A stretch of DNA of 64,000 nucleotides, from NCBI RefSeq assembly GCF_012317585.1, contig NZ_CP042909.1, positions 868,001-932,000 on the forward strand. Reading direction: 5' to 3'. The notes beneath the pieces are model-generated. The model did not search any database. It had not been told where the DNA came from and saw nothing but the letters and a program-made list of their open reading frames with translations. Shown one piece after another: positions 1-64,000 of this stretch (positions are counted from its first letter, which is position 1; every line of letters begins with the position of its first letter). A program made the translations under genes and the position numbers. This DNA comes from Thermosulfurimonas marina. GTDB taxonomy: Bacteria; Desulfobacterota; Thermodesulfobacteria; Thermodesulfobacteriales; Thermodesulfobacteriaceae.

Positions 1-2429
1 GGGGCCGGGGGTCGGACTTCCAGGGCCTTCCTTTCCAGAGTAGAGAGGATCTCCCGGGCCCGAGCGATCACCTCCGGGGGAAGCCCCGCCAGAGCCGCCA
101 CTTCCACCCCGTAGGAGCGGCTGGCCGGTCCGGGCTGGAGTCGGTAGAGGAAGACCACCTGATCCCGCCAACTCTTTACCGCCACATTGTAGTTTTTGAC
201 CCCCGGAAGTTCCTCGGCCAGCCGGGTGAGTTCGTGGTAATGGGTGGCCAGGAGGGTCAGGGCCCGCAAGCCGTGAAGGTGTTCGGCCACCGCCCAGGCG
301 ATGGCCAGCCCGTCATAGGTGCTGGTCCCTCGGCCGATCTCGTCCAGGATCACCAGGCTCCTTTCCGTGGCGTTGCGCAGGATGTTGGCACACTCGGCCA
401 TCTCCACCATGAAGGTGGAACGCCCCCGGGAGAGTTCATCCGAGGCCCCGATACGGCTAAAGATCCGATCACAGAGTCCGATACGGGCCGAAGCCGCGGG
501 GACAAAACTTCCCATATGGGCCAGAAGCACGATAAGGGCCGTCTGACGCAGGATGGTGGACTTTCCGGCCATGTTGGGACCGGTGATAAGAAGCAGACGT
601 TCGCCTTCGGGCTCAAGACGCACGGTGTTGGGGACAAAGCTTCCGTAGGGAAGGACCCTTTCCAGGACCGGATGCCGCCCCTCCACGATTTCTATTCCCG
701 GGGCCTCGGTGACCTCCGGGCAGACGTAACCGTACTTTTCGGCCACCTCCGCCAGCGAGCAGAGGGCATCGATCTCTCCCAGGGCCCGCGCGGTCTGCCG
801 CAACTCCTCGGCCCTTTCGGCCACCTCCTCCCGCAAGCCGACAAAGATTTCGTATTCCAGGGCCTGGATGCGTTCCTCCGCCGAAAGGACCCGGGCCTCA
901 AACTCCTTGAGTTCCGGGGTGATAAAACGTTCGGCGTTGGCCAGAGTCTGCTTGCGAATGTAGTCCCTGGGGACCCGGGCCAGATGGCTCTTGGTGACCT
1001 CGATGTAGTAGCCAAAGACCCGATTGAAGCCCACCCGAAGGTTGGGAATCCCGGTGCGGGCCCGCTCCCGAGACTCGATCTCCGAAAGGTAGCGCAGGGC
1101 GTTTTCCTTGAGATCGCGCAGTTCGTCCAGTTCCGGATGGACCCCGGGGCGCACCAGGCCCCCCTCTTTGGGACTGGCCGGCACCTCTTCGAGCAAGGTC
1201 TCCTCCAGGCGCCGCAAGAGTTCTCCGAAGTCCGCTAGCTCCTGGACCAGAGCCCTCAAGCGCCCGGGGGCCTCCGGGGGAAGGCTTTCCCGGATCTCCG
1301 GTAGCCTTTTCAGGGTCTCTCGCAGGGCCACCAAATCCCGGGGGCCCGCCAGCCGCAAGGCGCAACGGGTAGCCAGCCTTTCCAGATCGGTGACCCGAGA
1401 AAGGACCTCCCGCAAACGGCGCCGCCTTTCGGCCTCCTCTAAGAGGAATCTCAGGCTGGCCTGTCTTTGGCGAATGGCGGAAAGATCTCGCAGGGGATAG
1501 AGGATCCAGGAGCGGAGGGTGCGCCCTCCCATGGGAGTCCGGGTCTGATCCAGGACCCAGAGGAGACTGTGGCGGACCGTGCCGTCGAGCTGGTTGCGCA
1601 CCAGCTCCAGATTGCGCTTGGTGGGCTCATCCAGGACCAGATAGTTTCCCGGGAAATAAGGTCGGGGCGGGGCCAGACGCTCCAGCGCCCCGGGTTCATT
1701 TTCGGAAAGGTAGGTGAGGACCGCGCCCACGGCCGCAAGCCCCGCAGACATCTCCGCAAGGCCCAGCCCCGCGGGGTCGTGCACCCCGAAATGGCGGGCC
1801 AAAAGCTCCCGGGCCCGGGCCTCGCTGAACTCCCCGGAGGGTCTCTCCGAGAAGGCCACCCGGGGAAGGATTTCGGCCAGACTTTTTTTCAGAGGTTCGT
1901 TTCCCGGTGGAAGGAGGATCTCCCGGGGCTCGAGTCGAAAGAGTTCGTTCAGGAGATCCTCCCTTTCGGGAAGTTCGGTAACCCGGAAGTCTCCGGCCGA
2001 AAGATCCAAGAGAGCGAGTCCCGGTCTGCGCCCCGGAAAGACCGCCGCGAGATAACAGGCCTCCTTTTCCGGGAGGGCCTCCGGGTCCAGGAAAAGCCCC
2101 GGGGTAATTACCCGCAGGACCTCCCGGCGGACCAGCCCCTTGGCCTCCCGGGGGTCCTCCACCTGTTCACAGATGGCCACCCGGTAGCCGGACTCCACCA
2201 GTTTGCGTATATAAGGGGTGGCGTTGGCCGCCGGTACCCCACACATGGGGACCCGGCGTCCGCCCCCGGCGTCCCTTGAGGTAAGGGCGATGCCCAGGAT
2301 CCCGGCGGCTTTCTCCGCGTCTTCAAAAAACATTTCGTAGAAGTCCCCCAGACGGAAAAAGAGGATGGCCTCCGGATAACGACGCTTGATTTCCAGATAC
2401 TGACGGAACATAGGGGTGAACTTCTGCAT
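1..2429 (-). CDS. mutS: DNA mismatch repair ATPase MutS (3' end cut by window edge)
   Basis: MutS binds mismatched or looped DNA and uses ATP to recruit repair partners. Read on the minus strand from the ATG at 2429, the protein opens MQKFTPMFRQYLEIKRRYPE and continues with the FFRLGDFYEMF block of the mismatch-binding domain. A Walker A loop GPNMAGKST is encoded near position 560. About 809 residues are present and the frame runs open through base 1, so the C-terminus lies outside the window. The gene follows nadD by 12 nt, and I see no Shine-Dalgarno sequence before its ATG, which suggests translation coupled to nadD. A second in-frame ATG at 2411 is a less likely start. Confidence 0.96.
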   Translation of the reverse strand, partial: MQKFTPMFRQYLEIKRRYPEAILFFRLGDFYEMFFEDAEKAAGILGIALTSRDAGGGRRVPMCGVPAANATPYIRKLVESGYRVAICEQVEDPREAKGLVRREVLRVITPGLFLDPEALPEKEACYLAAVFPGRRPGLALLDLSAGDFRVTELPEREDLLNELFRLEPREILLPPGNEPLKKSLAEILPRVAFSERPSGEFSEARARELLARHFGVHDPAGLGLAEMSAGLAAVGAVLTYLSENEPGALERLAPPRPYFPGNYLVLDEPTKRNLELVRNQLDGTVRHSLLWVLDQTRTPMGGRTLRSWILYPLRDLSAIRQRQASLRFLLEEAERRRRLREVLSRVTDLERLATRCALRLAGPRDLVALRETLKRLPEIRESLPPEAPGRLRALVQELADFGELLRRLEETLLEEVPASPKEGGLVRPGVHPELDELRDLKENALRYLSEIESRERARTGIPNLRVGFNRVFGYYIEVTKSHLARVPRDYIRKQTLANAERFITPELKEFEARVLSAEERIQALEYEIFVGLREEVAERAEELRQTARALGEIDALCSLAEVAEKYGYVCPEVTEAPGIEIVEGRHPVLERVLPYGSFVPNTVRLEPEGERLLLITGPNMAGKSTILRQTALIVLLAHMGSFVPAASARIGLCDRIFSRIGASDELSRGRSTFMVEMAECANILRNATERSLVILDEIGRGTSTYDGLAIAWAVAEHLHGLRALTLLATHYHELTRLAEELPGVKNYNVAVKSWRDQVVFLYRLQPGPASRSYGVEVAALAGLPPEVIARAREILSTLERKALEVRPPA

Positions 2430-2441
2430 GGGATAAAAAGT

Positions 2442-3020
2442 TTAAAGGTAAAGACCGGCTTCCTCAATGCGACGGAAGACGGCCTCCGGTACCAGATAGC
2501 GTATGGAAAGCCCGGCCCGCCTCCTCCGGCGGATCTCGGTAGAGGAGATGTCCAGGCGGGTTACCCGGAGGAAATGCACTCTATGGTTCGGAAATAGTCT
2601 TTGGGCCTGTTTGCGGGCCTCCGCGGAGGAGAAGTCCCCCCGGGAGACCACCACCAGGTGCGCCAGCTCGGGAAGCCTCCGGTATTCGTGCCAGCTCTCT
2701 ATCTCCAGGAAGGCGTCCCAGCCCAGGATGAAGTAAAAGCGCCTTTCGGGATACCGGCTCCGGAGCTCAAGCAGGGTATCCACGGTGTAAGAAGGGCCAG
2801 GCCGGCGCCCTTCAATATCGAGGGCCCGAAAGGCCGGATGATCCTGAAGAGCCAGCTCCACCAACCGCAAGCGTTCTTCAAAGGGAAGATGGGGCTCGGC
2901 CCTTTTGTGCGGGGGAACCCCCGCCGGGATGAACCACACCTCGGCCAGCCCTAAGGCCTCGCGCACCTCTTCGGCCAAGCGTAGATGCGCCAGGTGAATG
3001 GGGTCAAAGGTACCCCCCAA
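2442..3020 (-). CDS. nadD: Nicotinate-nucleotide adenylyltransferase NadD
   Basis: NadD adenylates nicotinate mononucleotide to nicotinic acid adenine dinucleotide (NaAD) in NAD synthesis. The frame carries the nucleotidyltransferase signature GGTFDPIHLAHL and, near the C-terminus, the ISSTEIR motif typical of this family. The listed start is TTG at 3020, but in-frame codons upstream read SSKIGLL, which supplies the first beta strand of the fold. The true start is therefore probably upstream, yet there is no ATG, GTG or TTG there. An ATC at 3059, preceded by AGGAGG, is a candidate. The gene would then overlap the mscS-like stop by about 11 nt. The frame continues intact to a TAA at 2442. Confidence 0.93.
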   Translation of the reverse strand: MGGTFDPIHLAHLRLAEEVREALGLAEVWFIPAGVPPHKRAEPHLPFEERLRLVELALQDHPAFRALDIEGRRPGPSYTVDTLLELRSRYPERRFYFILGWDAFLEIESWHEYRRLPELAHLVVVSRGDFSSAEARKQAQRLFPNHRVHFLRVTRLDISSTEIRRRRRAGLSIRYLVPEAVFRRIEEAGLYL

Positions 3021-3048
3021 AAGACCGATCTTCGAGCTGGCGGGAGAA

Positions 3049-3600
3049 TTACCAGGGATAGAAGACCTCCTCCGGAGACTCCTTCAAGATTTTGACCACC
3101 GGTTTCTGTAAAAAGAGATTGTTGGGATAGAGCACGATTCCCCCTTGAGAGGTACGGATCTTTACGTTGAAAAGCCCCATATCTAAGATTTCTCCTTCTA
3201 CCGAATTGTCCCCATCCACAATGCGAATGGTGTCTCCTATTCGGAGGGGAAAGGCCACAAAGAGGATCAGACTCGAGGTAATGTTACTGAGAAGAGACCA
3301 GGAGGCAAAAAAAGCGACACCTACCAGGGCAAAGAGGGAAGAAGCCAGGACCAAAAGCCCTCGCAGATTTATGCCCCAAAAGCCCAAAAGAAGGGGCAAG
3401 AAGAGTAAAAAAAGAAGTAAATTTGCAAATTTTCGGGTATAAATAAGTCTTCGATAGGCCAGATGGTGTCTCTTGGCGTACCGACCGAGAGAAATATTGA
3501 CCGTAGAAGCGATAATCACATAGAGGACCACCAAAAAACAGGTGGCCACCAGCTTAAAGAGGTAGGGCCAATCCTGACGAAGCCAATCCAGGTTTTCCAC
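3049..3600 (-). CDS. Small MscS-family mechanosensitive channel
   Basis: A 183-residue inner-membrane protein with about three hydrophobic segments (roughly residues 14-32, 58-76 and 82-106). After these comes the MscS beta domain, recognisable by FPLRIGDTIRIVDGDNSVEG and the GIVLYPNNLFLQKPV stretch. MscS proteins open under membrane tension and release solutes on osmotic downshock. This one is much shorter than E. coli MscS (about 286 residues) because the C-terminal alpha/beta vestibule domain is missing, so gating behaviour may differ. It starts with ATG at 3600, divergent from tlyA, and leads into nadD and mutS on the same strand. Confidence 0.8.
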   Translation of the reverse strand: MENLDWLRQDWPYLFKLVATCFLVVLYVIIASTVNISLGRYAKRHHLAYRRLIYTRKFANLLLFLLFLPLLLGFWGINLRGLLVLASSLFALVGVAFFASWSLLSNITSSLILFVAFPLRIGDTIRIVDGDNSVEGEILDMGLFNVKIRTSQGGIVLYPNNLFLQKPVVKILKESPEEVFYPW

Positions 3601-3667
3601 GAAAGGACTCCCGGGACAAAGCCGATTTTTGGTCTAAAAATTATAGTCTTAAGGAGAGGAAGACAAG

Positions 3668-4414
3668 ATGAAAAAGGAGAGGCTGGATAAACTGCTGGTG
3701 GCTCGGGGGTTTGTGGAAACCCGGGAAAAGGCCCAGGCCTTGATTATGGCCGGGGAGGTCTTCGTGGAGGGACAGCGGGTGGAAAAGGCCGGGGCCCGGG
3801 TCCCGGTTGAGGCCCGGATCGAGATCCGGGGCCGGGGGTTGCCTTATGTGTCCCGGGGAGGGCTAAAGCTGGAAGGGGCCCTAAAGGTCTTCGAACTTTC
3901 CCCTCGGGGATGGGTCTGTGCGGATCTGGGGGCCTCCACCGGGGGTTTTACCCATTGCCTCCTTAAGCACGGGGCCCGCAGGGTTTATGCCCTGGACGTG
4001 GGACGAGGGCAGCTCCATGAGAGCCTGCGCCGGGATCCCCGGGTGGTGGTCCTCGAGGGGGTTAATGCCCGGTACCTTACCGCCGAAAGCCTTCCGGAAG
4101 CGGTGGATCTGGTGACCATCGATGTCTCTTTTATCTCCCTCAAAAAGATCCTTCCGGCGGCCCTCACCATCCTCAAACCCGGGGGAAGGATCCTGGCCCT
4201 GATTAAGCCCCAATTCGAGGTGGGCCGAAGGGAGGTGGGGCGGGGAGGGGTGGTGCGGGACCACGCCAAGCACCGCCGGGTGATAAAAGAAATCTGGTGC
4301 TTCGGGGAAGAATTGGGGCTCAAGGCCCTGGGGGTGGCCGAAAGCCCCCTTCCCGGCCCTTCCGGAAATCGGGAGTTTTTCATTTTGTTCCAAAAATCTC
4401 CTTTACAAGCCTGA
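3668..4414 (+). CDS. tlyA: TlyA-family rRNA 2'-O-methyltransferase / S4-domain FtsJ-like protein
   Basis: Residues 4-60 form an S4 RNA-binding domain (RLDKLLVARGFVETREKAQA), followed by an FtsJ-type Rossmann methyltransferase. Landmarks are CADLGASTGGFTHCLL (SAM-binding loop), YALDVGRGQL and DLVTIDVSFISL. TlyA enzymes 2'-O-methylate rRNA in several bacteria; in others the biological role is unproven. The length of 248 residues is normal. The start is an ATG with GGAGAGGAAG upstream. It is separated by 45 nt from the downstream zinc-ribbon gene. Confidence 0.92.
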   Translation: MKKERLDKLLVARGFVETREKAQALIMAGEVFVEGQRVEKAGARVPVEARIEIRGRGLPYVSRGGLKLEGALKVFELSPRGWVCADLGASTGGFTHCLLKHGARRVYALDVGRGQLHESLRRDPRVVVLEGVNARYLTAESLPEAVDLVTIDVSFISLKKILPAALTILKPGGRILALIKPQFEVGRREVGRGGVVRDHAKHRRVIKEIWCFGEELGLKALGVAESPLPGPSGNREFFILFQKSPLQA

Positions 4415-4459
4415 GAGGGATTGTTATTTTGCGAGAAAGTCTGTGGAGGAGGTCTGGCG

Positions 4460-4669
4460 GTGAAGATTATCTTCGATCCGGAGGTTACGGAGGAGTTAAA
4501 GGAGGAAATCCGCAGCCTCGTAGAGGAGGCCGAAATAGATAAAAAGTGCCCGGAATGCGGGGCCCAGGAGATCTATGTGGCCTTGCTCGGAAGGATCCTG
4601 GACGTCAAATGTTACGAGTGTGGACATTCCTTCCTGGAAATAGAGATGGAGACCGAGGAGGGGGAATAA
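4460..4669 (+). CDS. Small zinc-ribbon protein, function unknown
   Basis: A 69-residue protein. I choose the GTG at 4460 because GGAGGAGGT lies about 5 nt upstream; a longer frame from TTG at 4421 would include an unlikely Cys/Gly-rich leader. The protein has an acidic amphipathic N-terminal half and one treble-clef or zinc-ribbon pair, CPECGAQ and CYECGHSF, spaced about 22 residues apart. The C-terminus is very acidic (EMETEEGE). Such ribbons usually bind nucleic acid or other proteins, but no specific function can be named. It is the last gene of the tlyA pair and converges on folE2, ending 2 nt before it. Confidence 0.8.
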   Translation: MKIIFDPEVTEELKEEIRSLVEEAEIDKKCPECGAQEIYVALLGRILDVKCYECGHSFLEIEMETEEGE

Positions 4670-4671
4670 GT

Positions 4672-5451
4672 TCAGCCTTTCCGTCTTTCGATATAGGCGT
4701 AGGCGTTGTGGGCGTGAATGGATTCGAAATTTTCGGCCGAGACCGCAAACCAAGTAATGTCTGGGTGTTCCAGCAACCGCTGGGCCACTTCGCGGACCAC
4801 ATCCTCCACAAATCGCGGTCGGCGGTGGGCTTCCTCGGTGACGAATTTTTCGTCCGGTCGTTTAAGAAGGGGATAGACCGGGCTTGAGGCCGAGGCCTCC
4901 ACGATCTCGATCAGATCTTCCAACCAGACAAAGCGCCGGAAACGCACCCGGAGATTGACCTCCCCCCGCTGGTTGTGGGCCCCGATCTCGCTTATGGCCT
5001 GGGAACAGGGACAAACGGTCATCACCGGCACTCTAACCCCCAGAACGATATCCAGCGCCTTTTCGTCTTTGGCCCCGGCAATAAGACAGCGATATTCCAT
5101 CAGGGAGGGGGCCCGGCTCACCGGGGCCTCCTTTTTAAGAAAGTAAGAAAAGCGTATTTCCAGATGGGCCACCTTGGCTGAGAGCTTCTCCCGCATGCGA
5201 TCCAGGATAAAGGGAATGTTGCGGATGTGGATCTCCTCCCGGAATTCGTTGAGGATCTCAATGAAGCGGCTCATGTGGGTGCCCTTGAATTCCTGGGGTA
5301 GATCTACGAACATGTCGATCTCGGCCACCGTGTGCTGAAGCCCCCGGCGTTTGTCGAGCACCGAGACCGGATAGCGGATGCCCTTGATCCCCACCTTATC
5401 GATGGGGATCTCGCAGCTGGCCGGCTCGCTCTGGACGTCTTTAAGCTCCAT
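4672..5451 (-). CDS. folE2: GTP cyclohydrolase FolE2 (type IB)
   Basis: GTP cyclohydrolase IB converts GTP to 7,8-dihydroneopterin triphosphate, the first step of folate (and queuosine precursor) synthesis. Family signs are VGIKGIRYPV near residue 20, the THMSRFIEIL block, and the active-site stretch VMTVCPCSQAIS, where the first cysteine is the conserved catalytic and metal-binding residue. The later GAHNQRGEVNLRVR block also fits. The length of 259 residues is normal. FolE2 is the zinc-independent alternative to FolE and can use other divalent metals. Its start overlaps the cooC-like gene by 11 nt, so it is the last gene of the purDE-tsaC-cooC-folE2 operon. Confidence 0.93.
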   Translation of the reverse strand: MELKDVQSEPASCEIPIDKVGIKGIRYPVSVLDKRRGLQHTVAEIDMFVDLPQEFKGTHMSRFIEILNEFREEIHIRNIPFILDRMREKLSAKVAHLEIRFSYFLKKEAPVSRAPSLMEYRCLIAGAKDEKALDIVLGVRVPVMTVCPCSQAISEIGAHNQRGEVNLRVRFRRFVWLEDLIEIVEASASSPVYPLLKRPDEKFVTEEAHRRPRFVEDVVREVAQRLLEHPDITWFAVSAENFESIHAHNAYAYIERRKG

Positions 5452-6196
5452 GGGAAAGGAGGATCCGGGCCAGGCGCCGGGCGGCCTCCACCGCCGGACC
5501 TTCTACCTCCAAAAGACTGCGCCCCTCCCTCTCCGCCGCCGCCACCTGCGGGTCTTCCGGAAAGGAGAGCACCGGGCTTTGCCCCAGGGTCTTTTCGATA
5601 AAGGCTTCGTCTTCGGTCGTGCGGACGGCGTTTCCCACCACCAGAACGTTTTTAAGCTCTAGCTCCCGGGCCAGGCGGAGGATCTGTTTGGCGGTCTCCA
5701 GACTACCCCGGTAAGGCTGGGTGACTACCAGGATGAAGTCCATGGGGACCACGGTGCCCCGGCCGAAGTGCTCTACCCCGGCCTCCATGTCCACCACCAC
5801 GGCCTCCCGGGCCTGGAGGATGAGATGGGAAAGGAGCCGGCGCAGGACGGTCTGCTCCGGGCAGGCACAGCCCCCTCCAGCCTCTCTTATGGCCCCGAGG
5901 ACCATGAGCTTGAGTCCGTCCCGGGTGAGCATAAACCTTTCCGGAAGATCCTCGATACGGGGGTTCAGGGTATAGTAGGGGCCGGCCTTCTCCGCCCTTT
6001 CGGCCAGAAGCTCCCGCATCTCGGAAAGCGGCGTGAGCTTTTCTTCCTCCGAAAAGCCGAGCAAGCGCCCCAGATGAGGGCTGGGATCGGCATCGATGGC
6101 CAGGACGGAAAGGCCTTCCTCGCGCAGGGCCCGGCAGAGGAGGGCCGCCACCGTACTCTTTCCTACTCCGCCCTTTCCGCAGAAGGCGATTTTCAT
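5441..6196 (-). CDS. CooC-type nickel-insertion ATPase (first of two)
   Basis: A SIMIBI-class ATPase of 251 residues with the deviant Walker A CGKGGVGKST at the N-terminus and AIDADPSPHLG after it. A CXC motif (GGGCACPE, about residue 112) and VVDMEAGVEHFGRG are shared with CooC, which loads nickel into carbon monoxide dehydrogenase. The CXC cysteines bind nickel or zinc at the dimer interface in characterised CooC. No CODH gene is in the window, so the client is inferred. It overlaps tsaC by 4 nt and folE2 by 11 nt, which implies cotranscription with housekeeping genes. A ParA/MinD-type role is less likely because of the CXC motif. Confidence 0.82.
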   Translation of the reverse strand: MKIAFCGKGGVGKSTVAALLCRALREEGLSVLAIDADPSPHLGRLLGFSEEEKLTPLSEMRELLAERAEKAGPYYTLNPRIEDLPERFMLTRDGLKLMVLGAIREAGGGCACPEQTVLRRLLSHLILQAREAVVVDMEAGVEHFGRGTVVPMDFILVVTQPYRGSLETAKQILRLARELELKNVLVVGNAVRTTEDEAFIEKTLGQSPVLSFPEDPQVAAAEREGRSLLEVEGPAVEAARRLARILLSHGA

Positions 6197-6816
6197 GAGA
6201 ATGATTTTAACAGCTTTTCAATTTTCTCCCAGGGCACGGCCCCGGGGCGCAGAAGCTCCACCCGTTCGGAGACCACGGAGACCAGGGTGGAAGGCTTTTC
6301 TCCGGGGCAGGGACCGCCGTCCAGGATAAGGTCGATCTCGGGAAAATAGTGGGCCACCTCTTCGGCGGTTCGGGCCGGAGGCTCTTCGGAAAGATTGGCG
6401 CTGGTTCCGGTAACCGGCCCGCGAAAAAGGCGGGGGAGATCCCGGGCCAGAGGATGAGAGGACACTCTCAGGGCCACGGTTCCGGTCTCAGCGGTGAGCC
6501 AGGGAGGGATATCCGTCCGGGCGCGGAAGACAATGGTCAGAGGCCCGGGCCAGAAGTGCTCCATCAGGAGCTCGGCTACCGGAGGTATTTCTTCCACCAG
6601 CCGGCCCACCTCCTCCCGGTCCCCGAGGAGAAGGAGAACCGGCTTGTCCCTCCGGCGGCGCTTGACCTCATAGAGTCTTTCAATGGCCGCCGGGTTGAAG
6701 GGATCGGCCCCCAAACCATAAAAGGTCTCGGTGGGAAAACCCACCAGCCCCCCCTCAGAGAGCACCCGCAGGGCCTCACTTAAGGCCTCTTCCTCTTCCG
6801 CACGCAGGATCTTCAT
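6193..6816 (-). CDS. tsaC: L-threonylcarbamoyladenylate synthase (TsaC/YrdC/Sua5)
   Basis: It makes threonylcarbamoyl-AMP from threonine, bicarbonate and ATP for the t6A37 modification of ANN-decoding tRNAs. The YrdC fold is evident in GGLVGFPTETFYGLGADPFN, KRRRRDKPVLLLL, FWPGPLTIVF and GTSANLS. The length of 207 residues matches the short TsaC form without the Sua5 C-terminal domain. It overlaps its neighbours by 4 nt on each side (ATGA-type junctions), so it is translationally coupled in the purDE operon. Confidence 0.94.
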   Translation of the reverse strand: MKILRAEEEEALSEALRVLSEGGLVGFPTETFYGLGADPFNPAAIERLYEVKRRRRDKPVLLLLGDREEVGRLVEEIPPVAELLMEHFWPGPLTIVFRARTDIPPWLTAETGTVALRVSSHPLARDLPRLFRGPVTGTSANLSEEPPARTAEEVAHYFPEIDLILDGGPCPGEKPSTLVSVVSERVELLRPGAVPWEKIEKLLKSFS

Positions 6817-8546
6817 CCCGAAGAAAGGTTTTTACGATAATTCTGGAGTTTCCTGCGCAGGCGTTCCTCGGAAAGGGCCAGAATCTCTACCGCAAGAAGG
6901 GCGGCGTTGGCAAAATTCCCTATGCCCACCGTGGCCACCGGCACCCCCCGGGGCATCTGCACTATGGAAAGGAGGGCGTCCACCCCCTTAAGAGGCCCGG
7001 CAGCCACCGGCACCCCGATTACCGGAAGGGTAGTATGGGCCGCCACCACCCCGGGAAGATGGGCGGAAAGGCCCGCCCCGGCGATGAGGACCTTGGTCCC
7101 CCGGGCTTCGGCCTCCTCCGCATAGCGGCGGACCTTCTCCGGGGTGCGATGGGCCGAAGCCACCACCACCTCATAAGGGACCCCGAACTCCTGAAAGACC
7201 CTCTCGGCGGCCTCCACCTGGGAAAGATCGCTCGGGCTTCCCACCAAAAGGCCCACCTTGGGGGGCTTAAGATGTTTCAGGGCCTTGGCCCCAATGTCCC
7301 TGCGGAAATGGGCTCCTTCAAAGGAGATCTTTTCCACCGCTTCGTAGGCCCGGTCGATGGCCGAGGGGAGGTCTTCGGCCAGGGCCGTGACTCCCAGGAC
7401 CCGGCCTCCGGAGGTCACCAGTCGCCCTTCAGCCTCGGCCACTCCGGCCATAAAGACCTTTACTCCGGGGATTCTTTCGGCCTCCTCAATTCCGCGAATT
7501 TCCTTGCCCTTTTCGTACTTTCCGGGATAGCCCTCAGAGGCCAGGACCACACAGACCGCAGGCTCCGGCCTTACCTTCACTTCGCCTTCGGCAAGCCTTC
7601 CCTCAAAAGCGGCCTCGATGAGTTCCACCAGATCGGACTCCAGGCGCATGAGGACCGGCTGGGCCTCCGGATCCCCGAAACGGCAATTAAATTCCAGCAC
7701 ATAAGGCCGCCCCTTTACCATCATGAGCCCCCCGTAAAGCACCCCCAGATAGGGCCGTCCCTCCCGGGCCAGGGCCCGGATGGTGGGTTTCATAATCCGT
7801 TCAAGGATCTCCTCCTGAAGCTCCGGAGTGACCAGAGGGGCCGGGGAATAGGCCCCCATGCCCCCAGTGTTGGGGCCCCGGTCTCCGTCAAGGAGGCGCT
7901 TGTGATCCTGAGAGGTGGGCAGAGGCAGCACCACCTCCCCGTCGGTAAGGACCATGAAGGAGGCCTCCTCTCCCACCAGGCATTCTTCGATGACCACCCG
8001 GGCCCCGGCCTCCCCGAAGACCCGCTCTTCCATGATCTTTTCCACTGCAGAAAGGGCCTCCTCCACGGTCTCGGCCACGATGACCCCTTTGCCCGCGGCC
8101 AAGCCATCCGCTTTGACTACAATGGGAGCCCCGGTCTTCTCGATATAGCGCTTGGCCGCCGTGGGGTCGTCGAAGACCTCGAAACGGGGCACGGGGATTC
8201 CATAGCGGGCCAGGAGTTCCCGGGCAAAGGCCTTGCTGGCCTCAATTTCGGCCGCGGCCTTCGTGGGTCCAAAGACCCGAAGCCCCCTTTCCTGAAAATA
8301 GTCGGCCAGTCCCCGGGCCAGGGGATCCTCCGGTCCCACCACGGTGAAGGCCACCTCCTTTTCCCGGGCGGACCGGGCCAGGGCCTCAAAATCAAAGGGG
8401 TCGATGGGCAGACAGACACATTTTTCCTCCCGGGCGATGCCCGCATTTCCCGGGGCACAGTAGACCTTCTCCACCTTCGGACTCTGGGCTAACTTCCAAC
8501 ATAAGGCGTGCTCCCGTCCCCCTCCTCCGACCACCAGAACTTTCAT
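6813..8546 (-). CDS. purDE: Fused purine enzyme: GAR synthetase (PurD) + N5-CAIR mutase (PurE)
   Basis: One uninterrupted 577-residue frame joins two purine-synthesis enzymes. Residues 1 to about 425 are PurD, with the N-terminal VLVVGGGGREHALCWKLAQS, an ATP-grasp core (FVVKADGLAAGKGV-like segment, then FNCRFGDPEAQ). From about residue 430 to the end is class I PurE, with VGSPSDLS, the VASAHRTP loop and IAGAGLSAHLPGVVAAHT. PurD makes glycinamide ribonucleotide (step 2) and PurE converts N5-CAIR to CAIR (step 6b), so the joined steps are not consecutive. A short linker (about KHLKPP) connects them, and no stop or internal start with a good ribosome site is evident. It heads an operon with tsaC, cooC and folE2. 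Confidence 0.94.
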   Translation of the reverse strand: MKVLVVGGGGREHALCWKLAQSPKVEKVYCAPGNAGIAREEKCVCLPIDPFDFEALARSAREKEVAFTVVGPEDPLARGLADYFQERGLRVFGPTKAAAEIEASKAFARELLARYGIPVPRFEVFDDPTAAKRYIEKTGAPIVVKADGLAAGKGVIVAETVEEALSAVEKIMEERVFGEAGARVVIEECLVGEEASFMVLTDGEVVLPLPTSQDHKRLLDGDRGPNTGGMGAYSPAPLVTPELQEEILERIMKPTIRALAREGRPYLGVLYGGLMMVKGRPYVLEFNCRFGDPEAQPVLMRLESDLVELIEAAFEGRLAEGEVKVRPEPAVCVVLASEGYPGKYEKGKEIRGIEEAERIPGVKVFMAGVAEAEGRLVTSGGRVLGVTALAEDLPSAIDRAYEAVEKISFEGAHFRRDIGAKALKHLKPPKVGLLVGSPSDLSQVEAAERVFQEFGVPYEVVVASAHRTPEKVRRYAEEAEARGTKVLIAGAGLSAHLPGVVAAHTTLPVIGVPVAAGPLKGVDALLSIVQMPRGVPVATVGIGNFANAALLAVEILALSEERLRRKLQNYRKNLSSG

Positions 8547-8625
8547 GGCCTCCTCCTCTCAAAGATTTTTTCTCAGACAGTCCCGGAGACGGCGTAGGCC
8601 CGGCACATAAATGGAAAGCCGCGGG

Positions 8626-9903
8626 CTAAAATTCGGGGATCTCTTCCAGGCGCACCAGGTCTTCATAGGTTTCTCTTTTTCTTACCACGAAAAAGCGCGC
8701 CCCGTCCACCAGGACTTCGGCGGCCCGGGGCCGGGAATTATAGTTGGAGGACATCACAAAGCCGTAGGCCCCGGCACTCATCACCGCCAAAAGCTCCCCC
8801 GGCCTTACCGCGGGAAGCCTTCTTTCCCGGGCCAGAAAGTCTCCGCTCTCGCAGATGGGGCCCACCACGTCGGCCACCAGGGTCTCCCCTTCCAGAGTTT
8901 CCCTGATCGGCTGGATGCGGTGGTAGGCCTGGTAGAGGGTGGGGCGGATAAGGTCGTTCATCCCTGCATCTACGATCACGAAGGTGCGCCCTTCGGGGTT
9001 TTCCTCGGTGGGAGGGTGATGTTTTACATAAAGGACCCGGGTGACCAGAATGCCTGCGTTTCCGGCAATCACCCGTCCGGGCTCCAGGATAAGGGTGGTC
9101 TCTGGGAGGTCCCGCATCTCCCGCAAAAGGGCCTCCGCATATTCCCGGGGCGGAGGAGGCTCCTCTTCTCCGTAGACAATCCCCAGTCCCCCTCCCAGAT
9201 CGAGATACCTCAAGGGCAGGCCCTCTTCCCGCAGCCGGAGGTAGAGGGTCTTAAGGCGCCTTAAGGCCTCCACAAAAGGGGAGATCTCCGTAAGCTGGGA
9301 GCCGATATGGCAGTCCACTCCCACGGGCTCCAGATAGGGGTCCTCCTTGGCCCGAAGGTAGGCCTGGAAGGCCAGGCCCTCCGGAAGTCCGAATTTGTTT
9401 TTCTTGAGCCCGGTAGAGATGTAGGGATGGGTACGGGGGTCCACATCGGGGTTGACCCGAATGGCCAGAGGGGCCTTGCGTCCCAGGCGCCGGGCCACCC
9501 GGGAAAGGGCCTCCAGTTCTCCCAGGCTCTCCACGTTGAACATGAGGATCCCGGCCGAAAGGGCCTCCTCCATCTCCTTTTCGGTCTTGCCCACCCCGGA
9601 AAAGACGATCTTTTCCGGAGGAATGCCGGCCCGGAGGGCCCGGTAAAGTTCTCCCCCGGAGACGATGTCCGCCCCGGAGCCCTCCCGGGCCAGGAGCGCC
9701 AGCACTGCCAGATTGGAGTTGGCCTTCACCGAATAGCAGAGGAGGTGGGGGATCCCGGAAAAGGCCTCTCGAAAGACCCGAAAATGGCGCCTCAGCGTGG
9801 CTGCAGAATAAATATAGACCGGAGTGCCCACCTCCTCGACGATACGGGCTACCGGGACCTCTTCGGCATAAAGTTCCCGTTTATGATAATGAAAATGGTG
9901 CAT
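8626..9903 (-). CDS. lysA: Diaminopimelate decarboxylase
   Basis: LysA removes CO2 from meso-diaminopimelate to give L-lysine, using PLP. Seen are the PLP-lysine segment CYSVKANSN near residue 60, the glycine-rich DLGGGLGI, EPGRVIAGNAG, and the C-terminal PICESGD and GAYGFVMSSNYNSRP blocks. The length of 425 residues is normal. It lies 14 nt downstream of the LptM-like lipoprotein gene, an arrangement also found around lysA/dapF in other Proteobacteria. The 79 nt between it and purDE hold no gene; I see no convincing terminator there. Confidence 0.95.
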   Translation of the reverse strand: MHHFHYHKRELYAEEVPVARIVEEVGTPVYIYSAATLRRHFRVFREAFSGIPHLLCYSVKANSNLAVLALLAREGSGADIVSGGELYRALRAGIPPEKIVFSGVGKTEKEMEEALSAGILMFNVESLGELEALSRVARRLGRKAPLAIRVNPDVDPRTHPYISTGLKKNKFGLPEGLAFQAYLRAKEDPYLEPVGVDCHIGSQLTEISPFVEALRRLKTLYLRLREEGLPLRYLDLGGGLGIVYGEEEPPPPREYAEALLREMRDLPETTLILEPGRVIAGNAGILVTRVLYVKHHPPTEENPEGRTFVIVDAGMNDLIRPTLYQAYHRIQPIRETLEGETLVADVVGPICESGDFLARERRLPAVRPGELLAVMSAGAYGFVMSSNYNSRPRAAEVLVDGARFFVVRKRETYEDLVRLEEIPEF

Positions 9904-9917
9904 CTTCTTTCCTCAAC

Positions 9918-10658
9918 CTAGGGAGTGACGCAGATCTCCGGGGTAGCAAAACCCGGGATCAGCGTACCGTAGTATGATAAAAGAGGCTCTACCCGGTAGC
10001 AATAGGTCTTTCCGGCCCGGGCCGAGGTGTCAAAAAGGCTCGTCTCCCGGATAGGGGGGAAGACCTGAGAGGGGCCTTCTCCCTCCCGGCGCCTCACGCG
10101 ATAAAGGACCAAATGCTCCAGAGGAAAGTCCTGAAGGTCTTTCTTTACGGGCCTCCAGGAGAGATAGACCGTATGCGGGACCAGGACCTTTACCGAGAAA
10201 TCTTCCGGGGTCCGGGGCGGGGTGTGCCAGCAGAGGGCCTGGGGGGGAGTCCAGTCGCTTCGGGAGCGCCAGCCCTTTACCGCCCGCACCCGAAAGCGGC
10301 AACACCACCCGGAGCGCAACCTCCGCTCTCGCCAGAGGAATTCCTCAAGCCGGGAAGGGGAATCCCCGAAGGGAATCTTCTCCCGGGTCCGTATTTCCGG
10401 GCCGGGGCCTTCGGCCGGCCGACAGACCCGCTCCACCTCGAAGGCCTTGATCTTCTTGAGGGGCACCCCTCTTACATCCTCAAGTGGGACCTTAAAGCGC
10501 AGTTCCACGAATAGGGGACGAGGGAGGAGACGGAGATCCTTAGGGGCCTCGGGACGGGCCTCTTCCGGGGGCACCGGGGGCCCCTTGCGCCCGCAGCCTG
10601 GACTCAAAAAGAAAAGAAGGAGCAGGAAAAGAAGAGGGCCTTTAAGAAAGCCGCCCAT
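9918..10658 (-). CDS. Lipoprotein with LptM-like N-terminus and fibronectin-III-like domain
   Basis: I place the start at the ATG at 10658, not a longer frame at 10733, because the protein then begins with a classical lipoprotein signal: GGFLKGPLLFLLLLFFLSPG followed by the lipobox cysteine. The mature N-terminus CGRKGPPVPPEEA resembles the short lipoprotein LptM/YifL (CG.KGP..xP). About 200 more residues follow, and the C-terminal part reads like an FN3 domain (VYLSWRPV, LVLYRVRR, GKTYCYRVEPL). LptM assists LptD assembly in E. coli, but that role is only an inference here. Position directly before lysA is shared with LptM-type genes. The protein sits in the trpE-trpG-lysA operon. Confidence 0.72.
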   Translation of the reverse strand: MGGFLKGPLLFLLLLFFLSPGCGRKGPPVPPEEARPEAPKDLRLLPRPLFVELRFKVPLEDVRGVPLKKIKAFEVERVCRPAEGPGPEIRTREKIPFGDSPSRLEEFLWRERRLRSGWCCRFRVRAVKGWRSRSDWTPPQALCWHTPPRTPEDFSVKVLVPHTVYLSWRPVKKDLQDFPLEHLVLYRVRRREGEGPSQVFPPIRETSLFDTSARAGKTYCYRVEPLLSYYGTLIPGFATPEICVTP

Positions 10659-10663
10659 GGGAT

Positions 10664-11317
10664 TCAGTAGCGGGTAAGGAAATTGCGCAGGAGAAGGACT
10701 CCTTCCGGAAGATCGGCGCTCCGGAAGTCCCACTCCCGCGGAGGCCGGCGGAGCCGACGCCAGGCCGAAAGGGAGGTCCCGATGGACTCCGGATGAAATT
10801 GTACTCCTTCCAGGGGATATTCCCGGTGCCGCACCCCCATGATCTCCCCGTCTTCGGACCGGGCGGTGACCTCAAGCTCCGGGGGCAGGCTCTTTTCCTC
10901 AATGGCCAGGGAGTGATAGCGCATGGCCTCAAAGGGATTAGGCAGACCCTCGAAGATCCCCCGGCCGTCGTGAGAGATTTCGGAAGTCTTTCCGTGCATG
11001 AGACGCCGGGCCCGCACAATGCGCGCCCCAAAGGCCGCCCCGATACACTGGTGCCCCAGACAGACCCCGAGGAGGGGGACCTTCCCCGCAAAGTGCCGGA
11101 TGAGGGGGACGGAGATCCCGGCCTTGGAGGGATCACAGGGTCCGGGAGAAACGATGATGTGGGTAGGATCCAGGGCTTCGGCCTCGGCCAGGGTGATCTC
11201 GTCGTTGCGAAAGACCCGAATCTCTCCCCCGGGAAAGAGCCTTTCGAGCATCACCCCCAGGAGTTGCACCAGGTTATAGGTAAAAGAATCGTAGTTGTCG
11301 ATGACCAGAAGGCGCAC
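10664..11317 (-). CDS. trpG: Anthranilate synthase glutaminase subunit (TrpG/PabA type)
   Basis: A class I glutamine amidotransferase of 217 residues. It begins with GTG at 11317 and opens [17 protein letters not shown]. The nucleophile cysteine lies in [10 protein letters not shown] and the His-Glu pair in GVQFHPES. It supplies ammonia to TrpE for anthranilate formation; PabA-type dual use in folate synthesis is possible. It starts 3 nt after trpE ends, on the same strand. The C-terminal tail carries an extra [12 protein letters not shown] segment not usual in the family. Confidence 0.93.
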
Positions 11318-11320
11318 GGT

Positions 11321-12805
11321 CTAGACCACCCCCTTTTTGACCAATTCCAGGGCCTGCATCATGCCCCGGGCCTTGTTGAGGGTCTCCTGATACTCCCTTT
11401 CCGGATCGGAATCGGCCACAATCCCTGCCCCGGCCTGGAGGTAGAGCCGGTCGCCCTTCTGGAAGAGGGTGCGGATGGTAATACAGAGGTCCATATTTCC
11501 CGAAAACCCAAAATAACCCACGGCCCCGGCGTAAGGCCCGCGCTTTTCCGGCTCCAGTTCCTCGATGATTTCCATGGCCCGGATCTTGGGGGCCCCGGAG
11601 ACCGTGCCTGCGGGAAAGGTGGCCCGAAAGACATCAAACATGTCTTTTCCCGGGGCTAGCTCCCCCCGCACCCCGGAGACCAGGTGCATGACATGGGAAT
11701 ATCTTTCGATAACCATGAGTTCGTGCACCTCTACACTCCCGTAAGTGCAGACCCGCCCCAAATCGTTGCGCCCCAGGTCCACCAGCATGAGGTGTTCGGC
11801 CCTTTCCTTGGGATCGTTCAAGAGGTCTTCGGCCAGGGCCAGATCTTCGGTTTCGGTACGCCCTCGGGGCCGGGTCCCGGCGATAGGGCGGGTCTCTACC
11901 CGGCGGCCCTCCACCCGCACCAGGATCTCCGGAGAAGAACCGATGAGGGTTTCGTCAGCCAGACGCAAAAAGAAGAGATAGGGGGAAGGGTTGATCTTGC
12001 GCAGGGCCCGGTAGAGGGCGAAGGGAGGAAGAGGGGAACGGCCGGAAAAGCGCTGGGAAAGGACCACCTGGATTACGTCTCCCGCGGCGATGTAGTCTTT
12101 GGCCCGCTGGACCATCTCCAGAAACCGGCCCTTTTCTATCTCCGGGGAAAGCTCCACCCCTTCGGTCTGAGAGACCGGCGGGGGGTAGATGAGGGGGCCC
12201 TTTACCCGGGCCACCATGGCCGAAAGCTCGGCCCTAGCCCTCTCATAGACGGCCTCGGGAGAGACCCCGGGCTCGATCCGGGCATTATAGATGATCTGAA
12301 GCACGTGTCGCAGGCGGTCGTAGGCCAGAAGGATCTCCGGGAACATGAAATGGAGATCCGAAAAGCCCATGGGATCCGGGCTTACATCCGGGAGCCGTTC
12401 GATGAAACGGATCACGTCGTAGGAGAGAAAACCCACCGCCCCTCCGAAAAAGCGGGGAAGTTCCGGGAAGACCGCGGCCTGAAAGCGGGAAAGGACCTCT
12501 TTCAGGCTCTCAAGAGGATCCTCCACCTCCCGGCTGACCTCTCCATGGGGATCAAGCAGGGTGACCCTTCGCCTCCGGGCCCGAAAGATGAGAAAGGGAT
12601 TCAGTCCGATGAAGCTGTAACGGGCCCATTTTTCGCCCCCCTCAAGGCTTTCCAGGAGAAAGCCATAGTGGCCGGAAACCGTTTTGTAATAAAGGGAGAT
12701 GGGGGTCTCGAGATCCACCAGGACCTCGGTCCAGACCGGGATGAGGTTGGCCTGCCGGGCCAATTCCCGAAACCTCTCCCGGGAGGGGAAGATCTCCAGA
12801 TACAT
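11321..12805 (-). CDS. trpE: Anthranilate synthase component I
   Basis: A chorismate-utilising enzyme of 494 residues. The N-terminal FLLESLEGGEKWARYSFIG carries the LLES motif linked to tryptophan feedback inhibition. The catalytic half shows VVLSQRFSG, GSSPEILVRVEG, ETRPIAGTRPRG, NDLGRVC, FPAGTVSGAPKIRAMEII and YAGAVGYFG. It converts chorismate and glutamine or ammonia to anthranilate. The ATG at 12805 has no Shine-Dalgarno sequence, and a promoter-like element ends only a few nt upstream (see 12813-12841), so the mRNA may be leaderless. It heads the trpE-trpG-lipoprotein-lysA operon. Confidence 0.95.
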   Translation of the reverse strand: MYLEIFPSRERFRELARQANLIPVWTEVLVDLETPISLYYKTVSGHYGFLLESLEGGEKWARYSFIGLNPFLIFRARRRRVTLLDPHGEVSREVEDPLESLKEVLSRFQAAVFPELPRFFGGAVGFLSYDVIRFIERLPDVSPDPMGFSDLHFMFPEILLAYDRLRHVLQIIYNARIEPGVSPEAVYERARAELSAMVARVKGPLIYPPPVSQTEGVELSPEIEKGRFLEMVQRAKDYIAAGDVIQVVLSQRFSGRSPLPPFALYRALRKINPSPYLFFLRLADETLIGSSPEILVRVEGRRVETRPIAGTRPRGRTETEDLALAEDLLNDPKERAEHLMLVDLGRNDLGRVCTYGSVEVHELMVIERYSHVMHLVSGVRGELAPGKDMFDVFRATFPAGTVSGAPKIRAMEIIEELEPEKRGPYAGAVGYFGFSGNMDLCITIRTLFQKGDRLYLQAGAGIVADSDPEREYQETLNKARGMMQALELVKKGVV

Positions 12806-12812
12806 GAAAGTC

Positions 12813-12841
12813 TTTTTACTCGCAACTTAGGGGCTTGGCAA
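12813..12841 (-). promoter_or_regulatory. Sigma70-like promoter of trpE operon
   Basis: On the minus strand TTGCCA (12841-12836) is followed after 17 nt by TAAAAA (12818-12813), matching 5/6 and 4/6 positions of the sigma70 consensus. Transcription would begin near 12806, immediately before the trpE ATG, giving little or no 5' leader. No tryptophan-rich leader peptide or attenuator fits in this gap. Confidence 0.5.
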
Positions 12842-12873
12842 GCAAGGCTCCCTTGACTATCCTAGAGGCTAAA

Positions 12874-13734
12874 ATGGACCTTTTTGAAGAATTCCTTCAG
12901 AAAGAGGCCGAAAGGCTACGTACCTGCTGGACCGCCTTTCTGAACCCCTTGAAAGCCCGTCTCCTGCCCCTCCCTTCGCGGTATGCCGAGGAGTTCCAAG
13001 AGGCGGAAAAGCTTCCCCCGGAAGAAAAGGAGAATCTCCTGGCAGAGTTAGTGCGGGAGACCAGGGAGGTCCTGGAGTGGCTCCTTTCCCACGGAGAGGT
13101 CCGCGAGGTCTTGAAACGGCAGGAACGCATTCGAGTCTTGGAAGAGATCGTAGCTCGTCTGGCTGAACTAGAAGAACAGGTGGATTATCTCCGAGAAGAA
13201 CTCCTGCGGGATGAACTTACTCGGCTCTGGAATCGCCGGGCCCTCCAGACCTTCTTCCCGGAGATCCTGAAACGTGCTACCAAGGGGCGTGAGATTTATA
13301 TTTTGGCCTTTTTAGATCTCTGTGACTTCAAAAAGATCAATGATCGCTTTGGGCATCAGATAGGGGATCGTTTTTTGGTGCAGGCCGCCCGCAGACTTAG
13401 GGCCTTTACCAAGAGGCTGGATGTGCCGGTGCGCCTAGGAGGGGACGAATTCTGTCTGCTTCTGGCGGCCCCTTCCGTGGAAAAGGCCGAGCCCTTCCTT
13501 CGGGATTTAACGGCAACTCCCATTTCCTTGCAGGTCGAAGGTGAAGAAGTAGGACTTTATTTTGCTTGTGGGGCCACGGATGTGCTGGGAGAAGACACCC
13601 TAGAAAGTTGCCTCCACCGAGCGGATCTTGCCATGTACGAGCACAAAGTCCTCCTCAAGGAGTGGCTTTCCTCCGGGGCCAAAGGTCCTCCTCCGCGGCC
13701 GGTCCTTTCCCGGGCCTTTTCCCGTGATCTTTAG
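12874..13734 (+). CDS. GGDEF-domain protein (probable diguanylate cyclase), cytosolic
   Basis: Residues 1-125 are a helical, charged N-terminal region with no membrane segment, ending in a coiled-coil-like stretch (LAELEEQVDYLREELLRDEL). Then comes a GGDEF domain: TRLWNRRALQ, FLDLCDFKKINDRFGH, and the active-site RLGGDEFCLLL. The product would be cyclic di-GMP. The inhibitory I-site RxxD is KRLD here, so product inhibition may be weak or absent. I start it at ATG 12874 (AGAGG 7 nt upstream), rather than at 12835 in the same frame. It is followed after 9 nt by the Pat-like gene, so c-di-GMP signalling and protein acylation genes are cotranscribed. Confidence 0.86.
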   Translation: MDLFEEFLQKEAERLRTCWTAFLNPLKARLLPLPSRYAEEFQEAEKLPPEEKENLLAELVRETREVLEWLLSHGEVREVLKRQERIRVLEEIVARLAELEEQVDYLREELLRDELTRLWNRRALQTFFPEILKRATKGREIYILAFLDLCDFKKINDRFGHQIGDRFLVQAARRLRAFTKRLDVPVRLGGDEFCLLLAAPSVEKAEPFLRDLTATPISLQVEGEEVGLYFACGATDVLGEDTLESCLHRADLAMYEHKVLLKEWLSSGAKGPPPRPVLSRAFSRDL

Positions 13735-13743
13735 AGGAAAGCT

Positions 13744-16197
13744 ATGGCCCTTAAAGATCTGGAGGCCCTTTTTAGACCTCGAAGGATCGCCCTTTTTGAT
13801 GTGCGGGATGAGAAACGCTCTCCCGGGGCCCAAATCCTCAAAAATCTCATCCTTCAGGGCTTTAAGGGGGGAGTCTATCCCATAAGTGAAGAAGAGGAAG
13901 CGGTCCTGGGGCTCGAGCCCTACCCCGACCTGGCCAGCCTTCCCCGCAGGGTGGATCTAGCCATCCTGGCCGGAGAACCTCACCGCTGGCCGGGACAGAT
14001 CGAGGCCTGTGGAAGGCACGGGGTAAGGGCGGTGATGATCGTAGGTCTGGACTTCTTTTCCAAGGTCGAGTCTCCAAAAAGTTTCCTGCGTCTTCTAAAA
14101 GAGCGGGCTCGGGAGAAGAATCTCCGCCTTCTGGGGCCTAACAGTCTGGGGATCATTGTTCCTCGCCAGCGCTTTAACGCCAGCCTTTTCCCCGGAGATC
14201 TCTCCTCGGGTTCTTTGGCCTTTGTCTCCGACAGCGCCACCCTGGCTTATGCCGTTTTGGACTGGGCGGAGGAGAAGAAGATCGGTTTCAGTGCGGTCGT
14301 CTCCTTAGGAGAAAAGGCCGACATAGATCTGGCGGACATCATCGACTATCTTTCCCTTGATCCTCATACCCGGGCCATCGTGGCCTATATCAAAGACCTC
14401 AAAAACGGACGTAAGTTTATGCGGGCCGCCCGGGCCTTTGCCTGGACCAAACCCCTGGTGGTGGTTCGGGGGAAGGCCCCTCAAGGAGAAAGCCCCGAGT
14501 CACTTCTTGAGGCCCTCGCCGCCGATCAAAAGGTATATGATGCAGCCTTTAAACGGGCCGGGGTGGTGCGCGTAGAAGATATCCTGGATCTCTTTTACCT
14601 TGCCGAAAGCCTTTCCAAACAGCCCCGCCCTCGAGGGCCGCGCTTGGCTATCGTCACCAATGCCGGAGGGCCGGCGGTCTTGGCTGCCGAGGAGTTGGTC
14701 AGACTGGGCGGGGTCTTAGCAAATTTCAGCCCCAAGACCCGGGAAGATCTGACCACCCTTCTCCAGCGCTCTCCGGAAAATCCCCTGGATCTGTGGTCTT
14801 CGGCCGATCCCAGCCTTTTCCGGGAAAGTCTGAAATGTCTCCTCCAAGATCCTCAGGTGGATGGCCTCCTGGTAATCTTCACTCCTTCTTTGGAGGCCCC
14901 GGTAGAAGAATTCGCCTGGGCGGTAGTGCGGGCCCAGAAGGAATTTCCCTATAAACCCCTCCTGGCGAGTTTTATGGGGGCTACCCGAGTCCTTGAAGGC
15001 CGCCAGATCCTCACCAAGGAAAATATTCCCCATTTTGTAAGTCCGGTAGAAGCGGTAAAAAGCTTCTACTACATGTTCCGTTATGAACATAACCTCCGCC
15101 TCCTTTCCGAGACCCCGACGGCCGTGGCCGAAGATCTGCAACCCGACCTAGAGGCCCTGCGCCGATTATTTACGGAGATTCGCAAGGAGGGCCGCTTCGA
15201 GCTCCGTCCGGAAGAAATACACCGGGTCTTAGAAGCCTACGGCCTTTGCGGAAAGGATCCCCGGGCTCCAGACCTTCCGGCCCCCCTTTTTCTGGCCACC
15301 ACCCGCCATCCCACCTTCGGGGCCGTGATCCTCTGTGGACTAGGAGGCCTTTGGCTGGAGATGGAAAAAGATTACGCTTTAGGGCTCCCCCCGCTAAACC
15401 AGACCCTGGCCCGGCGGCTCCTCGAAGAGACCCGTATTTATGGGTATCTTCGTCAACATCATCCCCAGGCCGCGGTTTTTGTGGAGGAACTCCTGGTGCG
15501 TCTTTCTCATTTAGTGGTCAATCTGCCGGAGATCCGGGAGATCTTTATTCCCGCCCTGGAAGTCTCTTCCGGGGAGATCCGGCCTCGGGAGGCCCGGATA
15601 GTCCTTGAGGAGGGCTGGCTGGATCTCCCCAGGTTCTCTCTCGGCTATTACTGCCCGGCGCATTTAGCCATCTGCCCTTATCCTTCTCACTTTACCTTTG
15701 AGGAACGTCTGAAAGATGGTCGAATGGTAAAAATTCGCCCTATAAAGCCGGAAGACGAACCTCTTATGGCGGAGCTCTTTCGAACCTTTTCGGAAGAGAC
15801 TATCCGCTTCCGGTTCTTACAAACCAAAAAGAGCCTTTCGCACGAGGAGCTGGCCCGCTACTGCCAGATAGACTACGATCGGGAGCTGGCCCTGGTGGCC
15901 CTCCTTCCTCACGAAAAAGAACCCTGCTGGCGAATCGTGGGGGTGGTGCGTCTTATAAAGAGTCCGGATGAGGAAAGTGCGGAGATGGCCGTAGTGGTGG
16001 GGGATCCCTGGCAGGGTTTAGGCCTGGGACGTATCCTCTGCGAAAAGATGCTGGCCGTAGCCCGTAATCTCCATCTAAAAAGGATCCTGATGACCATCCT
16101 TCGGGAAAATCGGCGCATGTTGGCCCTGGCCGAAAGGCTGGGTTTTGAGGTAAAAGAAGAGGAGGAAGATCTGATCCTTGTAGAAAAAAACCTCTAG
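13744..16197 (+). CDS. Pat-like protein acyltransferase: ADP-forming acyl-CoA synthetase-like + GNAT domain
   Basis: The 817-residue protein has, in order, a CoA-binding domain (1-130), succinyl-CoA-ligase-like domains (about 140-450), an ATP-grasp-type segment (about 470-640) and a C-terminal GNAT acetyltransferase (about 660-817, with VVVGDPWQGLGLGRILCEKM and RENRRMLALAERLGF). This is the architecture of Pat/PatZ lysine acetyltransferases that control acetyl-CoA synthetase. The phosphohistidine segment, usually SHTG, is replaced by LLEA (about residue 258, inside PESLLEALAADQKVYDAAF), so the synthetase part is probably a sensor rather than an enzyme. It begins with ATG 9 nt after the GGDEF gene, with AGAGGAAAGCT before it. 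Confidence 0.85.
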   Translation: MALKDLEALFRPRRIALFDVRDEKRSPGAQILKNLILQGFKGGVYPISEEEEAVLGLEPYPDLASLPRRVDLAILAGEPHRWPGQIEACGRHGVRAVMIVGLDFFSKVESPKSFLRLLKERAREKNLRLLGPNSLGIIVPRQRFNASLFPGDLSSGSLAFVSDSATLAYAVLDWAEEKKIGFSAVVSLGEKADIDLADIIDYLSLDPHTRAIVAYIKDLKNGRKFMRAARAFAWTKPLVVVRGKAPQGESPESLLEALAADQKVYDAAFKRAGVVRVEDILDLFYLAESLSKQPRPRGPRLAIVTNAGGPAVLAAEELVRLGGVLANFSPKTREDLTTLLQRSPENPLDLWSSADPSLFRESLKCLLQDPQVDGLLVIFTPSLEAPVEEFAWAVVRAQKEFPYKPLLASFMGATRVLEGRQILTKENIPHFVSPVEAVKSFYYMFRYEHNLRLLSETPTAVAEDLQPDLEALRRLFTEIRKEGRFELRPEEIHRVLEAYGLCGKDPRAPDLPAPLFLATTRHPTFGAVILCGLGGLWLEMEKDYALGLPPLNQTLARRLLEETRIYGYLRQHHPQAAVFVEELLVRLSHLVVNLPEIREIFIPALEVSSGEIRPREARIVLEEGWLDLPRFSLGYYCPAHLAICPYPSHFTFEERLKDGRMVKIRPIKPEDEPLMAELFRTFSEETIRFRFLQTKKSLSHEELARYCQIDYDRELALVALLPHEKEPCWRIVGVVRLIKSPDEESAEMAVVVGDPWQGLGLGRILCEKMLAVARNLHLKRILMTILRENRRMLALAERLGFEVKEEEEDLILVEKNL

Positions 16198-16207
16198 GAG
16201 GAAGACG

Positions 16208-16738
16208 GTGGGAGAGGAACTGCGACTTTTACTTTCTCCGGAAAGGATTGCCGAGAGGGTAAAGGAGCTGGGCCGAGAGATTTCACAACTCTACCGGGGC
16301 CGTCCCCTGGTGCTCCTGGGTATCCTCAAGGGAGCCTTCGTCTTTCTGGCCGACCTTATGCGGGCCATAGATCTTCCCGAGGTCCAGGTGGACTTCATTC
16401 GCCTCAAGAGCTACGGGTTTTCCGACACCTCGGCCGGAGAGGTACAGATCACTAAAGATGTGGAGCTTCCTCTTCGAGGAAAGGACGTCCTGGTGGTGGA
16501 AGACATTGTGGACACTGGCTACACCCTGGCCTTTCTCCGGGAGCACCTGCGCACGCATGAGCCGGCCTCGGTGCGCTTTTGCTGTTTCATTGACAAAGCC
16601 GAACGGCGCAAGGTGCCTCTCGAATTGGATTTTGTGGGCTTCAAGATCCCCCGAGGTTTTCTCGTGGGCTACGGCCTGGATTACGCCGAACGCTACCGCC
16701 ATCTTCCCGGAGTCTATGAGGTCCTTCTCCAAAAATAA
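16208..16738 (+). CDS. hpt: Hypoxanthine phosphoribosyltransferase
   Basis: The enzyme salvages hypoxanthine (and guanine) with PRPP to IMP (GMP). Type I PRTase landmarks are LLGILKGAFVFLADL, LKSYGFSDTSAGEVQ, and the PRPP motif VLVVEDIVDTGYTL with paired acidic residues. DFVGFKIPRGFLVGYGLDYAE is the C-terminal base-binding loop. The length of 176 residues is normal. The start is GTG at 16208, with AGGAGGAAGAC upstream. It is the third gene of the operon with GGDEF and Pat genes, and a strong terminator follows directly. Confidence 0.95.
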   Translation: MGEELRLLLSPERIAERVKELGREISQLYRGRPLVLLGILKGAFVFLADLMRAIDLPEVQVDFIRLKSYGFSDTSAGEVQITKDVELPLRGKDVLVVEDIVDTGYTLAFLREHLRTHEPASVRFCCFIDKAERRKVPLELDFVGFKIPRGFLVGYGLDYAERYRHLPGVYEVLLQK

Positions 16739-16766
16739 AAAAGGGCGGCCTAAGGCCGCCCTTTTT
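16739..16766 (+). terminator. Rho-independent terminator after hpt
   Basis: A run of A, then a perfect stem GGGCGGCC / GGCCGCCC with a TAA loop, then five T. Because A and T tracts flank both sides, it can also terminate the convergent sulfur cluster on the minus strand. Confidence 0.93.
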
Positions 16767-16783
16767 CCTCCTAGAAAGAAAGG

Positions 16784-16963
16784 TTACCACCAGCTGATGG
16801 TCTTGTCCGCCTCCCAGATCATCTGGATGAGGCGATCGTAGTCCGCATCCTCCTTGGCCTCATAAAGCTTAAATTCCATGGCCTCGTTTCCTTCGTTGAG
16901 AAGGGAGACCAGTTTTTGGACCTCTTCGTTGGGTTCATTACGGTATATATGCAGGATCTTCAT
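16784..16963 (-). CDS. 59-residue protein of unknown function in the sulfur cluster
   Basis: Too short for routine calling, but convincing. The ATG at 16963 is preceded by TGAGGAGGG, and the frame reads MKILHIYRNEPNEEVQKLVS, then a helix-rich acidic middle, ending KTISWW before TAA at 16784. Predicted pattern is beta strand (KILHIYR), helix, short strand (EFKLYE), helix, hydrophobic end. That resembles half of a DsrE/thioredoxin-like alpha/beta unit, though it has no cysteine. I do not recognise the family. It is the most downstream gene of the sulfur operon, 35 nt after the 119-residue protein. Confidence 0.72.
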   Translation of the reverse strand: MKILHIYRNEPNEEVQKLVSLLNEGNEAMEFKLYEAKEDADYDRLIQMIWEADKTISWW

Positions 16964-16998
16964 CTTAACCCTCCTCAGACGGATTTTCGAAAAACTTG

Positions 16999-17358
16999 TT
17001 AATCAGCGCAGGCCGGAGGCGGCCCATGCTTCTGTTTAGGCATCCCGTAACCGATAATCACGTCGGCCTCCCTCAATCGCTGAGCAAGCTCTTCCAAGGT
17101 GATAGGAGTAAGTCCTACTTCTTCAACATTGTATTTCTTGGCTTCCTCGTCCATGGTGTCCACCACCGCGAAGACGTCTCCTTCCATATCCCGGATCCAT
17201 TCGATATTCTCTTTTACGTACTCCGTGACTCGGGGCATCTTATGATAAAAGACACAGGCATGAGAATAATGATTTTCTACAGATTGGCCTAAGGCAGAAC
17301 GAATAGCATCGGTGATATACTGACGGTTAGCGATCAAAAAGTAGATTTTCAACGACAT
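16999..17358 (-). CDS. Small DsrE-like protein with a near-C-terminal cysteine
   Basis: A 119-residue cytosolic protein that alternates strands and helices: LKIYFLIANRQY (strand 1), HACVFYHKMP (strand 2), GDVFAVVDTM (strand 3), ADVIIGYGMP (strand 4). This Rossmann-like order resembles the DsrE/DsrF fold, but identity to known members cannot be shown by eye. It has only two cysteines, one at about residue 35 and one at residue 117 of 119 (ending PPPACAD). A flexible, Pro-rich tail with a near-terminal Cys recalls the swinging arm of DsrC-type sulfur carriers. It lies 20 nt downstream of the DsrE gene and shares its strand. Confidence 0.7.
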   Translation of the reverse strand: MSLKIYFLIANRQYITDAIRSALGQSVENHYSHACVFYHKMPRVTEYVKENIEWIRDMEGDVFAVVDTMDEEAKKYNVEEVGLTPITLEELAQRLREADVIIGYGMPKQKHGPPPACAD

Positions 17359-17378
17359 AACCGACCTCCTTCAAATTT

Positions 17379-17711
17379 TTAAAGAACCATGTATTTGCCG
17401 CACTCTTCCAAGACCTGGCCGTGGAAGGCCTGGGTGCGCATCTGTTTGGGGGTCATGCCCCCGGGGATGTCCAGTTCCACATCAAAGCCCTCACAGGTGT
17501 AACTGTCGGCACAGATGGCCAGATCGTCTTCGGGAACCATCTTTACCAGACGGGCAAAATCCGGCTGCTTGGTGAGGTGCACCGCCTTAAAGGTGAAAAA
17601 GATCATGACCTTCTTGCCCGCCCGCTGAGCCGCCTCCACAATCTTCATTAAATGGGGCATATATTGGGGGGTAGTTACAAAGATTCCCAACTTGTCCGGA
17701 TCCTTAGCCAT
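17379..17711 (-). CDS. DsrE-family sulfur-relay protein
   Basis: The 110-residue protein has the DsrE/peroxiredoxin-like pattern: a strand (KLGIFVTTPQ), a helix with YMPHLMKIVEAAQRAGKKV, a strand MIFFTFKAVHL, and a cysteine-bearing segment DLAICADSYTCEGF. Members of this family bind persulfide sulfur on a conserved cysteine and pass it between TusA-like partners and respiratory enzymes. Three cysteines are present (two about six residues apart, one near the C-terminus). It has a good Shine-Dalgarno (AAGGAGGTTTGTC before ATG). It lies 34 nt downstream of tusA. Confidence 0.78.
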   Translation of the reverse strand: MAKDPDKLGIFVTTPQYMPHLMKIVEAAQRAGKKVMIFFTFKAVHLTKQPDFARLVKMVPEDDLAICADSYTCEGFDVELDIPGGMTPKQMRTQAFHGQVLEECGKYMVL

Positions 17712-17745
17712 GACAAACCTCCTTAATTTATTTTATCTAACTAAC

Positions 17746-17994
17746 TTAACCCTTCCTAACGTAAAAGCGCATAAAACCCTGATCCTCTTTGACTCCCAAA
17801 AATTCGTGCCCGGCCCGTTCACACCATCCGGGGATGTCGTTTTTGGAACCGGGGTCGGTACCCAACACCTCGAGAATCTGGCCGGACTGCAACTGCTGAA
17901 TAGCCTTTTTGGTCTTGAGAAGCGGCATCGGACAGGAAAGCCCCTTACAATCAATAGTCAGATCAGGTTTGATTTCGTCAAGATTTACCGCCAT
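17746..17994 (-). CDS. TusA-family sulfur carrier
   Basis: An 82-residue sulfurtransferase-like protein with the hallmark CKGLSCPMPLLKTKKAIQQL. The cysteine of CPMP is the persulfide-carrying residue in TusA and SirA. The following VLGTDPGSKNDIPGWCERAG is also typical. It probably accepts sulfane sulfur from the product of the adjacent YeeE transporter, since TusA and YeeE are often coupled. It lies 30 nt downstream of that gene. Confidence 0.92.
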   Translation of the reverse strand: MAVNLDEIKPDLTIDCKGLSCPMPLLKTKKAIQQLQSGQILEVLGTDPGSKNDIPGWCERAGHEFLGVKEDQGFMRFYVRKG

Positions 17995-18024
17995 TTTTTA
18001 CACCTCCTTGCTTGGTTTTGTTTT

Positions 18025-19215
18025 TTAAAGTTCCAACACCAAACGGTTGGTTTCCTCATTCCAATCTACCAAAATTCTCCAAATAAGGAGAAAGACCGCC
18101 ACCAGAAGAATGGTCCCGGCATAACCCAAGTAGTCGGGCATGAAAACGCTCTTGCCCAGCCACTTACTGACCAATTCTCCCTCATCGTTAACGTAAATAA
18201 TTTCGTAAACGCTGAAAAGGTGCCTTACTAGGGAGTTGCTCAGTCCGAAAAAGATGGCCACTACCCAGAGTTTAAGCTGCCCCTCGGCCACTCTCCAGAG
18301 GCTTCCGGAGCCGCACCCTCCGGCCACGGTCATCCCAAAACCGAAAATAATACCCCCCAACAGGGCCCCCAGCCCAAAGGTGGGAGTCACGTAAGCCATC
18401 TCATCCCGGATCCCCGCAGCTTTAAGAACGGCGATCCCGATGGTGGTCAGGAGAAGACTCACGATCACGGCCCGAGCCATAGCCGCCTCTCCGGACATAA
18501 AGGGCTCCCGCAAGGCGTTCACAATACAGAGACGGCTCCGGTGCATAGCATAACCGATGCCTGCAGTAAGGATGAGACAGCCCCCCAAGATGGCTCCATT
18601 GTCATGCTCGCTTCCGAAATAGGCCCGTGTGGCCAGGAAGAGCCCCACAATAGCGATCAGGGCCAACAAAGGATTAATTTTGGAAAGGTTGATCTCAAAG
18701 CCTCCCCCGGCAGGTAAGTGTTCGATTTCCCAGTAGAGGTACTTGACCGCGAAGCGAACCCCGATTACCAGGCCGATCCACATGAGAAGCCCGTTAGCCG
18801 CTAGATTATTGATGGCCATGTACATGCCCCCAATGTTACAACCCATGGCCAAAGCAGAACCAATGCCCATAAGGATACCGGAAACAATGGCCTTGACGAA
18901 TTCGATCCCCGGAGGGACCCGAAAACTGAATTCCCGAGCCAAAGTGGCCGAAAGAAAAGCCCCCCAAAGGAAACCTATATTGAGGACCGAGGAAGAAAAC
19001 CAAAGAGGGTGCGGAGGCTGATCTTCATAAAGTCCCAAAAGGTAAAAGACCCAGTCTCCCCAGTTCCGCAGGCCCCCCACAATTCCCCAAGGTCGGTACC
19101 AGGCCTCGAGGAGGATAACAAAAAAGGCGATAACAATTCCACCCATTAAGGGAGACCAATTTTCTACACAAAGAGAACGGAACACACTACCGGCTTTTTC
19201 TTTAAAGACGCTCAT
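18025..19215 (-). CDS. YeeE/YedE-family sulfur (thiosulfate-type) transporter
   Basis: An inner-membrane protein of about 396 residues with many hydrophobic segments. The family repeat appears twice: SGILMGIGSALAMGCNIGGMY and IIFGFGMTVAGGCGSGSLW. In YeeE the cysteines in these repeats conduct thiosulfate by transient hydrogen bonds or persulfides. I prefer ATG 19215 (GAGGAGGGAGGCTTT upstream) to a longer frame from 19260. It heads the operon YeeE-TusA-DsrE-119aa-59aa. The substrate is inferred: thiosulfate or another sulfur compound. Confidence 0.88.
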   Translation of the reverse strand: MSVFKEKAGSVFRSLCVENWSPLMGGIVIAFFVILLEAWYRPWGIVGGLRNWGDWVFYLLGLYEDQPPHPLWFSSSVLNIGFLWGAFLSATLAREFSFRVPPGIEFVKAIVSGILMGIGSALAMGCNIGGMYMAINNLAANGLLMWIGLVIGVRFAVKYLYWEIEHLPAGGGFEINLSKINPLLALIAIVGLFLATRAYFGSEHDNGAILGGCLILTAGIGYAMHRSRLCIVNALREPFMSGEAAMARAVIVSLLLTTIGIAVLKAAGIRDEMAYVTPTFGLGALLGGIIFGFGMTVAGGCGSGSLWRVAEGQLKLWVVAIFFGLSNSLVRHLFSVYEIIYVNDEGELVSKWLGKSVFMPDYLGYAGTILLVAVFLLIWRILVDWNEETNRLVLEL

Positions 19216-19250
19216 AAAGCCTCCCTCCTCACGAAGACTTTTTTGAGTGT

Positions 19251-19279
19251 TACTTAGCAAAGCCCTCTCTCCCTGTCAA
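19251..19279 (-). promoter_or_regulatory. Weak promoter candidate for the sulfur operon
   Basis: On the minus strand a perfect -35 TTGACA (19279-19274) is followed after 17 nt by TAAGTA, a poor -10. Transcription would begin about 30 nt before the YeeE start. The good -35 and correct placement support it; the -10 does not. Confidence 0.35.
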
Positions 19280-19354
19280 ATAGCCTAAGAGATGTTTAAT
19301 CTAGAAAACAGGCTTTCTTTTTCCAAATAGATTTTACTTTAGGCAAAAATCAGA

Positions 19355-19383
19355 GCATGGGGGGAGAAATCCTCCCCCCATGC
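19355..19383 (-). terminator. Rho-independent terminator after cytochrome gene
   Basis: A perfect 12-bp stem GCATGGGGGGAG / CTCCCCCCATGC with a 5-nt loop. On the minus strand a T-rich tract (ATTTTTG) follows after a few bases. It insulates the sulfur operon from the upstream cytochrome gene. Confidence 0.85.
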
Positions 19384-19422
19384 CAAAAAATACAGGCCGC
19401 TCCTCTTGCCGTGGGCAATAGT

Positions 19423-20184
19423 TTACTTCTTGAGGGTGGCATAAGTCTCTTCGGGATGAGGCACATTCTGGCCGTGGCAATCCATACAGTTGTTCTGTGA
19501 GGTAATTCCGTTGTGAAGGAGATTGTACAGCACGCGGTTTTTAGGGGTATACTTCTTACCGTTCCGATACCATTCGTTGAGGATCTCGGCGGTCCTGCGG
19601 GCCACATCCGCTGAAAGGCGCGCACAGCGCTCCGCTCTTTCTTCAGTAAGAAAGGCCACCCCTTCGGCAGCCATCCAGCGGCCTACGGAGATATGGCACA
19701 CCGGGGTTCCGGCCACACTCATATTTTGGATCTCGGCCTTGAGGATCTTCCGCGGCTCATATTTGGGCAACGGAGTATAGGAATAGAAGAAGGCCAGATC
19801 GTTTACCATAGCCTCTGCAGTATCCGTATCTCGATTTACCAACCCTATTACGATACCTGCCCCGGTCAGCGTTCCGCAGAGGGCTCCCCAGCCGGCCAGA
19901 CCTCCATGGGCCCACCGGTAGGCGTCCACCGGAAAGTCCCTCCAAGGCCCACCGACTCTTTTTTTAAGCTGACTCACCAGGCCTTCCAGCACCGTAGAAC
20001 AACACCACTTTTGAAAGTAGTTTCGATACGCCTCCCAGGCCACCTCTTCCGGATCCAATTCCGCATATTCAAATTCCGAGGAATAGGGATAGGCCCAGGC
20101 CCGTCCTTCCAAAAGCTTGCCCCCCGTTACCAAACCCGCCATCAAACCTGAAGCCACCAAAAAATCTCTTCTGCTTAGCTTCAT
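19423..20184 (-). CDS. Tat-exported split-Soret-type multiheme/cysteine redox protein
   Basis: Residues 1-31 are a Tat signal (SRRDFLVASGLMAGLV, cleavage near AWA). The mature part shows CC near residue 61 (FQKWCCSTV), a GALCGTLTGAG segment about 40 residues later, then VCHIS, and a C-terminal heme-binding CMDCH. This spaced-cysteine layout matches the split-Soret cytochrome / C_GCAxxG_C_C family, found in sulfate and sulfur metabolisers. Only one CxxCH is present, so a single covalent heme per chain is expected plus other Cys sites. It would act in the periplasm, perhaps in electron transfer with sulfur compounds. It has its own promoter and terminator. Confidence 0.85.
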   Translation of the reverse strand: MKLSRRDFLVASGLMAGLVTGGKLLEGRAWAYPYSSEFEYAELDPEEVAWEAYRNYFQKWCCSTVLEGLVSQLKKRVGGPWRDFPVDAYRWAHGGLAGWGALCGTLTGAGIVIGLVNRDTDTAEAMVNDLAFFYSYTPLPKYEPRKILKAEIQNMSVAGTPVCHISVGRWMAAEGVAFLTEERAERCARLSADVARRTAEILNEWYRNGKKYTPKNRVLYNLLHNGITSQNNCMDCHGQNVPHPEETYATLKK

Positions 20185-20251
20185 GACACCCCTCCTTACT
20201 TTGGTTTTTGCAGAGCCCTTTCAGCCCCCTTCTCCATATCCGACTCACAAA

Positions 20252-20280
20252 TTAATATTCTTTTTTTCGCAAAAAGTCAA
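20252..20280 (-). promoter_or_regulatory. Strong sigma70-like promoter of the cytochrome gene
   Basis: TTGACT (20280-20275), 17-nt spacer, TATTAA (20257-20252) on the minus strand, about 70 nt before the ATG, which has AAGGAGGGG upstream. The rest of the 20185-20463 gap is AT-rich; no gene is seen in it. Confidence 0.75.
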
Positions 20281-20463
20281 GTATTAAAGAAATTTTACAG
20301 AATTATTGCCAATTAAAGTTATCTTTTTTTGAAATGCTCCGATTTTTTAGTTGTAAGCCCCATAAATAAACTGGGATTTATAAGTTCTAAAAATAATAAA
20401 GGGCAGAAAGCTTGTAGGAGGAGGACAAATTGGCTATGTTGGGTGAGGAAAGGAGGGCCGGGC

Positions 20464-23109
20464 ATGGGAAAGGCCTTACGGAGTTGGTGGAAAGTAGGGC
20501 TCTTCTTGCTGGGGATTATCCTTTTTCAGGGGAGGCTTATGGCTCAGGGGAGCAATCTTCGCACCGTTGTCCTGGAGAACGGCCTTTCGGCCGTCGTGGA
20601 GGAGAATCACCGGGCCCCGGTGGTGGCGGTCCAGGTCTGGGTGCGGGCGGGAAGTGTCTACGAAGATGAGCGCCTGGCCGGGATCACCCACCTCATCGAA
20701 CACATGATCTTCAAGGGCACGGAAAAGCGCGGCCCGGGAGAGATCGCCGAGGCTATTGAGGCCCACGGAGGCTACATCAACGCCTTCACCTCTTACGACT
20801 ACACCTGTTATTACATCGTGGGACCGCGGGAGATCCTGGAGATCGCCCTGGATATCCTTTCGGATGCCGTCTTCCACGCCACCTTCGACTCCCAAGAGCT
20901 GGCCCGGGAAAAGGAGGTCGTCCTGGAAGAGATGCGCATGCGCGAGGACCGGCCCATGATCGTGCTGGCCGAGGAGGTGATGAAAAGGGCCTACCAACGC
21001 TATCCCTATCGCCGGCCCATCATCGGTTACGAGAAAACGGTCCGGGCCATCACCCGCAAGGATATCCTGGACTACGTGAAGCGTTTTTATGTGCCGGAAA
21101 ACATGGCCGTAGTAGTGGTGGGAGATGTGGAGGCCTCCCGAACCCTTTCCCTCATCCAGAAATATTTTGGCGGAGTTTCGGCCCGCAAGGCCCTGCAGAT
21201 AAAGCTTCCCGAGGAGCCCTATACCGAGGCCCCGCTCGGTTTTGCGGTCAAGCGCCCGGTAGAAGAAAATTATTTTGAGATCGTCCTTCCCGCCCCCTCC
21301 CTCACCGAAGCCGAGGCCCCGGTCATGGATGTGATGGCCGCCCTTCTGGGAGAGGGGCGCTCCTCCCGGCTCTATCTCAAGCTGCGCCAGCGGCTTAACC
21401 TGGTCTCCTCGGTGGAGGCCTCGGCCTTCACTCCGGCCGGACCGGGACTTTTTGAGGTCTACGGTACGGCTCCGGCGGAAAATCTCAAGGCCGCCCTCAA
21501 GGAGGCCCTGGTGGAGGTCTTCCGGCTCAAGTATGAGCCGGTCCCCGAGGCCGAACTCCGCAAGGCCCGCATCCAGGTCCTTTCCGATTTCGTCCACAGC
21601 CGGGAGACCATGGAGGGAGAGGCCCGCAAGCTGGGAACCTTTCAGATGGTGGCCGGGGACCCTCGAGCGGCGGAGAAGTATTTGGAGGCCATAAGACGGG
21701 TCTCTCCGGAGGACATCCGGCGGGCTGCCCAAAAGTATTTTGATCCCCAGAAGGTGGTCGCCGGCCTTCTTTCCGCAGAGGTGGACCTCACCCCCCAGGA
21801 ATTGGCCCAACTGGTAAAGGAGGCAGAGCTTGAGGCCCAGGGGGTGACCGTGCGCGAACTGGGGCCGGTGGTGCCCCCGGTCTTCCGTATCCTCTCCAAC
21901 GGCCTGCGGGTGATCATTCAGCCCTTGAGGGATGTGCCTTCGGTGGGCCTGGCCCTGGTCTTCCCCGGAGGACTGCGTTACGAGAGCCCGGAAACCAACG
22001 GCCTTTTCCGGGCCCTCACCACGGTCTGGCCCCGGGCCACCCAGAAGCATTCGGCCGAAGAACTGGCCGCAGAGATCGAGGCCCTGGGAGGTCGGATCAC
22101 CGGATTTTCCGGGCGCAACACCTTCGGTCTGGAAGCCTCTTTCCTTTCCGAAGGGTTTGAGAAAGGGCTAAAACTCTTCCTAGAGGTGTTACGGGAGCCG
22201 GCCTTAAGTCCGCAGGATCTGGACCGGGCTCGTCCCGAACTCCTTTCGGCCCTCTATCGCCAAGAGGACCAGCCCCTTCAGGTGGCCCTGCGGGAATTCT
22301 ACCGGGTGATGTTCAGCCCCCATCCTTACGGCCTGAATGTCCTGGGTTCCAAAGACTTCTTCGAGAAGGCCACCGCCGAGGACCTGCGCCGGGCCTATGC
22401 CCGGTATGTGCGGCCGGATGCCGGGGTGCTGGCCATTGTAGGAGATGTGGAGCCGGAGAAGGTGCTTTCGGCCCTGGAAAAGGCCCTTTCCGACTGGGAG
22501 GCCCCTCCGGAGCCCCTTCCCGAAGACCAGAAACCCCCGGCCCTTTCCGGCCCCCGGATCACCACGGTGACCAAACCTGCCGAGCAGGCCCACCTCCTTC
22601 TGGGATTCCGCACCCCTGGACTTTCCGCCGAGGACCGCTATGCGCTGGAGGTCCTGAACGCGGTGCTCGCCGGCCAGGGAGGGCGTCTCTTCCGGGCCCT
22701 CCGGGATAAAGAAGCCCTGGCCTACTCTGTGACTTCCTTCCTTTCTCTAGGGGTAAACACCGGAGCTTTGGCCCTTTACATCGGCTGTGCCCCGGACAAG
22801 AAAGAGGCGGCCCTTTCCGGTCTCTGGCGCGAGATCACCCGTGTCAAAGAGGGAGGGATCTCGGAAGAAGAACTCTCCCGGGCCAAAAACTGGCTCATCG
22901 GTCGCTACGAGACCGAGCTCCAGACCAATCTTTCCCAGGCCATGGATCGGGCCCTGAATGAGGCCCTGGGGCTAGGTTTCAATTACTTCTACCGTTATAT
23001 CGAGAACATCCGGCAGGTGAGTGCCGAGGAGGTCCAGGAGGCCGCCCGCAAGTATCTGGATGACCAGCATTATGTCCTGGTCATCCTTACCCCGGCCCAG
23101 GCTCAGTAA
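20464..23109 (+). CDS. Periplasmic two-domain M16 zinc peptidase
   Basis: I start at ATG 20464, with AGGAGGGCCGGGC before it; the frame remains open 135 nt upstream but lacks a signal there. An N-terminal signal (VGLFLLGIILFQGRLMAQG) directs export. The first M16 unit holds the inverted zinc motif HLIEH (in THLIEHMIFKGTEKRG) and the distal EKEVVLEEMRM glutamate. The second unit (from about residue 460) lacks HxxEH, as is usual for the non-catalytic half. The length is 881 residues. Such pitrilysin-like proteases (PqqL/YmxG type) degrade periplasmic peptides. It converges on a small membrane protein gene with 7 nt overlap. Confidence 0.92.
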   Translation: MGKALRSWWKVGLFLLGIILFQGRLMAQGSNLRTVVLENGLSAVVEENHRAPVVAVQVWVRAGSVYEDERLAGITHLIEHMIFKGTEKRGPGEIAEAIEAHGGYINAFTSYDYTCYYIVGPREILEIALDILSDAVFHATFDSQELAREKEVVLEEMRMREDRPMIVLAEEVMKRAYQRYPYRRPIIGYEKTVRAITRKDILDYVKRFYVPENMAVVVVGDVEASRTLSLIQKYFGGVSARKALQIKLPEEPYTEAPLGFAVKRPVEENYFEIVLPAPSLTEAEAPVMDVMAALLGEGRSSRLYLKLRQRLNLVSSVEASAFTPAGPGLFEVYGTAPAENLKAALKEALVEVFRLKYEPVPEAELRKARIQVLSDFVHSRETMEGEARKLGTFQMVAGDPRAAEKYLEAIRRVSPEDIRRAAQKYFDPQKVVAGLLSAEVDLTPQELAQLVKEAELEAQGVTVRELGPVVPPVFRILSNGLRVIIQPLRDVPSVGLALVFPGGLRYESPETNGLFRALTTVWPRATQKHSAEELAAEIEALGGRITGFSGRNTFGLEASFLSEGFEKGLKLFLEVLREPALSPQDLDRARPELLSALYRQEDQPLQVALREFYRVMFSPHPYGLNVLGSKDFFEKATAEDLRRAYARYVRPDAGVLAIVGDVEPEKVLSALEKALSDWEAPPEPLPEDQKPPALSGPRITTVTKPAEQAHLLLGFRTPGLSAEDRYALEVLNAVLAGQGGRLFRALRDKEALAYSVTSFLSLGVNTGALALYIGCAPDKKEAALSGLWREITRVKEGGISEEELSRAKNWLIGRYETELQTNLSQAMDRALNEALGLGFNYFYRYIENIRQVSAEEVQEAARKYLDDQHYVLVILTPAQAQ

Positions 23110-23381
23110 AGCCCTAAGTAGTGCCGCAGGGATTCTCCGAAGGCCATGATCACCGCCGCCCAGAGGGCCGCACGCAAAAGGTCCCTCCGGGCAAGGGGGT
23201 GGTGGAAGAATTTCTTAAGGGCCCACTGCAGGAGAAAGGCAAAGGAGAGACCGTAAAGGCAGACCGCGCCCAGAAACTTAAGGGTCTCAAGGACGGTGCG
23301 CCCCCAGAGGCCGGGATAATAACGCACGCTCAAAAAGAGAAGCAGCAGAGCCCCGGGTAGATATTCCCGCAAAGTCCGCAT
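23103..23381 (-). CDS. Small membrane protein, unknown function
   Basis: A 92-residue protein with three hydrophobic stretches (about residues 9-20, 35-54 and 70-80) separated by basic loops (KKFFHHPLARRDLLR). I do not recognise it. It ends inside the M16 stop region and starts only 14 nt from the trpF start on the other strand. No Shine-Dalgarno sequence precedes its ATG. The lack of a ribosome site lowers confidence, though the length and hydrophobic pattern look genuine. Confidence 0.55.
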   Translation of the reverse strand: MRTLREYLPGALLLLFLSVRYYPGLWGRTVLETLKFLGAVCLYGLSFAFLLQWALKKFFHHPLARRDLLRAALWAAVIMAFGESLRHYLGLY

Positions 23382-23386
23382 ATATT
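23358..23386 (+). promoter_or_regulatory. Promoter candidate of trpF
   Basis: TAGATA (23358-23363), 17-nt spacer, TATATT (23381-23386). Transcription would start near 23393, three nt from the trpF ATG, implying a leaderless mRNA. It overlaps the start of the divergent small membrane protein gene. Confidence 0.4.
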
Positions 23387-23395
23387 CAGCTTAAC

Positions 23396-24025
23396 ATGGA
23401 CGAAAGGGTTCGGGTAAAGATCTGTGGAATCATCCGGGCCGAGGACGCCCGGCTGGCTATCTCCCTGGGGGCCCATGCCCTGGGATTCATCTTCTATCCG
23501 CAAAGCCCCCGTTTCATCTCCCCGGAGGCCGCCCGGGAGATCGTGAGGAACCTCCCTCCTCTGGTGACCACGGTGGGGGTCTTCGTGAACGAAACCCCGG
23601 AGCGCATTCGAGAGATCGTGGAGGCCGTAGGCCTGGACCTGGTCCAGCTTCACGGAGACGAGCCCCCGGAGGTGGCCCGAATCTTCTTTCCCCGGGTGAT
23701 AAAGGCCCTGCGGCTGGCCTCCGAAGAGGATCTTTCCCGAATAGAGGATTACCGGGGTTGCGTACGAGGGATCCTGATTGAGCCCCGGGTGAAGGGGTTT
23801 TACGGGGGCAGCGGAAAGACTCTAGACTGGGACCTGGCCCGGAAGGCTGTGGAAAAGGGGCTTCCGGTCCTCCTGGCCGGAGGGCTCTCTCCGGAAAACA
23901 TTCGGGAGGCGGTAGAAAGGGTGAGGCCCTATGGGGTGGACGTGAATTCCGGGGTGGAAAGGGGGCCCGGAAGAAAGGACCCGGAGAAACTCCGGGCCCT
24001 CTTCCGGGCCCTGGAAGGGGGTTAG
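23396..24025 (+). CDS. trpF: Phosphoribosylanthranilate isomerase
   Basis: TrpF isomerises phosphoribosylanthranilate to CdRP in tryptophan synthesis. The TIM-barrel markers are RVKICGIIRAEDARLA (catalytic Cys), LGFIFYPQSPRFI, VVGVFVNE-like VTTVGVFVNET, DLVQLHGDE, and GVDVNSGVERGPGRKDPEK. The length of 209 residues is normal. It stands alone, 10 kb from trpEG, and the other trp genes are not in the window. The ATG has no Shine-Dalgarno sequence and a -10-like box sits just upstream. Confidence 0.94.
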   Translation: MDERVRVKICGIIRAEDARLAISLGAHALGFIFYPQSPRFISPEAAREIVRNLPPLVTTVGVFVNETPERIREIVEAVGLDLVQLHGDEPPEVARIFFPRVIKALRLASEEDLSRIEDYRGCVRGILIEPRVKGFYGGSGKTLDWDLARKAVEKGLPVLLAGGLSPENIREAVERVRPYGVDVNSGVERGPGRKDPEKLRALFRALEGG

Positions 24026-24031
24026 CCTAGA

Positions 24032-24397
24032 CTAGGGACTGCGGTGCCAGGGGCACTGTGGGCAGGGACCCCAGCGTTCATTCATGTCCTGCATGTCCTG
24101 GCAGAAACGGTCCTCTGGATTCTTCCGACACCAGTCCCGCATCTCCTGCCAGACCCGGGCCCGGAGTTCGCGCATCTTCTTCCAGTGTCCGCGCATGTTT
24201 TCCATGAAATCCCGACAAGCTGGGCTTTGGGGATTTACTTGGCGACAGTACCGCCACATTCCGCCCCAGGGGGGACCGCCCGGAGTCGTCGCGGTTTGAT
24301 TCCCTGAGGCCGGAGAGCCATTCTTGGAGGCCGAAAACCCCACTCCGCCCAAAAGGAACATTCCAATAAGGCTTAAGATAATCCATTGCTTCTTCAT
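24032..24397 (-). CDS. Secreted six-cysteine protein with duplicated helical motif
   Basis: A 121-residue protein with a clear signal peptide (KKQWIILSLIGMFLLGGVGF). The mature part holds six cysteines as C-x9-C, C-x8-C and CxxC. The first two pairs lie in a duplicated unit: YCRQVNPQSPACRDFMENM and WCRKNPEDRFCQDMQDMNERW. Between and around them are charged helices (WKKMRELRARVWQEMRDW). The end reads CPQCPWHRSP. Size and setting recall ZraP/CpxP-type periplasmic partners of two-component systems, but there is no LTxxQ motif, so this is only analogy. It is the last gene of the minus-strand operon, with AAGGAGGTAAGTC before ATG. Confidence 0.75.
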   Translation of the reverse strand: MKKQWIILSLIGMFLLGGVGFSASKNGSPASGNQTATTPGGPPWGGMWRYCRQVNPQSPACRDFMENMRGHWKKMRELRARVWQEMRDWCRKNPEDRFCQDMQDMNERWGPCPQCPWHRSP

Positions 24398-24422
24398 GAC
24401 TTACCTCCTTGGTGAAAGTTTT

Positions 24423-24827
24423 TTAGAATCGGGGACCACGCCGGTGAGCACGCCACCGCCGAAGATCCCGACGCAGCTCCCTACGATCCCGCCTTAGTTC
24501 TCGCCGGTCACCACGCCACTCCCTTCGGTCCCTCCGGATCTCACGCCGGTCTTGACGCACCTCTCTCAGATCTCTCCGGATTTCTCGAGGAGAGGAGTGG
24601 GGATCCTGCAGATCCCTTCGCAATTCGCGAAGGTCCCCCCGCAACTCCCGCCGGTCCCTTCGGATTTCCCTGCGATCCTGCCGGATCTCGCGCCGATCCT
24701 GCCGGATCTCCCGAAAGTCCTGCCGGATCTCCGGAGGCAGGGGGCCCTGCGGTCCCTGAGCCTGAGCCAGCCCCCCGGCAAGAAGGGTGCCCATAAGCAA
24801 CGCCGTAGCCCAAATTTTGCCTTTCAT
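24423..24827 (-). CDS. Secreted protein made of 14 charged heptads (E-I/L-R-x-D-x-R)
   Basis: After a signal peptide (KGKIWATALLMGTLLAGGLAQA) nearly the whole mature protein is a tandem heptad, consensus ExRxDRR, from residue 33 to 130. Acidic and basic residues alternate at i, i+3 and i+4, which favours a long, salt-bridged single helix rather than a classical coiled coil; hydrophobic positions are limited to one Ile/Leu per heptad. A break DPHSSPR at the seventh repeat splits it into two arms. No enzyme motif is present. The start has AAAAAGGAGGTGGATT before ATG. It lies 14 nt from the lipoprotein gene, in one operon. Confidence 0.78.
   Translation of the reverse strand: MKGKIWATALLMGTLLAGGLAQAQGPQGPLPPEIRQDFREIRQDRREIRQDRREIRRDRRELRGDLRELRRDLQDPHSSPREIRRDLREVRQDRREIRRDRREWRGDRRELRRDRRELRRDLRRWRAHRRGPRF
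24438..24731 (-). repeat. 14 tandem 21-bp coding repeats
   Basis: Fourteen consecutive heptads (98 residues, frame-keeping 21-bp units), such as EIRQDRR, EIRRDRR, ELRRDLR and EVRQDRR. The seventh unit, DPHSSPR, is divergent. In-frame repeats of this sort can expand and contract by slippage, so length may vary between strains. Confidence 0.85.
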
Positions 24828-24841
24828 AATCCACCTCCTTT

Positions 24842-25261
24842 TTAATAGTAGTTTCCGGTCTTGGTGCCTTCGCAGACCTCTTCAATACGGTCGGCCACTA
24901 GACGGCCGTGTCGCCAGATGCGCTTGTGGACCTTATGGCAGTAGGTCTTCTGGTTGTATTCCCTGGGGGTGGCTTCTACCACGGTGGAGCCCTCCTGATA
25001 GACCACCGGCTGTCCGCGAGCCACAGCCTCCTTAGAGGCCTCCACACTCAAGGCCGTGATCCCCCCACCCAGCACTGCTCCGGCGGCCCCGCCGATGACC
25101 GCTCCTCGCCAGGGGTTATGGCGGTCAAGCAAGGCCCCGGAGACCGCCCCCACCGCAGCCCCGAGTCCCGCCCCCTGATAGGGAGCGCTCCCCTGGGTGG
25201 TGGTACAGCCGGCCAAAAGAACCCCTGCCAGGAAGATGGCCCAGAGACCCTTTCTCCGCAT
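24842..25261 (-). CDS. Glycine-zipper outer-membrane lipoprotein
   Basis: I use ATG 25261 (GGAAAGGAGGTGAAAGGG upstream); an upstream-open frame to 25450 is not needed. The signal ends in the lipobox LLAGC, so the mature N-terminus is CTTTQGSAPYQG. Residues about 30-75 form a glycine zipper (GAGLGAAVGAVSGALLD, GAVIGGAAGAVLGGGI), as in the 17-kDa/SlyB/YMGG-type surface lipoproteins. The C-terminal third has two cysteines and a KVHKRIWRHGRLVADRIEEVC segment. It is the first gene of an operon with the heptad and six-Cys genes, and its upstream region has a sigma54-like promoter. Confidence 0.82.
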   Translation of the reverse strand: MRRKGLWAIFLAGVLLAGCTTTQGSAPYQGAGLGAAVGAVSGALLDRHNPWRGAVIGGAAGAVLGGGITALSVEASKEAVARGQPVVYQEGSTVVEATPREYNQKTYCHKVHKRIWRHGRLVADRIEEVCEGTKTGNYY

Positions 25262-25297
25262 CCCTTTCACCTCCTTTCCTCGTTTGCCAGAGCTTAA

Positions 25298-25313
25298 ATC
25301 AAGGGGCGTGCCA
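25298..25313 (-). promoter_or_regulatory. Probable sigma54 promoter of the lipoprotein operon
   Basis: On the minus strand TGGCACG-CCCC-TTGAT: a perfect -24 box and a -12 box with GA in place of GC. Predicted start is near 25287, 26 nt before the ATG, leaving room for its ribosome site. The imperfect -12 lowers confidence. Confidence 0.55.
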
Positions 25314-25363
25314 AAACCGGAAACCCTTGTTTCCCAAGAGATCAGGGAAAAAGCCGCGCTCTC

Positions 25364-25404
25364 CCTTCGACGAAATTTCCGAATCCTTCGACGAAATCGT
25401 CGAA
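25364..25404. promoter_or_regulatory. Paired activator-site candidate (21-bp spaced repeats with a palindrome)
   Basis: The 13-mer CCTTCGACGAAAT occurs at 25364 and again at 25385, exactly 21 bp apart (two helical turns). The second copy extends into the palindrome TTCGACGA-AA-TCGTCGAA (25387-25404). It lies 56-96 bp upstream of the predicted plus-strand start and 77-117 bp from the minus-strand one. Those distances suit an enhancer for the NtrC-type regulator encoded at 27035. Confidence 0.65.
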
Positions 25405-25433
25405 AGGGCAGGCGGCAAGAGAGGGCTGGCCGG

Positions 25434-25449
25434 GGGCACAGATCTTGCA
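25434..25449 (+). promoter_or_regulatory. Sigma54 promoter facing the secreted protein-kinase-regulator operon
   Basis: GGGCACAGATCTTGCA matches the consensus TGGCACG-N4-TTGCW at all key places: GG at 25435-25436 and GC at 25447-25448, 12 nt apart. Predicted transcription start is near 25460, only about 5 nt before the ATG at 25465, so the leader would be very short. Confidence 0.65.
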
Positions 25450-25464
25450 TAAAATCCTTGTAGG

Positions 25465-25854
25465 ATGCGGAGTTTGTTGGCCTGGATCATCGTAAGCCTT
25501 CTCTTTTCCCTTCCCTGGGGAGTCAAGGCCGGGGCGGAGGATGGCTGTTTCCGGCAGCCGGTAGCCTTTAAGGGAAAAGTAATCCAGGTGAGACCACCCC
25601 TTCTTGTAGTTCGGAATCGACAAAAGATCTATTTCGTCCGCCTAGGGCCTCTTCGTCTCTGGCAAGAACTGGGGGTGTCTCTTCGTCCCGGAGATCGGGT
25701 AGGGGTGCGGGGCTGGCTTTGCGGGGAGGTAGTGCTCCCGGAGGTCATTCGTTATCCCGGAGGAAAGGTCCGCTTTCGGGACCAGTGGGGGCGCCCTCTT
25801 TGGCGCAGGCGCTGGTGGCCCGGTCCCCGAAGGAGGTTCTGGCACCGGTGGTGA
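25465..25854 (+). CDS. Secreted OB-fold-like protein with Arg/Trp-rich tail
   Basis: The 129-residue protein has a signal peptide (SLLAWIIVSLLFSLPWGVKA). The mature part begins GAEDGCFRQPVAFKGKVIQV and runs as beta strands (LLVVRNRQKIYFVRLG, LRPGDRVGVRGWLCG, KVRFRDQWG), which suggests a small barrel such as an OB fold. Two cysteines are present. The last 20 residues are crowded with Arg and Trp (LWRRRWWPG, RRRFWHRW). I do not recognise a family. It overlaps the kinase start by 7 nt, so it may be the input partner of that sensor. Confidence 0.7.
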   Translation: MRSLLAWIIVSLLFSLPWGVKAGAEDGCFRQPVAFKGKVIQVRPPLLVVRNRQKIYFVRLGPLRLWQELGVSLRPGDRVGVRGWLCGEVVLPEVIRYPGGKVRFRDQWGRPLWRRRWWPGPRRRFWHRW

Positions 25855-27068
25855 AGGGCTGGCGGACTCTGGCGGCGGTGGGAGCGGGACTCCTGGTGGC
25901 CACCTTTGTGGCCGAAGCCTTCCTCCTGCGGCGGACCCTTTCCGAACACCAGCGCTTTGAGGCTGCGGCCCGGCTAGGGATGCTCGAAAGCCGTCTCACA
26001 AGCTACCTGGAGTTGCTGGCCGTGCTTCCCGAGCCCCCGGCCTATCTTCGCACTCTGGCCTGGCTCACCGATGAACTCCAGAGTGATCCCGGTCTGGTGG
26101 GGGTGCGCATCCTGGAGGGCTCCCACGTACTCCTGGACACCTTTCCCACCAATCTTTCCGGAATTTCCCCCTCCTGGGAACGCTGCCCCAAAGGGTACCG
26201 TTCGGGAAACCTCTACTTTCTTTGTCGAGAAAGCGAACTGGCCCCGGGACGGCGTTTCCGTCTGCTCGTGGTCTTTGACGCCAGTATCTCCAACCTCCTT
26301 TTTCAGGAAGCCCTCTGGGCCAGTGCCCTGATCCTTTTGGGGGCCTTGATGGTGCTCCTGGGAGGGGCCTACTATCTGGCCCGCACCGAGAAGAAGGCCC
26401 GGGAGCTTGAAAAGTGTCTTTCGGCCTCGGAGAGACTGGCCACTCTGGGACGTCTTTCGGCCATGATCGCCCACGAGATCCGCAACCCGCTCCACACCCT
26501 CTCCCTGGCTTTTCAGTATGCCCTTGAAGATCCGGAAGCCCTCCGAGAAAACCGGGCCCTGATTCAGAGGGAAATCCAGCGCCTTTCCGAGCTCACCGCA
26601 GAACTCCTCACCCTGGACCGGGGCCTGGAAATCCGTCCGGAAAGGCTGCATCCGGAAGAGGTGGTGGTGGAAATAGAATCTCGGTTCCGGGAAAAATTCC
26701 GGGCCCGGGGACTCTCCTGGGAGGCCTCTTGGGAGGACTTTGCGTTTTCCGGAGACCGTCGCTGGCTCTTGCGGGCCTTGGCCAATCTCCTGCAAAATGC
26801 CCTTCTGGCCCCTTCCGGACATCAGGTAAAGCTTTCGGTCTTTCGGGAAGGCCGGGAGGCGGTCTTTCGGGTGTGTAACACCGGAACCAGGCTCCCTTCC
26901 GTTCCTCCGGAGCGTCTCTTTGAAGCCTTTTTCACCACCCGGAACGAAGGCTTCGGAATAGGGCTCTATCTGGTGAAACAGGTGGCCGAGGCCCACGGAG
27001 GCCGGGTACAGGTCCGGGAAAAAGGAGGCTGGGTATGCTTCGAAATGAGGCTCCCCTGGTCCTCTTAG
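25848..27068 (+). CDS. Membrane sensor histidine kinase
   Basis: I choose GTG 25848 (AGGAGG 11 nt upstream; GTG 25851 also possible) over a longer frame from 25719. The 406-residue protein has one N-terminal membrane segment (about 8-25), a periplasmic sensor of roughly 130 residues, a second membrane segment (about 160-182), a HisKA dimerisation helix with the phospho-acceptor in SAMIAHEIRNPLH, and a HATPase domain (N box LANLLQNALLA; FEAFFTTRNEGFGIGLYLVK). The G1 box reads NTGT, with Asn where Asp is typical. It is the partner of the adjacent regulator, which overlaps it by 34 nt. Confidence 0.88.
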   Translation: MVKGWRTLAAVGAGLLVATFVAEAFLLRRTLSEHQRFEAAARLGMLESRLTSYLELLAVLPEPPAYLRTLAWLTDELQSDPGLVGVRILEGSHVLLDTFPTNLSGISPSWERCPKGYRSGNLYFLCRESELAPGRRFRLLVVFDASISNLLFQEALWASALILLGALMVLLGGAYYLARTEKKARELEKCLSASERLATLGRLSAMIAHEIRNPLHTLSLAFQYALEDPEALRENRALIQREIQRLSELTAELLTLDRGLEIRPERLHPEEVVVEIESRFREKFRARGLSWEASWEDFAFSGDRRWLLRALANLLQNALLAPSGHQVKLSVFREGREAVFRVCNTGTRLPSVPPERLFEAFFTTRNEGFGIGLYLVKQVAEAHGGRVQVREKGGWVCFEMRLPWSS

Positions 27069-28399
27069 TGGAGGACGAGGCCCCTCAACGGGCCCTTTTA
27101 CGGAAATATCTGGAAAGGCGGGGCTTTCGCGTAGCCGAAAGTGCCTCGGCCGCCGAGGCCTTGAGCGCCGCCGAAAGTCTCCCGGAGATCATTCTCCTGG
27201 ATTGGCGCCTTCCGGACGAAGACGGACTTTCCCTTCTTCCCAAGCTCAGGGAAAAGAGCCCCCTTTCGGCCATCATCATGCTTACGGCCTTTGCCACGGT
27301 AGAGCGGGCGGTGGAGGCCATGCGTCTTGGGGCCTATCACTACCTTACCAAGCCGGTAAACCTGGAAGAGCTCATCTTGATTATAGAAAAGGCCCTTCAG
27401 GAAAGGCGCCTCCGGATGGAGGTGGAAGATCTTCGGCGGAGGCTTTCGGCCCTGAGTCCTCCGGAGGTTGAGGGGGTGGTGGCCGAGAGTCCGGCCATGC
27501 GGGAGGTCCTCTCGCTTATCGCCCGGGTAGCTCCCACGGAGGCCACGGTCCTTCTGGTGGGAGAATCCGGGACAGGAAAGGAGGTCCTGGCCGGACTTCT
27601 CCATCGCTTGAGCCCTCGAAAGGACCAGCCCTTTCTCAAGATCAACTGTGCGGCTATTCCCGAGGGGCTCCTGGAGTCTGAGCTTTTCGGTCACGAACGC
27701 GGAGCCTTCACCGGAGCCGACCGGACCAAACCGGGGCTCCTCGAAGAAGCCGGAGAGGGCACGGTCTTTCTCGACGAGATCGGGGAACTGCCCCTTTCTC
27801 TACAGGCCAAGCTCCTCCGAGTGCTCCAGGACGGGACTTTCCGCCGGGTGGGAGGCACCCGGGAATTGCGCTGCCGGGCCAGGATCGTAGCGGCCACCAA
27901 CCGGGATCTGGCTCGCATGGTCCGGGAGGGAACCTTTCGGGAGGATCTTTACTGGCGTCTGGCGGTGATTACCCTCCGCCTCCCTCCCCTGCGAGAAAGG
28001 AGGGAGGATATTTTGCCTCTGGCCGAACATTTCCTGCGGGAGTTTTCCCGAAAGTATGGGAAAGAATTGCAGGGTTTCTCCCGGGAAGCCCTGCAGAGGC
28101 TTCTTTCTCACGGCTATCCGGGAAACGTGCGGGAACTGCGCAATATCCTGGAGCGGGCGGTCATCCTGGCCGAGGGTCCCCTGATCACCGAAAGGGACCT
28201 CACCTTTCCCGAGGAAGACTCTACGGAACTTACCCGAAAACTCTGGGAGTTACCCCTTCCCGAGGCGGTGGAGCTTCTGGAAAGAAGGCGCATCGAGGAG
28301 GCCCTGCGTCTGGCCGAAGGAGTGAAGACCCAGGCGGCCGAACTCCTCGGGATCTCCGAAAGGGCCCTGCGTTACAAGCTTGAGCGTTACGGACTTTGA
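27035..28399 (+). CDS. NtrC-family sigma54-dependent response regulator
   Basis: The 454-residue protein has a receiver domain (about 8-120; phospho-Asp in IILLDWRLPDEDG, Lys in YLTKPV), a central AAA+ domain (about 148-380) and a C-terminal Fis-type HTH (TQAAELLGISERALRYKLER). The AAA+ part shows Walker A GESGTGKE, the sigma54-contact loop ELFGHERGAFTGA, Walker B TVFLDEIGELP and the R-finger region. It activates sigma54 RNA polymerase by ATP hydrolysis. The predicted sigma54 promoters and paired repeats upstream of its own operon suggest autoregulation. Its 3' end overlaps the convergent Nudix gene by 13 nt. Confidence 0.94.
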   Translation: MLRNEAPLVLLVEDEAPQRALLRKYLERRGFRVAESASAAEALSAAESLPEIILLDWRLPDEDGLSLLPKLREKSPLSAIIMLTAFATVERAVEAMRLGAYHYLTKPVNLEELILIIEKALQERRLRMEVEDLRRRLSALSPPEVEGVVAESPAMREVLSLIARVAPTEATVLLVGESGTGKEVLAGLLHRLSPRKDQPFLKINCAAIPEGLLESELFGHERGAFTGADRTKPGLLEEAGEGTVFLDEIGELPLSLQAKLLRVLQDGTFRRVGGTRELRCRARIVAATNRDLARMVREGTFREDLYWRLAVITLRLPPLRERREDILPLAEHFLREFSRKYGKELQGFSREALQRLLSHGYPGNVRELRNILERAVILAEGPLITERDLTFPEEDSTELTRKLWELPLPEAVELLERRRIEEALRLAEGVKTQAAELLGISERALRYKLERYGL

Positions 28400-28938
28400 A
28401 AAACTTTGTGCCGAAACTTTTCCCAAAGAAGCCGAAAGGTGGGCGTAAACTCTTCCGGCCTCTGACGCAGCCATTCTTCGATCTCTTCCGGAGAAAACCA
28501 GCGGCCCTCTTCGATCTCCATAGGGTTGGGTCGAGGAGTCTTGCGGGTGGTCCCGGAAAAGAGCACTACAAATTCGTAGCCCGTTTCTTCGGAGGCGGGA
28601 AGGCGCCCTACTTCGGAAAGGCCGCAGAGAAGCCCCAGCTCCTCCTTCAATTCCCGTCGAGCGGCCACGGAATAGGGTTCCCTGGGGGCTACGTGCCCGG
28701 AGGCCGAAGAATCCCATTTTTCGGGATTTTCGTCCTTGAGGCGAGAGCGTTTCTGGAGGTAAAGCCGGCCTTCAGGGTTGAGGATCCAGACATGGACGGC
28801 CTTGTGGAAGAGCTTCTGTTCGTGGACCTTCCCTCGGGGCAGAAGCCCCATGATGTTTCCGAATTGATCCACGACTTCCAATATTTCTAGGAGCATTCTT
28901 TCCGGACTATCTTTTTTCTTCCTACCCCTTTTGGCCAT
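28387..28938 (-). CDS. Nudix hydrolase, IPP-isomerase-like subgroup
   Basis: A 183-residue protein with a complete Nudix box: GHVAPRE, then RELKEELGL (G-x5-E-x7-REUxEExGU pattern) near residues 80-102. The N-terminal part EVVDQFGNIMGLLPRGKVHE and LFHKAVHVWILNPEGRLYLQKRS resembles the IDI-like Nudix subgroup (YfcD type). It probably cleaves a nucleoside-diphosphate-linked substrate, which cannot be named. It overlaps the larB start by 17 nt, so it is cotranscribed downstream of larB. Confidence 0.85.
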   Translation of the reverse strand: MAKRGRKKKDSPERMLLEILEVVDQFGNIMGLLPRGKVHEQKLFHKAVHVWILNPEGRLYLQKRSRLKDENPEKWDSSASGHVAPREPYSVAARRELKEELGLLCGLSEVGRLPASEETGYEFVVLFSGTTRKTPRPNPMEIEEGRWFSPEEIEEWLRQRPEEFTPTFRLLWEKFRHKVFQSP

Positions 28939-29689
28939 TTTCTTCCTCTACCAGGTGATTAATTATACTTGCAAAATAGGCCGCTCCCACCCCGTTGTCA
29001 ATATTGACTACCGCCACTCCGGGAGCGCAGGTATTCAGCATGGTAAGGAGGGCGGCCAGGCCCCCGAAACTGGCCCCGTAGCCCACACTGGTAGGCACGG
29101 CGATCACCGGGCGATCCACCAGACCGGCCACCACTCCCGGCAGGGCCCCCTCCATCCCGGCCACCACGATGAGGGCCCGGGCGGAGAGCAATTCCTCCCT
29201 TACGGCCCAGAGGCGGTGGATCCCGGCCACCCCTACGTCGTAAAAGGTCCGGACCCGGTTGCCGAAATATTCTGCCGCCACCCGGGCCTCCTCGGCCACG
29301 GGAAGGTCCGCGGTCCCCGCCGAGATCACCGCCACCAGTCCTCGCCCCTCGGGAGGTCTTTCCCGGGTGAGGATCCGGGCCCGCTCATGGTAGCGGAGGC
29401 CCGGAAATTCCCGCAAGAGGCCCTCTGCCCTCTCCGGGTCCAAGCGGGTGATCATGAGGGGGAGATCCCGGGCCAGGAAACTGTGCACGATCTTCCGAAG
29501 TTCCCCCTCGGTCTTTCCCGGGGCATAAACGATTTCCGGGAAGTGTTTCCTCAGGGCCCGGTGATGGTCCAGACGGACACTTCCCAGATCTTCGTAAGGA
29601 AGACCCTCCAGCTCCCGAAGGGCCTCTTCTACCGAAAGTTCTTTCCCCTGAACCTTTTCCAGGAGTTCCCGCAGGCGCTCACGGGTCAT
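28922..29689 (-). CDS. larB: Nickel-pincer nucleotide cofactor biosynthesis protein LarB
   Basis: LarB carboxylates the pyridinium ring of NaAD and hydrolyses its phosphoanhydride, the first step of the nickel-pincer nucleotide cofactor. The 255-residue protein has an N-terminal helical part (LSVEEALRELEGLPYEDLG, VRLDHHRALRKHFPEIVYA), then a PurE-like domain: VISAGTADLPVAEEA, YDVGVAGIHRLW, VVAGMEGALPGVVAGLVDRP and AVPTSVGYGASFGG. No larC or larE is in the window. It overlaps the upstream 197-residue unknown gene by 4 nt. Confidence 0.9.
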   Translation of the reverse strand: MTRERLRELLEKVQGKELSVEEALRELEGLPYEDLGSVRLDHHRALRKHFPEIVYAPGKTEGELRKIVHSFLARDLPLMITRLDPERAEGLLREFPGLRYHERARILTRERPPEGRGLVAVISAGTADLPVAEEARVAAEYFGNRVRTFYDVGVAGIHRLWAVREELLSARALIVVAGMEGALPGVVAGLVDRPVIAVPTSVGYGASFGGLAALLTMLNTCAPGVAVVNIDNGVGAAYFASIINHLVEEENGQKG

Positions 29690-30279
29690 CCGGAAAGGGC
29701 CCTCTCAAAGATCCCTTTGAGGTAATCCAGCTGGCGCTGGTACTGGGGATCGAGCTGGTCGCGCACCTTCCGCCATTCCTCCTGGAACTGCGGATGCATT
29801 TCCACCTCCACTTTCACCTTGACCCCCATCTGGTTGCTCAGGGCCTCTTCCACTCCAGCCAGTTGGGTCTCAAATTGTTGTTTGAGTTGCTGGTAAAGGG
29901 CCTCCCGGTGGTTAAGGTATTGCTGGAGGAGTTTTTCGATCTCCCGGGTGAGATTCTTGATCTCCGGGAAGGCGGAGAAGACGGCCTCTAGTCCCTGAAG
30001 GGCCTTTTGACAATCCTTGAGGGCCATCTCATCCCGGGGGAGGACGATGTTTCGCAGGAGGGTCTCCACCACCCCCCGGACCACCGGAAGACGTTCCTCC
30101 GGGGAAAGCTTGGCTATCTCGGCCGCCAGATCCACTTCTCCTTCCGGACTCAAATAGCGGGCCGCCAGCCGCTGCCCCTTCTCCCGAAGTTCCTGGGCCC
30201 GCAATTCTTCCTTGGAGGCCTTGCCGATCTTTTCGGCCTTCTCCAAAGCGATCTCCAGAGCACTCTTGATCTCTCCCAT
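29686..30279 (-). CDS. Helical cytosolic protein of unknown function upstream of larB
   Basis: I start at ATG 30279, with GGGGGAGGGAC before it. The 197 residues are mostly charged helix with coiled-coil character (about residues 95-150: NLTREIEKLLQQYLNHREAL, QQLKQQFETQLAGVEEALSN). There is no signal, membrane segment or cysteine motif apart from a single DCQKAL. No family is recognised. It overlaps larB by 4 nt, so it may assist LarB or simply share its promoter. It is divergent from the Hdr/Mvh operon; the 118-nt gap contains no site I can defend. Confidence 0.75.
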   Translation of the reverse strand: MGEIKSALEIALEKAEKIGKASKEELRAQELREKGQRLAARYLSPEGEVDLAAEIAKLSPEERLPVVRGVVETLLRNIVLPRDEMALKDCQKALQGLEAVFSAFPEIKNLTREIEKLLQQYLNHREALYQQLKQQFETQLAGVEEALSNQMGVKVKVEVEMHPQFQEEWRKVRDQLDPQYQRQLDYLKGIFERALSG

Positions 30280-30397
30280 GTCCCTCCCCCTGAAGGTATT
30301 GTAGGGCCCTTTCAAAGTTAAAACAGGAAAACCTCTTTGGCCAGTCGGCCTCGAAAGAATTTCCCTGACCAGATTTTGATGTTAAAAACAAAAAGGT

Positions 30398-31192
30398 ATG
30401 TCCCGGGAGTGGCAGGTAGAAGAGCTCTTGGCCGAAGTCCGCAGGCGGGGGTACTCCCTTACCCGAAGGACCTTCCTTTACTACGTCCAGCTGGGGCTCC
30501 TTCCCAAGGGGGTCCGCAGAGGCCAGCCTTCGGGAGGAGTAAAGTTCTTTTACCCTCCGGAGACCCTGCCCCGCCTCTTAAAGATCCTAGAACTCAAAAA
30601 GGCCGGCCTTAAGCTCAAAGAGATCCGAGATAGACTGGGCCCCTTTTCGGAAGAAGAGGCCTTTCTTTCGGAAAAGGCGCCGGTTTCCGAAGAGGTCTTC
30701 TCCCGGGAGAAATTACGGAACTGTTCCCTTTGCGGGCTCTGTGGGGGGATCTGCCCAGTTTATGAAGAAATGGAGGTCCCTGCCTGGCGGGCCCTTCAGG
30801 CCTATCTGGAAAGAGAGCCCGGTCTCTGGGAGCTCAATACCCCCTGGATCTGTGTGGGCTGCTACCTCTGTCAGGAGGCCTGTCCGGAGGGGATCCCCCT
30901 TACCACCTTTCTTGAGGCCCTCCGGCGTGAGGCCCGCCGGAAAGGGACCCTGAAGATCTCCATGGCCGGGCAATGGCATCATCTTTTCTGGACCCTCCTG
31001 CAGGAGAGGGGCCGGAGCTTTGACTTCGGGGCCACCCATGCCTACCGGGTGCAGGTCCTGCGGGAAGGAGAGCGCCTGGAACTCATCCTCAAGCTCCCCT
31101 CAGGCTCCGGGGTGCGGCAGATCAAGCCCCCTCCTTCCCTGAAAAACCCCGAGCTTTTTCGGGAAATGCTGGCTGAGGTGGAGGGGAGCTAA
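30398..31192 (+). CDS. HdrC-like iron-sulfur subunit with N-terminal MerR-type HTH
   Basis: The 264-residue protein is a fusion. Residues about 4-75 form a MerR-type winged helix (RTFLYYVQLGLLPKGVRRG, FFYPPETLPRLLKILELKKA, LKLKEIRDRLG). After a linker (about 80-105) come two [4Fe-4S] motifs of HdrC: CSLCGLCGGICP (about 108) and CVGCYLCQEACPEGIP (about 152). A helical HdrC tail follows. HdrC passes electrons between HdrA and HdrB. The HTH could bind DNA or another subunit. hdrB starts on the stop codon (TAATG), so this is the first gene of the hdrCBA-mvhDGA operon. Confidence 0.88.
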   Translation: MSREWQVEELLAEVRRRGYSLTRRTFLYYVQLGLLPKGVRRGQPSGGVKFFYPPETLPRLLKILELKKAGLKLKEIRDRLGPFSEEEAFLSEKAPVSEEVFSREKLRNCSLCGLCGGICPVYEEMEVPAWRALQAYLEREPGLWELNTPWICVGCYLCQEACPEGIPLTTFLEALRREARRKGTLKISMAGQWHHLFWTLLQERGRSFDFGATHAYRVQVLREGERLELILKLPSGSGVRQIKPPPSLKNPELFREMLAEVEGS

Positions 31193-31971
31193 TGCACCTT
31201 TATTATTTCCCGGGGTGTGCCGCCTATCATCTGGCCCACTCCATGGATCAGGCCGTGGAGGCCCTCTTCGAGCTCTGGAGTCTCCCGGTGAAACGGCTTG
31301 CGGACTGGAATTGCTGTGGGGCCCGGGAGGTCTCGGCTAAGGCCCCGCGGGTGAGGTGGTTTCTCGCGGCCCGCAATCTGGCCCTGGCCGGAGAGGGGAT
31401 AGTCCTTACAGGCTGTAGCCTCTGCTATCACAATCTTCGCCGCACGGAAGAAGAACTTTTACAAAATGAATGGGAGCTAAACCAGCTCAACCGAGTTCTG
31501 GCCCGGGAGGGGCTGCGGTATGATCCTTCCCGGGTTCGCGTCCGGCACCTTCTCGATTTTTTAGTCCAAAAAGAAGTCCTATCCGGCGTCCCCCGAGCGA
31601 CTTCTTCTCCAAAATGGCCGGTGGTGGCCTATTACGGCTGTTTTTTGGCCCGTCCCTGGCCGGTATCTGAGGGTAGTTTGGAAAAGGTCTTGAAGCTTGC
31701 GGGTTATCGGGTCAAGGAATTTTCCCTGCGGGAGAGTTGCTGCGGCGGACACCTTCCCCGAAGTGACTCTCCGGTAATCGAGTCCCTCTGTAGGCGTCTT
31801 CTACAGGGGGCACAGGCCATAGGTGCGGAGATTGTGGCTGTAAGTTGTCCGGCCTGCCGAAGCAATCTCGAAATCTACGGGAGGGTCCCGGGGGTTCGGA
31901 TTCTCTATTTTTCAGAGCTTTTGGCCCTGGCCTTCGGGGTGCCCCCCTCCTATCTGGGTCTGGAGGGATGA
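31192..31971 (+). CDS. hdrB: HdrB-like heterodisulfide reductase subunit
   Basis: HdrB holds the active site of heterodisulfide reductases in two noncubane iron-sulfur clusters, each set by a CCG motif. Both are present in this 259-residue protein: GCAAYH / NCCGAREV / GCSLCYHN in the first half, and YYGCF / SCCGGH / SCPACRSN in the second. The native disulfide or other acceptor cannot be inferred: in bacteria without CoM-CoB the acceptor is unknown. It overlaps hdrC by 1 nt and hdrA by 4 nt. Confidence 0.93.
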   Translation: MHLYYFPGCAAYHLAHSMDQAVEALFELWSLPVKRLADWNCCGAREVSAKAPRVRWFLAARNLALAGEGIVLTGCSLCYHNLRRTEEELLQNEWELNQLNRVLAREGLRYDPSRVRVRHLLDFLVQKEVLSGVPRATSSPKWPVVAYYGCFLARPWPVSEGSLEKVLKLAGYRVKEFSLRESCCGGHLPRSDSPVIESLCRRLLQGAQAIGAEIVAVSCPACRSNLEIYGRVPGVRILYFSELLALAFGVPPSYLGLEG

Positions 31972-33836
31972 TGAAGATCGGGCTTTTTCTGTGCGAATGC
32001 GGGGGCAACATCAGCGAAAAGATCCACTTTGAGACCCTCGTGAAACGTCTTTCAGGCCTAGAAGACCTAAAGATTTTTCGGCATCCCTTTCTCTGTTCCC
32101 CGGAAGGCCAAAGTTTTTTTCGGGAAAAGGCGCGGGGGCTTTCCGGAGTGCTGGTGGCAGCCTGTTCCCCCCATCTCCATCAGGAGACCTTCTGGCATTT
32201 GATCCGGAAAGAGGCCCCTCAGCCCCTTAAGTGGCTGGCCTTACGGGAAGAGGTGGCCTGGACTTCCGGTCCGGAGGCCACGGAAAAGGCCGAGAGGCTT
32301 CTCAAGTTCTTTCTTCGGGCCCTGCGCCGGAGCCGTCCTCCGGCCTTACGGACCCTGAAACCCATGCCCCATGTCCTGATCCTGGGGGCCGGGGCTGCGG
32401 GAATTAAGGCCGCCCTCCGGCTGAACGCCTGCGGGCTGGAAGTCTCTCTGGTGGAAAGGGAGCCTTTTGTAGGGGGCAAAGCCCTCTATCTCGATCGGCT
32501 TTATCCCCGCCTGGAGTGCGCCTCCTGTGTGGTCTCCCCCCTTATTTCGGCCCTTGCGGCCCGACCGGAAATCCGGGTCTTCACCCAGGCCCGTCTGGTC
32601 AAGGTTGAGGGGGAAGCCGGAGACTTTGTGGTGGAAGTAGAAACCCTTCCCCGTTTTGTAGATCTTGAAAGATGTAACGGTTGCGGAAAGTGCCTGGAGA
32701 TCTGCCCGCGCCCCGGAGCCCTTGAGAGAGACCCTCCCCATCCCTTTCCTCAAGCCCCGGTCCTTCGTCCCCAGGCCTGTCTCCACTTTCAAGGGAAAAA
32801 GTGCCAGCTCTGCCAGAAGGCCTGCCCTAAAAAGGCCTTCCTTTTCCGAGAGGGCCCGCGCCGGCACACGCTGCGGGTGGGAGGCCTCATCGTGGCCACG
32901 GGCTTTCAGCCCTATCCGGGAGCACGGCTAGAGTCCCTGGGCTACGGCCGCCTGCCGGAGGTGACCACCCTCTACGAGGTGGAAAAGGCCCTATCTCAAG
33001 GGAAGGCCCCGGGAGGCCAAAAAAGACCTCAGAGGATAGCCATAGTCCACTGCGCCGGAAGCCGGGAGCAGGGGCATCTCCCCTATTGTTCCGAAGTTTG
33101 CTGCGGCTTTGCCCTCAAGGCCTCCCTGCGACTGAAAGAACTGTATCCCGAGGCGGAGATCACCCACTTTTATCAAGATCTCCGGCTGCGGGGTCTTGCG
33201 GGAGAGGAGCTTTATCGGCGGGCCCGCCGGGCCGGCCTGCGTTTCGTGCGCGGCCGGGTGGCCGAAATCTCCCCCATACCTTACCCGGAAACCTCTTCCC
33301 GGGGGGTCACGGTGGTGGCCGAAGACACCCTGGCCCGCCGCCGCCTCAAATGGGGGGCCGATCTGGTGATCCTGGTCCCGGGTTTTGTGCCGGAGAGGGG
33401 GGCCGGAGAAGTGGCCGGGCTTTTGGGCCTTTGTCCGGACGAGTACGGATTTTTCGAGCCCCGGGAGGAAAAGACCGCCCCGGTGGAGAGCTTTCGGGAA
33501 GGGATCTGGCTGGCCGGGGCCTGCACCGGGCCCAAGAATCTTGCGGACTCGGTAGCCACCGCCGAGGCCGCGGCCCTGGCGGCCTTCCTTTTCCTGCGGC
33601 AGGAAAGTCTGGTAAAAGAAGCCCCCTCGATCTATTGGCATGAAAACCGTTGCGGTTTCTGTCAGCTCTGCGTGGAGCTCTGCCCCTTTGCCGCCATCCG
33701 GCCTCTGGAAGGCCAGATCAAGATCGACCCCGGGGCCTGTCGCCATTGCGGACTCTGTGTAAGCGCCTGTCCCTCCGGAGCCCTGGAAGGGTCGGAAGGG
33801 TCCTTTACGGAGGACTGGAGGGAACTCTGGCGATGA
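31968..33836 (+). CDS. hdrA: HdrA-like electron-bifurcating flavoprotein
   Basis: I start at ATG 31968 (ATGATGA overlaps the hdrB stop; ATG 31971 is also possible). Order of parts over about 622 residues: N-terminal ICECGG-type motif (CECGGNIS), a CSPHLHQETF segment, the FAD-binding fold VLILGAGAAGIKAALRLN, thioredoxin-reductase-like core with an inserted ferredoxin (CNGCGKCLEICP, CQLCQKACP), and a C-terminal 2[4Fe-4S] ferredoxin (CGFCQLCVELCP, CRHCGLCVSACPSGA). HdrA bifurcates H2 electrons from MvhD between HdrCB and ferredoxin. It overlaps mvhD by 4 nt. Confidence 0.94.
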   Translation: MMKIGLFLCECGGNISEKIHFETLVKRLSGLEDLKIFRHPFLCSPEGQSFFREKARGLSGVLVAACSPHLHQETFWHLIRKEAPQPLKWLALREEVAWTSGPEATEKAERLLKFFLRALRRSRPPALRTLKPMPHVLILGAGAAGIKAALRLNACGLEVSLVEREPFVGGKALYLDRLYPRLECASCVVSPLISALAARPEIRVFTQARLVKVEGEAGDFVVEVETLPRFVDLERCNGCGKCLEICPRPGALERDPPHPFPQAPVLRPQACLHFQGKKCQLCQKACPKKAFLFREGPRRHTLRVGGLIVATGFQPYPGARLESLGYGRLPEVTTLYEVEKALSQGKAPGGQKRPQRIAIVHCAGSREQGHLPYCSEVCCGFALKASLRLKELYPEAEITHFYQDLRLRGLAGEELYRRARRAGLRFVRGRVAEISPIPYPETSSRGVTVVAEDTLARRRLKWGADLVILVPGFVPERGAGEVAGLLGLCPDEYGFFEPREEKTAPVESFREGIWLAGACTGPKNLADSVATAEAAALAAFLFLRQESLVKEAPSIYWHENRCGFCQLCVELCPFAAIRPLEGQIKIDPGACRHCGLCVSACPSGALEGSEGSFTEDWRELWR

Positions 33837-34222
33837 AAAAGCGCCTCTTGGGCTTTCTCTGTCAATGGTGTGGGGCCCGGGCCCTGGAACATCTTTCCTA
33901 TCAGAGACGGCCCCTTCCCGCAGGTTTCTATCCGATAAGGGTGCCCTGTAGCGGCTCGGTGGCCCCGGAAGTTATTACCCAGGCCCTGGCCTCCGGGGCC
34001 TCGGGGGTCCTGGTGGTAGGCTGCCCCCCCGGACAGTGTCACTTCCGTGAGGGAAATCAGCGGTGCGCCATCCGCATGCGCTTTTTGAAAGGCTGGCTCA
34101 AGGCCCTGGGGGTTTCTGGGGAACGGATACGCCTGGCCCTAGTAGGAGCAGGAGAAGGCGAAAAACTCTACCAGATCGTCTGGGACTTCTGGGAGGACTT
34201 AGGTGAAGATCGCCCTTTATAA
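33833..34222 (+). CDS. mvhD: MvhD-type [2Fe-2S] linker subunit
   Basis: A 129-residue protein that joins the Mvh hydrogenase to HdrA. Family landmarks are LCQWCGARALEHL, IRVPCSGSVAPEVI, and GCPPGQCHFREGN, whose cysteines bind a [2Fe-2S] cluster. I use ATG 33833, which overlaps the hdrA stop (ATGA), not the frame open from 33650. It overlaps mvhG by 20 nt. Confidence 0.93.
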   Translation: MKKRLLGFLCQWCGARALEHLSYQRRPLPAGFYPIRVPCSGSVAPEVITQALASGASGVLVVGCPPGQCHFREGNQRCAIRMRFLKGWLKALGVSGERIRLALVGAGEGEKLYQIVWDFWEDLGEDRPL

Positions 34223-34985
34223 CGGCGTTTCCTGCGGGGGATGCGATCTGGTCTTCTTTTTGGAGGCCCTGGAGCCCTGGCTGGAAGATCTGGAGGTGGT
34301 CTTCTGGCCAGAGATGGGGGCTAGCGACCCTCTGGCCCTCCAAAAAAGCCCGGACCGAGGGCTGGACCTGGCCGTGGTTTGCGGGGCGGTACGCACGGAA
34401 TCCCAGAAGGCCTTCTTAAAACTTCTGCGGACCAAAGCCCGGAGAATGATGGCCGTAGGGGCCTGCGCCCTCTGGGGAGGGCTTCCGGGGCTCTCCTGGC
34501 TTGCGGGAGAGGGCCCCTGGCCGGCCACGGAGGTGGTGAAGTTTGAGACCCAGGTGCCCGGCTGTCCTCCGGAGCCTCACACCCTGGTAGCAGCCCTGGA
34601 GGGCCGCCTGGCGGAGGTCTCCTTTCCCTTGTGTCAAGAGTGTCCGCGAGAAAGGCGCCCCTTCCGGTGGCGCACCGTGCGGTTTTTGGCGGGGGGCCCC
34701 TCTCGGGAGTGCTTTCTGGCCCAAGGGATCCTCTGTGCCGGCCCGGTAACCCGAGGGGGATGCGGAGCGGCCTGCGTAAAGGCCGGACGTCCCTGTCTTG
34801 GTTGTTACGGCTTTTTACCCGGTCGGGGACCGGAGAGCCTTCTGGATCTGGTGGCCTCGGCCCTTACCCCGGCCAAGGCGGAAGAGGTCCTCGAGGCCCT
34901 CCAAGATCCCGTGGGACTCCTCTCCCCCTTTACCCTGGCCATCCACCCTCTGGTAAGGAGGAGATATGCCCCGGATAAAGATTGA
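34203..34985 (+). CDS. mvhG: Cytosolic [NiFe] hydrogenase small subunit, MvhG type
   Basis: It starts with GTG at 34203 (AGGACTTAG before it), opening KIALYNGVSCGGCDLVFFLE. Cysteines for three [4Fe-4S] clusters lie in CGGC, GACALWGG, PGCPPEPHTL, LCQECPRER and GCGAACVKAGRPCLGC. There is no Tat signal, so it is cytosolic (group 3c type). It moves electrons from the nickel site to MvhD. The length of 260 residues is normal. It overlaps mvhA by 20 nt. Confidence 0.92.
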   Translation: MKIALYNGVSCGGCDLVFFLEALEPWLEDLEVVFWPEMGASDPLALQKSPDRGLDLAVVCGAVRTESQKAFLKLLRTKARRMMAVGACALWGGLPGLSWLAGEGPWPATEVVKFETQVPGCPPEPHTLVAALEGRLAEVSFPLCQECPRERRPFRWRTVRFLAGGPSRECFLAQGILCAGPVTRGGCGAACVKAGRPCLGCYGFLPGRGPESLLDLVASALTPAKAEEVLEALQDPVGLLSPFTLAIHPLVRRRYAPDKD

Positions 34986-36291
34986 ACACCTGGCTCGCAT
35001 CGAGGGTTCCGCCGGGCTCGAAGTGGTGTTGGATCCCTCGGGCCGCGTCCAAGAAGTGATCCTCAAAAGCGAGATCTTCCGGGGTTTTGAGAGATTCGTT
35101 CGGGGCCGGCCCGCTTTAGAGATGCCTTTTATCGCGGGGCGCATCTGCGGCATCTGCGCCGAGGCCCACACCCTGGCCTCTCTTCAGGCCCTGGACGAGA
35201 TCTTCAGCACAAGGCCCTCGGCCAACGTGGTCCGCATCCGAAAGATCTACTTTCTTTCGGGATTTCTGCGGGACCACCTCACCGTGGTCTCCCTTTTCGG
35301 AGCCCCGGACTTCGGAGGAGAAAGGAAATCCTCTACGGCCCTCTCTTTTTTAAAAGAATCCGGCCGTCTGAGGCCCTTTCTAAGGCTCCGGGAAAAATTA
35401 AACCGGACCCTCGAGCTCATCTCCGGAAGGAGTTTTCAGGGAGTAGGGGGACTTCCCGGGGACTGGGCCAGGGCCCTTTCCAAAGAAGAGGTCCAGGAGA
35501 TCCGCCGCCTGGCCGAAAGAATCCGAAAAGAGACCCGGGATTACGCCCTTTCCCTCGTCCGGGAGTTCTCGCTGGGGGAAACCCTTCCGCCCCGGCCTCT
35601 TTTGGCCTTGGAAGGAGGTTTTACCGAAGGCCCTCTGGCCCTCTTTTTCCCGGGAGGGAGAAAGAGGAAATTCAAGGACTATCGGAAGGTCCTCCGGGAA
35701 GAGGAACCCCAAACCGACGGCCTCAGACCTACGCATCTTTTTTCCGGAGAGGCCTATCTGGTGGGACCTCTAGCCCGCTTTTTCCTCTGGCCCCCTCCAG
35801 AAGGAGGTCCCGAGGACCTCCAGGCCCGGCTTAGAGAATGTTTAGAACAGCAAGAAGGCCGGCCGGTGGAGCTTCCTCATCTCCTGCGGATTTACGAGTG
35901 TCTTCTCGCCGCCCGGGAATTGGAAAAGACGGCTCAGGCCCTCAAGCCCCACAGGCCTTCGGCGGAAGAGAAACGGCCTCAAAAGGCCGAAGGTCTGGGT
36001 CTGGTAGAGGCCCCTCGCGGCCTTCTGGTGCATCACTACCGGGTGGACGAAAAGGGTTATTTACAGCAAGTAAATATCCTTACCCCTACGGCCCAAAACG
36101 TAAAAGCCTTGAAAAAGGATCTAGAAAAGTCCCTGGAGGGCTTTAAGCCTAAAAATTTCCAGAAACTGGCTGAGCAAGCCGAAAAGGTGGTCCGTTCTTA
36201 TGATCCCTGCATTCCCTGCATGCTTCACATAATGATTCCCCACAATAGAATAAGATTATTTAGTTTAACCCTTCTCAATCGTACTTTCTAA
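34966..36291 (+). CDS. mvhA: Cytosolic [NiFe] hydrogenase large subunit, MvhA type
   Basis: A 441-residue protein. Nickel ligands are complete: N-terminal RICGICAEAH and C-terminal DPCIPCMLH. A 20-residue tail follows the final His (IMIPHNRIRL and so on), which would be removed by a maturation endopeptidase after nickel insertion. Only one such protease is encoded here (39892). It begins KIEHLARIEGSAGLEVVL, as in MvhA/FrhA. It ends the Hdr/Mvh operon; I see no terminator before the Hyn promoter. Confidence 0.94.
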   Translation: MPRIKIEHLARIEGSAGLEVVLDPSGRVQEVILKSEIFRGFERFVRGRPALEMPFIAGRICGICAEAHTLASLQALDEIFSTRPSANVVRIRKIYFLSGFLRDHLTVVSLFGAPDFGGERKSSTALSFLKESGRLRPFLRLREKLNRTLELISGRSFQGVGGLPGDWARALSKEEVQEIRRLAERIRKETRDYALSLVREFSLGETLPPRPLLALEGGFTEGPLALFFPGGRKRKFKDYRKVLREEEPQTDGLRPTHLFSGEAYLVGPLARFFLWPPPEGGPEDLQARLRECLEQQEGRPVELPHLLRIYECLLAARELEKTAQALKPHRPSAEEKRPQKAEGLGLVEAPRGLLVHHYRVDEKGYLQQVNILTPTAQNVKALKKDLEKSLEGFKPKNFQKLAEQAEKVVRSYDPCIPCMLHIMIPHNRIRLFSLTLLNRTF

Positions 36292-36324
36292 TCTATAATC
36301 GCCAAAAATTTTCCACAATAGAGT

Positions 36325-36353
36325 TTGACTTTTAGTGAGGGTAAAGGCAGAAT
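36325..36353 (+). promoter_or_regulatory. Sigma70-like promoter of the periplasmic hydrogenase operon
   Basis: TTGACT (36325-36330), 17-nt spacer, CAGAAT (36348-36353), about 30 nt before the hynB ATG. Scores 5/6 and 4/6 against consensus. Confidence 0.55.
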
Positions 36354-36383
36354 AGAGGTGTTAAAAACAGGAAGGAGGGGGCT

Positions 36384-37472
36384 ATGTCCAGGATACCGGC
36401 TTTGAAGTTAGGGGGGCTTTCCCGGCGGGACTTTCTCAAGGTCATCACCATAGCCACGGCCACCATGGGACTTCCGGTGGAGATGGTGGATAAGGTAGCG
36501 GCAGCGGTAAAGTCCTCGGAAAGGCCCCCGGTGGTCTGGCTTCACTTTATGGAATGCACGGGCTGTACCGAAAGCCTTTTGCGTTCCTCCCATCCACCCC
36601 TGGCCCGCCTCATTCTGGAGCTCATTTCTCTTGAATATCACGAGACCCTGATGGCCGGAGCCGGGGAGCAGGCGGAGGCCTCTCTCAAAGAAGCCCTCAA
36701 GAAGTACAAGGGGAAATTCATCTGTGTGGTGGAGGGAGGGGTCTCCACCAAGGACGGAGGAATCTACTGTCAGATCGGAGGCCGCCCGGCCATACAGATC
36801 CTCAAGGAGGTGGCCCAGGAGGCGGCGGCGGTGATCGCCATCGGGACCTGTGCCGCCTTCGGAGGGATCCAGGCCGCGGCTCCCAATCCCACGGGAGCGG
36901 TAGGGGTGGGCCAAGTCCTCGCTAAGCCGGTGATCAATATCCCGGGCTGTCCGCCCAACCCCTATAATTTCCTCTCCACGGTCCTTTATCTCCTTACCTT
37001 CGGTCATCCTCCAGAGTTGGACGAACTTTCGCGGCCCAAGTTCGCCTATGGTCGGCGCATCCACGACCACTGCGAGAGGCGCCCCCACTTTGACGAGGGG
37101 CGTTTTGTGGAATCCTTTGGGGACCCGGCCCACCAGAAGGGCTACTGCCTTTACAAAGTAGGTTGTAAGGGGCCGGTGACCTATTCCAATTGCTCGGTGG
37201 TGCGCTTCTGTGACGTAGGGGCCTGGCCGGTGGGTTCTGGCCACCCCTGCATGGGTTGCACGGAACCCAACTTCTGGGACCGTATGAGCCCCTTCTACGA
37301 GCACCTTCCCAAGATTTACATCCCGGCCGGAGGCGGTATCCGGGCCGAGGCCGAAAAGGTGGGCCGAGTAGCCGTGGGGGCGGCCGCCGGAGTGGTGGCG
37401 GCCCACGCGGCGGCCGGAGTGATCAAAAAGGCCGTAAAGAGCCTCAAAGGTTCGGAAAAAGAGGAGGACTAA
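36384..37472 (+). CDS. hynB: Tat-exported [NiFe] hydrogenase small subunit
   Basis: The Tat signal is LSRRDFLKVITIATATMG. Cluster cysteines are ECTGCTES (proximal), GTCAAFGG, PGCPPNPYNF, and a distal/medial set HDHCERRPHF, YCLYKVGCKGP, SNCSVVRFC and HPCMGCTEPNF. The proximal site has CTGC and FGG, without the extra cysteines of oxygen-tolerant enzymes, so it is likely the oxygen-sensitive type. A hydrophobic C-terminal segment (about 325-350, GRVAVGAAAGVVAAHAAAG) can anchor it to the membrane. It starts 12 nt after GGAAGGAGGGG. Confidence 0.95.
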   Translation: MSRIPALKLGGLSRRDFLKVITIATATMGLPVEMVDKVAAAVKSSERPPVVWLHFMECTGCTESLLRSSHPPLARLILELISLEYHETLMAGAGEQAEASLKEALKKYKGKFICVVEGGVSTKDGGIYCQIGGRPAIQILKEVAQEAAAVIAIGTCAAFGGIQAAAPNPTGAVGVGQVLAKPVINIPGCPPNPYNFLSTVLYLLTFGHPPELDELSRPKFAYGRRIHDHCERRPHFDEGRFVESFGDPAHQKGYCLYKVGCKGPVTYSNCSVVRFCDVGAWPVGSGHPCMGCTEPNFWDRMSPFYEHLPKIYIPAGGGIRAEAEKVGRVAVGAAAGVVAAHAAAGVIKKAVKSLKGSEKEED

Positions 37473-37475
37473 GCC

Positions 37476-39188
37476 ATGGCTAGGAAAAAGATCACCATTG
37501 ATCCCATTACCCGGATCGAAGGGCATCTCCGCATAGATGTAGAGGTAGAAGGGGGCCGGGTGCGAGAGGCCTGGGCCTCGGCCCAGATGTGGCGAGGGAT
37601 CGAAGTGATCCTTAAAGGACGCGACCCCAGGGATGCCTGGGCCTTTACCCAGCGCTTCTGCGGAGTCTGTACCACGGTGCACGCCATTGCCTCGGTGCGG
37701 GCGGTAGAAAACGCCCTCCAGATGGAAATCCCCCTGAATGCCCAGTATGTGCGTAACCTTATCCTCTGTGCCCACGGAATGCACGACCATATCGTCCATT
37801 TCTATCATCTTTCCGCCCTGGACTGGGTGGATGTGGTCTCGGCCCTCAAGGCCGATCCGGTCAAGACCGCCCGTCTGGCTCAGAGCCTTTCGGACTGGCC
37901 GGGAAACAGCGTTTCCTTCTTTAAAGAGGTGAAGAAAAAGCTGGAAAAGTTTGTGGCCAGCGGACAGCTCGGCCCCTTTGCCAGCGGCTACTGGGGACAT
38001 CCGGCCATGAAACTTCCCCCGGAGGTCAATCTCTTGGCCGTAGGCCACTATCTGGAGGCCCTGGATTATCAGTACAAGGCCAACCAGGTGGTGGCCATCT
38101 TCGGGGCCAAGACCCCGCACATCCAGACGGTGATCGTGGGCGGGGTGGCCCTGGCCATCAACCCCGAAAACGAGGCCACCCTCAACATGGAACGCCTGGC
38201 CTGGGTGCGGGAACTCCTGCTTCAGGTGCGGGATTTCGTCCAAAAGGTCTATTTTGTGGACGCCTGTGCCCTGGCGGCCCTTTACCCCGAATGGTTCAAG
38301 ATCGGGGCCGGGGTGACCAACTATCTGGCGGTGCCGGATCTGCCGTTAGATACCGCAGGGACCAAATTCGATCTTCCTGGAGGGACCATCTTCAAGGGTG
38401 ATCTTTCCTCGGTCAAACCCATCAAGAGTTTTAACGACGCCTACTTCCGGGACAACGTCGCCGAATGCGTGATGCACTCCTGGTACGAAGGCGACTGGAC
38501 CCGGCACCCCTGGCAGGAAGATACCGTCCCCAACTACACCGGATTCCAGGAAAAAGGAAAGTATTCCTGGGCCAAGGCCCCCAGGTTTACCGGAGAGCCC
38601 ATGCAGGTGGGGCCGCTGGCCCAGGTCCTGGTAGGCTACGCCCAGGGGCACGAACTTATTCGCCGGTGGACCGATGAGGCCCTCCGGCGCATCTCCGCCA
38701 TCTCTGGCCGCCGGATCACCATCAACGACTTCCATTCCACCATGGGGCGCCAGGTGGCCCGGGCCATCCGCACCGCGGTGCTGGCCGATCTGGCCCTGAA
38801 ACATCTGGATCTCCTGGTGGAAAATATCGGACGCGGAGACCTGGAGGTCTATCCCTATCGCAAACCGCCCACCTTCCCCAAGGGGGAGATCATGGGCTTT
38901 GGCTTTCATGAGGCCCCCCGGGGGACCCTTTCGCACTGGGTGGTGATCGACAACGGCAAGATTAAGAACTATCAGGCCGTGGTGCCTTCCACCTGGAATG
39001 TAAGCCCCCGGTGCCAGCTGGGAAAACGTGGTCCTTATGAGGAGAGCCTCATCGGGAACCCGGTGGCCCAGCCCGAAAGACCGCTAGAGGTCCTGCGGAC
39101 CATTCATTCCTTTGATCCCTGCATCGCCTGCGCGGTACATGTGCTGGACCCGGAGCGGCGGGAGATCATAAAAGTAAAGGCCTTATAG
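37476..39188 (+). CDS. hynA: Periplasmic [NiFe] hydrogenase large subunit
   Basis: A 570-residue protein opening ITIDPITRIEGHLRIDVEVE. Nickel ligands are RFCGVCTTVH (N-terminal) and DPCIACAVH (C-terminal), with a 15-residue tail after the last His for proteolytic maturation. It oxidises H2 at the outer face of the inner membrane and passes electrons through HynB to the cytochrome b. It exits through Tat with HynB. It lies 3 nt downstream of hynB. Confidence 0.96.
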   Translation: MARKKITIDPITRIEGHLRIDVEVEGGRVREAWASAQMWRGIEVILKGRDPRDAWAFTQRFCGVCTTVHAIASVRAVENALQMEIPLNAQYVRNLILCAHGMHDHIVHFYHLSALDWVDVVSALKADPVKTARLAQSLSDWPGNSVSFFKEVKKKLEKFVASGQLGPFASGYWGHPAMKLPPEVNLLAVGHYLEALDYQYKANQVVAIFGAKTPHIQTVIVGGVALAINPENEATLNMERLAWVRELLLQVRDFVQKVYFVDACALAALYPEWFKIGAGVTNYLAVPDLPLDTAGTKFDLPGGTIFKGDLSSVKPIKSFNDAYFRDNVAECVMHSWYEGDWTRHPWQEDTVPNYTGFQEKGKYSWAKAPRFTGEPMQVGPLAQVLVGYAQGHELIRRWTDEALRRISAISGRRITINDFHSTMGRQVARAIRTAVLADLALKHLDLLVENIGRGDLEVYPYRKPPTFPKGEIMGFGFHEAPRGTLSHWVVIDNGKIKNYQAVVPSTWNVSPRCQLGKRGPYEESLIGNPVAQPERPLEVLRTIHSFDPCIACAVHVLDPERREIIKVKAL

Positions 39189-39197
39189 GAGGTGGCC

Positions 39198-39869
39198 ATG
39201 AGGGTAGAAAAGAGGCTCTATCGGCGGGTCTTCGTCTGGAGTTGGGCCTTAAGGCTCTTTCACTGGTCCTTCGCCCTCTCCTGTGCCGTACTTCTTCTTA
39301 CGGGTATCTATATCCACTTTCCTCCTATCACTACCAAGTGGGCGGAGTTCAAACCCCAGTATCTCATGGCCACCTTACGTTATTATCACTTTGCTGCGGC
39401 CTATGTCTTTATGGCCGCGCTCGGGGTGCGGCTCTACCTCCTCTTTTTCGGCAACCGCTACGAGCGTTTCACCGATTTTCTGCCCATCAACCGCCGCAAC
39501 CTACGTTCTTTCTGGCAGTCCCTCAAGTTCTACCTCTACCTCACCGACGAACACGAGTGGCGCATGGGGCACACGGTGCTGGCCGGGACCATTTACTTCC
39601 TGCTCTTTCTGGCGGCCATAGTGATGTCCCTCACCGGGCTTTATATGCTCTATCCCGATGTCTCCTGGATCTCCCGGATGGGGGTGACCCTTTTCGGCTC
39701 GGTCCAGATGGCCCGTTTCATCCACTATATTCTCCACTGGTGCTTCATCTTTTTTGTGATCGTGCACCTTTACATCGCCATCTGGAACGACTTCAAGGCC
39801 CCGGAGGCCATCATTTCCGGAGCCTTTTCCGGCTCCAAATTTATGCCGGCGGAGGTAGAAGAGGATTAG
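39198..39869 (+). CDS. hynC: Hydrogenase cytochrome b subunit (HyaC/HupZ type)
   Basis: I choose ATG 39198 (AGGAGGTGGCC upstream), although GTG 39192 is in frame. The 223-residue protein has four membrane helices with heme-ligand histidines: RLFHWSFALS, YYHFAAAYVF, and HYILHWCFIFFVIVHLY. It passes H2 electrons from HynB to the quinone pool. It lies 9 nt downstream of hynA. Confidence 0.93.
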   Translation: MRVEKRLYRRVFVWSWALRLFHWSFALSCAVLLLTGIYIHFPPITTKWAEFKPQYLMATLRYYHFAAAYVFMAALGVRLYLLFFGNRYERFTDFLPINRRNLRSFWQSLKFYLYLTDEHEWRMGHTVLAGTIYFLLFLAAIVMSLTGLYMLYPDVSWISRMGVTLFGSVQMARFIHYILHWCFIFFVIVHLYIAIWNDFKAPEAIISGAFSGSKFMPAEVEED

Positions 39870-39891
39870 GGCGCCCAATCTGATCCTGGGG

Positions 39892-40362
39892 GTGGGAAAC
39901 CTCCTCCTTTCGGACGAAGGGTTCGGGGTTCATGTGGTAAGGGAGCTGGAGAGGCGCTACCGGATCCCTCCGGAGGTGGAAGTGGTGGATGGAGGTTGTC
40001 TTGGTTTCTCCCTCCCGGACTATCTCCGGGGGCGCGAGCGGGTGTGGGTCATAGATGTAGTGGCCGCCGAAGCCCTGCCGGGGACCATTTTTACCTTCCG
40101 GGGAAAAGAGGTTCTCTCCTCCTTCGGGGCCCTTAAGCCCCGCACGGCCCACGAGGCCACCCTAGTGGAGGCCCTGCATTTTGCGGAATTCGCCGGGGTC
40201 CTGCCGGAAGACCTCACGGTATTTGCTGCGGTCCCGGAAAGACTTTCTCCGGGACTGGAACTCTCGGCCCCTTTGCAGAGGGCGCTGGAGGAGGTTTTAA
40301 TCCTATTGAGAAGTGAGCTTGCGGCCTGCGGACTCGGCCTGGAGGAAAAATTATGTGCGTAG
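39892..40362 (+). CDS. Hydrogenase maturation endopeptidase (HyaD/HynD type)
   Basis: It removes the C-terminal tail of the large subunit after nickel insertion. Seen are GNLLLSDEGFGVHVV with the nickel-binding Glu, WVIDVVAAE with the Asp, and AHEATLVEAL with the His. The listed start is GTG 39892 (156 residues), but in-frame codons upstream read NLILG, normally the first beta strand. There is no ATG, GTG or TTG upstream before TAG at 39856; an ATT at 39865 preceded by GGAGGTAGAAG is a candidate start. It overlaps hypC by 10 nt. Confidence 0.88.
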   Translation: MGNLLLSDEGFGVHVVRELERRYRIPPEVEVVDGGCLGFSLPDYLRGRERVWVIDVVAAEALPGTIFTFRGKEVLSSFGALKPRTAHEATLVEALHFAEFAGVLPEDLTVFAAVPERLSPGLELSAPLQRALEEVLILLRSELAACGLGLEEKLCA

Positions 40363-40586
40363 GGGTACCCATGCGGCTCAAAGAGATAGACTATCCCCTG
40401 GGAGTGGCCGAGGCCGAAGGGGTGGAAATGCCGGTCTATCTCCACCTCATTCCCGAAGAAGAACTTTCCCCCGGAGACTGGGTAATCGTACACGTGGGCT
40501 TTGCCCTGCAAAAAATCCGCCCGGAAGAGGCCCGCGAGACCTGGGAAATCCTGCGCGAAATAGAAGCCCTCTCCGGCCATGCATGA
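40353..40586 (+). CDS. hypC: Hydrogenase maturation chaperone HypC
   Basis: A 77-residue protein of the HypC/HupF family. It opens MCVGVPMRLKEI, with the essential Cys2 that, with HypD, carries the Fe(CN)2CO unit. DWVIVHVGFALQKIRPEEA is the conserved barrel end. It overlaps the protease gene by 10 nt and hypA by 8 nt. Confidence 0.95.
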   Translation: MCVGVPMRLKEIDYPLGVAEAEGVEMPVYLHLIPEEELSPGDWVIVHVGFALQKIRPEEARETWEILREIEALSGHA

Positions 40587-40923
40587 GGCCTCTCTGGCTT
40601 TGGCCCTAGCCGAAGAACTCCTGGGGCTCCTCGAACGGGAAGGGGGACGAAAGGTGCTTTCTTTTACCGTAGAAGTGGGAGAACTTTCCGGGGTGGATCT
40701 GGAGGCCCTGCGGACGGCCTGCGAGGCCCTGATACGCACCCATCCCGCCCTTTCCCGGACCCGGATGGAGTTAAGAACCGTTCCGGCCTGCTGGCGGTGC
40801 CGGAACTGCGGAAGGACCTTCAAAGGTGACTGGTGGACCCTTTGTCCGGACTGCGGGGCCGAGGAAAGGGATCTCCTTTCCGGGGAGGAACTCCTCCTGC
40901 GGGAGGTGGAGCTGGAGGTCTAA
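40579..40923 (+). CDS. hypA: Hydrogenase nickel-insertion protein HypA
   Basis: A 114-residue protein. MHEASLA places the nickel-binding His at position 2. The zinc site is CWRCRNCGRTF and CPDCGAEE. With HypB it delivers nickel to the large subunit. A normal-length HypA, 12 nt from hypB. Confidence 0.95.
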   Translation: MHEASLALALAEELLGLLEREGGRKVLSFTVEVGELSGVDLEALRTACEALIRTHPALSRTRMELRTVPACWRCRNCGRTFKGDWWTLCPDCGAEERDLLSGEELLLREVELEV

Positions 40924-40935
40924 AGGAGGAGGCCC

Positions 40936-41601
40936 ATGTGTGAGAGTTGCGGTTGCGGGGAAAGATCCCTGCGGGTGGAGGTGGCCCGGGAAATCCTCTC
41001 GCGCAATAAAGAGGTGGCGGAGCGCAACCGGGCCTGGTTTCAGCGGCTGGGAGTCAAGGCCGTAAATCTGGTGGGTTCCCCCGGAGCCGGAAAGACCACC
41101 CTTATCGAGGCCACGGCCCGCGCCCTTTCCGGAAGGCGCCTGGCGGTCATTGAGGGGGACCCCGAAACCCGGCGGGACGCCGAGCGCCTGGAGTCCCTGG
41201 GGATCCCGGTGGCGGCCGTGACCACCGGGGGCGTGTGTCATCTGGATGCGGCCATGGTCCACCGGGCCTTTCACGAACTGGCCGGTCCTCCCCCGGAGAT
41301 CCTTTTTATCGAAAACGTGGGCAACCTCCTGTGCCCCGCGGATTTTGACCTGGGAGAGGAGCTTTCCGTCGTGGTCCTTTCGGTGACCGAGGGAGAAGAC
41401 AAACCCGAAAAGTATCCCCAGGCCTTCCGGCGGGCCCGGGCTCTGGTCCTTACCAAGCTGGATCTTCTGCCCTATGTGGACTTTGACCCGGAAAAGGTGG
41501 CCGAACGGGCCCGGAGGATCAATCCCGAAATAGAGATCTTTCGGGTCTCCGCCCGCACCGGAGAAGGCCTTGAGGAGTGGGTAAAGTTTCTTCTAGAATA
41601 A
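40936..41601 (+). CDS. hypB: Hydrogenase nickel GTPase HypB
   Basis: A 221-residue GTPase. The N-terminus MCESCGCG is the high-affinity nickel motif. P-loop NLVGSPGAGKTTLIE, then EGDPETRRDAERL and LTKLDLLPYV (guanine specificity). There is no His-rich tract, so nickel storage is not expected. Its last 25 nt overlap hypF. Confidence 0.95.
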   Translation: MCESCGCGERSLRVEVAREILSRNKEVAERNRAWFQRLGVKAVNLVGSPGAGKTTLIEATARALSGRRLAVIEGDPETRRDAERLESLGIPVAAVTTGGVCHLDAAMVHRAFHELAGPPPEILFIENVGNLLCPADFDLGEELSVVVLSVTEGEDKPEKYPQAFRRARALVLTKLDLLPYVDFDPEKVAERARRINPEIEIFRVSARTGEGLEEWVKFLLE

Positions 41602-43865
41602 AAGGGCGCCGATTTGTCCTGCAGGGGCGGGTCCAGGGGGTGGGCTTCCGGCCCTTTGTGGCCCGCCTGGCGGCCCGGCTGGACCTCAAGGGTTGGGTAA
41701 GGAACGGCCCCGAGGGGGTAGAGCTTGCGGTCTGGGGCACCCCCAGGGCCCTTTCCGCCTTTTCCGCCTCCCTGATTTCCGAGCTCCCTCCCCTGGCCCG
41801 CCTCCAGAGGCTTCGCGTACGCGGACTGTCCGAGCCCCCTCCGGAAGGTTTTGCCATCGTGGAGACCCGGCAGGGGCCTTCCCACACCCTGGCCCCCCCG
41901 GATGTGGCCACCTGCCAAGCCTGTCTTTCGGAAATCCTGGACCCGGGTGACCGCCGCTTTGGCTATCCCTTTACCAATTGCACCGATTGCGGCCCCCGCT
42001 ACACGGTGATCGAGGCCCTGCCCTACGACCGGCCTAAGACCTCCATGCGCTCCTTTGAAATGTGTCCGGAGTGCCTGGCCGAATATCGGGATCCCCGGAG
42101 CCGGCGTTTTCATGCCGAGCCCAATGCCTGCCCGGTCTGCGGGCCACAGATCTGGCTCTGCGACGCCCGAGGAGAGAGGATCCCCGTCGCCGATCCCCTG
42201 GCCTTTGTGGTCCGGACTCTCAGGGAAGGGGCCCTCTGGGCCCTCAAGGGCCTGGGAGGGTTCCACCTGGTCTGTGATGCCCAAAACGAGGCCGCGGTAA
42301 GACTCCTGCGGGAGCGTAAGCGCCGCCCGAAAAAACCCCTGGCGGTCATGGTGCGGGATCTGGCAGCAGCCCGAAAGATCGCCGAACTTACCCCGGCCGA
42401 AGAGCACTGGCTCTCCTCCCCGGAGGCCCCCATCGTGCTCGCCCGCAAACGCCGCCCCTTTCCCCTGGCCGAGTCCGTGGCCCCGGGCCTCCATCTAGTG
42501 GGCCTCCTGCTTCCTTACACTCCGCTCCATCATCTTCTCCTCCGGGCCTGGCCCGGACTGGCCCTGGTGATGACCAGCGGAAACCTCTCGGAGGAGCCCC
42601 TCTGCTACCGGAACGAAGAAGCCCTTAGCCGCCTTTCCGGGGTAGCCGACTACTTTCTGCTCCACGACCGGCCCATCGTGGCCCCGGTGGACGACTCTGT
42701 GCTCCGCCTGTGCGGAGACCGCCCGGTTCTCCTCCGCCGGGCCCGGGGCTTTGTGCCGGAACCCCTTTCCCTTCCCCGCCGGGCCCCCGGGACCCTGGCC
42801 GTGGGCCCGCTACTCAAAAACACCTTCACCGTGACCCGCGAGGATCAGGCCCTGATGAGCCCCCATCTGGGAGATCTCGAGAGTCTTCCCATCCTGAGAC
42901 GCTTTGAAGAGACCCTGACCCATTACCGGAGGCTCTTCGATCTGCCCCTGGAGCAGGTGGTCTGTGATCTACACCCGGACTACCTTTCCACCCGTCTGGC
43001 CGAAGAGAGGGCCCAAAAGGAGGGACTGCGTCTTTTAAAAGTCCAACACCACCTGGCCCACGCCTTAAGCGCCCTGGGAGAGTCCGCCGAAGAGCCGGCC
43101 CTGGCCCTGGTGCTCGACGGAGCCGGTCTGGGGGAAGATGGCCTCATCCGAGGGGGAGAGATCTATCTGGTGGAGGGTCCGGTCTTTCGGCGGCTGGGGA
43201 GCCTTTCCCCGGTGCCCCTGCCCGGAGGCCAGGCCGCGGAAAGGGAACCCTGGCGCATGCTCCTGGCCTATCTCTCCTTCTTTACCGAGGAGGTCCCCGA
43301 ACCCCTGAGGAAGATTCCGGCGGAGAAGCTGGAGGTTGCCCGGAGGGTCCTTTCCCGGGGGCCGCTTACCACCGGAGCCGGAAGGCTCTTTGAGGCCCTG
43401 GGGTGCCTCCTTTCCGGGGAGACGGTCAACCACTATGAAGGGGAACTGGCCGCCCGCCTGGAGGCCTTGGCCGCAGAGGGGGTGGGGGAAAGACCTTACC
43501 AGGTGGCCCCCCGCAGGGAAAGGAAAGGGGTTCAGCTTCCGGCCTGGGAATTCGTACGAGAGGCCTTAAGGGATCTCCGGGCCGGGGTGCCTCCAGAGGA
43601 GGTGGCCGCCCGGTTTCACCGGGGGCTGGCCCAGAGCCTGGCCCGGGTCCTGAGCGAGCTTTCCGAAAAGACCGGCCTTCGACGGGTGGTCCTTTCCGGA
43701 GGGTGCTTCCAAAACGCTCTTTTTCTTGAGGAGACACTTTCGGCTTTGGAAAAGTACGGCCTTTTTCCGGTCTTTAACTCCCGCATCCCCCCTAATGATG
43801 GGGGGCTTTCTTACGGCCAGGCGGTCTACGCCAGCCTCTCCAGGGCCTCGGCCCAGAGGTCGTAA
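41577..43865 (+). CDS. hypF: Carbamoyltransferase HypF
   Basis: It makes the cyanide ligand of the hydrogenase site from carbamoyl phosphate. Domains in order over 762 residues: acylphosphatase (QGRVQGVGFRPFVARLA), two zinc fingers (CQACLSEI with CTDCGPRY; CPECLAEY with CPVCGPQ), YrdC domain (ALKGLGGFHLVCDA, RKRRPKKPLAVM), and a Kae1-like domain (VQHHLAHALSAL, LSGGCFQNALF). It starts with GTG inside hypB. The 3' end overlaps convergent rimO by 40 nt. hypD and hypE, needed with it, are not in the window. Confidence 0.95.
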   Translation: MGKVSSRIKGRRFVLQGRVQGVGFRPFVARLAARLDLKGWVRNGPEGVELAVWGTPRALSAFSASLISELPPLARLQRLRVRGLSEPPPEGFAIVETRQGPSHTLAPPDVATCQACLSEILDPGDRRFGYPFTNCTDCGPRYTVIEALPYDRPKTSMRSFEMCPECLAEYRDPRSRRFHAEPNACPVCGPQIWLCDARGERIPVADPLAFVVRTLREGALWALKGLGGFHLVCDAQNEAAVRLLRERKRRPKKPLAVMVRDLAAARKIAELTPAEEHWLSSPEAPIVLARKRRPFPLAESVAPGLHLVGLLLPYTPLHHLLLRAWPGLALVMTSGNLSEEPLCYRNEEALSRLSGVADYFLLHDRPIVAPVDDSVLRLCGDRPVLLRRARGFVPEPLSLPRRAPGTLAVGPLLKNTFTVTREDQALMSPHLGDLESLPILRRFEETLTHYRRLFDLPLEQVVCDLHPDYLSTRLAEERAQKEGLRLLKVQHHLAHALSALGESAEEPALALVLDGAGLGEDGLIRGGEIYLVEGPVFRRLGSLSPVPLPGGQAAEREPWRMLLAYLSFFTEEVPEPLRKIPAEKLEVARRVLSRGPLTTGAGRLFEALGCLLSGETVNHYEGELAARLEALAAEGVGERPYQVAPRRERKGVQLPAWEFVREALRDLRAGVPPEEVAARFHRGLAQSLARVLSELSEKTGLRRVVLSGGCFQNALFLEETLSALEKYGLFPVFNSRIPPNDGGLSYGQAVYASLSRASAQRS

Positions 43866-45130
43866 GTAAAGCTCCGCACAAACCGCACTCGGACGAGATC
43901 CCCGGGCTCCACCGGGATTCCCCTTACGATCACCGTATGGCCATCCACCTCCGGGGCCTGAAAGCCGGCGTGTCCCACCGGACGGCCCCTGGAGTCATAA
44001 CCGGTGACCAGGACCAGGTCTTCGGTCCCCACCCGGGCCCGGAGGTTTTCCCGAGAGATCTCCCGCTGAAGGGCCAGGACCCGGTGGCGCCGTCGGCGGG
44101 CTATGCGCTGGGAGGGCCGGGGACGGAGACGGGCCGCCGGAGTGCCCTCTTCTGGCCAATAGACAAAGGCCCCGAGGTGGTCGAACCGGGCCTGAGAAAG
44201 GAAGGAAAGGAGGGCCGCAAACTCCTCTTCTCCCTCCCCGGGAAAGCCCACGATGACCGAAGTGCGCAGGCCGATCCCTGGCCGCCTCCGGCGCAGCTCC
44301 TCAAGAAGGCGCAAAAGATCTTCGGCCCGATATGGCCGGCGCATGCGCCTCAGGATCTCCGGGTGGGCGTGCTGCACCGGAAGGTCCAGATAGGGGGCCA
44401 GGGCCTCTTCGGTGGCCAGAAGCTCCATCAATTCCGGGCTCACCCCTTCGGGATGAAGATAAAGAAGGCGCAGGCGAGCCCCGGGAGAAAGGATCCGGAG
44501 GAGGGCCTGCAAAAGCTCCGGAAGCGCCGCCCGGCCTTGGTCAAGCCCGTAGGCGGAGACGTCCTGGCCCACGAGGATGATCTCCCGCACCCCCTGGGCC
44601 AGAAGGCCCTCGGCCTCCCGGAGGATCTCTTTTAAGGGCCGGCTTCTCAGGGGGCCCCGGATGCGGGGAATGGTACAGAAGGAACAGCCGTGCCGGCAGC
44701 CCTCGGTGACCTTGAGATAGGCGTAAAAGGGGTTTTCGGTAAGGATCCTCCGGGCGGTCTCCGGCCCCTCCGGGCGAAGGAGCAGCCCTCTTTCCCGGAA
44801 GAGGAGGTCCCCGGCGGCCCGATAGGCCTCGATCCCCATAAAAAGATCCACCTCCGGAAGATGGGCCAGGGCCTCCTCCCGGAAGCGGGCCGGAAGGCAG
44901 CCCACCACGGCCAGCCTCTGCCCGGGGCGCTTGGCCTCGGCGAGTTCCAGAATGGTGTCGATGGACTCCCGGACCGCCGGGCGGATGAAGGCGCAGGTGT
45001 TGACCACCAGGAGGTCGGCCTCCTCCGGGACCAGCACCGGCTCCACTCCGGCCTCGAGAAGACGGGCCAGAAGTTTTTCCGTATCGGTGCGGTTCTTGGG
45101 GCAGCCCAGACTTACAGCGTAGACCTTCAA
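43826..45130 (-). CDS. rimO: Ribosomal protein S12 methylthiotransferase RimO
   Basis: A radical-SAM enzyme of 434 residues that adds a methylthio group to the beta carbon of an Asp in ribosomal protein S12. N-terminal MTTase domain opens KVYAVSLGCPKNRTDTE; radical-SAM core has GCRHGCSFCTIPRIRG (CxxxCxxC); the C-terminal TRAM domain ends ALERLA. The opening SLGCPKNRTD separates RimO from MiaB and MtaB. It overlaps panD by 4 nt and hypF (convergent) by 40 nt. Confidence 0.94.
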   Translation of the reverse strand: MKVYAVSLGCPKNRTDTEKLLARLLEAGVEPVLVPEEADLLVVNTCAFIRPAVRESIDTILELAEAKRPGQRLAVVGCLPARFREEALAHLPEVDLFMGIEAYRAAGDLLFRERGLLLRPEGPETARRILTENPFYAYLKVTEGCRHGCSFCTIPRIRGPLRSRPLKEILREAEGLLAQGVREIILVGQDVSAYGLDQGRAALPELLQALLRILSPGARLRLLYLHPEGVSPELMELLATEEALAPYLDLPVQHAHPEILRRMRRPYRAEDLLRLLEELRRRRPGIGLRTSVIVGFPGEGEEEFAALLSFLSQARFDHLGAFVYWPEEGTPAARLRPRPSQRIARRRRHRVLALQREISRENLRARVGTEDLVLVTGYDSRGRPVGHAGFQAPEVDGHTVIVRGIPVEPGDLVRVRFVRSFTYDLWAEALERLA

Positions 45131-45498
45131 GAGGCTCTGGCCTCCCGGATCTCCCGCACGCGGTTCTTCTCGTCCACATAAACCAGGCGGGCGGAAAAGC
45201 GGGAAAGCTCCTCCTCGCTCACCCAGGCGTAGGCGGCAATGATGATCTCGTCTCCCACCTCGCCCAGGCGGGCCGCCGCTCCATTCAAGACCACTTCCCC
45301 CGAGCCCCGCCGGCCTTCGATGAGGTAAGTCTCAAAGCGGGCCCCGTTGGCCAGGTTATAGACCCAGACCGCCTCCAGCGGCCGAAGCCCCGCCGCCTCC
45401 ATAAGCTCCGGATCCAGGGTGAGGCTCCCCTCGTAGCAAAGCTCCTTGCCCGTGATCCGGGCCCGGTGAATCTTGGCGCAGAGAAAGCGGCGATACAC
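45127..45498 (-). CDS. panD: Aspartate 1-decarboxylase PanD
   Basis: It makes beta-alanine for pantothenate. The 123-residue proenzyme self-cleaves before serine at GS in LCYEGSLTLDPELM to form the pyruvoyl cofactor. YVYNLANGARFETYL-like and NGAAARLGEVGDEIII blocks are typical. It lies 3 nt from panC, so the pantothenate genes are paired in the ldt-panC-panD-rimO operon. Confidence 0.95.
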   Translation of the reverse strand: MYRRFLCAKIHRARITGKELCYEGSLTLDPELMEAAGLRPLEAVWVYNLANGARFETYLIEGRRGSGEVVLNGAAARLGEVGDEIIIAAYAWVSEEELSRFSARLVYVDEKNRVREIREARAS

Positions 45499-45501
45499 GG
45501 C

Positions 45502-46347
45502 TTAAGGCCTCAGGATGGTATTGTCAATCAACCGGGCCTTACCTACGAAGACCGCAAGGGCCAAAAGCGTAGGACCGTCCACCCTGGTCTTTTCCTCCAG
45601 GGTCTCCGGATCCCGGAACTCCACATAGTCGATACGGGTTCCGGGATGAGCTTGAATAAACTCCACAATTTCTTTTTTAAGCACTTCCGCGCGGCGTTCC
45701 CCTTCGGCCACACGGCGCCGGGCCAGCTCCAAAGAACGGTAAAGGCTCAGGGCCGACTCTCGCTCCTCGGGGCGAAGATAGGTGTTCCGGGAACTCATGG
45801 CCAGCCCATCAGGCTCCCGCACCGTGGGATGGGGCACGATTTCTATGTCGAGATTAAGATCCCGCACCATACGCTGGATGACCTTGAGCTGCTGATAGTC
45901 CTTCTCCCCGAAGACCGCTACCTGCGGTTTGACAATATGGAAAAGCTTTAAAACCACGGTGCAGACTCCGCGGAAGTGCCCCGGCCGGCGGGCCCCACAG
46001 AGGGGCTTTGAAAGTTCCGTAACCTCTACATAGGTCTGAAAACCCTCAGGATACATCTCTTCCACCGAGGGAACAAAGAGGATGTCCACCCCCACAGATT
46101 CGGCCAGGCGCCGGTCCCTTTCCAGATCCCGGGGATAACGGGAAAGGTCCTCCTGGGGACCAAACTGGATGGGGTTCACGAAGACCGAGACCACCACCGT
46201 GTCGGAAAGCTCGCGGGCCCGGCGCATGAGGGCCAGGTGTCCTTCATGGAAATAACCCATGGTGGGCACAAAGCCAATGCGGCGGCCTTCCCGCCGCAGG
46301 GCCTCCGCCCGGGCCTGCATTTCGGATACCCGAGAAAGGACCTCCAT
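45502..46347 (-). CDS. panC: Pantothenate synthetase PanC
   Basis: It joins pantoate and beta-alanine with ATP. Motifs over 281 residues: [45 protein letters not shown] and SSRNTYL. The start at 46347 (AGAGG shortly upstream) is supported by the alignment of [15 protein letters not shown] to the usual N-terminus. The start lies 104 nt inside the upstream L,D-transpeptidase gene. Confidence 0.95.
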
Positions 46348-47275
46348 CCTCTTCCATCACCCCGAAGGTCTGACCTTCCCGCACTAAGTGTAATACCTCC
46401 CGGGGGAGGGTATCAAGGATGAGCCCCCTTAAAGAAGGGTATCCCCCGGGAAATCTCCCCCAAAGGCGATCCAGGGGCTCAAGATGTCCGTTTCCGTTGG
46501 TGTCTTTCAGAAAAAAGACCACTTTTCCTTCGGAAAAGCCCACCACTTCCAGGCGGAGCAGGCCGTCCCTCCGGGACGAGGCCAGAAGATCCGCCTCAAG
46601 CCCCGGGGCCAGGGCCAGCCGCAATCTTACCTCTCGCAGAGGCCCCCGGATCTTTCCGGGGGCAAGCTCAAGCAGGGTCTGGGCCAGGGGTTTTCGGCGA
46701 TCATAAATGAGGACCGGGGTACCGGGGGAGACAAAGCGATAGAGCCTTTCCATGTCGGAATTCTTCAGGGCCACACACCCGTGGGTCCAGTCCCGGATCC
46801 GTTGTCCTTCCTTTTGCCGGAAAAGACCCCCTCCGTGGAGGCCCAGCCCGTCTCCCAGGGGTCCGGAAAGGGGCCGGCCGGCCTCCCAGGCCGAAAGATA
46901 CTCCCGGAATTCCCTTTCCGAGATCCGTCCCTCCCAACGGGCCAAAAGAATATCCTTGAGGTTGGGATAATCCAGTCCCACAAAGAGAAAGTAGCGCCGG
47001 GAGGGGTGCTTTTCCCGCACCCGGTAAAGGCCCTCCGGGGTGGCGAAATCTCCCCGGGCCCTTTTGGGAGAAAGGGGATCAAGCCCCAGGGAACAAGGGA
47101 AGGCCGCTATCCGCCGCCCGTCTTCGTAAAGGAAGACCCTTCTTGAGGCCTTCTCCACCACCACCCAGCGAGACCGGGAAGGGATCTCCTGCCCCAGACC
47201 ACTCCAAAAGGGCGAAAAAATGGAGACAGTGACGAAAAGCAAGCCTAAAAAGAGATAAAATTCCTTCCCTTTCAA
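46244..47275 (-). CDS. L,D-transpeptidase (YkuD family), exported
   Basis: A 343-residue protein with an N-terminal signal/anchor ([20 protein letters not shown]). The YkuD domain spans about residues 35-195, with GLHGGGLFR and the active-site [12 protein letters not shown] (catalytic Cys). It builds 3-3 peptidoglycan cross-links or anchors proteins. The C-terminal part (about 205-310) is a second domain with beta strands ([19 protein letters not shown]) of unknown role. The last 35 residues, Gly/Pro-rich, are encoded in the frame overlapping panC by 104 nt. First gene of its operon. Confidence 0.85.
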
Positions 47276-47295
47276 AATTTGTGGAACTCGGCCTT

Positions 47296-47324
47296 TTGAT
47301 TTTCGGGGTGTTTGGCCTTATTAT
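47296..47324 (+). promoter_or_regulatory. Sigma70-like promoter of the small secreted protein gene
   Basis: TTGATT (47296-47301), 17-nt spacer, TATTAT (47319-47324). Start near 47331, about 29 nt before the ATG at 47360, with a strong AGAAGGAGGTGCGGAT ribosome site between them. Confidence 0.7.
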
Positions 47325-47359
47325 ATTCATTAGTTTGAAAAAAAGAAGGAGGTGCGGAT

Positions 47360-47560
47360 ATGAGGAAGAAGATTATGGCTCTGGCGATGGCGATGGTCTT
47401 TGCCGCTCCCATGGGGGCCCTGGCCAAGTCCTGCAAGGGGACCATCAAGGAATTCGACGGAAAGACCATGGTGGTAGAGGTGAAGGGGAAATGTAAGGCC
47501 GAGGCCGGACAGGAAGTGAAGATCAAGGTCCAGAAAAAGGCCGCGGTGGAGGGTTGCTAA
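47360..47560 (+). CDS. 66-residue secreted protein, unknown function
   Basis: A signal peptide (RKKIMALAMAMVFAAPMGAL) precedes a 44-residue mature part: KSCKGTIKEFDGKTMVVEVK and onward, with three cysteines (positions about 25, 45 and 66, the last residue). Lys-rich and basic (KIKVQKKAAVEGC). It looks like a short beta barrel similar to OB-type or NosD-like small domains, but I do not recognise a family. It has its own promoter and terminator and thus is a single-gene unit. Confidence 0.8.
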   Translation: MRKKIMALAMAMVFAAPMGALAKSCKGTIKEFDGKTMVVEVKGKCKAEAGQEVKIKVQKKAAVEGC

Positions 47561-47568
47561 AGCCTTTT

Positions 47569-47605
47569 AAGGGCGGGCCCCGTTCTGGGGCCTGCCCTTT
47601 TATTT
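47569..47605 (+). terminator. Rho-independent terminator after the 66-residue protein gene
   Basis: A 13-bp stem: AAGGGCGGGCCCC pairs with GGGGCCTGCCCTT (one G-T wobble), loop GTTCT, followed by TTTTATTT. The 3' arm abuts the stop of the convergent cooC. Confidence 0.9.
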
Positions 47606-48358
47606 GAGCATCTCCTCAAAAAGCCGGTAAGCCTTTCGGAGAAGGCGGTCTTCTTCAGGAAGTTCCCAAAGGGGTTTCTGTTCCACTTCCAGTTCAAAGA
47701 TCTCTGGGCTTTCGGGTAAATAGCCCAGGAAGGTCAGGCCTTCTTTGGCGCAGGTTTCCCGTACGTAACGGTCCAGGGCCTCCGGGACGGGATCCGGGGC
47801 CCGGTTTACCAGAAGCCACTTGTGCCCCACCTGGAGTTGCAGGGGTTTTACCAGGGCAGCGATGCGGGCCGCGGTGAGCACCCCGCGGCTTGAGGCGTCG
47901 GAGACCACCAGAAGGTGGTCGATTTCCACCATGTTGAGCCGGGAAAGATGCTCCATCCCGGCTTCATTGTCCACCACCAGATAGCGATAGCTCTTTTCCA
48001 GGCGCTGCAGGGCCTGCGAGAGAAAGGAATGGGCCGCACAGTAGCAGCCCGGGCCCTCGGGTTGCCCCATAACCAGAAGGTCGTAGCCTTCGGCCTCTAC
48101 CAGGGCCTCGTGGACCCGCATCTCCATGAAATCCCCCCGGGCCATGCTCTCCGGAACGCTGGTGCGCAGCTCGTTTTTGACCTCCCCCAGGGTGGTCTCC
48201 ACGGTAAGCCCCAGAAGTTCGTTGAGATTGGCGTTGGGGTCGGCGTCTACCGCGAGCACCGGCCCCTTTCCGGTCTCCACCAGATAGCGAATAAGAAGGG
48301 CGGCGGTGGTGGTCTTCCCCGTGCCCCCCTTTCCGGCAAGAGCAATCCTTACGGCCAT
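47600..48358 (-). CDS. CooC-type nickel-insertion ATPase (second of two)
   Basis: A 252-residue SIMIBI ATPase with deviant Walker A GKGGTGKTTTAAL, AVDADPNANLNELLG, and the CooC CXC motif in GPGCYCAAH. VVDNEAGMEHLSRLN follows. The NANLNELLG region is typical of the CooC/AcsF subgroup linked to CODH/ACS. It differs clearly from the protein at 5441 in the CXC context (GCYC against GCAC). It follows cimA directly, so it is cotranscribed with amino acid genes. Confidence 0.85.
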   Translation of the reverse strand: MAVRIALAGKGGTGKTTTAALLIRYLVETGKGPVLAVDADPNANLNELLGLTVETTLGEVKNELRTSVPESMARGDFMEMRVHEALVEAEGYDLLVMGQPEGPGCYCAAHSFLSQALQRLEKSYRYLVVDNEAGMEHLSRLNMVEIDHLLVVSDASSRGVLTAARIAALVKPLQLQVGHKWLLVNRAPDPVPEALDRYVRETCAKEGLTFLGYLPESPEIFELEVEQKPLWELPEEDRLLRKAYRLFEEMLK

Positions 48359-49960
48359 CTAACTTCCCCCCTTGGCCTTGCGGTCCAGATAGAGTTTGTA
48401 GGTATAGCTTTCGATCAGGGCCTGGCAGCTGGCCTCCAGGATGTCCTCCGAGACTCCTACGGTGCCCCATTGACGATGGTGGTCCCGGGAGGTGATGAGG
48501 ACCCGCACCCGGGCCCCGGTCCCCGGAATCCCCGGAAGCACCCGCACCTTATAGTCCTCGAGTTTCATCTCCTTGAGCTGGGGGTAAAAACGCTCCAGGG
48601 CCTTGCGCAGGGCGTGATCCAGGGCGTTGACCGGACCGTTGCCCACCGCCGCGGTATGCTCCACCTCCCCCACTCCGGGAGGGACCCGGACCACCACCGT
48701 GGCCTCCACCAGGGGAGGGCCGTCCTCCGAGGGGCGGAGATCCAGCACCCGATAGCCCAGGAGCTCGAAATACCGCTTGGGCTCTCCCAGGAGTTGGTAC
48801 ATCAGGAGTTCCAGGGAGGCCTCGGCGGCTTCATACTCGTAGCCCTCGGCCTCCCGTTTTTTGACCTCCTCCACGATACGTCCCACCACCGGATCTTCGG
48901 CCGAAAGCTCCAGCCCGAACTGCCGGGCCTTATAAACGATGTTGGAGCGCCCCGAAAGGTCCGAGACCAGGACCCGTCGGGTGTTTCCTACCCGTTCGGG
49001 ATCGATATGTTCGTAGGTGCGGGGGTGCCGCAGGATGGCCGAAACATGCACCCCTCCTTTGTGGGCAAAGGCACTGCGGCCCACATAAGGAAGGTGCCGG
49101 GGGTGGGGCAGATTGGCCACCTCGAAGACGAACCGCGAGACCTCGGTAAGCCGGTGGAGGTTCTTTCCGGCCTCGCATTCGTAACCCATCTTGAGGACCA
49201 GATTGGGAATGATGGAGCAGAGGTTGGCGTTTCCGCAACGCTCTCCCACCCCGTTCATGGTCCCCTGGACCTGCACCGCGCCCTCCAGCACCGCGGCCAG
49301 GCTGTTGGCCACCGCACAGTCGGAATCGTTGTGGGCGTGAATGCCAAAGACCGTTTTTTTGCCCAGGTGCTTTTTGACCTCCCGGATGATCTCCACAATC
49401 TCGTGGGGAAGGGTGCCTCCGTTGGTGTCACAGAGGACCAGCACGTCGGCTCCGGCCTCTCGGGCCCGCTTGAGGGTCTCTAGGGCATAGTCCGGGTCTT
49501 CCTTAAAGCCGTCAAAGAAATGCTCGGCGTCGTAAAAGAGTTTTTCCACATGCGGACGCAGAAAGCGTACCGAGGCCTCGATGATCTCCAGATTTCTTTC
49601 CAGGGTGGTCTTTAAGGCCTCTTTCACGTGGATGGTCCAGGTCTTTCCAAAGATGGTTACCACCGGAGTCTTGGCCTCTAAGAGGGCCTTGAGGTTTTCG
49701 TCAAGATGGGCCTCTTTGCGGGGGTGATGGGTGCTTCCGAAGGCCGCAATGCGGGCATGCCGCAGGCGATAGTCCCGAATCTCTCGGAAAAACCGGGCGT
49801 CCTTGGGATTGGAGCCCGGCCACCCCCCCTCGATATAGTCAATTCCCAGCTCATCCAGTTTGAGGGCCACCCGGACCTTGTCTTCTACGGAGAGATTGAA
49901 TTCCTCGGCCTGGGTCCCGTCGCGCAGGGTGGTATCGTAGATCTCCACCTTGCGACTCAT
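48359..49960 (-). CDS. cimA: (R)-citramalate synthase CimA
   Basis: It condenses pyruvate with acetyl-CoA to citramalate, starting the threonine-independent route to isoleucine. The 533-residue protein has the LeuA-like barrel ([57 protein letters not shown]) and a C-terminal regulatory LeuA-dimer domain. The [15 protein letters not shown] block favours CimA over LeuA. It overlaps lysC by 4 nt and abuts cooC. Confidence 0.93.
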
Positions 49961-51186
49961 CTTTCCTCCTCCGGAGGACGATCAAGGCCGAAGGCTTCGT
50001 GCAGGGCCCGCACCGCCAATTCGGTAAATTTCTCGTCGATCACACAGGAGACCTTAATCTCCGAGGTAGAAATCATCTGGATATTTATTCCGTGGCGGGC
50101 CAGGGTCTCAAACATCTTGGCCGCCACCCCCGCGTGGGTGCGCATCCCCGCGCCCACGATGGAGACCTTGGCGATATCCTCGGCGCTTTCTACCCGCTCG
50201 GCCCCGATCTGCCGGGCGACCTCCTCCACCAGGCGCACGGCCTCGCGCAGGGTGGTCCGGGGGACGGTGAAGGTGAGGTCTGCCCGGCCGTCGGGCCGGC
50301 CGGTCTGGATGATCATGTCCACCAGGATGCCCCGCTCGGCAATGGGCCCGAAGATACGGGCGGCCACTCCCGGCTGATCCGGCACTCCGTAAAGACTGAT
50401 GCGGGCCTCGTTACGGTTGTAGGTAACCCCTGAGACCAGGACCTTTTCCATCTCTTCGTCCTCCTCGGTAATGATGGTGCCTGGGGCCTCCGAAAAAGTA
50501 GAACGTACGTGGACCGGCACCTTATAAACCATGGCCAGCTCCACCGCCCGGATATCCAGCACCTTGGCCCCGGCACTGGCCAGCTCCAGCATCTCCTCGT
50601 AGGAAATCTTCTCGAGTTTACGGGCCCGGGAAACGATCCGGGGATCGGCGGTGTAAACCCCCTCCACATCGGTAAAGATCTCGCAGAGGTCGGCCTTGAG
50701 GGCTGCGGCCAGGGCCACGGCCGTGGTGTCCGAACCCCCGCGACCCAGGGTGGTGATGTCTCCCTCTTCAGTCATTCCCTGAAATCCGGCCACCACGGCC
50801 ACCTCCCCCCGGGAGAGGGCCTCCCGCAGACGCTCGGGTTGAATGTCCTGGATGCGGGCCCGGGTATGAAGGGCGTCGGTAAGAATGGGAATCTGATGGG
50901 CCAGAAAGGCCCGCGCCGGATAACCCAGGGCCTTCAGGGTGATGGCCAGAAGGGAGGCCGTGACCTGTTCCCCGGTGGCCACCAGCATATCGAGCTCCCG
51001 AGGGGAAGGGTCCGGAGTGATCTCATGGGCCAGAGAAAGGAGGCGGTCGGTCTCCCCGGCCATGGCCGAAACTACCACCACCAGATCGTGGCCCTGGTCC
51101 CGATAGCGGGCCACCCTCCGGGCCACGTTCCGGATGCGTTCCAGATCTCCCACCGAGGTGCCTCCGAACTTCTGGACGATGAGCAT
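49957..51186 (-). CDS. lysC: Aspartate kinase
   Basis: It phosphorylates aspartate for lysine, threonine and methionine synthesis. Over 409 residues: [50 protein letters not shown], followed by two ACT domains (about 260-400), which probably mediate feedback inhibition. It starts 1 nt after the J-domain gene and overlaps cimA by 4 nt. Confidence 0.95.
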
Positions 51187-51489
51187 CTATTCTTCCTCCC
51201 TCTTTCCCGCCCAAACCGGGTCTTCTCCAAAGTGCAGAAACCACCACTCCTCCGCCGAGGCCCCCCGATCGTTAGGGGAAAGCTCGATGCGATAATGATC
51301 ACAGTAGTCCATAAGGAGACGGTAGGCCTCGTTCAAGGCCTTCATGCGTTCAGGATCTCCCTGCCGGTCGGGATGAAAACGGGCGGCCAGACGCCGGTAA
51401 GCCTCCCGGATCTCCGCCCGAGTGGTCTCCCGGGGAAGCCCCAGAAGCCGGCGCGCCTCCTCTATCTTGCGCCACTTGTGACCCCGCAT
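51187..51489 (-). CDS. Short J-domain protein
   Basis: A 100-residue protein with a complete J domain at residues about 10-65: EARRLLGLPRETTRAEIREA and the HPDR motif in RFHPDRQGDPERM. A C-terminal tail WWFLHFGEDPVWAG follows. There is no zinc finger or peptide-binding domain, so it is a class III J protein that stimulates DnaK. It is the first gene of the lysC-cimA-cooC operon, divergent from mtaB. Its target is unknown. Confidence 0.85.
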   Translation of the reverse strand: MRGHKWRKIEEARRLLGLPRETTRAEIREAYRRLAARFHPDRQGDPERMKALNEAYRLLMDYCDHYRIELSPNDRGASAEEWWFLHFGEDPVWAGKREEE

Positions 51490-51497
51490 AACGCTCC

Positions 51498-51512
51498 TTA
51501 AGATAATCTTAA
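51498..51512. promoter_or_regulatory. 15-bp perfect palindrome between divergent operons
   Basis: TTAAGAT-A-ATCTTAA lies in the 59-nt gap between the J-domain gene and mtaB. An AT-rich inverted repeat between divergent starts may be an operator; the window has no obvious owner for it. Confidence 0.4.
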
Positions 51513-51548
51513 ACGAATTTTCTTCAATCTTTCCGAACCAAGGAGGAC

Positions 51549-52841
51549 ATGCCCGAGACCTTTGCCGTAATTACCCTGGGGTGCAAAGTAAATCAGGTGG
51601 AGGGGGCCTTTCTGGAGGAGGCCCTTTCGGCCCGGGGGCTGGTACGGGTAGAGCTTGGAGAGCGGCCGGAGATCGTGGTGGTAAATACCTGTGCGGTGAC
51701 CGGAAAGGCCGCGGCCGAAGGCCGCAAACTCATCCGTAGGGCCCGGGCTGCTCGCCCCCGGTTGGTAGTGGTCACCGGCTGCTACGCCCAGGTCCAGCCG
51801 GAGGAAGTTCAGAAGGCCGCCGGGGGAGAGGCCCTGGTGCTGGGCCATCAGGAAAAGTTCGCCATCCCGGAGATCCTTTCTCATACTGGAGAGAGTCTGC
51901 GGGGAGAGATCCGGGTGAGCCCTTCTGAGGGCTTCCGGAAGGCCCTCCCCGCGCCTCTTCGGCGCTTTCCGGGACACACCCGGGCCTTCCTCCGGGTCCA
52001 GGACGGCTGCAGTCAGCGGTGTGCCTATTGTGTGGTGCCGCTGGCCCGGGGCCCCTCCCGAAGCCTTCCTCTCCCGGAGGTCCTTCAGCAGGCCCGGATC
52101 TTTGAAGAGGAGGGATTTCAAGAGGTGGTGGTCACGGGAATCCACCTAGGGGCCTGGGGGAGGGATCTTTCTCCTCCGGCCACCCTGGTGGATCTCCTGC
52201 GGGCCTTGGAAAAAGTGGGCTCCTTCCGGATCCGTCTTTCTTCTCTAGAGGTCACCGAGGTTACGGAGGACCTCCTCTCCTGGGCCGCAACCTCGGAAAG
52301 GTTCTGTCCCCACTTCCATATCCCGCTCCAGAGCGGTGACGACCGGGTGCTTGCGGCCATGGGACGCCCTTACACTGGGGACTTCTATCTTTCGGTCCTG
52401 CGGGAGATCCGGGCCCGCTTTCCGAAAGCCGCCCTGGGAGCGGATGTCCTGGTGGGGTTCCCCGGAGAGGACGAGGAGGCCTTCTCTCGCACCTACCGGT
52501 TGATCGAAGAAAGCCCCCTTACCTATCTTCACCTTTTCCCTTATTCTCCGAGGCCTGGGACCCCGGCTGCGACCAGGCCCCGCCCCTCCCCAGAGGTGGT
52601 GGCCGAAAGGGCCCGGGCCCTGCGGGAACTCGCGGCTCAAAAAAAGAGGGCCTTTGCCCGGAGCCAGGAGGGCCAACTCCTAGAGGTGCTGGTAGAAAGG
52701 AAAGAGGGGCCCTGCTGGAAGGGGACCAGCGAAAACTACCTTACGGTCCTTTTCTCCTCTCCGGAGGACCTGCGGGGGAGGATCGTTCCGGTCCGGGTGG
52801 TGAGGGCCGAGGGGACGCATCTTTGGGGGGAAAGAGTTTAA
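51549..52841 (+). CDS. mtaB: tRNA t6A37 methylthiotransferase MtaB
   Basis: A radical-SAM enzyme of 430 residues that converts t6A37 to ms2t6A37 in tRNA. Opening FAVITLGCKVNQVEGAFLEE and the N-terminal TGCYAQVQPEE mark MtaB; the radical-SAM motif is DGCSQRCAYCVVPLARG. A TRAM-like C-terminus follows. It has AAGGAGGAC before ATG. The t6A substrate depends on TsaC, encoded at 6193. Its 3' end overlaps pgsA by 101 nt on the other strand. Confidence 0.93.
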   Translation: MPETFAVITLGCKVNQVEGAFLEEALSARGLVRVELGERPEIVVVNTCAVTGKAAAEGRKLIRRARAARPRLVVVTGCYAQVQPEEVQKAAGGEALVLGHQEKFAIPEILSHTGESLRGEIRVSPSEGFRKALPAPLRRFPGHTRAFLRVQDGCSQRCAYCVVPLARGPSRSLPLPEVLQQARIFEEEGFQEVVVTGIHLGAWGRDLSPPATLVDLLRALEKVGSFRIRLSSLEVTEVTEDLLSWAATSERFCPHFHIPLQSGDDRVLAAMGRPYTGDFYLSVLREIRARFPKAALGADVLVGFPGEDEEAFSRTYRLIEESPLTYLHLFPYSPRPGTPAATRPRPSPEVVAERARALRELAAQKKRAFARSQEGQLLEVLVERKEGPCWKGTSENYLTVLFSSPEDLRGRIVPVRVVRAEGTHLWGERV

Positions 52842-53349
52842 AGCCCAGGTAAAGATAGTGCAGTCCGGAGGCCACGGTAAGCCCCCCGGTGAGATAGAAA
52901 AGGGGATGGAGCAGGCCTTCCGGGGCCTGAGCCAGAACGCAAGCGGCGGTAAGGATCTGAAAGAGGGTATTGGCTTTGGAAAGAAGACTGGGGCGGACCT
53001 CCGGAGGACTGGAAAAGAGATAAAGGACCAGGAAACCGCCCACGATCAAGACGTCCCGGCTCACTACCAGCACGGCCAGGGCCGGAGGCAGAAACCCCTT
53101 CCAGGCACAGAGGATATAGATGGTGTCCAGCAGGAACTTGTCGGCCAGAGGGTCCAACACGGCCCCCAGGACCGTGCGCTGCTTGAGGTGCCGGGCCAGG
53201 AAACCGTCCAGGGCGTCGGAAAGGCCGGCAAGGAGGAAGAGGATAAGGGCCGGGGTGCGGCTTTCGTTCAATAGAAGGATAACGATGAGCGGGACCAGGA
53301 GGAGCCGGGAAAGTGTGAGGAGATTCGCCCAGGTGAACACGGCTTGCAT
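52741..53349 (-). CDS. pgsA: CDP-alcohol phosphatidyltransferase (PgsA-like)
   Basis: It probably makes phosphatidylglycerol phosphate from CDP-diacylglycerol. The 202-residue membrane protein has the CDP-OH-P motif GLSDALDGFLARHLKQRTVLG then DPLADK, with TANLLTLSRLLLVPL at the start. Several membrane helices follow. The last 30 residues are a Pro/Ser-rich tail (SPRPSPPGPERSSPAG) encoded opposite the mtaB 3' end, so the tail is probably dispensable. Another CDP-alcohol product is possible. Confidence 0.88.
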   Translation of the reverse strand: MQAVFTWANLLTLSRLLLVPLIVILLLNESRTPALILFLLAGLSDALDGFLARHLKQRTVLGAVLDPLADKFLLDTIYILCAWKGFLPPALAVLVVSRDVLIVGGFLVLYLFSSPPEVRPSLLSKANTLFQILTAACVLAQAPEGLLHPLFYLTGGLTVASGLHYLYLGFKLFPPKDASPRPSPPGPERSSPAGPPERRKGP

Positions 53350-53364
53350 TATAGAAGGTGATTC

Positions 53365-53392
53365 TTTACAAGCGAAGCCCCGGGATTAAAAT
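53365..53392 (+). promoter_or_regulatory. Promoter of tRNA-Thr
   Basis: TTTACA (53365-53370), 16-nt spacer, TAAAAT (53387-53392), each 5/6 to consensus. Start near 53399, five nt before the mature tRNA end. Confidence 0.65.
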
Positions 53393-53403
53393 GGAGTTGG
53401 GTT

Positions 53404-53476
53404 GCCGGCGTAGCTCAGCTGGTAGAGCAGTGGATTCGTAATCCACAGGTCAGGGGTTCGAGTCCCCTCGCCGGCT
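53404..53476 (+). tRNA. tRNA-Thr (anticodon CGT)
   Basis: A 73-nt cloverleaf: acceptor GCCGGCG/CGCCGGC, D arm with TAGCTCAGCTGGTAGAGCA, anticodon stem GTGGA/TCCAC with loop TTCGTAA (anticodon CGT), and a T arm AGGGG-TTCGAGT-CCCCT. The CCA end is not encoded; the discriminator is T. Confidence 0.96.
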
Positions 53477-53533
53477 CTTCCTTTCAAGGTCTGCCGATTT
53501 GGCGGGGATTTCAAAGAGATTTAAATTAATAAC

Positions 53534-55702
53534 ATGAACTACCCCCGCGTCATCCGCATCAGCGACATTCTGGACCAGATTCAGAGTTATCTTCCGGGGG
53601 CCAATACCCACCTGGTAGAAAAGGCCTACGTCTTCGCGGCCAAGGCTCATGCCGGCCAGGTCCGCAAATCCGGAGAGCCCTATCTTTCGCACCCTCTGGC
53701 GGTGGCCTACATCCTGGCCCGGATGAGGCTGGATCTTCCCACCATCGCTGCGGGCCTCCTCCACGATACCGTAGAGGACTCCGCGGTAACCCTGGAAGAA
53801 ATCCGGCGGCACTTCGGGCCAGAGGTAGCCCTCATCGTGGATGGAGTAACCAAACTCTCGGCCCTTCCGAAGGCCAGCCGTCTGGAAAGACAGGCGGAAA
53901 ACTATCGCAAGATGCTCCTGTCCATGGCCCAGGACCTCCGGGTCATCCTCGTAAAACTGGCCGACCGTCTGCACAACATGCGCACCCTGGAGTTTCAGCC
54001 CGAGGAAAAACGCCGCCGGATTGCCCAGGAGACCCTGGACATCTACGCTCCCCTGGCCAGCCGCCTGGGGATCGACTGGCTTAAACAGGAGCTGGAGGAT
54101 CTCTCCTTCCAGTACCTTTATCCTGAAGAGTTCCGCCGGCTTAAGGCCGAAGTGGAAAAGCGGGTGGAGGCCGCCCAGGACTATGTGGAGGAGGTCAAGA
54201 GAATTATCCGCGAGGAGCTGGCCAAGCATGGGATCGAAGCCCGGGTCCTGGGACGCACCAAACATCTCTGGAGTGTCTATCGCAAGCTGGAGCGCTACGG
54301 ACTGACCATCGACCAGCTCGACCAGATCTACGACCTCATCGGCTTTCGGGTAATCGTCAAGACCGTGTCCCAGTGCTATCAGGTCCTGGGGATCCTCCAT
54401 GCCCTCTGGCCCCCTATCCCCGGCCGTTTCAAGGATTACATCAGTGTTCCCAAGCCCAATCTCTATCAGAGTCTTCACACCACGGTTATGGGGCCCGGGG
54501 GCAAGCGCATCGAGATTCAGATCCGCACCGAGGAGATGGACCGTATTGCCAACGAGGGAATCGCCGCCCACTGGCTTTACAAGGAAGGGACCGTACTTGC
54601 CCCCGGACAGGGCCGGAAGTTCGAATGGCTGGAACGCCTGGTAGAACTCCAGAAAGAACTCCAGAATCCCCGGGAATTTCTGGAATCCCTGCGGCTGGAC
54701 CTCTTCCCCGAAGAGGTCTATGTCTTCACCCCTAGGGGAGACATCAAGGTCCTTCCCCGGGGGGCCACCCCGGTGGACTTCGCCTACGCCATCCATACCG
54801 AGGTGGGGAATCACTGTGTGCGGGCCTGGGTGAACGATCGACTGGTGCCCCTGGACTACGAATTACAGACCGGGGATGTGGTCCGGATCGAGACCTCCCC
54901 CACGCAAAAGCCCAGCCGGGACTGGCTCAAGTTTGTAAAGACCAGCCGGGCCCGAAGCCGCATTCGCCAGTGGTTGCGGCAGGAGGAACGGGAGCAGGCC
55001 CTGGCCCTGGGACGGGAGGTCCTTTCCCGGGAATTTCGGAAGCACCGCCGGAATTTTGCGGACTTTATAGACTCCCCCGCGGCGGAGGAGGTGGCCCGAA
55101 GCTTCAATTTCAAGAATGTAGAAGAAATGATCGCCGCCGTAGGCTATGGGAAACTTACTCCCCAGCAGGTCCTGCGCCGGGCCTTTCCCGACCAAAGGCC
55201 TGCCCCTCCGGCTCGGCCGGCCGGAGAGCGGGGGGCCGAGGCCGTAGAATATCGGATGCGGAGCGAAGTCCTTTCCGTGGATGGCATGCGAGACGTGCTC
55301 TTTCACCTCAGCCGCTGTTGCCATCCCGTGCCCGGAGATGAGGTGGTAGGCTACATTACCCGAGGCCGGGGCATTTCGGTGCACCGGGTCGATTGCCCCA
55401 ACGTGGCCCTGCTGGATGAGGAACGGAAGATCGAGGTCCGCTGGGAAAAGACCGACGGCGCAGTGCACCCGGTCAGGCTTTCCGTCCTCACTCAAGACCG
55501 CAAAGGCATGCTGGCCGAAGTCTCCGGAGCTATCACGGCAGCCGAGGCCAACATCCTCAAGGCCGAGGTGGACACCACCCCGGATCGGCGGGCCGTCTTC
55601 GATATTGTGGTGGAAGTTACGGACCGGAACCACCTAGAAAGGATTATGGCCAACCTCCGGTCCGTAAAGGGTGTTTTGCGGGTGAGGCGGCGTTTTTCCT
55701 AA
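53534..55702 (+). CDS. Bifunctional (p)ppGpp synthetase/hydrolase (RelA/SpoT family)
   Basis: A 722-residue stringent-response enzyme. Domains: HD hydrolase (HPLAVAYIL, GLLHDTVEDS), RelA/SpoT synthetase (YDLIGFRVIVKTV, KDYISVPKPNLYQSLHT, HWLYKEG), TGS (VFTPRGDIKVLPRGATPVDF), and a C-terminal ACT (LSVLTQDRKGMLAEVSGA). Intact HD residues imply hydrolysis as well as synthesis. It follows tRNA-Thr by 57 nt with no terminator and lacks a good Shine-Dalgarno (AAAGAGA). It ends 4 nt inside rpmB. Confidence 0.95.
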   Translation: MNYPRVIRISDILDQIQSYLPGANTHLVEKAYVFAAKAHAGQVRKSGEPYLSHPLAVAYILARMRLDLPTIAAGLLHDTVEDSAVTLEEIRRHFGPEVALIVDGVTKLSALPKASRLERQAENYRKMLLSMAQDLRVILVKLADRLHNMRTLEFQPEEKRRRIAQETLDIYAPLASRLGIDWLKQELEDLSFQYLYPEEFRRLKAEVEKRVEAAQDYVEEVKRIIREELAKHGIEARVLGRTKHLWSVYRKLERYGLTIDQLDQIYDLIGFRVIVKTVSQCYQVLGILHALWPPIPGRFKDYISVPKPNLYQSLHTTVMGPGGKRIEIQIRTEEMDRIANEGIAAHWLYKEGTVLAPGQGRKFEWLERLVELQKELQNPREFLESLRLDLFPEEVYVFTPRGDIKVLPRGATPVDFAYAIHTEVGNHCVRAWVNDRLVPLDYELQTGDVVRIETSPTQKPSRDWLKFVKTSRARSRIRQWLRQEEREQALALGREVLSREFRKHRRNFADFIDSPAAEEVARSFNFKNVEEMIAAVGYGKLTPQQVLRRAFPDQRPAPPARPAGERGAEAVEYRMRSEVLSVDGMRDVLFHLSRCCHPVPGDEVVGYITRGRGISVHRVDCPNVALLDEERKIEVRWEKTDGAVHPVRLSVLTQDRKGMLAEVSGAITAAEANILKAEVDTTPDRRAVFDIVVEVTDRNHLERIMANLRSVKGVLRVRRRFS

Positions 55703-55896
55703 CGGACAGCCTTCTGGACCTTGCCGGCCTTGATACAACGGGTACAGACCCGAAGGCGCCGCACCTGACCGTTGGGAAGCTTGGCCCGTACCCTCTGGAG
55801 ATTGGGATACCACCAGCGCCCGGACCGCTTGGCCGAGTGACTGATCTTGTGTCCGGTGTGGGGACGCTTCCCGCAGATTTCACAAACCCTGGACAT
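55699..55896 (-). CDS. rpmB: 50S ribosomal protein L28
   Basis: The 65-residue protein opens MSRVCEICGKRPHTGHKISH, then KRSGRWWYPNLQRVRAKLPN. Four cysteines in two CxxC pairs (CEIC, CTRC) mark the zinc-binding form. Its stop overlaps the convergent relA stop. Start preceded by AAGGAGGGAGGAAG. Confidence 0.97.
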   Translation of the reverse strand: MSRVCEICGKRPHTGHKISHSAKRSGRWWYPNLQRVRAKLPNGQVRRLRVCTRCIKAGKVQKAVR

Positions 55897-55942
55897 CTTC
55901 CTCCCTCCTTGGGCCGTCTTTTCACCTGCCGGGTACCTTTTT

Positions 55943-58609
55943 CTAGAAGGTGCCTCCCAGCTGGAAGTTCCAGTTGCTGCTGTCCTCGCCCGGCTTCCTA
56001 TCTATATTCCATCCGAACTCGATGCGCAAGGGGCCCATAGGAGAAAGCCAGCGAATACCGAAGCCCACACTCTTGCGCAGTTCCGAAGAATCAAAGCCGT
56101 GGGCCTTGTCCCAGACGGTGCCGGTGTCGAAAAAGAGTACGCCCTTGAGGTTGATGCTCCGGATGAGGGTAAAGATGGTCTCGGCCTGAAGGAAGGCCAT
56201 GCGGGTGCCCCCGATGCGCTCGCCGGTCTCCGGATCAATGGGGCTTACGTCCCCGTAGCGATATCCCCGAATGGAGTTGAGCCCCCCGAGGAAGAATCTC
56301 TCATAGACCGGGACCTTCTTGCCCGAGCCCTCGGTAATGTATCCGGCTCCCACATGGAGATGGGCTACAAGGTCGCGGGGGAGGGGCAGGGGGAAATAGA
56401 GGTGCCCCTGGTAGACCGTCTTCAGATATTCGCTATCTCCCCCTAGGAATTGGCCGGCCAGTTCGAAATCCAGCTGCTGGAGGGTGCCCTTGGTGGGGAC
56501 AAACCAGCGATTGCGGGTATCGTAACTCAGCCCGAACTCTAGAGCACTGGTGATTTTGATGTCCAGGGATTGCTTGATGATGTCCGAAACGAAGGGATTG
56601 AGGTCCGAAAGTTCGGTGTCGTCATAGCGATAACCTCCGTAAACGCGAAGATCCGGGGTGAGGGGATAACCTATCCGGAAGCTTCCTCCGGAGGAGTCCC
56701 GGGTGAAGTCCTCGTATTCCCGGCTCCAGTTGTAAAGGGAAAGGCCCAGGGAGAACTTACTGTCCCGGAGGTAAGGCTCGAAGAAAGAGAGGGCATAGCG
56801 GCTAGAGCGGGTCCCCAGAAGGCCCTGAAAGGAAAGGGTCTGGCCCTTGCCCAGGAAGTTGCGCTGGGAGATCTGGCCCATGAAGATTAGCTTGTCCACA
56901 GAGCTGTAGCCGGCCCCGATGCTAAAGGTCCCGGTGGGCTGCTCCTTGACCTTGACCGTAAGATCCATGAGGTTTTCTTTGACCCCCTTTTCCTTCTCGA
57001 TGGAAACGTCCTCAAAATAGCCCAGACGCCGCAGGCGGGCCTCGCTCTTTCTAAGACGGCTTGCGCTAAAGGGCCGCTGCTCCACCACCAGGAGCTCCCG
57101 GCGGATAACCTTGTCCCGGGTCTTGGTGTTGCCCACGATCTCAATGCGGTTCACATAAACCAGCGGGCCCCGATCCACCCGAAAGACCACCTTTACGGTG
57201 TGGGTCTTGCGGTCGGGCTCAAGTTCGGGTTTGACCTCCGCGTAGGCGTAGCCCTTGTCGGCAAAGAGATCGGCGATGCGGAGCTGGTCCCGCTTGAGGG
57301 CCTCCCGGCTGAAGTATTTTTCCTTAGGAAGGGTAAGCTCTTTGAAGATCCTTTCCCGGGGGTAAAGGTCCTGAAGGACCTCGATGCGGCCTACCCGATA
57401 GCGGGGACCCTCCTCGATGGGAATGGTTATGTAAACCCAGCCGCCTTTTTCTTTCACCTGGGGTTCTCCTACCCGGGCCTCAAGAAAACCGTGATTTTGA
57501 TAGAAGTCCTCGATACGCTCCAGGTCCCGGTAGAGGAAGGGTCGGCTGTAGACCCCGGGCTCCGCGGCCGGCTCCGGGGAAACCAGACTCTTTACCGTGC
57601 GGACTGCCTTGCGGACCCAGGTTAAGGTCCCCTTCTCGCTCAGAGAAAGGAGCTTTTTGAGTTCCTTGTCCGAAAAGGCCCGGTTGCCGGTAAAGTCGAT
57701 CTTTTTGATATAGAGCTTGTGGCCTTCCTTGATGTGAAAGACCACCTTTACCCGGCGGCCGGAAAGGGGCTTGATCTCCGGGGTCACCTCCGTGTGGTAA
57801 TAGCCCTTCTGCTGATAGAGGGCCTTGATGATCTCGAGGGCCTTATTTACTTCCTTCAGGTTCAGGATGGAAAGGGGCTTGATTTCTATGACCTTTTTGA
57901 GATCGGCCTCACTTACGGCCTTATTCCCCTCAAAGACGATCTCCTGGATGACCGGTTTTTCAAGGACCCGATAGGTAAGGATCAGGCCCTCCTTTCCGGG
58001 GCGGGCCTCCACGGCCACGTCCTCGAAGTAGCCCAGTTTATAGATCTCTTTGATGTCCTTGCGGATCTTTTCCGGGTCCAGGAATTCTCCCGAACGGGTG
58101 GAGATCTTCTCCAGGATGACCTCTTGGTCCACCCGGAGGTTTCCGGCCACCTCAATGGCCTCCACTTTAGGTCGGGTAAAGAGGGCGGCCACCAGGGCCT
58201 CGGCGGCCTTTTTCTCCAGAAGGGGCCAGTCGGAAAGGGCCCCGGAGACATAAGTACTATAAATCTCCGGGTGCCCCCGGCGCTTTACGAAAAGATCCAC
58301 GCTCACCTGTCCGCCCAGTTCTACCACCTGGCCCCAGGCCGCGGCCACAAAGTTTTCCTCCTCCAGGACCCGGCCCAGGTCCGCGGGGCGCTCCTTGCGG
58401 ACCTCCACCCGAAATCCTTCGGCCCGCAGACGATCCACCAGGGCTTCTTCCAGACGCTTGAGAAGAAGGGTCCGCTCCCCCGGACCCCGGTAGGTCAAGT
58501 GATAGAGGATCACCGGCAGGCGGAGTTTTACCTGGGCCCGGGCCGGAAGAGAAAGGAGGATCAAGAGAAGGGCCAGAAGCTTAACCGTCCACCGCCAGAA
58601 GCTTTTCAC
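55943..58609 (-). CDS. bamA: Outer-membrane assembly factor BamA with extra N-terminal domain
   Basis: An 888-residue Omp85 protein. Signal peptide (VKLLALLLILLSLPARA), then a 120-residue extra domain (about 26-145) that resembles TolB-N-type domains, five POTRA repeats (about 150-575; each starting like IEVAGNLRVDQE, IVFEGNKAVSE, IDFTGNRAFSD, IEVLQDLYPRE, IEIVGNTKTRD), and a C-terminal barrel with SIRGYRYG. It ends with phenylalanine (QLGGTF), the outer-membrane beta signal. BamA inserts outer-membrane proteins. It overlaps lolD by 29 nt. Confidence 0.95.
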   Translation of the reverse strand: MKSFWRWTVKLLALLLILLSLPARAQVKLRLPVILYHLTYRGPGERTLLLKRLEEALVDRLRAEGFRVEVRKERPADLGRVLEEENFVAAAWGQVVELGGQVSVDLFVKRRGHPEIYSTYVSGALSDWPLLEKKAAEALVAALFTRPKVEAIEVAGNLRVDQEVILEKISTRSGEFLDPEKIRKDIKEIYKLGYFEDVAVEARPGKEGLILTYRVLEKPVIQEIVFEGNKAVSEADLKKVIEIKPLSILNLKEVNKALEIIKALYQQKGYYHTEVTPEIKPLSGRRVKVVFHIKEGHKLYIKKIDFTGNRAFSDKELKKLLSLSEKGTLTWVRKAVRTVKSLVSPEPAAEPGVYSRPFLYRDLERIEDFYQNHGFLEARVGEPQVKEKGGWVYITIPIEEGPRYRVGRIEVLQDLYPRERIFKELTLPKEKYFSREALKRDQLRIADLFADKGYAYAEVKPELEPDRKTHTVKVVFRVDRGPLVYVNRIEIVGNTKTRDKVIRRELLVVEQRPFSASRLRKSEARLRRLGYFEDVSIEKEKGVKENLMDLTVKVKEQPTGTFSIGAGYSSVDKLIFMGQISQRNFLGKGQTLSFQGLLGTRSSRYALSFFEPYLRDSKFSLGLSLYNWSREYEDFTRDSSGGSFRIGYPLTPDLRVYGGYRYDDTELSDLNPFVSDIIKQSLDIKITSALEFGLSYDTRNRWFVPTKGTLQQLDFELAGQFLGGDSEYLKTVYQGHLYFPLPLPRDLVAHLHVGAGYITEGSGKKVPVYERFFLGGLNSIRGYRYGDVSPIDPETGERIGGTRMAFLQAETIFTLIRSINLKGVLFFDTGTVWDKAHGFDSSELRKSVGFGIRWLSPMGPLRIEFGWNIDRKPGEDSSNWNFQLGGTF

Positions 58610-59294
58610 GCGGAACCTCCCAAAGTCTTCCGGCCTCCAGCCGCAGGACCCGGTCCATACGGGCGGCCAGTCTCAAGTTATGGGTCACCACCACCAGGGT
58701 AGTAGCATATTTTTGGTTTAATTGCAAAAGGATTTCGGTCACCTCCCGAGCACTCTGGGGATCGAGATTTCCCGTGGGTTCGTCGGCGAGCACCGTGCGG
58801 GGCCCGAGCAGAAGGGCCCGAGCGATGGCCACCCGCTGCTTCTCCCCTCCGGAAAGGTCCTCAATGCGGTGCCTCAGGCGGTGGGAGAGCCCCAGGCGGG
58901 CGAGCAGTTCCGCGGCCCGGGCCCGGACCTCCTCCCGGGGGATCCCGCCCAGAAGGCCCGGGAGCATGACGTTTTCCAGGGTATCGAACTCGGGCATAAG
59001 GTAGTGGAACTGAAAGACGAAACCCAGATGACGGTTGCGGAAGGCCGAAAGGGTTTCGTCGGAAAGGGAGAGGATATCCTCTCCAAAATGGCGGATCTCG
59101 CCGGCGGTGGGCCTTTCGAGCCCCCCGAGGAGGTGAAGCAGGGTGGTCTTGCCCACCCCGGAAGGACCGATGATGGCCAGCTTTTCCCCCGGAGCCACCG
59201 AGAGATCCACCCCGGAGAGGATCTCGAGCTCTCCCTCGGGATGGACAAAGACCTTGCGCAGGCCCCGAACCTCGATAGCCGGAGGGTTAGCCAT
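58581..59294 (-). CDS. lolD: Lipoprotein-releasing ABC ATPase LolD
   Basis: I start at ATG 59294, since the longer frame to 59354 runs in lolC. The 237-residue ATPase has IIGPSGVGKTTLLHLLGGLE (Walker A), signature DLSGGEKQRVAIARALLL, and Walker B VLADEPTGNLD. It powers release of lipoproteins from the inner membrane. It overlaps lolC by 8 nt and bamA by 29 nt, which suggests a single envelope-assembly operon with lysS. Confidence 0.93.
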   Translation of the reverse strand: MANPPAIEVRGLRKVFVHPEGELEILSGVDLSVAPGEKLAIIGPSGVGKTTLLHLLGGLERPTAGEIRHFGEDILSLSDETLSAFRNRHLGFVFQFHYLMPEFDTLENVMLPGLLGGIPREEVRARAAELLARLGLSHRLRHRIEDLSGGEKQRVAIARALLLGPRTVLADEPTGNLDPQSAREVTEILLQLNQKYATTLVVVTHNLRLAARMDRVLRLEAGRLWEVPREKLLAVDG

Positions 59295-60507
59295 GGCGCA
59301 GGACCTCTGCCGGAGGGGTCTTGGCCGCCTGTCGGGCCGGAAATAGGGCCGCAAGCAGCGTAAGGACCAGGGCGGAAACTACAATGACCGTCACGTCCAG
59401 GGCCTCCACCCGCACCGGAAGATAATCCACGGGATAGACATCGCTGGGGAGATGAATCACCGGATACCGAGAAAGAAGGGCGGCCAGGGAAAGCCCCAGG
59501 GCCAGGCCGGCCCCGATCCCCAGGGCTCCCAAGAGAAGGCCGGAAAGAAGGAAGATCCGCAGGATCCGCCTTTCCGTGGCCCCCAGGGCCTTAAGCAGAG
59601 CGATATCCGGACGTTTCTCCGAGACCAGCATCACCAGAGCGGCCACGATGTTGAAGGCCGCCACCACCACGATCAGGGTGAGCACCACGAACATGCCCGT
59701 CTTCTCCAGCTTTAAGGCCGAAAACAGACTGCGATTCAGGGTCTGCCAGTCCAGAACATAATAAGGATAGCCCAGGCTCTGGGCCAGCCGACGCCCCAGA
59801 CTATGGGCCTTGAAGGGATCTCGAAGCTTTATTTCCAGTCCCGTGACCCCGGAAAGGGCCAGGGCCTTCTGGACGGCGGAAAGGGAGGTATAGGCCACCG
59901 AAGAGTCGTAGTCGTAAAGACCGGTCTCAAAGATCCCGGCCACGGTAAAGGTCTTGAAGCGGGGCATGAGCCCCAGGGGAGTGACCCGGCCCCGGGGGAC
60001 CAGAAAGCGCACCCGGTCTCCTACCGTAACCCCCAGCCTCTGGGCCAATCTCCGGCCGATCAGGAGGGAAGGGAGCCTTCCGGAGGCGGTATAATTTCCC
60101 GAAAGGAGTTTCAGGGCCCGCAGACGGGAGAGGACCTCCAGGGGCAAACCCTTCAAGAGGGCCCCGGACTCCCCGGCCCCAGAAAGAAGAAGGCCCTGTT
60201 CAGAGACAAAGGGATAGACCTCCTCCAAGGCCACGCCCTCTTTTTCGGCCAGAAGGCGCACCTTTTCGGCCACCCGTCGATACTCCACGAAGGGCCCGGA
60301 AAGTCGCTCAATAACCAGATGGGGGTTTACGGAGAGGATCTTTTCCTTGAGGATATCCTGAAAGCCGGTCATAACCCCGATGACCACAATGAGGGCGGCC
60401 ACCCCGATGGCGATCCCGGCCACGGAGATATTGGCGATGAGGGCCGTGAGCCGGTTGCGTTTGCGGGAGAGTACGTAGCGCCGGGCCACAAACCAGTCAA
60501 AGCCCAT
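59287..60507 (-). CDS. lolC: Lipoprotein-releasing ABC permease LolC/LolE
   Basis: A 406-residue permease with an N-terminal helix (FVARRYVLSRKRNRLTALIA, membrane segment after), a large periplasmic MacB-like domain (about 45-250), and three C-terminal membrane segments (VVLTLIVVVAAFNIVAALVM; IFLLSGLLLGALGIGAGLALG; VTVIVVSALVLTLLAALFPA). ALLKALGATERRI is the FtsX-like coupling helix. A single homologue suggests a LolF-type homodimer with LolD. Overlaps lysS by 1 nt. Confidence 0.92.
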   Translation of the reverse strand: MGFDWFVARRYVLSRKRNRLTALIANISVAGIAIGVAALIVVIGVMTGFQDILKEKILSVNPHLVIERLSGPFVEYRRVAEKVRLLAEKEGVALEEVYPFVSEQGLLLSGAGESGALLKGLPLEVLSRLRALKLLSGNYTASGRLPSLLIGRRLAQRLGVTVGDRVRFLVPRGRVTPLGLMPRFKTFTVAGIFETGLYDYDSSVAYTSLSAVQKALALSGVTGLEIKLRDPFKAHSLGRRLAQSLGYPYYVLDWQTLNRSLFSALKLEKTGMFVVLTLIVVVAAFNIVAALVMLVSEKRPDIALLKALGATERRILRIFLLSGLLLGALGIGAGLALGLSLAALLSRYPVIHLPSDVYPVDYLPVRVEALDVTVIVVSALVLTLLAALFPARQAAKTPPAEVLRHG

Positions 60508-61997
60508 CAGGCCTCCGGACGCAGGTGCGGAAAGAGGATGACCTCCCGGATGGAGGGCGCATCGGTAAAGAGCATGACCAGACGGTCGATACCGATACCC
60601 TCTCCGGCCGCAGGGGGCATGCCGTACTCCAGGGCCCGCAAAAAGTCCTCGTCAATTTCCGGGTGGATCTCGGGATCATCGGCCAGGCGCTTGCGGATCT
60701 GTTCCTCGAAGCGGGCCCGCTGGTCTCGCGGGTCGTTAAGCTCAGAAAAGGCGTTGGCGATCTCCCGCCCGGCGATAATCAGCTCAAAGCGATCAGTAAT
60801 GGAGGGATCCCGGTCATTTCTTCGGGCCAGCGGCGAGATCTCCACCGGAAACTCGGTGACAAAGGTGGGCTGAAGGAGCTTGGGCTCCACCAGAACATCA
60901 AAGAGCTTGGCCCAGAGTTTCTGCAGCACCGGCTCCCGAGGGTCCACTTTAATGCCCCGTTCGGCGGCAAACTCGAGGACCCTCTCCCGAGATTCCAGGA
61001 CCTCCTCCGGGACCCCACCGATCTCCACCAAGGCCTTCCGGTAAGGGATCCGGGGCCAGGGCGGGGTAAGATCGATGGTCTGCCCCTGGTAGACGATGCA
61101 GGTGGTCCCGTAGAGTTCCCGGGCCAGGCCGGAGAGTAACTCCTCGGTGCGCACCATGAGGTCCTCGTAGGTGGCGTAGGCCTCGTAGAATTCGAGCATG
61201 GTGAATTCCGGATTGTGCTGGGTGGAGACCCCCTCGTTGCGGAAGTTCCGGTTGAGCTCAAAGACCCGTTCGAACCCGCCCACCAAAAGCCTTTTGAGGT
61301 AAAGCTCCGGGGCGATGCGCAGGTAGAGTTCCCGCTCAAGCGCATGGTGATAGGTCTTGAAGGGGCGGGCCGTAGCCCCGCCGGGGATGGGTTGCATCAT
61401 GGGGGTTTCCACCTCGAGGAAGCCGTGGGAGGTAAAGTAGTCCCGAATATACTGGATAATGCGGGTGCGGGTGAGAAAGATCTCCCGTACCCGGGGATTC
61501 ATGATGAGGTCTACGTAGCGCATGCGGTAGCGCAGCTCGGTGTCCCGCAGGCCGTGAAATTTCTCCGGCAGGGGGCGGAAGGCCTTGGTGAGAAGCCGGA
61601 CCTTACGAGCCAGTAGGGTGAGTTCCCCGGTCTTGGTGCGGAAGAGCGGGCCCTCCACCCCGATGATGTCCCCGATGTCGATATATTTTTTGAAGAGTTT
61701 GAAGGCCTCCTCGCCCAGTTCGTCGCGCTTGAAAAAGACCTGAAGGCGGCCGGAGGAGTCCTGAATATGGCCGAAGACCGCCTTTCCGAAGTCCCGCCAA
61801 CTCATGAGGCGGCCGGCCAGGCGGAATTCGTCTCCCAGACGGGAGAGGGCCTCGTTGTCGTAGTCCCGGTAAAGTTCCTGAAGGGCTCCGGCCCGATCCG
61901 TGGGCTTAAAATCGTTAGGAAAGAGGGGATACCCTAAGGCCTCGAACTCTTCGGCTTTTTTGCGCCGAGCTTCCAGGACCGCGCTTTCCTCCTTCAC
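60507..61997 (-). CDS. lysS: Lysyl-tRNA synthetase (class II)
   Basis: A 496-residue enzyme starting with GTG 61997 (GGAGGACGGCG before it). An OB-fold anticodon domain (RLAGRLMSWRDFGKAVFGHI) precedes the class II core: motif 2 FELNRNFRNEGVSTQHNPEF, and motif 3 GIGIDRLVMLFTDA. It charges tRNA-Lys. It is the first gene of the lysS-lolC-lolD-bamA operon. Confidence 0.96.
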   Translation of the reverse strand: MKEESAVLEARRKKAEEFEALGYPLFPNDFKPTDRAGALQELYRDYDNEALSRLGDEFRLAGRLMSWRDFGKAVFGHIQDSSGRLQVFFKRDELGEEAFKLFKKYIDIGDIIGVEGPLFRTKTGELTLLARKVRLLTKAFRPLPEKFHGLRDTELRYRMRYVDLIMNPRVREIFLTRTRIIQYIRDYFTSHGFLEVETPMMQPIPGGATARPFKTYHHALERELYLRIAPELYLKRLLVGGFERVFELNRNFRNEGVSTQHNPEFTMLEFYEAYATYEDLMVRTEELLSGLARELYGTTCIVYQGQTIDLTPPWPRIPYRKALVEIGGVPEEVLESRERVLEFAAERGIKVDPREPVLQKLWAKLFDVLVEPKLLQPTFVTEFPVEISPLARRNDRDPSITDRFELIIAGREIANAFSELNDPRDQRARFEEQIRKRLADDPEIHPEIDEDFLRALEYGMPPAAGEGIGIDRLVMLFTDAPSIREVILFPHLRPEA

Positions 61998-62042
61998 CGC
62001 CGTCCTCCTTTCCAGGGATCTCGTGCCTCAAACCTTAGGCCT

Positions 62043-64000
62043 TTATGCGGAGTTTTTCAACCGGCGCAGGTGCCACCATTCGTAAAGCACGGGAAGGAGG
62101 ACGAGGGTGACCAGGGTGGAGGTGACCAGCCCTCCAATCATGGGGGCGGCGATGCGGCGCATCACGTCGGCCCCGGTGCCTGAGGACCAAAGAAGGGGGA
62201 GAAGCCCTACCATGGTGGTAGCCACGGTCATGACCTTGGGACGCAGGCGCATGACCGCCCCTTCCAGCACCGCCTCCCGCAGGCTCTCCCGGGAAAGCCT
62301 CTTTCCCCTTCGAGAAAGGGCCCCGTCCAGATAGACCAGCATGACCACCCCGGTCTCCGCAGCTACTCCGGCCAGGGCGATCATCCCCACCCCCACGGCC
62401 ACCGAAAGATGGTATTTGAGAAGCCAGAGGAGCCAGACCGAGCCCACCAGAGCAAAAGGCACGGAGAGCATCACCAAGAGGACCCGGAAAAGATCCCCAA
62501 AATGGAGGTAAAGCAAAAAGAAGATGAGAAAAAGGGTCAGAGGCACCATGAGAAGGAGCCGGTGCTTGACCCGCTGCAGGTAAAGGTACTGCCCACTCCA
62601 CTCCAGGAAATATCCCGGGGGCAGGCGAAGCCTTTCTCGCACCAGGCGTCGGGCCTCGGCCACATAGCTTCCCACATCCCTTCCGGCCACATCCACATAC
62701 ACATAGCCCACCCGGAAGCCGTTTTCGTCTTTGATCATCGGAGGTCCTTCCCGGCGCTCGATGCGGGCCACCGCCGAAAGGGGGATCAGGGCCCCGGAGG
62801 GGGTCTTCACCAGTACCTGACCCAGGTCCTCCGGATCCTCCCGGAACTCCCGGGCATAGCGCACTAAGATCCCATAGCGCTCCCGCCCTTCCACGGTGTG
62901 ATCCACCACCACCCCACCCACTGCGGCCCGGAAGGTCTCCAGCACCTCCCCTATCTGGAGTCCGTAGCGGGCGCAGGCCCTGCGGTCCGGAATCAGGTCC
63001 AGGTAGTAGCCCCCGGAGGTCCGCTCGGCGTAAACGCTGCGAGTGCCAGGGACCCTGCGCAAAAGGGCCTCCAATTCCTCCCCGATCCGCTGAATGGTAG
63101 AAAGATCCTCTCCGTAGATCTTGATCCCCACCGGAGTGCGCAGACCGGTGGTAAGCATATCGATACGGGCCTTGATGGGCATGGTCCAGGCGTTGGTCCA
63201 GCCGGGAAGATGCACGGTGCGGTCCAATTCCGCGATGAGTTTTTCCCAGGTGAGCCCGGGACGCCACTGATTGCGGGGTTTGAGGAGGATGGTGGTCTCC
63301 ACCATGGAAAGGGGGGCGGGATCCGTGGCGGTCTCCGCCCGGCCCACTTTGCCGAAAACGGTTTCCACCTCTGGGATCTCCCGGATCAGCCGGTCCTGGA
63401 GCTGGAGAACGCGCACGGCCTCGGTAATGGAGATCCCCGGAAGGGTGGTGGGCATGTAAAGGATGGAGCCCTCGTTCAAGGGGGGCATGAACTCCGAGCC
63501 CAGGCTCCGCCACAGGGGGACGGTGGTGGCCAGAGCCAGGAGGGAGGCCCCCACCACGGCCCACTTGAAGCGCAGGGCCAGGCGCAGGACCGGCCGGTAA
63601 AGGGCGATGAGGAGGCGGGAGAGGGGGTTGCGGCCCTCGGGAAAGGCCCGGCGCACGAACCAGACCATGAGGGCCGGGGCCAGGGTGATAGAAAGGAGGG
63701 CCGCCAGGGCCATGGAAAAGGTCTTGGTATAGGCCAAAGGCTTAAAAAGCCGGCCCTCCTGGGCCTCCAGGGCAAAGACCGGAAGGAAAGAGACGGTGAT
63801 CACCAGGAGAGAGAAGAAGATGGGTGGTCCCACCTCCCGGGCGGCCTTAAGGACGATCTCTCGCCGGGCCCCGGTCTCCCGTTCCAGGTGCTTGTGGGCA
63901 TTTTCCACCAGGACAATCACCGCGTCCACCATGGCCCCGATAGCGATGGCGATGCCCCCCAGGGACATGATGTTGGCGGTGATGCGCAGGAAATACATGG
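62043..64000 (-). CDS. cusA: CusA-type heavy-metal RND efflux pump (5' end cut by window edge)
   Basis: The inner-membrane proton-driven pump of a tripartite copper/silver efflux system. About 652 C-terminal residues are present; CusA has about 1,050, so the N-terminal third lies beyond base 64000. The proton-relay segment GAMVDAVIVLVENAHKHLE matches the copper/silver class rather than the zinc/cobalt one. The periplasmic part has RIDMLTTGLRTPVGIKIYGE and GPPMIKDENG; Met residues in these blocks correspond, as I recall, to two of the three CusA methionine ligands. Ends near ARLKNSA-type tail HLRRLKNSA. It lies 45 nt upstream of lysS. Confidence 0.92.
   Translation of the reverse strand, partial: MYFLRITANIMSLGGIAIAIGAMVDAVIVLVENAHKHLERETGARREIVLKAAREVGPPIFFSLLVITVSFLPVFALEAQEGRLFKPLAYTKTFSMALAALLSITLAPALMVWFVRRAFPEGRNPLSRLLIALYRPVLRLALRFKWAVVGASLLALATTVPLWRSLGSEFMPPLNEGSILYMPTTLPGISITEAVRVLQLQDRLIREIPEVETVFGKVGRAETATDPAPLSMVETTILLKPRNQWRPGLTWEKLIAELDRTVHLPGWTNAWTMPIKARIDMLTTGLRTPVGIKIYGEDLSTIQRIGEELEALLRRVPGTRSVYAERTSGGYYLDLIPDRRACARYGLQIGEVLETFRAAVGGVVVDHTVEGRERYGILVRYAREFREDPEDLGQVLVKTPSGALIPLSAVARIERREGPPMIKDENGFRVGYVYVDVAGRDVGSYVAEARRLVRERLRLPPGYFLEWSGQYLYLQRVKHRLLLMVPLTLFLIFFLLYLHFGDLFRVLLVMLSVPFALVGSVWLLWLLKYHLSVAVGVGMIALAGVAAETGVVMLVYLDGALSRRGKRLSRESLREAVLEGAVMRLRPKVMTVATTMVGLLPLLWSSGTGADVMRRIAAPMIGGLVTSTLVTLVLLPVLYEWWHLRRLKNSA

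Follow-up and report, generated by a model that had tools for sequence, protein, structure and literature searches.

Gene content of the divergent module

We analyzed a window of 64 kb from the complete 1.76-Mb genome of Thermosulfurimonas marina, in which two divergent operons are separated by a 203-bp gap. The first gene on the plus strand (25465..25854) encodes a small exported OB-like protein (designated P129), followed by genes for a membrane sensor histidine kinase (25848..27068, HisKA and HATPase_c) and an NtrC-family response regulator (27035..28399). The GTG start of the kinase, which was chosen from orthologs and the DNA, is at 25848 or 25851 and overlaps the P129 stop. Because the P129 and kinase genes overlap, as do the kinase and regulator genes, the three genes were considered to form an operon. 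The regulator is a complete sigma54 activator of the NtrC type, containing a receiver domain (Response_reg), an AAA+ domain with the GAFTGA motif (Sigma54_activat) and a Fis-type HTH (HTH_8), and the genome encodes approximately ten full sigma54 activators. Multiple alignment of six P129 orthologs revealed a conserved core, RPPLLVVET...RLGPYRFW. A single-sequence model of P129 was beta-rich, with low confidence (pLDDT 60), and no significant Pfam or PDB family was found.

Three genes are located on the minus strand. The first encodes a glycine-zipper lipoprotein (GZ, 24842..25261, Gly-zipper_YMGG and Rick_17kDa_Anti), has AGGAGGTG as its ribosome site and is a conserved divergent partner of the regulator operon. 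We did not accept as a gene a long minus-strand ORF that continues from GZ across the gap (24842-25450), since its frame is closed just upstream of GZ in most orthologs. The second gene (REP, 24423..24827) is an ORF for an exported protein, in which a signal peptide is followed almost entirely by short D-R-R-E-I/L-R repeats (charged repeats of the REIRQDRREIR type) and whose length differs between genomes. The third gene (Z, 24032..24397) encodes a small exported protein, and six residues (C51, C61, C90, C99, C112 and H118) are invariant in the alignment of its six orthologs. Its model is helical (pLDDT 70), and fold comparison with this model listed nothing above a score of Z 3.0. A relationship of protein Z to ZraP was considered but gained no significant support; profile searches against solved structures gave only E-values of at least 0.08. 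When the six members were searched against Pfam, one ortholog had a weak match to Metal_resist (E 0.0096). Distant Z relatives in other genera (L221, L222 (G019, G017), L223 and L224) show an internal duplication of a unit that carries paired cysteines, a C-x9-C-like pair followed by a C-x8-C-like pair.

Both operons run into convergent genes, trpF (23396-24025) at one end and an idi-like gene (28387-28938) at the other, and the module is therefore closed on both sides. All four non-regulatory proteins are exported and the kinase resides in the membrane, suggesting a role in the cell envelope.

Five other genomes contained orthologous loci; G023 belongs to another genus, and the remaining four to that of T. 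marina. The divergent gene layout was the same in all five except for REP, which was not found at every one of these loci; REP orthologs adjoin GZ in three other genomes. In an additional member of the genus, G026, the regulator operon is present on a contig that ends before the gap. When P129 and GZ were used as queries, the operon of P129, kinase and regulator was also detected in the families f2 and f3 of the same order and in f39, a family that is less closely related. Members of f2 usually have the lipoprotein gene divergently oriented next to the regulator operon. In one member of f3, G292, it lies ~1.45 Mb from that operon, and each of the two is associated with the top sigma54 site at its own locus. 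Regulator relatives with 54–60% identity occur in other genera (L057-L066), where they are accompanied by a different kinase and located directly upstream of glyA and a gene for a dCMP-deaminase-like protein. The relative in G005 (L060:5581-6936) does not have an exact GA[FYL]TGA motif, which could reflect either a change in its activation of sigma54 or an error in the sequence.

Two sigma54-like promoters facing apart

Both sigma54-like elements lie inside the gap and face away from each other. We scored every position of the window, on either strand, with a sigma54 matrix whose weights were taken from the literature and not fitted. The minus-strand site ranked first (14.03) and the plus-strand site second (13.99). 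The third-best site is located elsewhere, at 4772-4787 on the minus strand (TGGCCCAGCGGTTGCT). An rpoN gene is encoded in the genome (PF04552, E 1.4e-58), with an intact RpoN box (ARRTVAKYR), as the original prediction of a divergent sigma54 promoter pair had asked to be checked.

The predicted promoter of the regulator operon (25434..25449, plus strand, GGGCACAGATCTTGCA) has GG at 25435-25436 and GC at 25447-25448. The ten bases between them give the canonical 12-nt spacing, exactly as had been predicted, and transcription would start at ~25460. This promoter was retained in 5/5 complete orthologous gaps and was also seen in other families. The predicted promoter of the effector operon (25298..25313, minus strand, start at ~25287) reads TGGCACGCCCCTTGAT from 25313 to 25298, that is, TGGCACG-N4-TTGAT. 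Its -24 box is perfect, in agreement with the original prediction, which did not mention that the -12 box is TTGA instead of TTGC. No GC is thus present at -12 of this element, and the GA found there should weaken the promoter. As the -24 box and the spacing conform to the consensus and the -12 GC does not, we regard it as a probable, non-canonical sigma54 site. It too was retained in 5/5 complete orthologous gaps, and a -12 box with GA, GT or GG, alongside a near-perfect -24 box, was a feature of 12 of the 17 effector promoters.

The regulator promoters showed a different pattern. GG-N10-GC was present in 19/19, a count that is partly a product of choosing the best score, and the -24 box was weaker in many of them (several have sequences such as CGGCCC or AGGCAT). 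Directly abutting the -12 box of the T. marina regulator promoter is TAAAAT (25450..25455, plus strand), a sigma70 -10-like hexamer which may serve as a basal promoter whose start would almost coincide with that of the sigma54 promoter. Hexamers matching TATAAT in 5/6 positions were found at this place in 14 of the 19 regulator promoters (fewer, depending on the offset allowed) and in 1 of the 17 effector promoters; most regulator promoters of the genus of T. marina and of f2 have one no more than 3 bases from the -12 box. The overlap between the two elements appears as TGCTATATT in f2 and as TGCATAAAAT in the T. marina window, with TATATT or TAAAAT as the hexamer. In addition, the start codon of P129 follows the -12 C by 15–19 nt in the genus and in f2 (promoters in L269-L278), which leaves a predicted leader of only 3–7 nt and hence a near-leaderless message. 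In the T. marina window, the ATG comes ~5 nt downstream of the predicted start. A normal leader is found in G023 and in more distant members.

These features raise the alternative that only the effector promoter depends on sigma54. In that case, sigma70 would drive constitutive transcription of the regulator operon from TAAAAT/TATATT, yielding a near-leaderless message, and the sigma54 likeness of the plus promoter would be secondary. The frequent -10-like hexamer, the short distance to the start codon and the weak -24 boxes would fit such an arrangement. However, it is difficult to reconcile with GG-N10-GC in every regulator promoter, even allowing for the choice of the best-scoring site. Moreover, no recognizable -35 element for the hexamer was present in the aligned orthologous gap sequences, and the regulator promoters of f39 and f3, whose sigma54 sites are strong, contain no 5/6 -10-like hexamer. 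We consider this alternative improbable and favor sigma54-dependent transcription of both operons. Whether the regulator promoter is in addition a superposed dual sigma70/sigma54 promoter, with the -12 box (TGC) doubling as the upstream part of the -10-like element, is a tentative suggestion that we think somewhat doubtful. Simpler explanations for the hexamer are possible, such as shared ancestry or ordinary A/T-richness downstream of -12. If the dual promoter is real, the start sites used by two holoenzymes would almost coincide, providing both basal and inducible expression, and the effector promoter would be purely sigma54-dependent. The asymmetry itself may be viewed as a testable design rule: effector promoters with a good -24 and a poor -12 box, and regulator promoters with a good -12 box and a -10-like element.

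Paired dyads and conservation of the gap

Between the promoters, two copies of the 13-mer CCTTCGACGAAAT (at 25364 and 25385) lie at the predicted distance of exactly 21 bp. The repeats are parts of two putative activator dyads. Dyad II (25387..25404, TTCGACGAAATCGTCGAA) is the perfect 8-2-8 palindrome that had been predicted for one of the repeats, TTCGACGA-AA-TCGTCGAA. Dyad I (25366..25383, TTCGACGAAATTTCCGAA), 21 bp away, is a degenerate copy of dyad II that is kept in related genomes. The genome search that had been proposed for the palindrome returned 25387-25404 as its single exact match. Outside the gap, the nearest matches in the T. marina genome carry 3 mismatches and are no commoner than those of a control pattern. 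Scattered matches with 1–2 mismatches were observed in other genomes of the genus. The dyads are paired in helical phase (21–22 bp) and lie at a variable distance from the promoter, ~30 to 65 bp between dyad II and the plus promoter across orthologous gaps, as expected of an enhancer. The predicted order, a putative enhancer between two promoters, agrees with this layout. Its placement beside the gene for a sigma54 activator has to be adjusted slightly, as this gene is the third of the plus-strand operon, ~1.6 kb downstream.

Both promoters and two dyads 21–22 bp apart were found at the orthologous loci of all five other genomes. In an alignment of six gaps, 38/79 columns inside the elements were invariant, compared to 7/124 outside (Fisher p 1.4e-12). 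When the gaps were shuffled, the score of a single promoter was reached in 0–0.9% of cases, and both scores together in 0/2000 for each genome. These p-values overstate independence because the genomes are related.

Sigma54 sites also accompany the module in f2, f3 and f39, and dyads often do so. Using the dyad pattern of the T. marina genome alone and a distance of 20–22 bp, we found significant pairs (threshold 0.05) upstream of the regulator promoter in G413, G365, G228, G065, G132, G256 and G100. The pairs were not significant at the regulator promoters of G180, G271, G414, G415, G416, G417, G418 (of which G271, G414 and G418 are members of f2) and G292, and the detached lipoprotein gene of G292 also had no significant pair. 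Outside the genus and G023, dyad pairs exceeded those in shuffled sequences, with a combined p of ~1e-10 under an optimistic assumption of independence. Two groups served as negative controls, the regulator relatives in glyA clusters and relatives of the lipoprotein from other genera within the family. Both lacked dyads as well as strong sigma54 sites at the appropriate position.

With approximately ten sigma54 activators in the genome, the dyads could instead be bound by another regulator, e.g., a repressor, with sigma54 activation coming from elsewhere. We judge this even less probable than a sigma70-driven regulator operon: close dyad matches in the T. marina genome occur only within the gap, the dyads travel with the regulator operon across families, and a spacing of two helical turns suits activator dimers. 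It is hardly credible that promoters and repeats are a coincidence in a GC-rich gap; single sigma54-like matches are indeed no commoner in the genome than those of a reversed control (58 vs 64 with at most 1 mismatch), so that the case rests on divergent pairing and conservation, but these two and the rank of the sites contradict chance.

A putative envelope stress switch and known systems

The sequence elements, gene order, domain content, presence of rpoN and conservation across genera and families suggest, with a probability of nearly 0.9, that the gap controls a self-contained sigma54 two-component module under autoregulation, in which both regulator binding and the transcription starts are predicted. 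The divergent sigma54 promoter pair with shared activator sites that was originally proposed is now backed by rpoN, a complete activator and conservation at five further loci. The following mechanism may be envisaged. The kinase would sense an envelope signal, perhaps envelope or metal stress, and phosphorylate the response regulator. Two regulator dimers could then bind, one per dyad, on the same DNA face at a distance of two helical turns, where an AAA+ ring would assemble and, through short DNA loops, open closed complexes of sigma54-polymerase at both flanking promoters. Activity of the minus promoter would yield the glycine-zipper lipoprotein, the charged-repeat protein and the cysteine-rich helical protein, and that of the plus promoter P129, the kinase and the regulator itself, creating positive feedback. 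Basal expression of the regulator may be provided by the -10-like element on the plus promoter.

Because related heat-loving bacteria share this arrangement, the gap very probably holds a genuine, self-amplifying switch for cell-envelope stress, belonging to a general type that is already known. The two-component system appears to be uncharacterized, and its conservation spans a bacterial order and reaches further. For its regulator, the data provide a target set and a candidate sigma54 operator, TTCGAC-N6-GTCGAA in pairs 21 bp apart.

Among known systems, zraP/zraSR of Escherichia coli and Salmonella, in which ZraR controls the divergent sigma54 promoters of zraSR and zraP (PMC4987338), is similar in several respects. 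It has a membrane kinase and an NtrC-type regulator, divergent sigma54 promoters that serve its own operon and a small exported envelope protein, and a narrow regulon (PMC7657598). However, the T. marina kinase reached only 100.7 bits of the 479 required by the ZraS cut-off, and the regulator 350.6 of 760 bits for ZraR. The effectors also differ, being a lipoprotein with a glycine zipper, a repeat protein and a protein rich in cysteine that has no significant match to ZraP, and an extra exported protein, P129, opens the regulator operon. The module would thus work like zraPSR, but given the missed ZraS and ZraR cut-offs and the lack of a significant ZraP match for Z, we do not assign it to that family. 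This suggests that the layout of the zraP/zraSR type also occurs with unrelated effectors.

Another example involves the orp operons of Desulfovibrio vulgaris (PMC3897727, cited in PMC4641369), two divergent operons reported to be controlled by sigma54, their cognate activator and IHF. The divergent operons, sigma54 and the cognate activator are common to both systems, whereas the genes and function of the T. marina module are different. Finally, QseE/QseG/QseF (GlrKR) of Escherichia coli is a two-component system that acts with sigma54, serves the cell envelope and has glmY and rpoE as targets (PMC6075780). It resembles the T. marina module in the envelope role proposed for the latter and in possessing an exported third component. 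However, QseG is a lipoprotein and P129 is not, and the divergent effector operon of the T. marina module has no comparable counterpart in QseE/QseG/QseF.

Follow-up and report, generated by a model that had tools for sequence, protein, structure and literature searches.

A MerR-type winged helix fused to HdrC in Thermosulfurimonas: a candidate regulator of two hydrogenase operons

How chemolithoautotrophs match hydrogenase synthesis to the hydrogen supply and to the assembly of their large Fe-S complexes is a question brought up here by a single gene in a 64,000-nt stretch of the Thermosulfurimonas marina genome (the window), in which HdrC, an Fe-S electron-transfer subunit encoded together with a hydrogenase, appears to carry a MerR-type DNA-binding head. 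Is the head genuine, does it read DNA, and if so which genes would it control? The features discussed are collected in Table 1. No description of a MerR-HdrC fusion was found by a full-text literature search.

The initial annotation described a MerR-like winged helix of 75 residues joined in one open frame to a complete two-cluster HdrC, and this make-up was borne out. The frame from 30398 to 31192 is uninterrupted, with zero internal stops. Residues 21-79 match Pfam MerR_1 (1.6e-5, 25.4 bits against a cut-off of 21.6), residues 106-166 match Fer4_8 (7.8e-9, 36.4 bits against a cut-off of 27), and both CxxCxxCxxxCP motifs are complete, at residues 109-120 and 152-163. The MerR-like N-terminus stands, but its length has to be amended, ie the HTH extends to about residue 80 and is followed by a variable linker (residues 81-105). 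In the PDB, the Fe-S part is matched best by methanogen HdrC subunits. Against NCBIfam TIGR03290 (methanogen HdrC) the fused protein scores 42.7 bits, below the equivalog cut-off of 160, and it is therefore referred to as HdrC-like and not as a methanogen equivalog. The gene adjoins hdrB and hdrA, which is the gene context of HdrC. In HdrABC-MvhAGD systems HdrC likewise has two CxxCxxCxxxCP clusters and is followed by hdrB, hdrA and mvhDGA, whereas methanogen HdrC chains have about 184 residues and no HTH, compared to 264 residues here. A further stretch of the HdrC part, ERGRSFDFGAxHAY at residues 203-216 (31004-31045), is invariant across the fusion clade in alignment A4.

Table 1. Positions in the window of the fused gene, its domains, the candidate operators and the two hydrogenase operons.
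Feature	Position	Strand	Remarks
Candidate operator 1, TGTTAAAAACA	30380..30390	+	holds extended -10-like TGTTAAAAA; 7 nt 5' of fused-gene ATG
Fused gene, MerR-type winged helix + HdrC, 264 aa	30398..31192	+	ATG 30398, stop 31190-31192
MerR-type winged-helix domain, residues 1-80	30398..30637	+	Pfam MerR_1, model, structural matches
Linker, residues 81-105, variable	30638..30712	+	alignment A4; pN 0.19-0.73
HdrC core, residues 106-264	30713..31189	+	with invariant ERGRSFDFGA motif
4Fe-4S motif 1, C109-C119	30722..30754	+	invariant in alignment A4
4Fe-4S motif 2, C152-C162	30851..30883	+	invariant in alignment A4
hdrB	31192..31971	+	two CCG domains
hdrA	31968..33836	+	
mvhD (FlpD)	33833..34222	+	
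mvhG, hydrogenase small subunit	34203..34985	+	
mvhA, hydrogenase large subunit	34966..36291	+	both Ni-ligand motifs present
hyn promoter, sigma-70-type, TTGACT-17-CAGAAT	36325..36353	+	5 nt before candidate operator 2
Candidate operator 2, TGTTAAAAACA	36359..36369	+	at predicted start-point of hyn promoter
hynS, group 1 NiFe hydrogenase small subunit	36384..37472	+	Tat-type leader SRRDFLK
hynL, large subunit	37476..39188	+	
Membrane cytochrome b subunit, probable	39192..39869	+	reading and T. dismutans annotation

The full-length AlphaFold model had a mean pLDDT of 54.7 and was confident, and used, for the HTH alone; the model of the first 81 residues had a mean pLDDT of 92.5. Its predicted elements (H7-16, H23-31, E39-42, E48-52, H56-68 and H73-80) follow the helix-helix-strand-strand-helix-helix order of the MerR-type winged fold, with 23-31 as the recognition helix and the strands 39-42 and 48-52 as the wing. 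Structural alignment of this model gave Z scores of 10.7 to CadR-DNA and SoxR, 10.5 to TipAL and DNA-bound MtaN, and 10.3 to GlnR-DNA, and a profile-based sequence search of the PDB returned MerR proteins too. The net charge of the head is +10 and that of the remainder of the protein about 0. Compared to the classical MerR proteins CadR, SoxR, CueR and MtaN, with which it shares the winged-helix fold (Z about 10) and the match to MerR_1, the fused protein joins helix 1 to the recognition helix by a longer loop (GYxxxRRTFLYY) and has neither a coiled-coil dimerisation helix nor a C-terminal effector domain: after helix 4 comes the variable linker and then the Fe-S domain.

Two things could have undone the fusion as first described, namely a frameshift or start-site error and loss of the HTH in close relatives. 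A genome search found the fusion in eight of the 41 genomes of the class (G000, G214 and G225-G230), all from one clade of thermophilic sulfur bacteria, Thermosulfurimonas and close relatives, and all eight genomes of that clade have it, with the HTH retained and with both MerR_1 and Fer4_8 matched. Full-length or nearly full-length copies are present in Thermosulfurimonas dismutans, one Thermosulfurimonas MAG and one MAG filed as Thermodesulfatator. Outside this clade the fusion was absent from all other sampled genomes of the class or phylum; in a search of 395 phylum genomes the whole length was matched in the window genome and T. dismutans only, and the plasmid records searched had no full-length match. 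In genomes of the non-fusion type the HdrC relatives align from about residue 50-100 on, in frames mostly of 130-250 residues, and often adjoin hdrB. The nearest unfused MerR domains in the phylum belong to ordinary MerR, MerR-TetR and MerR-cyclase-like proteins, none of them fused to an Fe-S domain.

The initial annotation had also pointed to conservation of the DNA-contact residues of HTH and wing as a check on the head. Recognition helix and wing are among the best-conserved parts of the fusion protein, with 23 of the 31 positions in segment 23-53 invariant in alignment A4. Pairwise codon comparison, from which the pairs G228-G226 (near-identical) and G214-G226 were left out, gave saturated synonymous sites between species over residues 1-80 (pS approximately 0.6-1.0), while recognition helix and wing were nearly unchanged in the same species pairs (pN 0.02-0.20); the linker had a pN of 0.19-0.73. 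The N-terminal part is therefore translated and selected, and judging from these codon comparisons a start-site or frameshift error is excluded, for practical purposes, as the source of the fusion.

When the upstream regions of the fused genes were aligned, an invariant block of 11 nt, TGTTAAAAACA, was seen 5' of the start codon. The 1.76-Mb window genome contains this word exactly twice, before the fused hdrC and before hynS, the second copy being at the adjoining hydrogenase promoter and not part of the initial annotation. There are 11 further sites with one mismatch, compared to 16 for the reversed control, ie no excess, and the site set in this genome is therefore taken to be two. The word lies 5-7 nt 5' of the fused hdrC in all eight fusion genomes, and 5-6 nt after the -10 box of hynS in all seven in which the hynS start is sequenced; G214 falls outside the second count, its assembly being 64% complete and without hynS. 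Of the words common to the 15 upstream regions from the eight genomes, between whose species neutral sites are saturated, TGTTAAAAACA is the longest. Over 1000 shuffles of these regions the shared word had 3-4 letters; in the real regions with TGTTAAAAACA masked it had 4.

Of the fusion-less genomes, 28 have a hynS, and at none of these hynS promoters is there an exact TGTTAAAAACA, as judged by comparing the coordinates of word sites and hynS and, for 18 of the genomes, also by direct reading; in the 90 bases upstream of hynS in 18 fusion-less genomes the nearest match has at least two mismatches. Several of the fusion-less relatives (G065, G216, G224 and G028) retain the TTGACTTTTTTCGCAAA promoter at hynS, so the word was gained or lost while the promoter itself stayed the same. 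In the fusion-less genomes of the class the counts of TGTTAAAAACA are similar to the control, and the sites sampled lie mostly within long open frames, none of them near Hdr or hydrogenase genes. As the eight genomes form one clade, the joint occurrence of fusion and word may go back to a single evolutionary event. A few other copies were set aside. Two in the fusion-less G231, 11 kb apart, precede neither a hydrogenase nor an Hdr gene, and BLAST of L099, checked for the G231 site, revealed no gene of either kind. One extra copy in G214, before a sigma-factor-like gene, and one in G230, with no gene behind it, are isolated and were taken as chance.

The positions of the two copies relative to promoter elements are not those of a classical MerR operator, ie a palindrome in a long spacer between -35 and -10; the word lies at or downstream of the -10. 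At hynS in the fusion genomes, TTGACT is separated by 17-18 bp from a -10-like hexamer, and the word follows after another 5-6 bp, covering the expected transcription start-point. At hdrC an extended -10-like element, TGTTAAAAA, lies inside the word, with a weak -35 (3-5 of 6 consensus matches) 16-17 bp upstream; general scans of 30200-30450 found no inverted repeats or consensus promoters. With the ATG coming 5-7 nt after a word that holds a -10-like hexamer, the hdrC transcript may be leaderless or nearly so; the end of the hexamer is 9 nt from the ATG in the window and 7-8 nt in the relatives. The spacing to hdrC is fixed at 5-7 nt, whereas the divergent DUF6657 gene may be as near as about 30 nt or as far as about 100 nt, and the word therefore belongs to hdrC. 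The suggestion that the fusion might act on its own upstream region, 30280-30397, is thus upheld in part: that region contains a word, at 30380-30390, that is invariant throughout the clade, but the word is tied to hdrC and not to the divergent gene.

The MerR-type repressor GlnR provides a comparison for how the head might read it. GlnR contacts the half-site TGTNA, numbered T3G4T5N6A7, through Tyr32 (at T3), Arg28 (reading G4 and touching T5) and Arg31 (touching T7') (PMC9249791). The word opens with TGTTA, and by the RxxxY spacing Arg28, Tyr32 and Arg31 correspond to R24, Y28 and L27 of the head, a correspondence drawn from motif spacing and not from the structure of a complex. The residues at the positions of the GlnR Arg and Tyr, R24 and Y28, are invariant, and the third base-contacting residue, Arg31, is replaced by Leu27. 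Since many MerR proteins share this Arg, the R24 match is supporting but not decisive. The GlnR-type full palindrome, TGTNA-N7-TNACA, is absent and the 11-bp word is shorter than the palindromes of MerR-type dimers, so binding by the head would have to be monomeric or of some unusual geometry. The first gene after one of the two sites encodes the head, which is thus the likely reader of the word, and from the sequence evidence we think it quite probable that it binds there.

The initial annotation had allowed for another function, with the HTH turned into a protein-docking domain. Were it a docking or architectural domain, the word would serve two co-expressed operons only as part of their promoter or leader. 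MerR-like folds can bind protein, the CbpM-CbpA J-domain complex (3ucs) being among the structural matches of the head, and at hdrC the word could be kept partly for the extended -10-like element with which it coincides. At hynS, however, a separate -35/-10 pair precedes the word, which is therefore not the promoter there, and fusion-less relatives have the same hynS promoter without it. Since the invariant residues of helix and wing are those that contact DNA in MerR and GlnR proteins, and with the head carrying its charge of +10, docking is now the less likely function, and we regard it as decidedly improbable.

If the word is an operator, it could also belong to a separately encoded regulator that co-ordinates both hydrogenases, the HTH on HdrC serving otherwise. 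Fusion and word occur together in a single clade, and any other gene peculiar to it would fit equally well; a sensor kinase and NtrC-type response regulator are encoded just upstream in the window and in T. dismutans. NtrC-type activators, however, normally bind far upstream of sigma-54 promoters, and here the hyn promoter is sigma-70-like with the word at its start-point. Rex is an unlikely owner, as nearly every genome of the class has it, whether or not the fusion is there too, and its 18-bp site differs from the 11-bp word. The simplest owner is the regulator joined to the gene that the site immediately precedes, and a separate regulator is considered unlikely.

Given binding by the fused head, the site overlaps either the core promoter (hdrC) or the start-point (hynS), which makes repression of both operons the probable effect; we judge this likely. 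The opposite effect, activation of hdrC, hyn or both by MerR-style distortion of the promoter, is very doubtful. Many MerR proteins are activators and the hdrC promoter is weak by consensus (-35 with 3-5 of 6 matches), but MerR proteins activate from a site within the -35/-10 spacer, which is then 19-20 bp long, and the hyn spacer has a normal length of 17-18 bp with the word downstream of the -10. Taken as a whole, the reading in which the head binds the word and controls both operons, most likely by repression, is one to which the sequence comparisons incline us slightly.

Under this repression model the fused protein would do its work as a subunit in the cytoplasmic Hdr-Mvh hydrogenase complex and would carry a functional MerR-type head on a flexible tether, the linker leaving the head free to reach DNA whatever the position of the Fe-S part. 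The head would bind TGTTAAAAACA at two places only, the promoter of hdrCBA-mvhDGA and the start-point of hynSL-cytochrome b, the latter being the operon of the second, membrane-linked hydrogenase. Bound at either site it would block RNA polymerase, and both hydrogenase operons would be repressed. The repressing form might be HdrC outside the complex, or HdrC with its clusters oxidised when hydrogen is scarce; assembly into the reduced Hdr-Mvh complex, or reduction of the clusters when hydrogen is available, would lift the repression. Granted binding and repression, the chances that assembly or redox state is the signal are about even or marginally better. NiFe-hydrogenase large subunits over the Pfam cut-off are found in the window genome only in the hdr-mvh and hyn operons. 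We tentatively suggest, as something rather short of probable, that the Hdr-Mvh complex itself acts as transcription factor for every NiFe hydrogenase of the cell: the head, covalently part of HdrC, would read the assembly or cluster redox state and would directly set the level of the Hdr-linked cytoplasmic hydrogenase and of the respiratory one, by way of a single 11-bp operator present at both promoters. If true, a subunit of an Hdr-hydrogenase complex would regulate its own synthesis, its complete regulon comprising two sites, and the enzyme would control its own production together with that of a second hydrogenase. Candidate sensor, regulator and operators are thereby all named for the question of hydrogenase supply.

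The nearest known designs are GlnR with glutamine synthetase, and trigger enzymes of the PutA type. In the Gram-positive GlnR/TnrA-glutamine synthetase systems, as here, there is a MerR-type winged helix without the classical coiled coil, and GlnR is controlled by a metabolic enzyme, as is proposed for the head. GlnR and glutamine synthetase are, however, separate proteins that work with a 17-bp palindrome and a glutamine signal, whereas here there is one chain and an 11-bp word. PutA differs in its ribbon-helix-helix domain and its flavin sensing, the head here being of MerR type and borne on the Fe-S electron-transfer subunit of a multi-subunit hydrogenase. The likeness is that PutA, the repressor of put, is a redox enzyme that represses its own operon (PMC6978683), as proposed here. 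BldC also has a MerR-like winged helix without the coiled coil, binds with one protomer per 9-bp AT-rich unit and can repress (PMC5859096). It is, however, a free protein of 68 residues that oligomerises on direct repeats, unlike the single isolated 11-bp sites found here.

In T. dismutans, hdrCBA-mvhDGA (TDIS_0910-0915) adjoins a respiratory hydrogenase (TDIS_0916-0918), the pair being described as 'two hydrogenases' (PMC4911364). The group 1 assignment of hynS is taken from the T. dismutans copy in the part of that paper drawn on here, whose passages list the counterpart of the fused gene simply as hdrC, with no mention of an HTH. In the fusion-less G231 hynS is apparently interrupted by in-frame stops and spread over two fragments (contig C37:3151-4198). 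Upstream of the locus in the window, the sensor kinase and NtrC-type response regulator occupy 25719-28399; the pair is kept in T. dismutans (L005), an NtrC-type regulator was seen also in L004 and L006, and a second layer of control by the pair is possible. The divergent pair at 28922-30276 on the minus strand encodes a DUF6657 protein and a protein of the AIR-carboxylase family, LarB-like by family. Nearly every genome of the class has a DUF6657 gene, and since it is far from hynS in G028 and G065, the fusion-less relatives in which coordinates were compared, the hdr-mvh-hyn locus was probably joined to the DUF6657 gene in the fusion clade.
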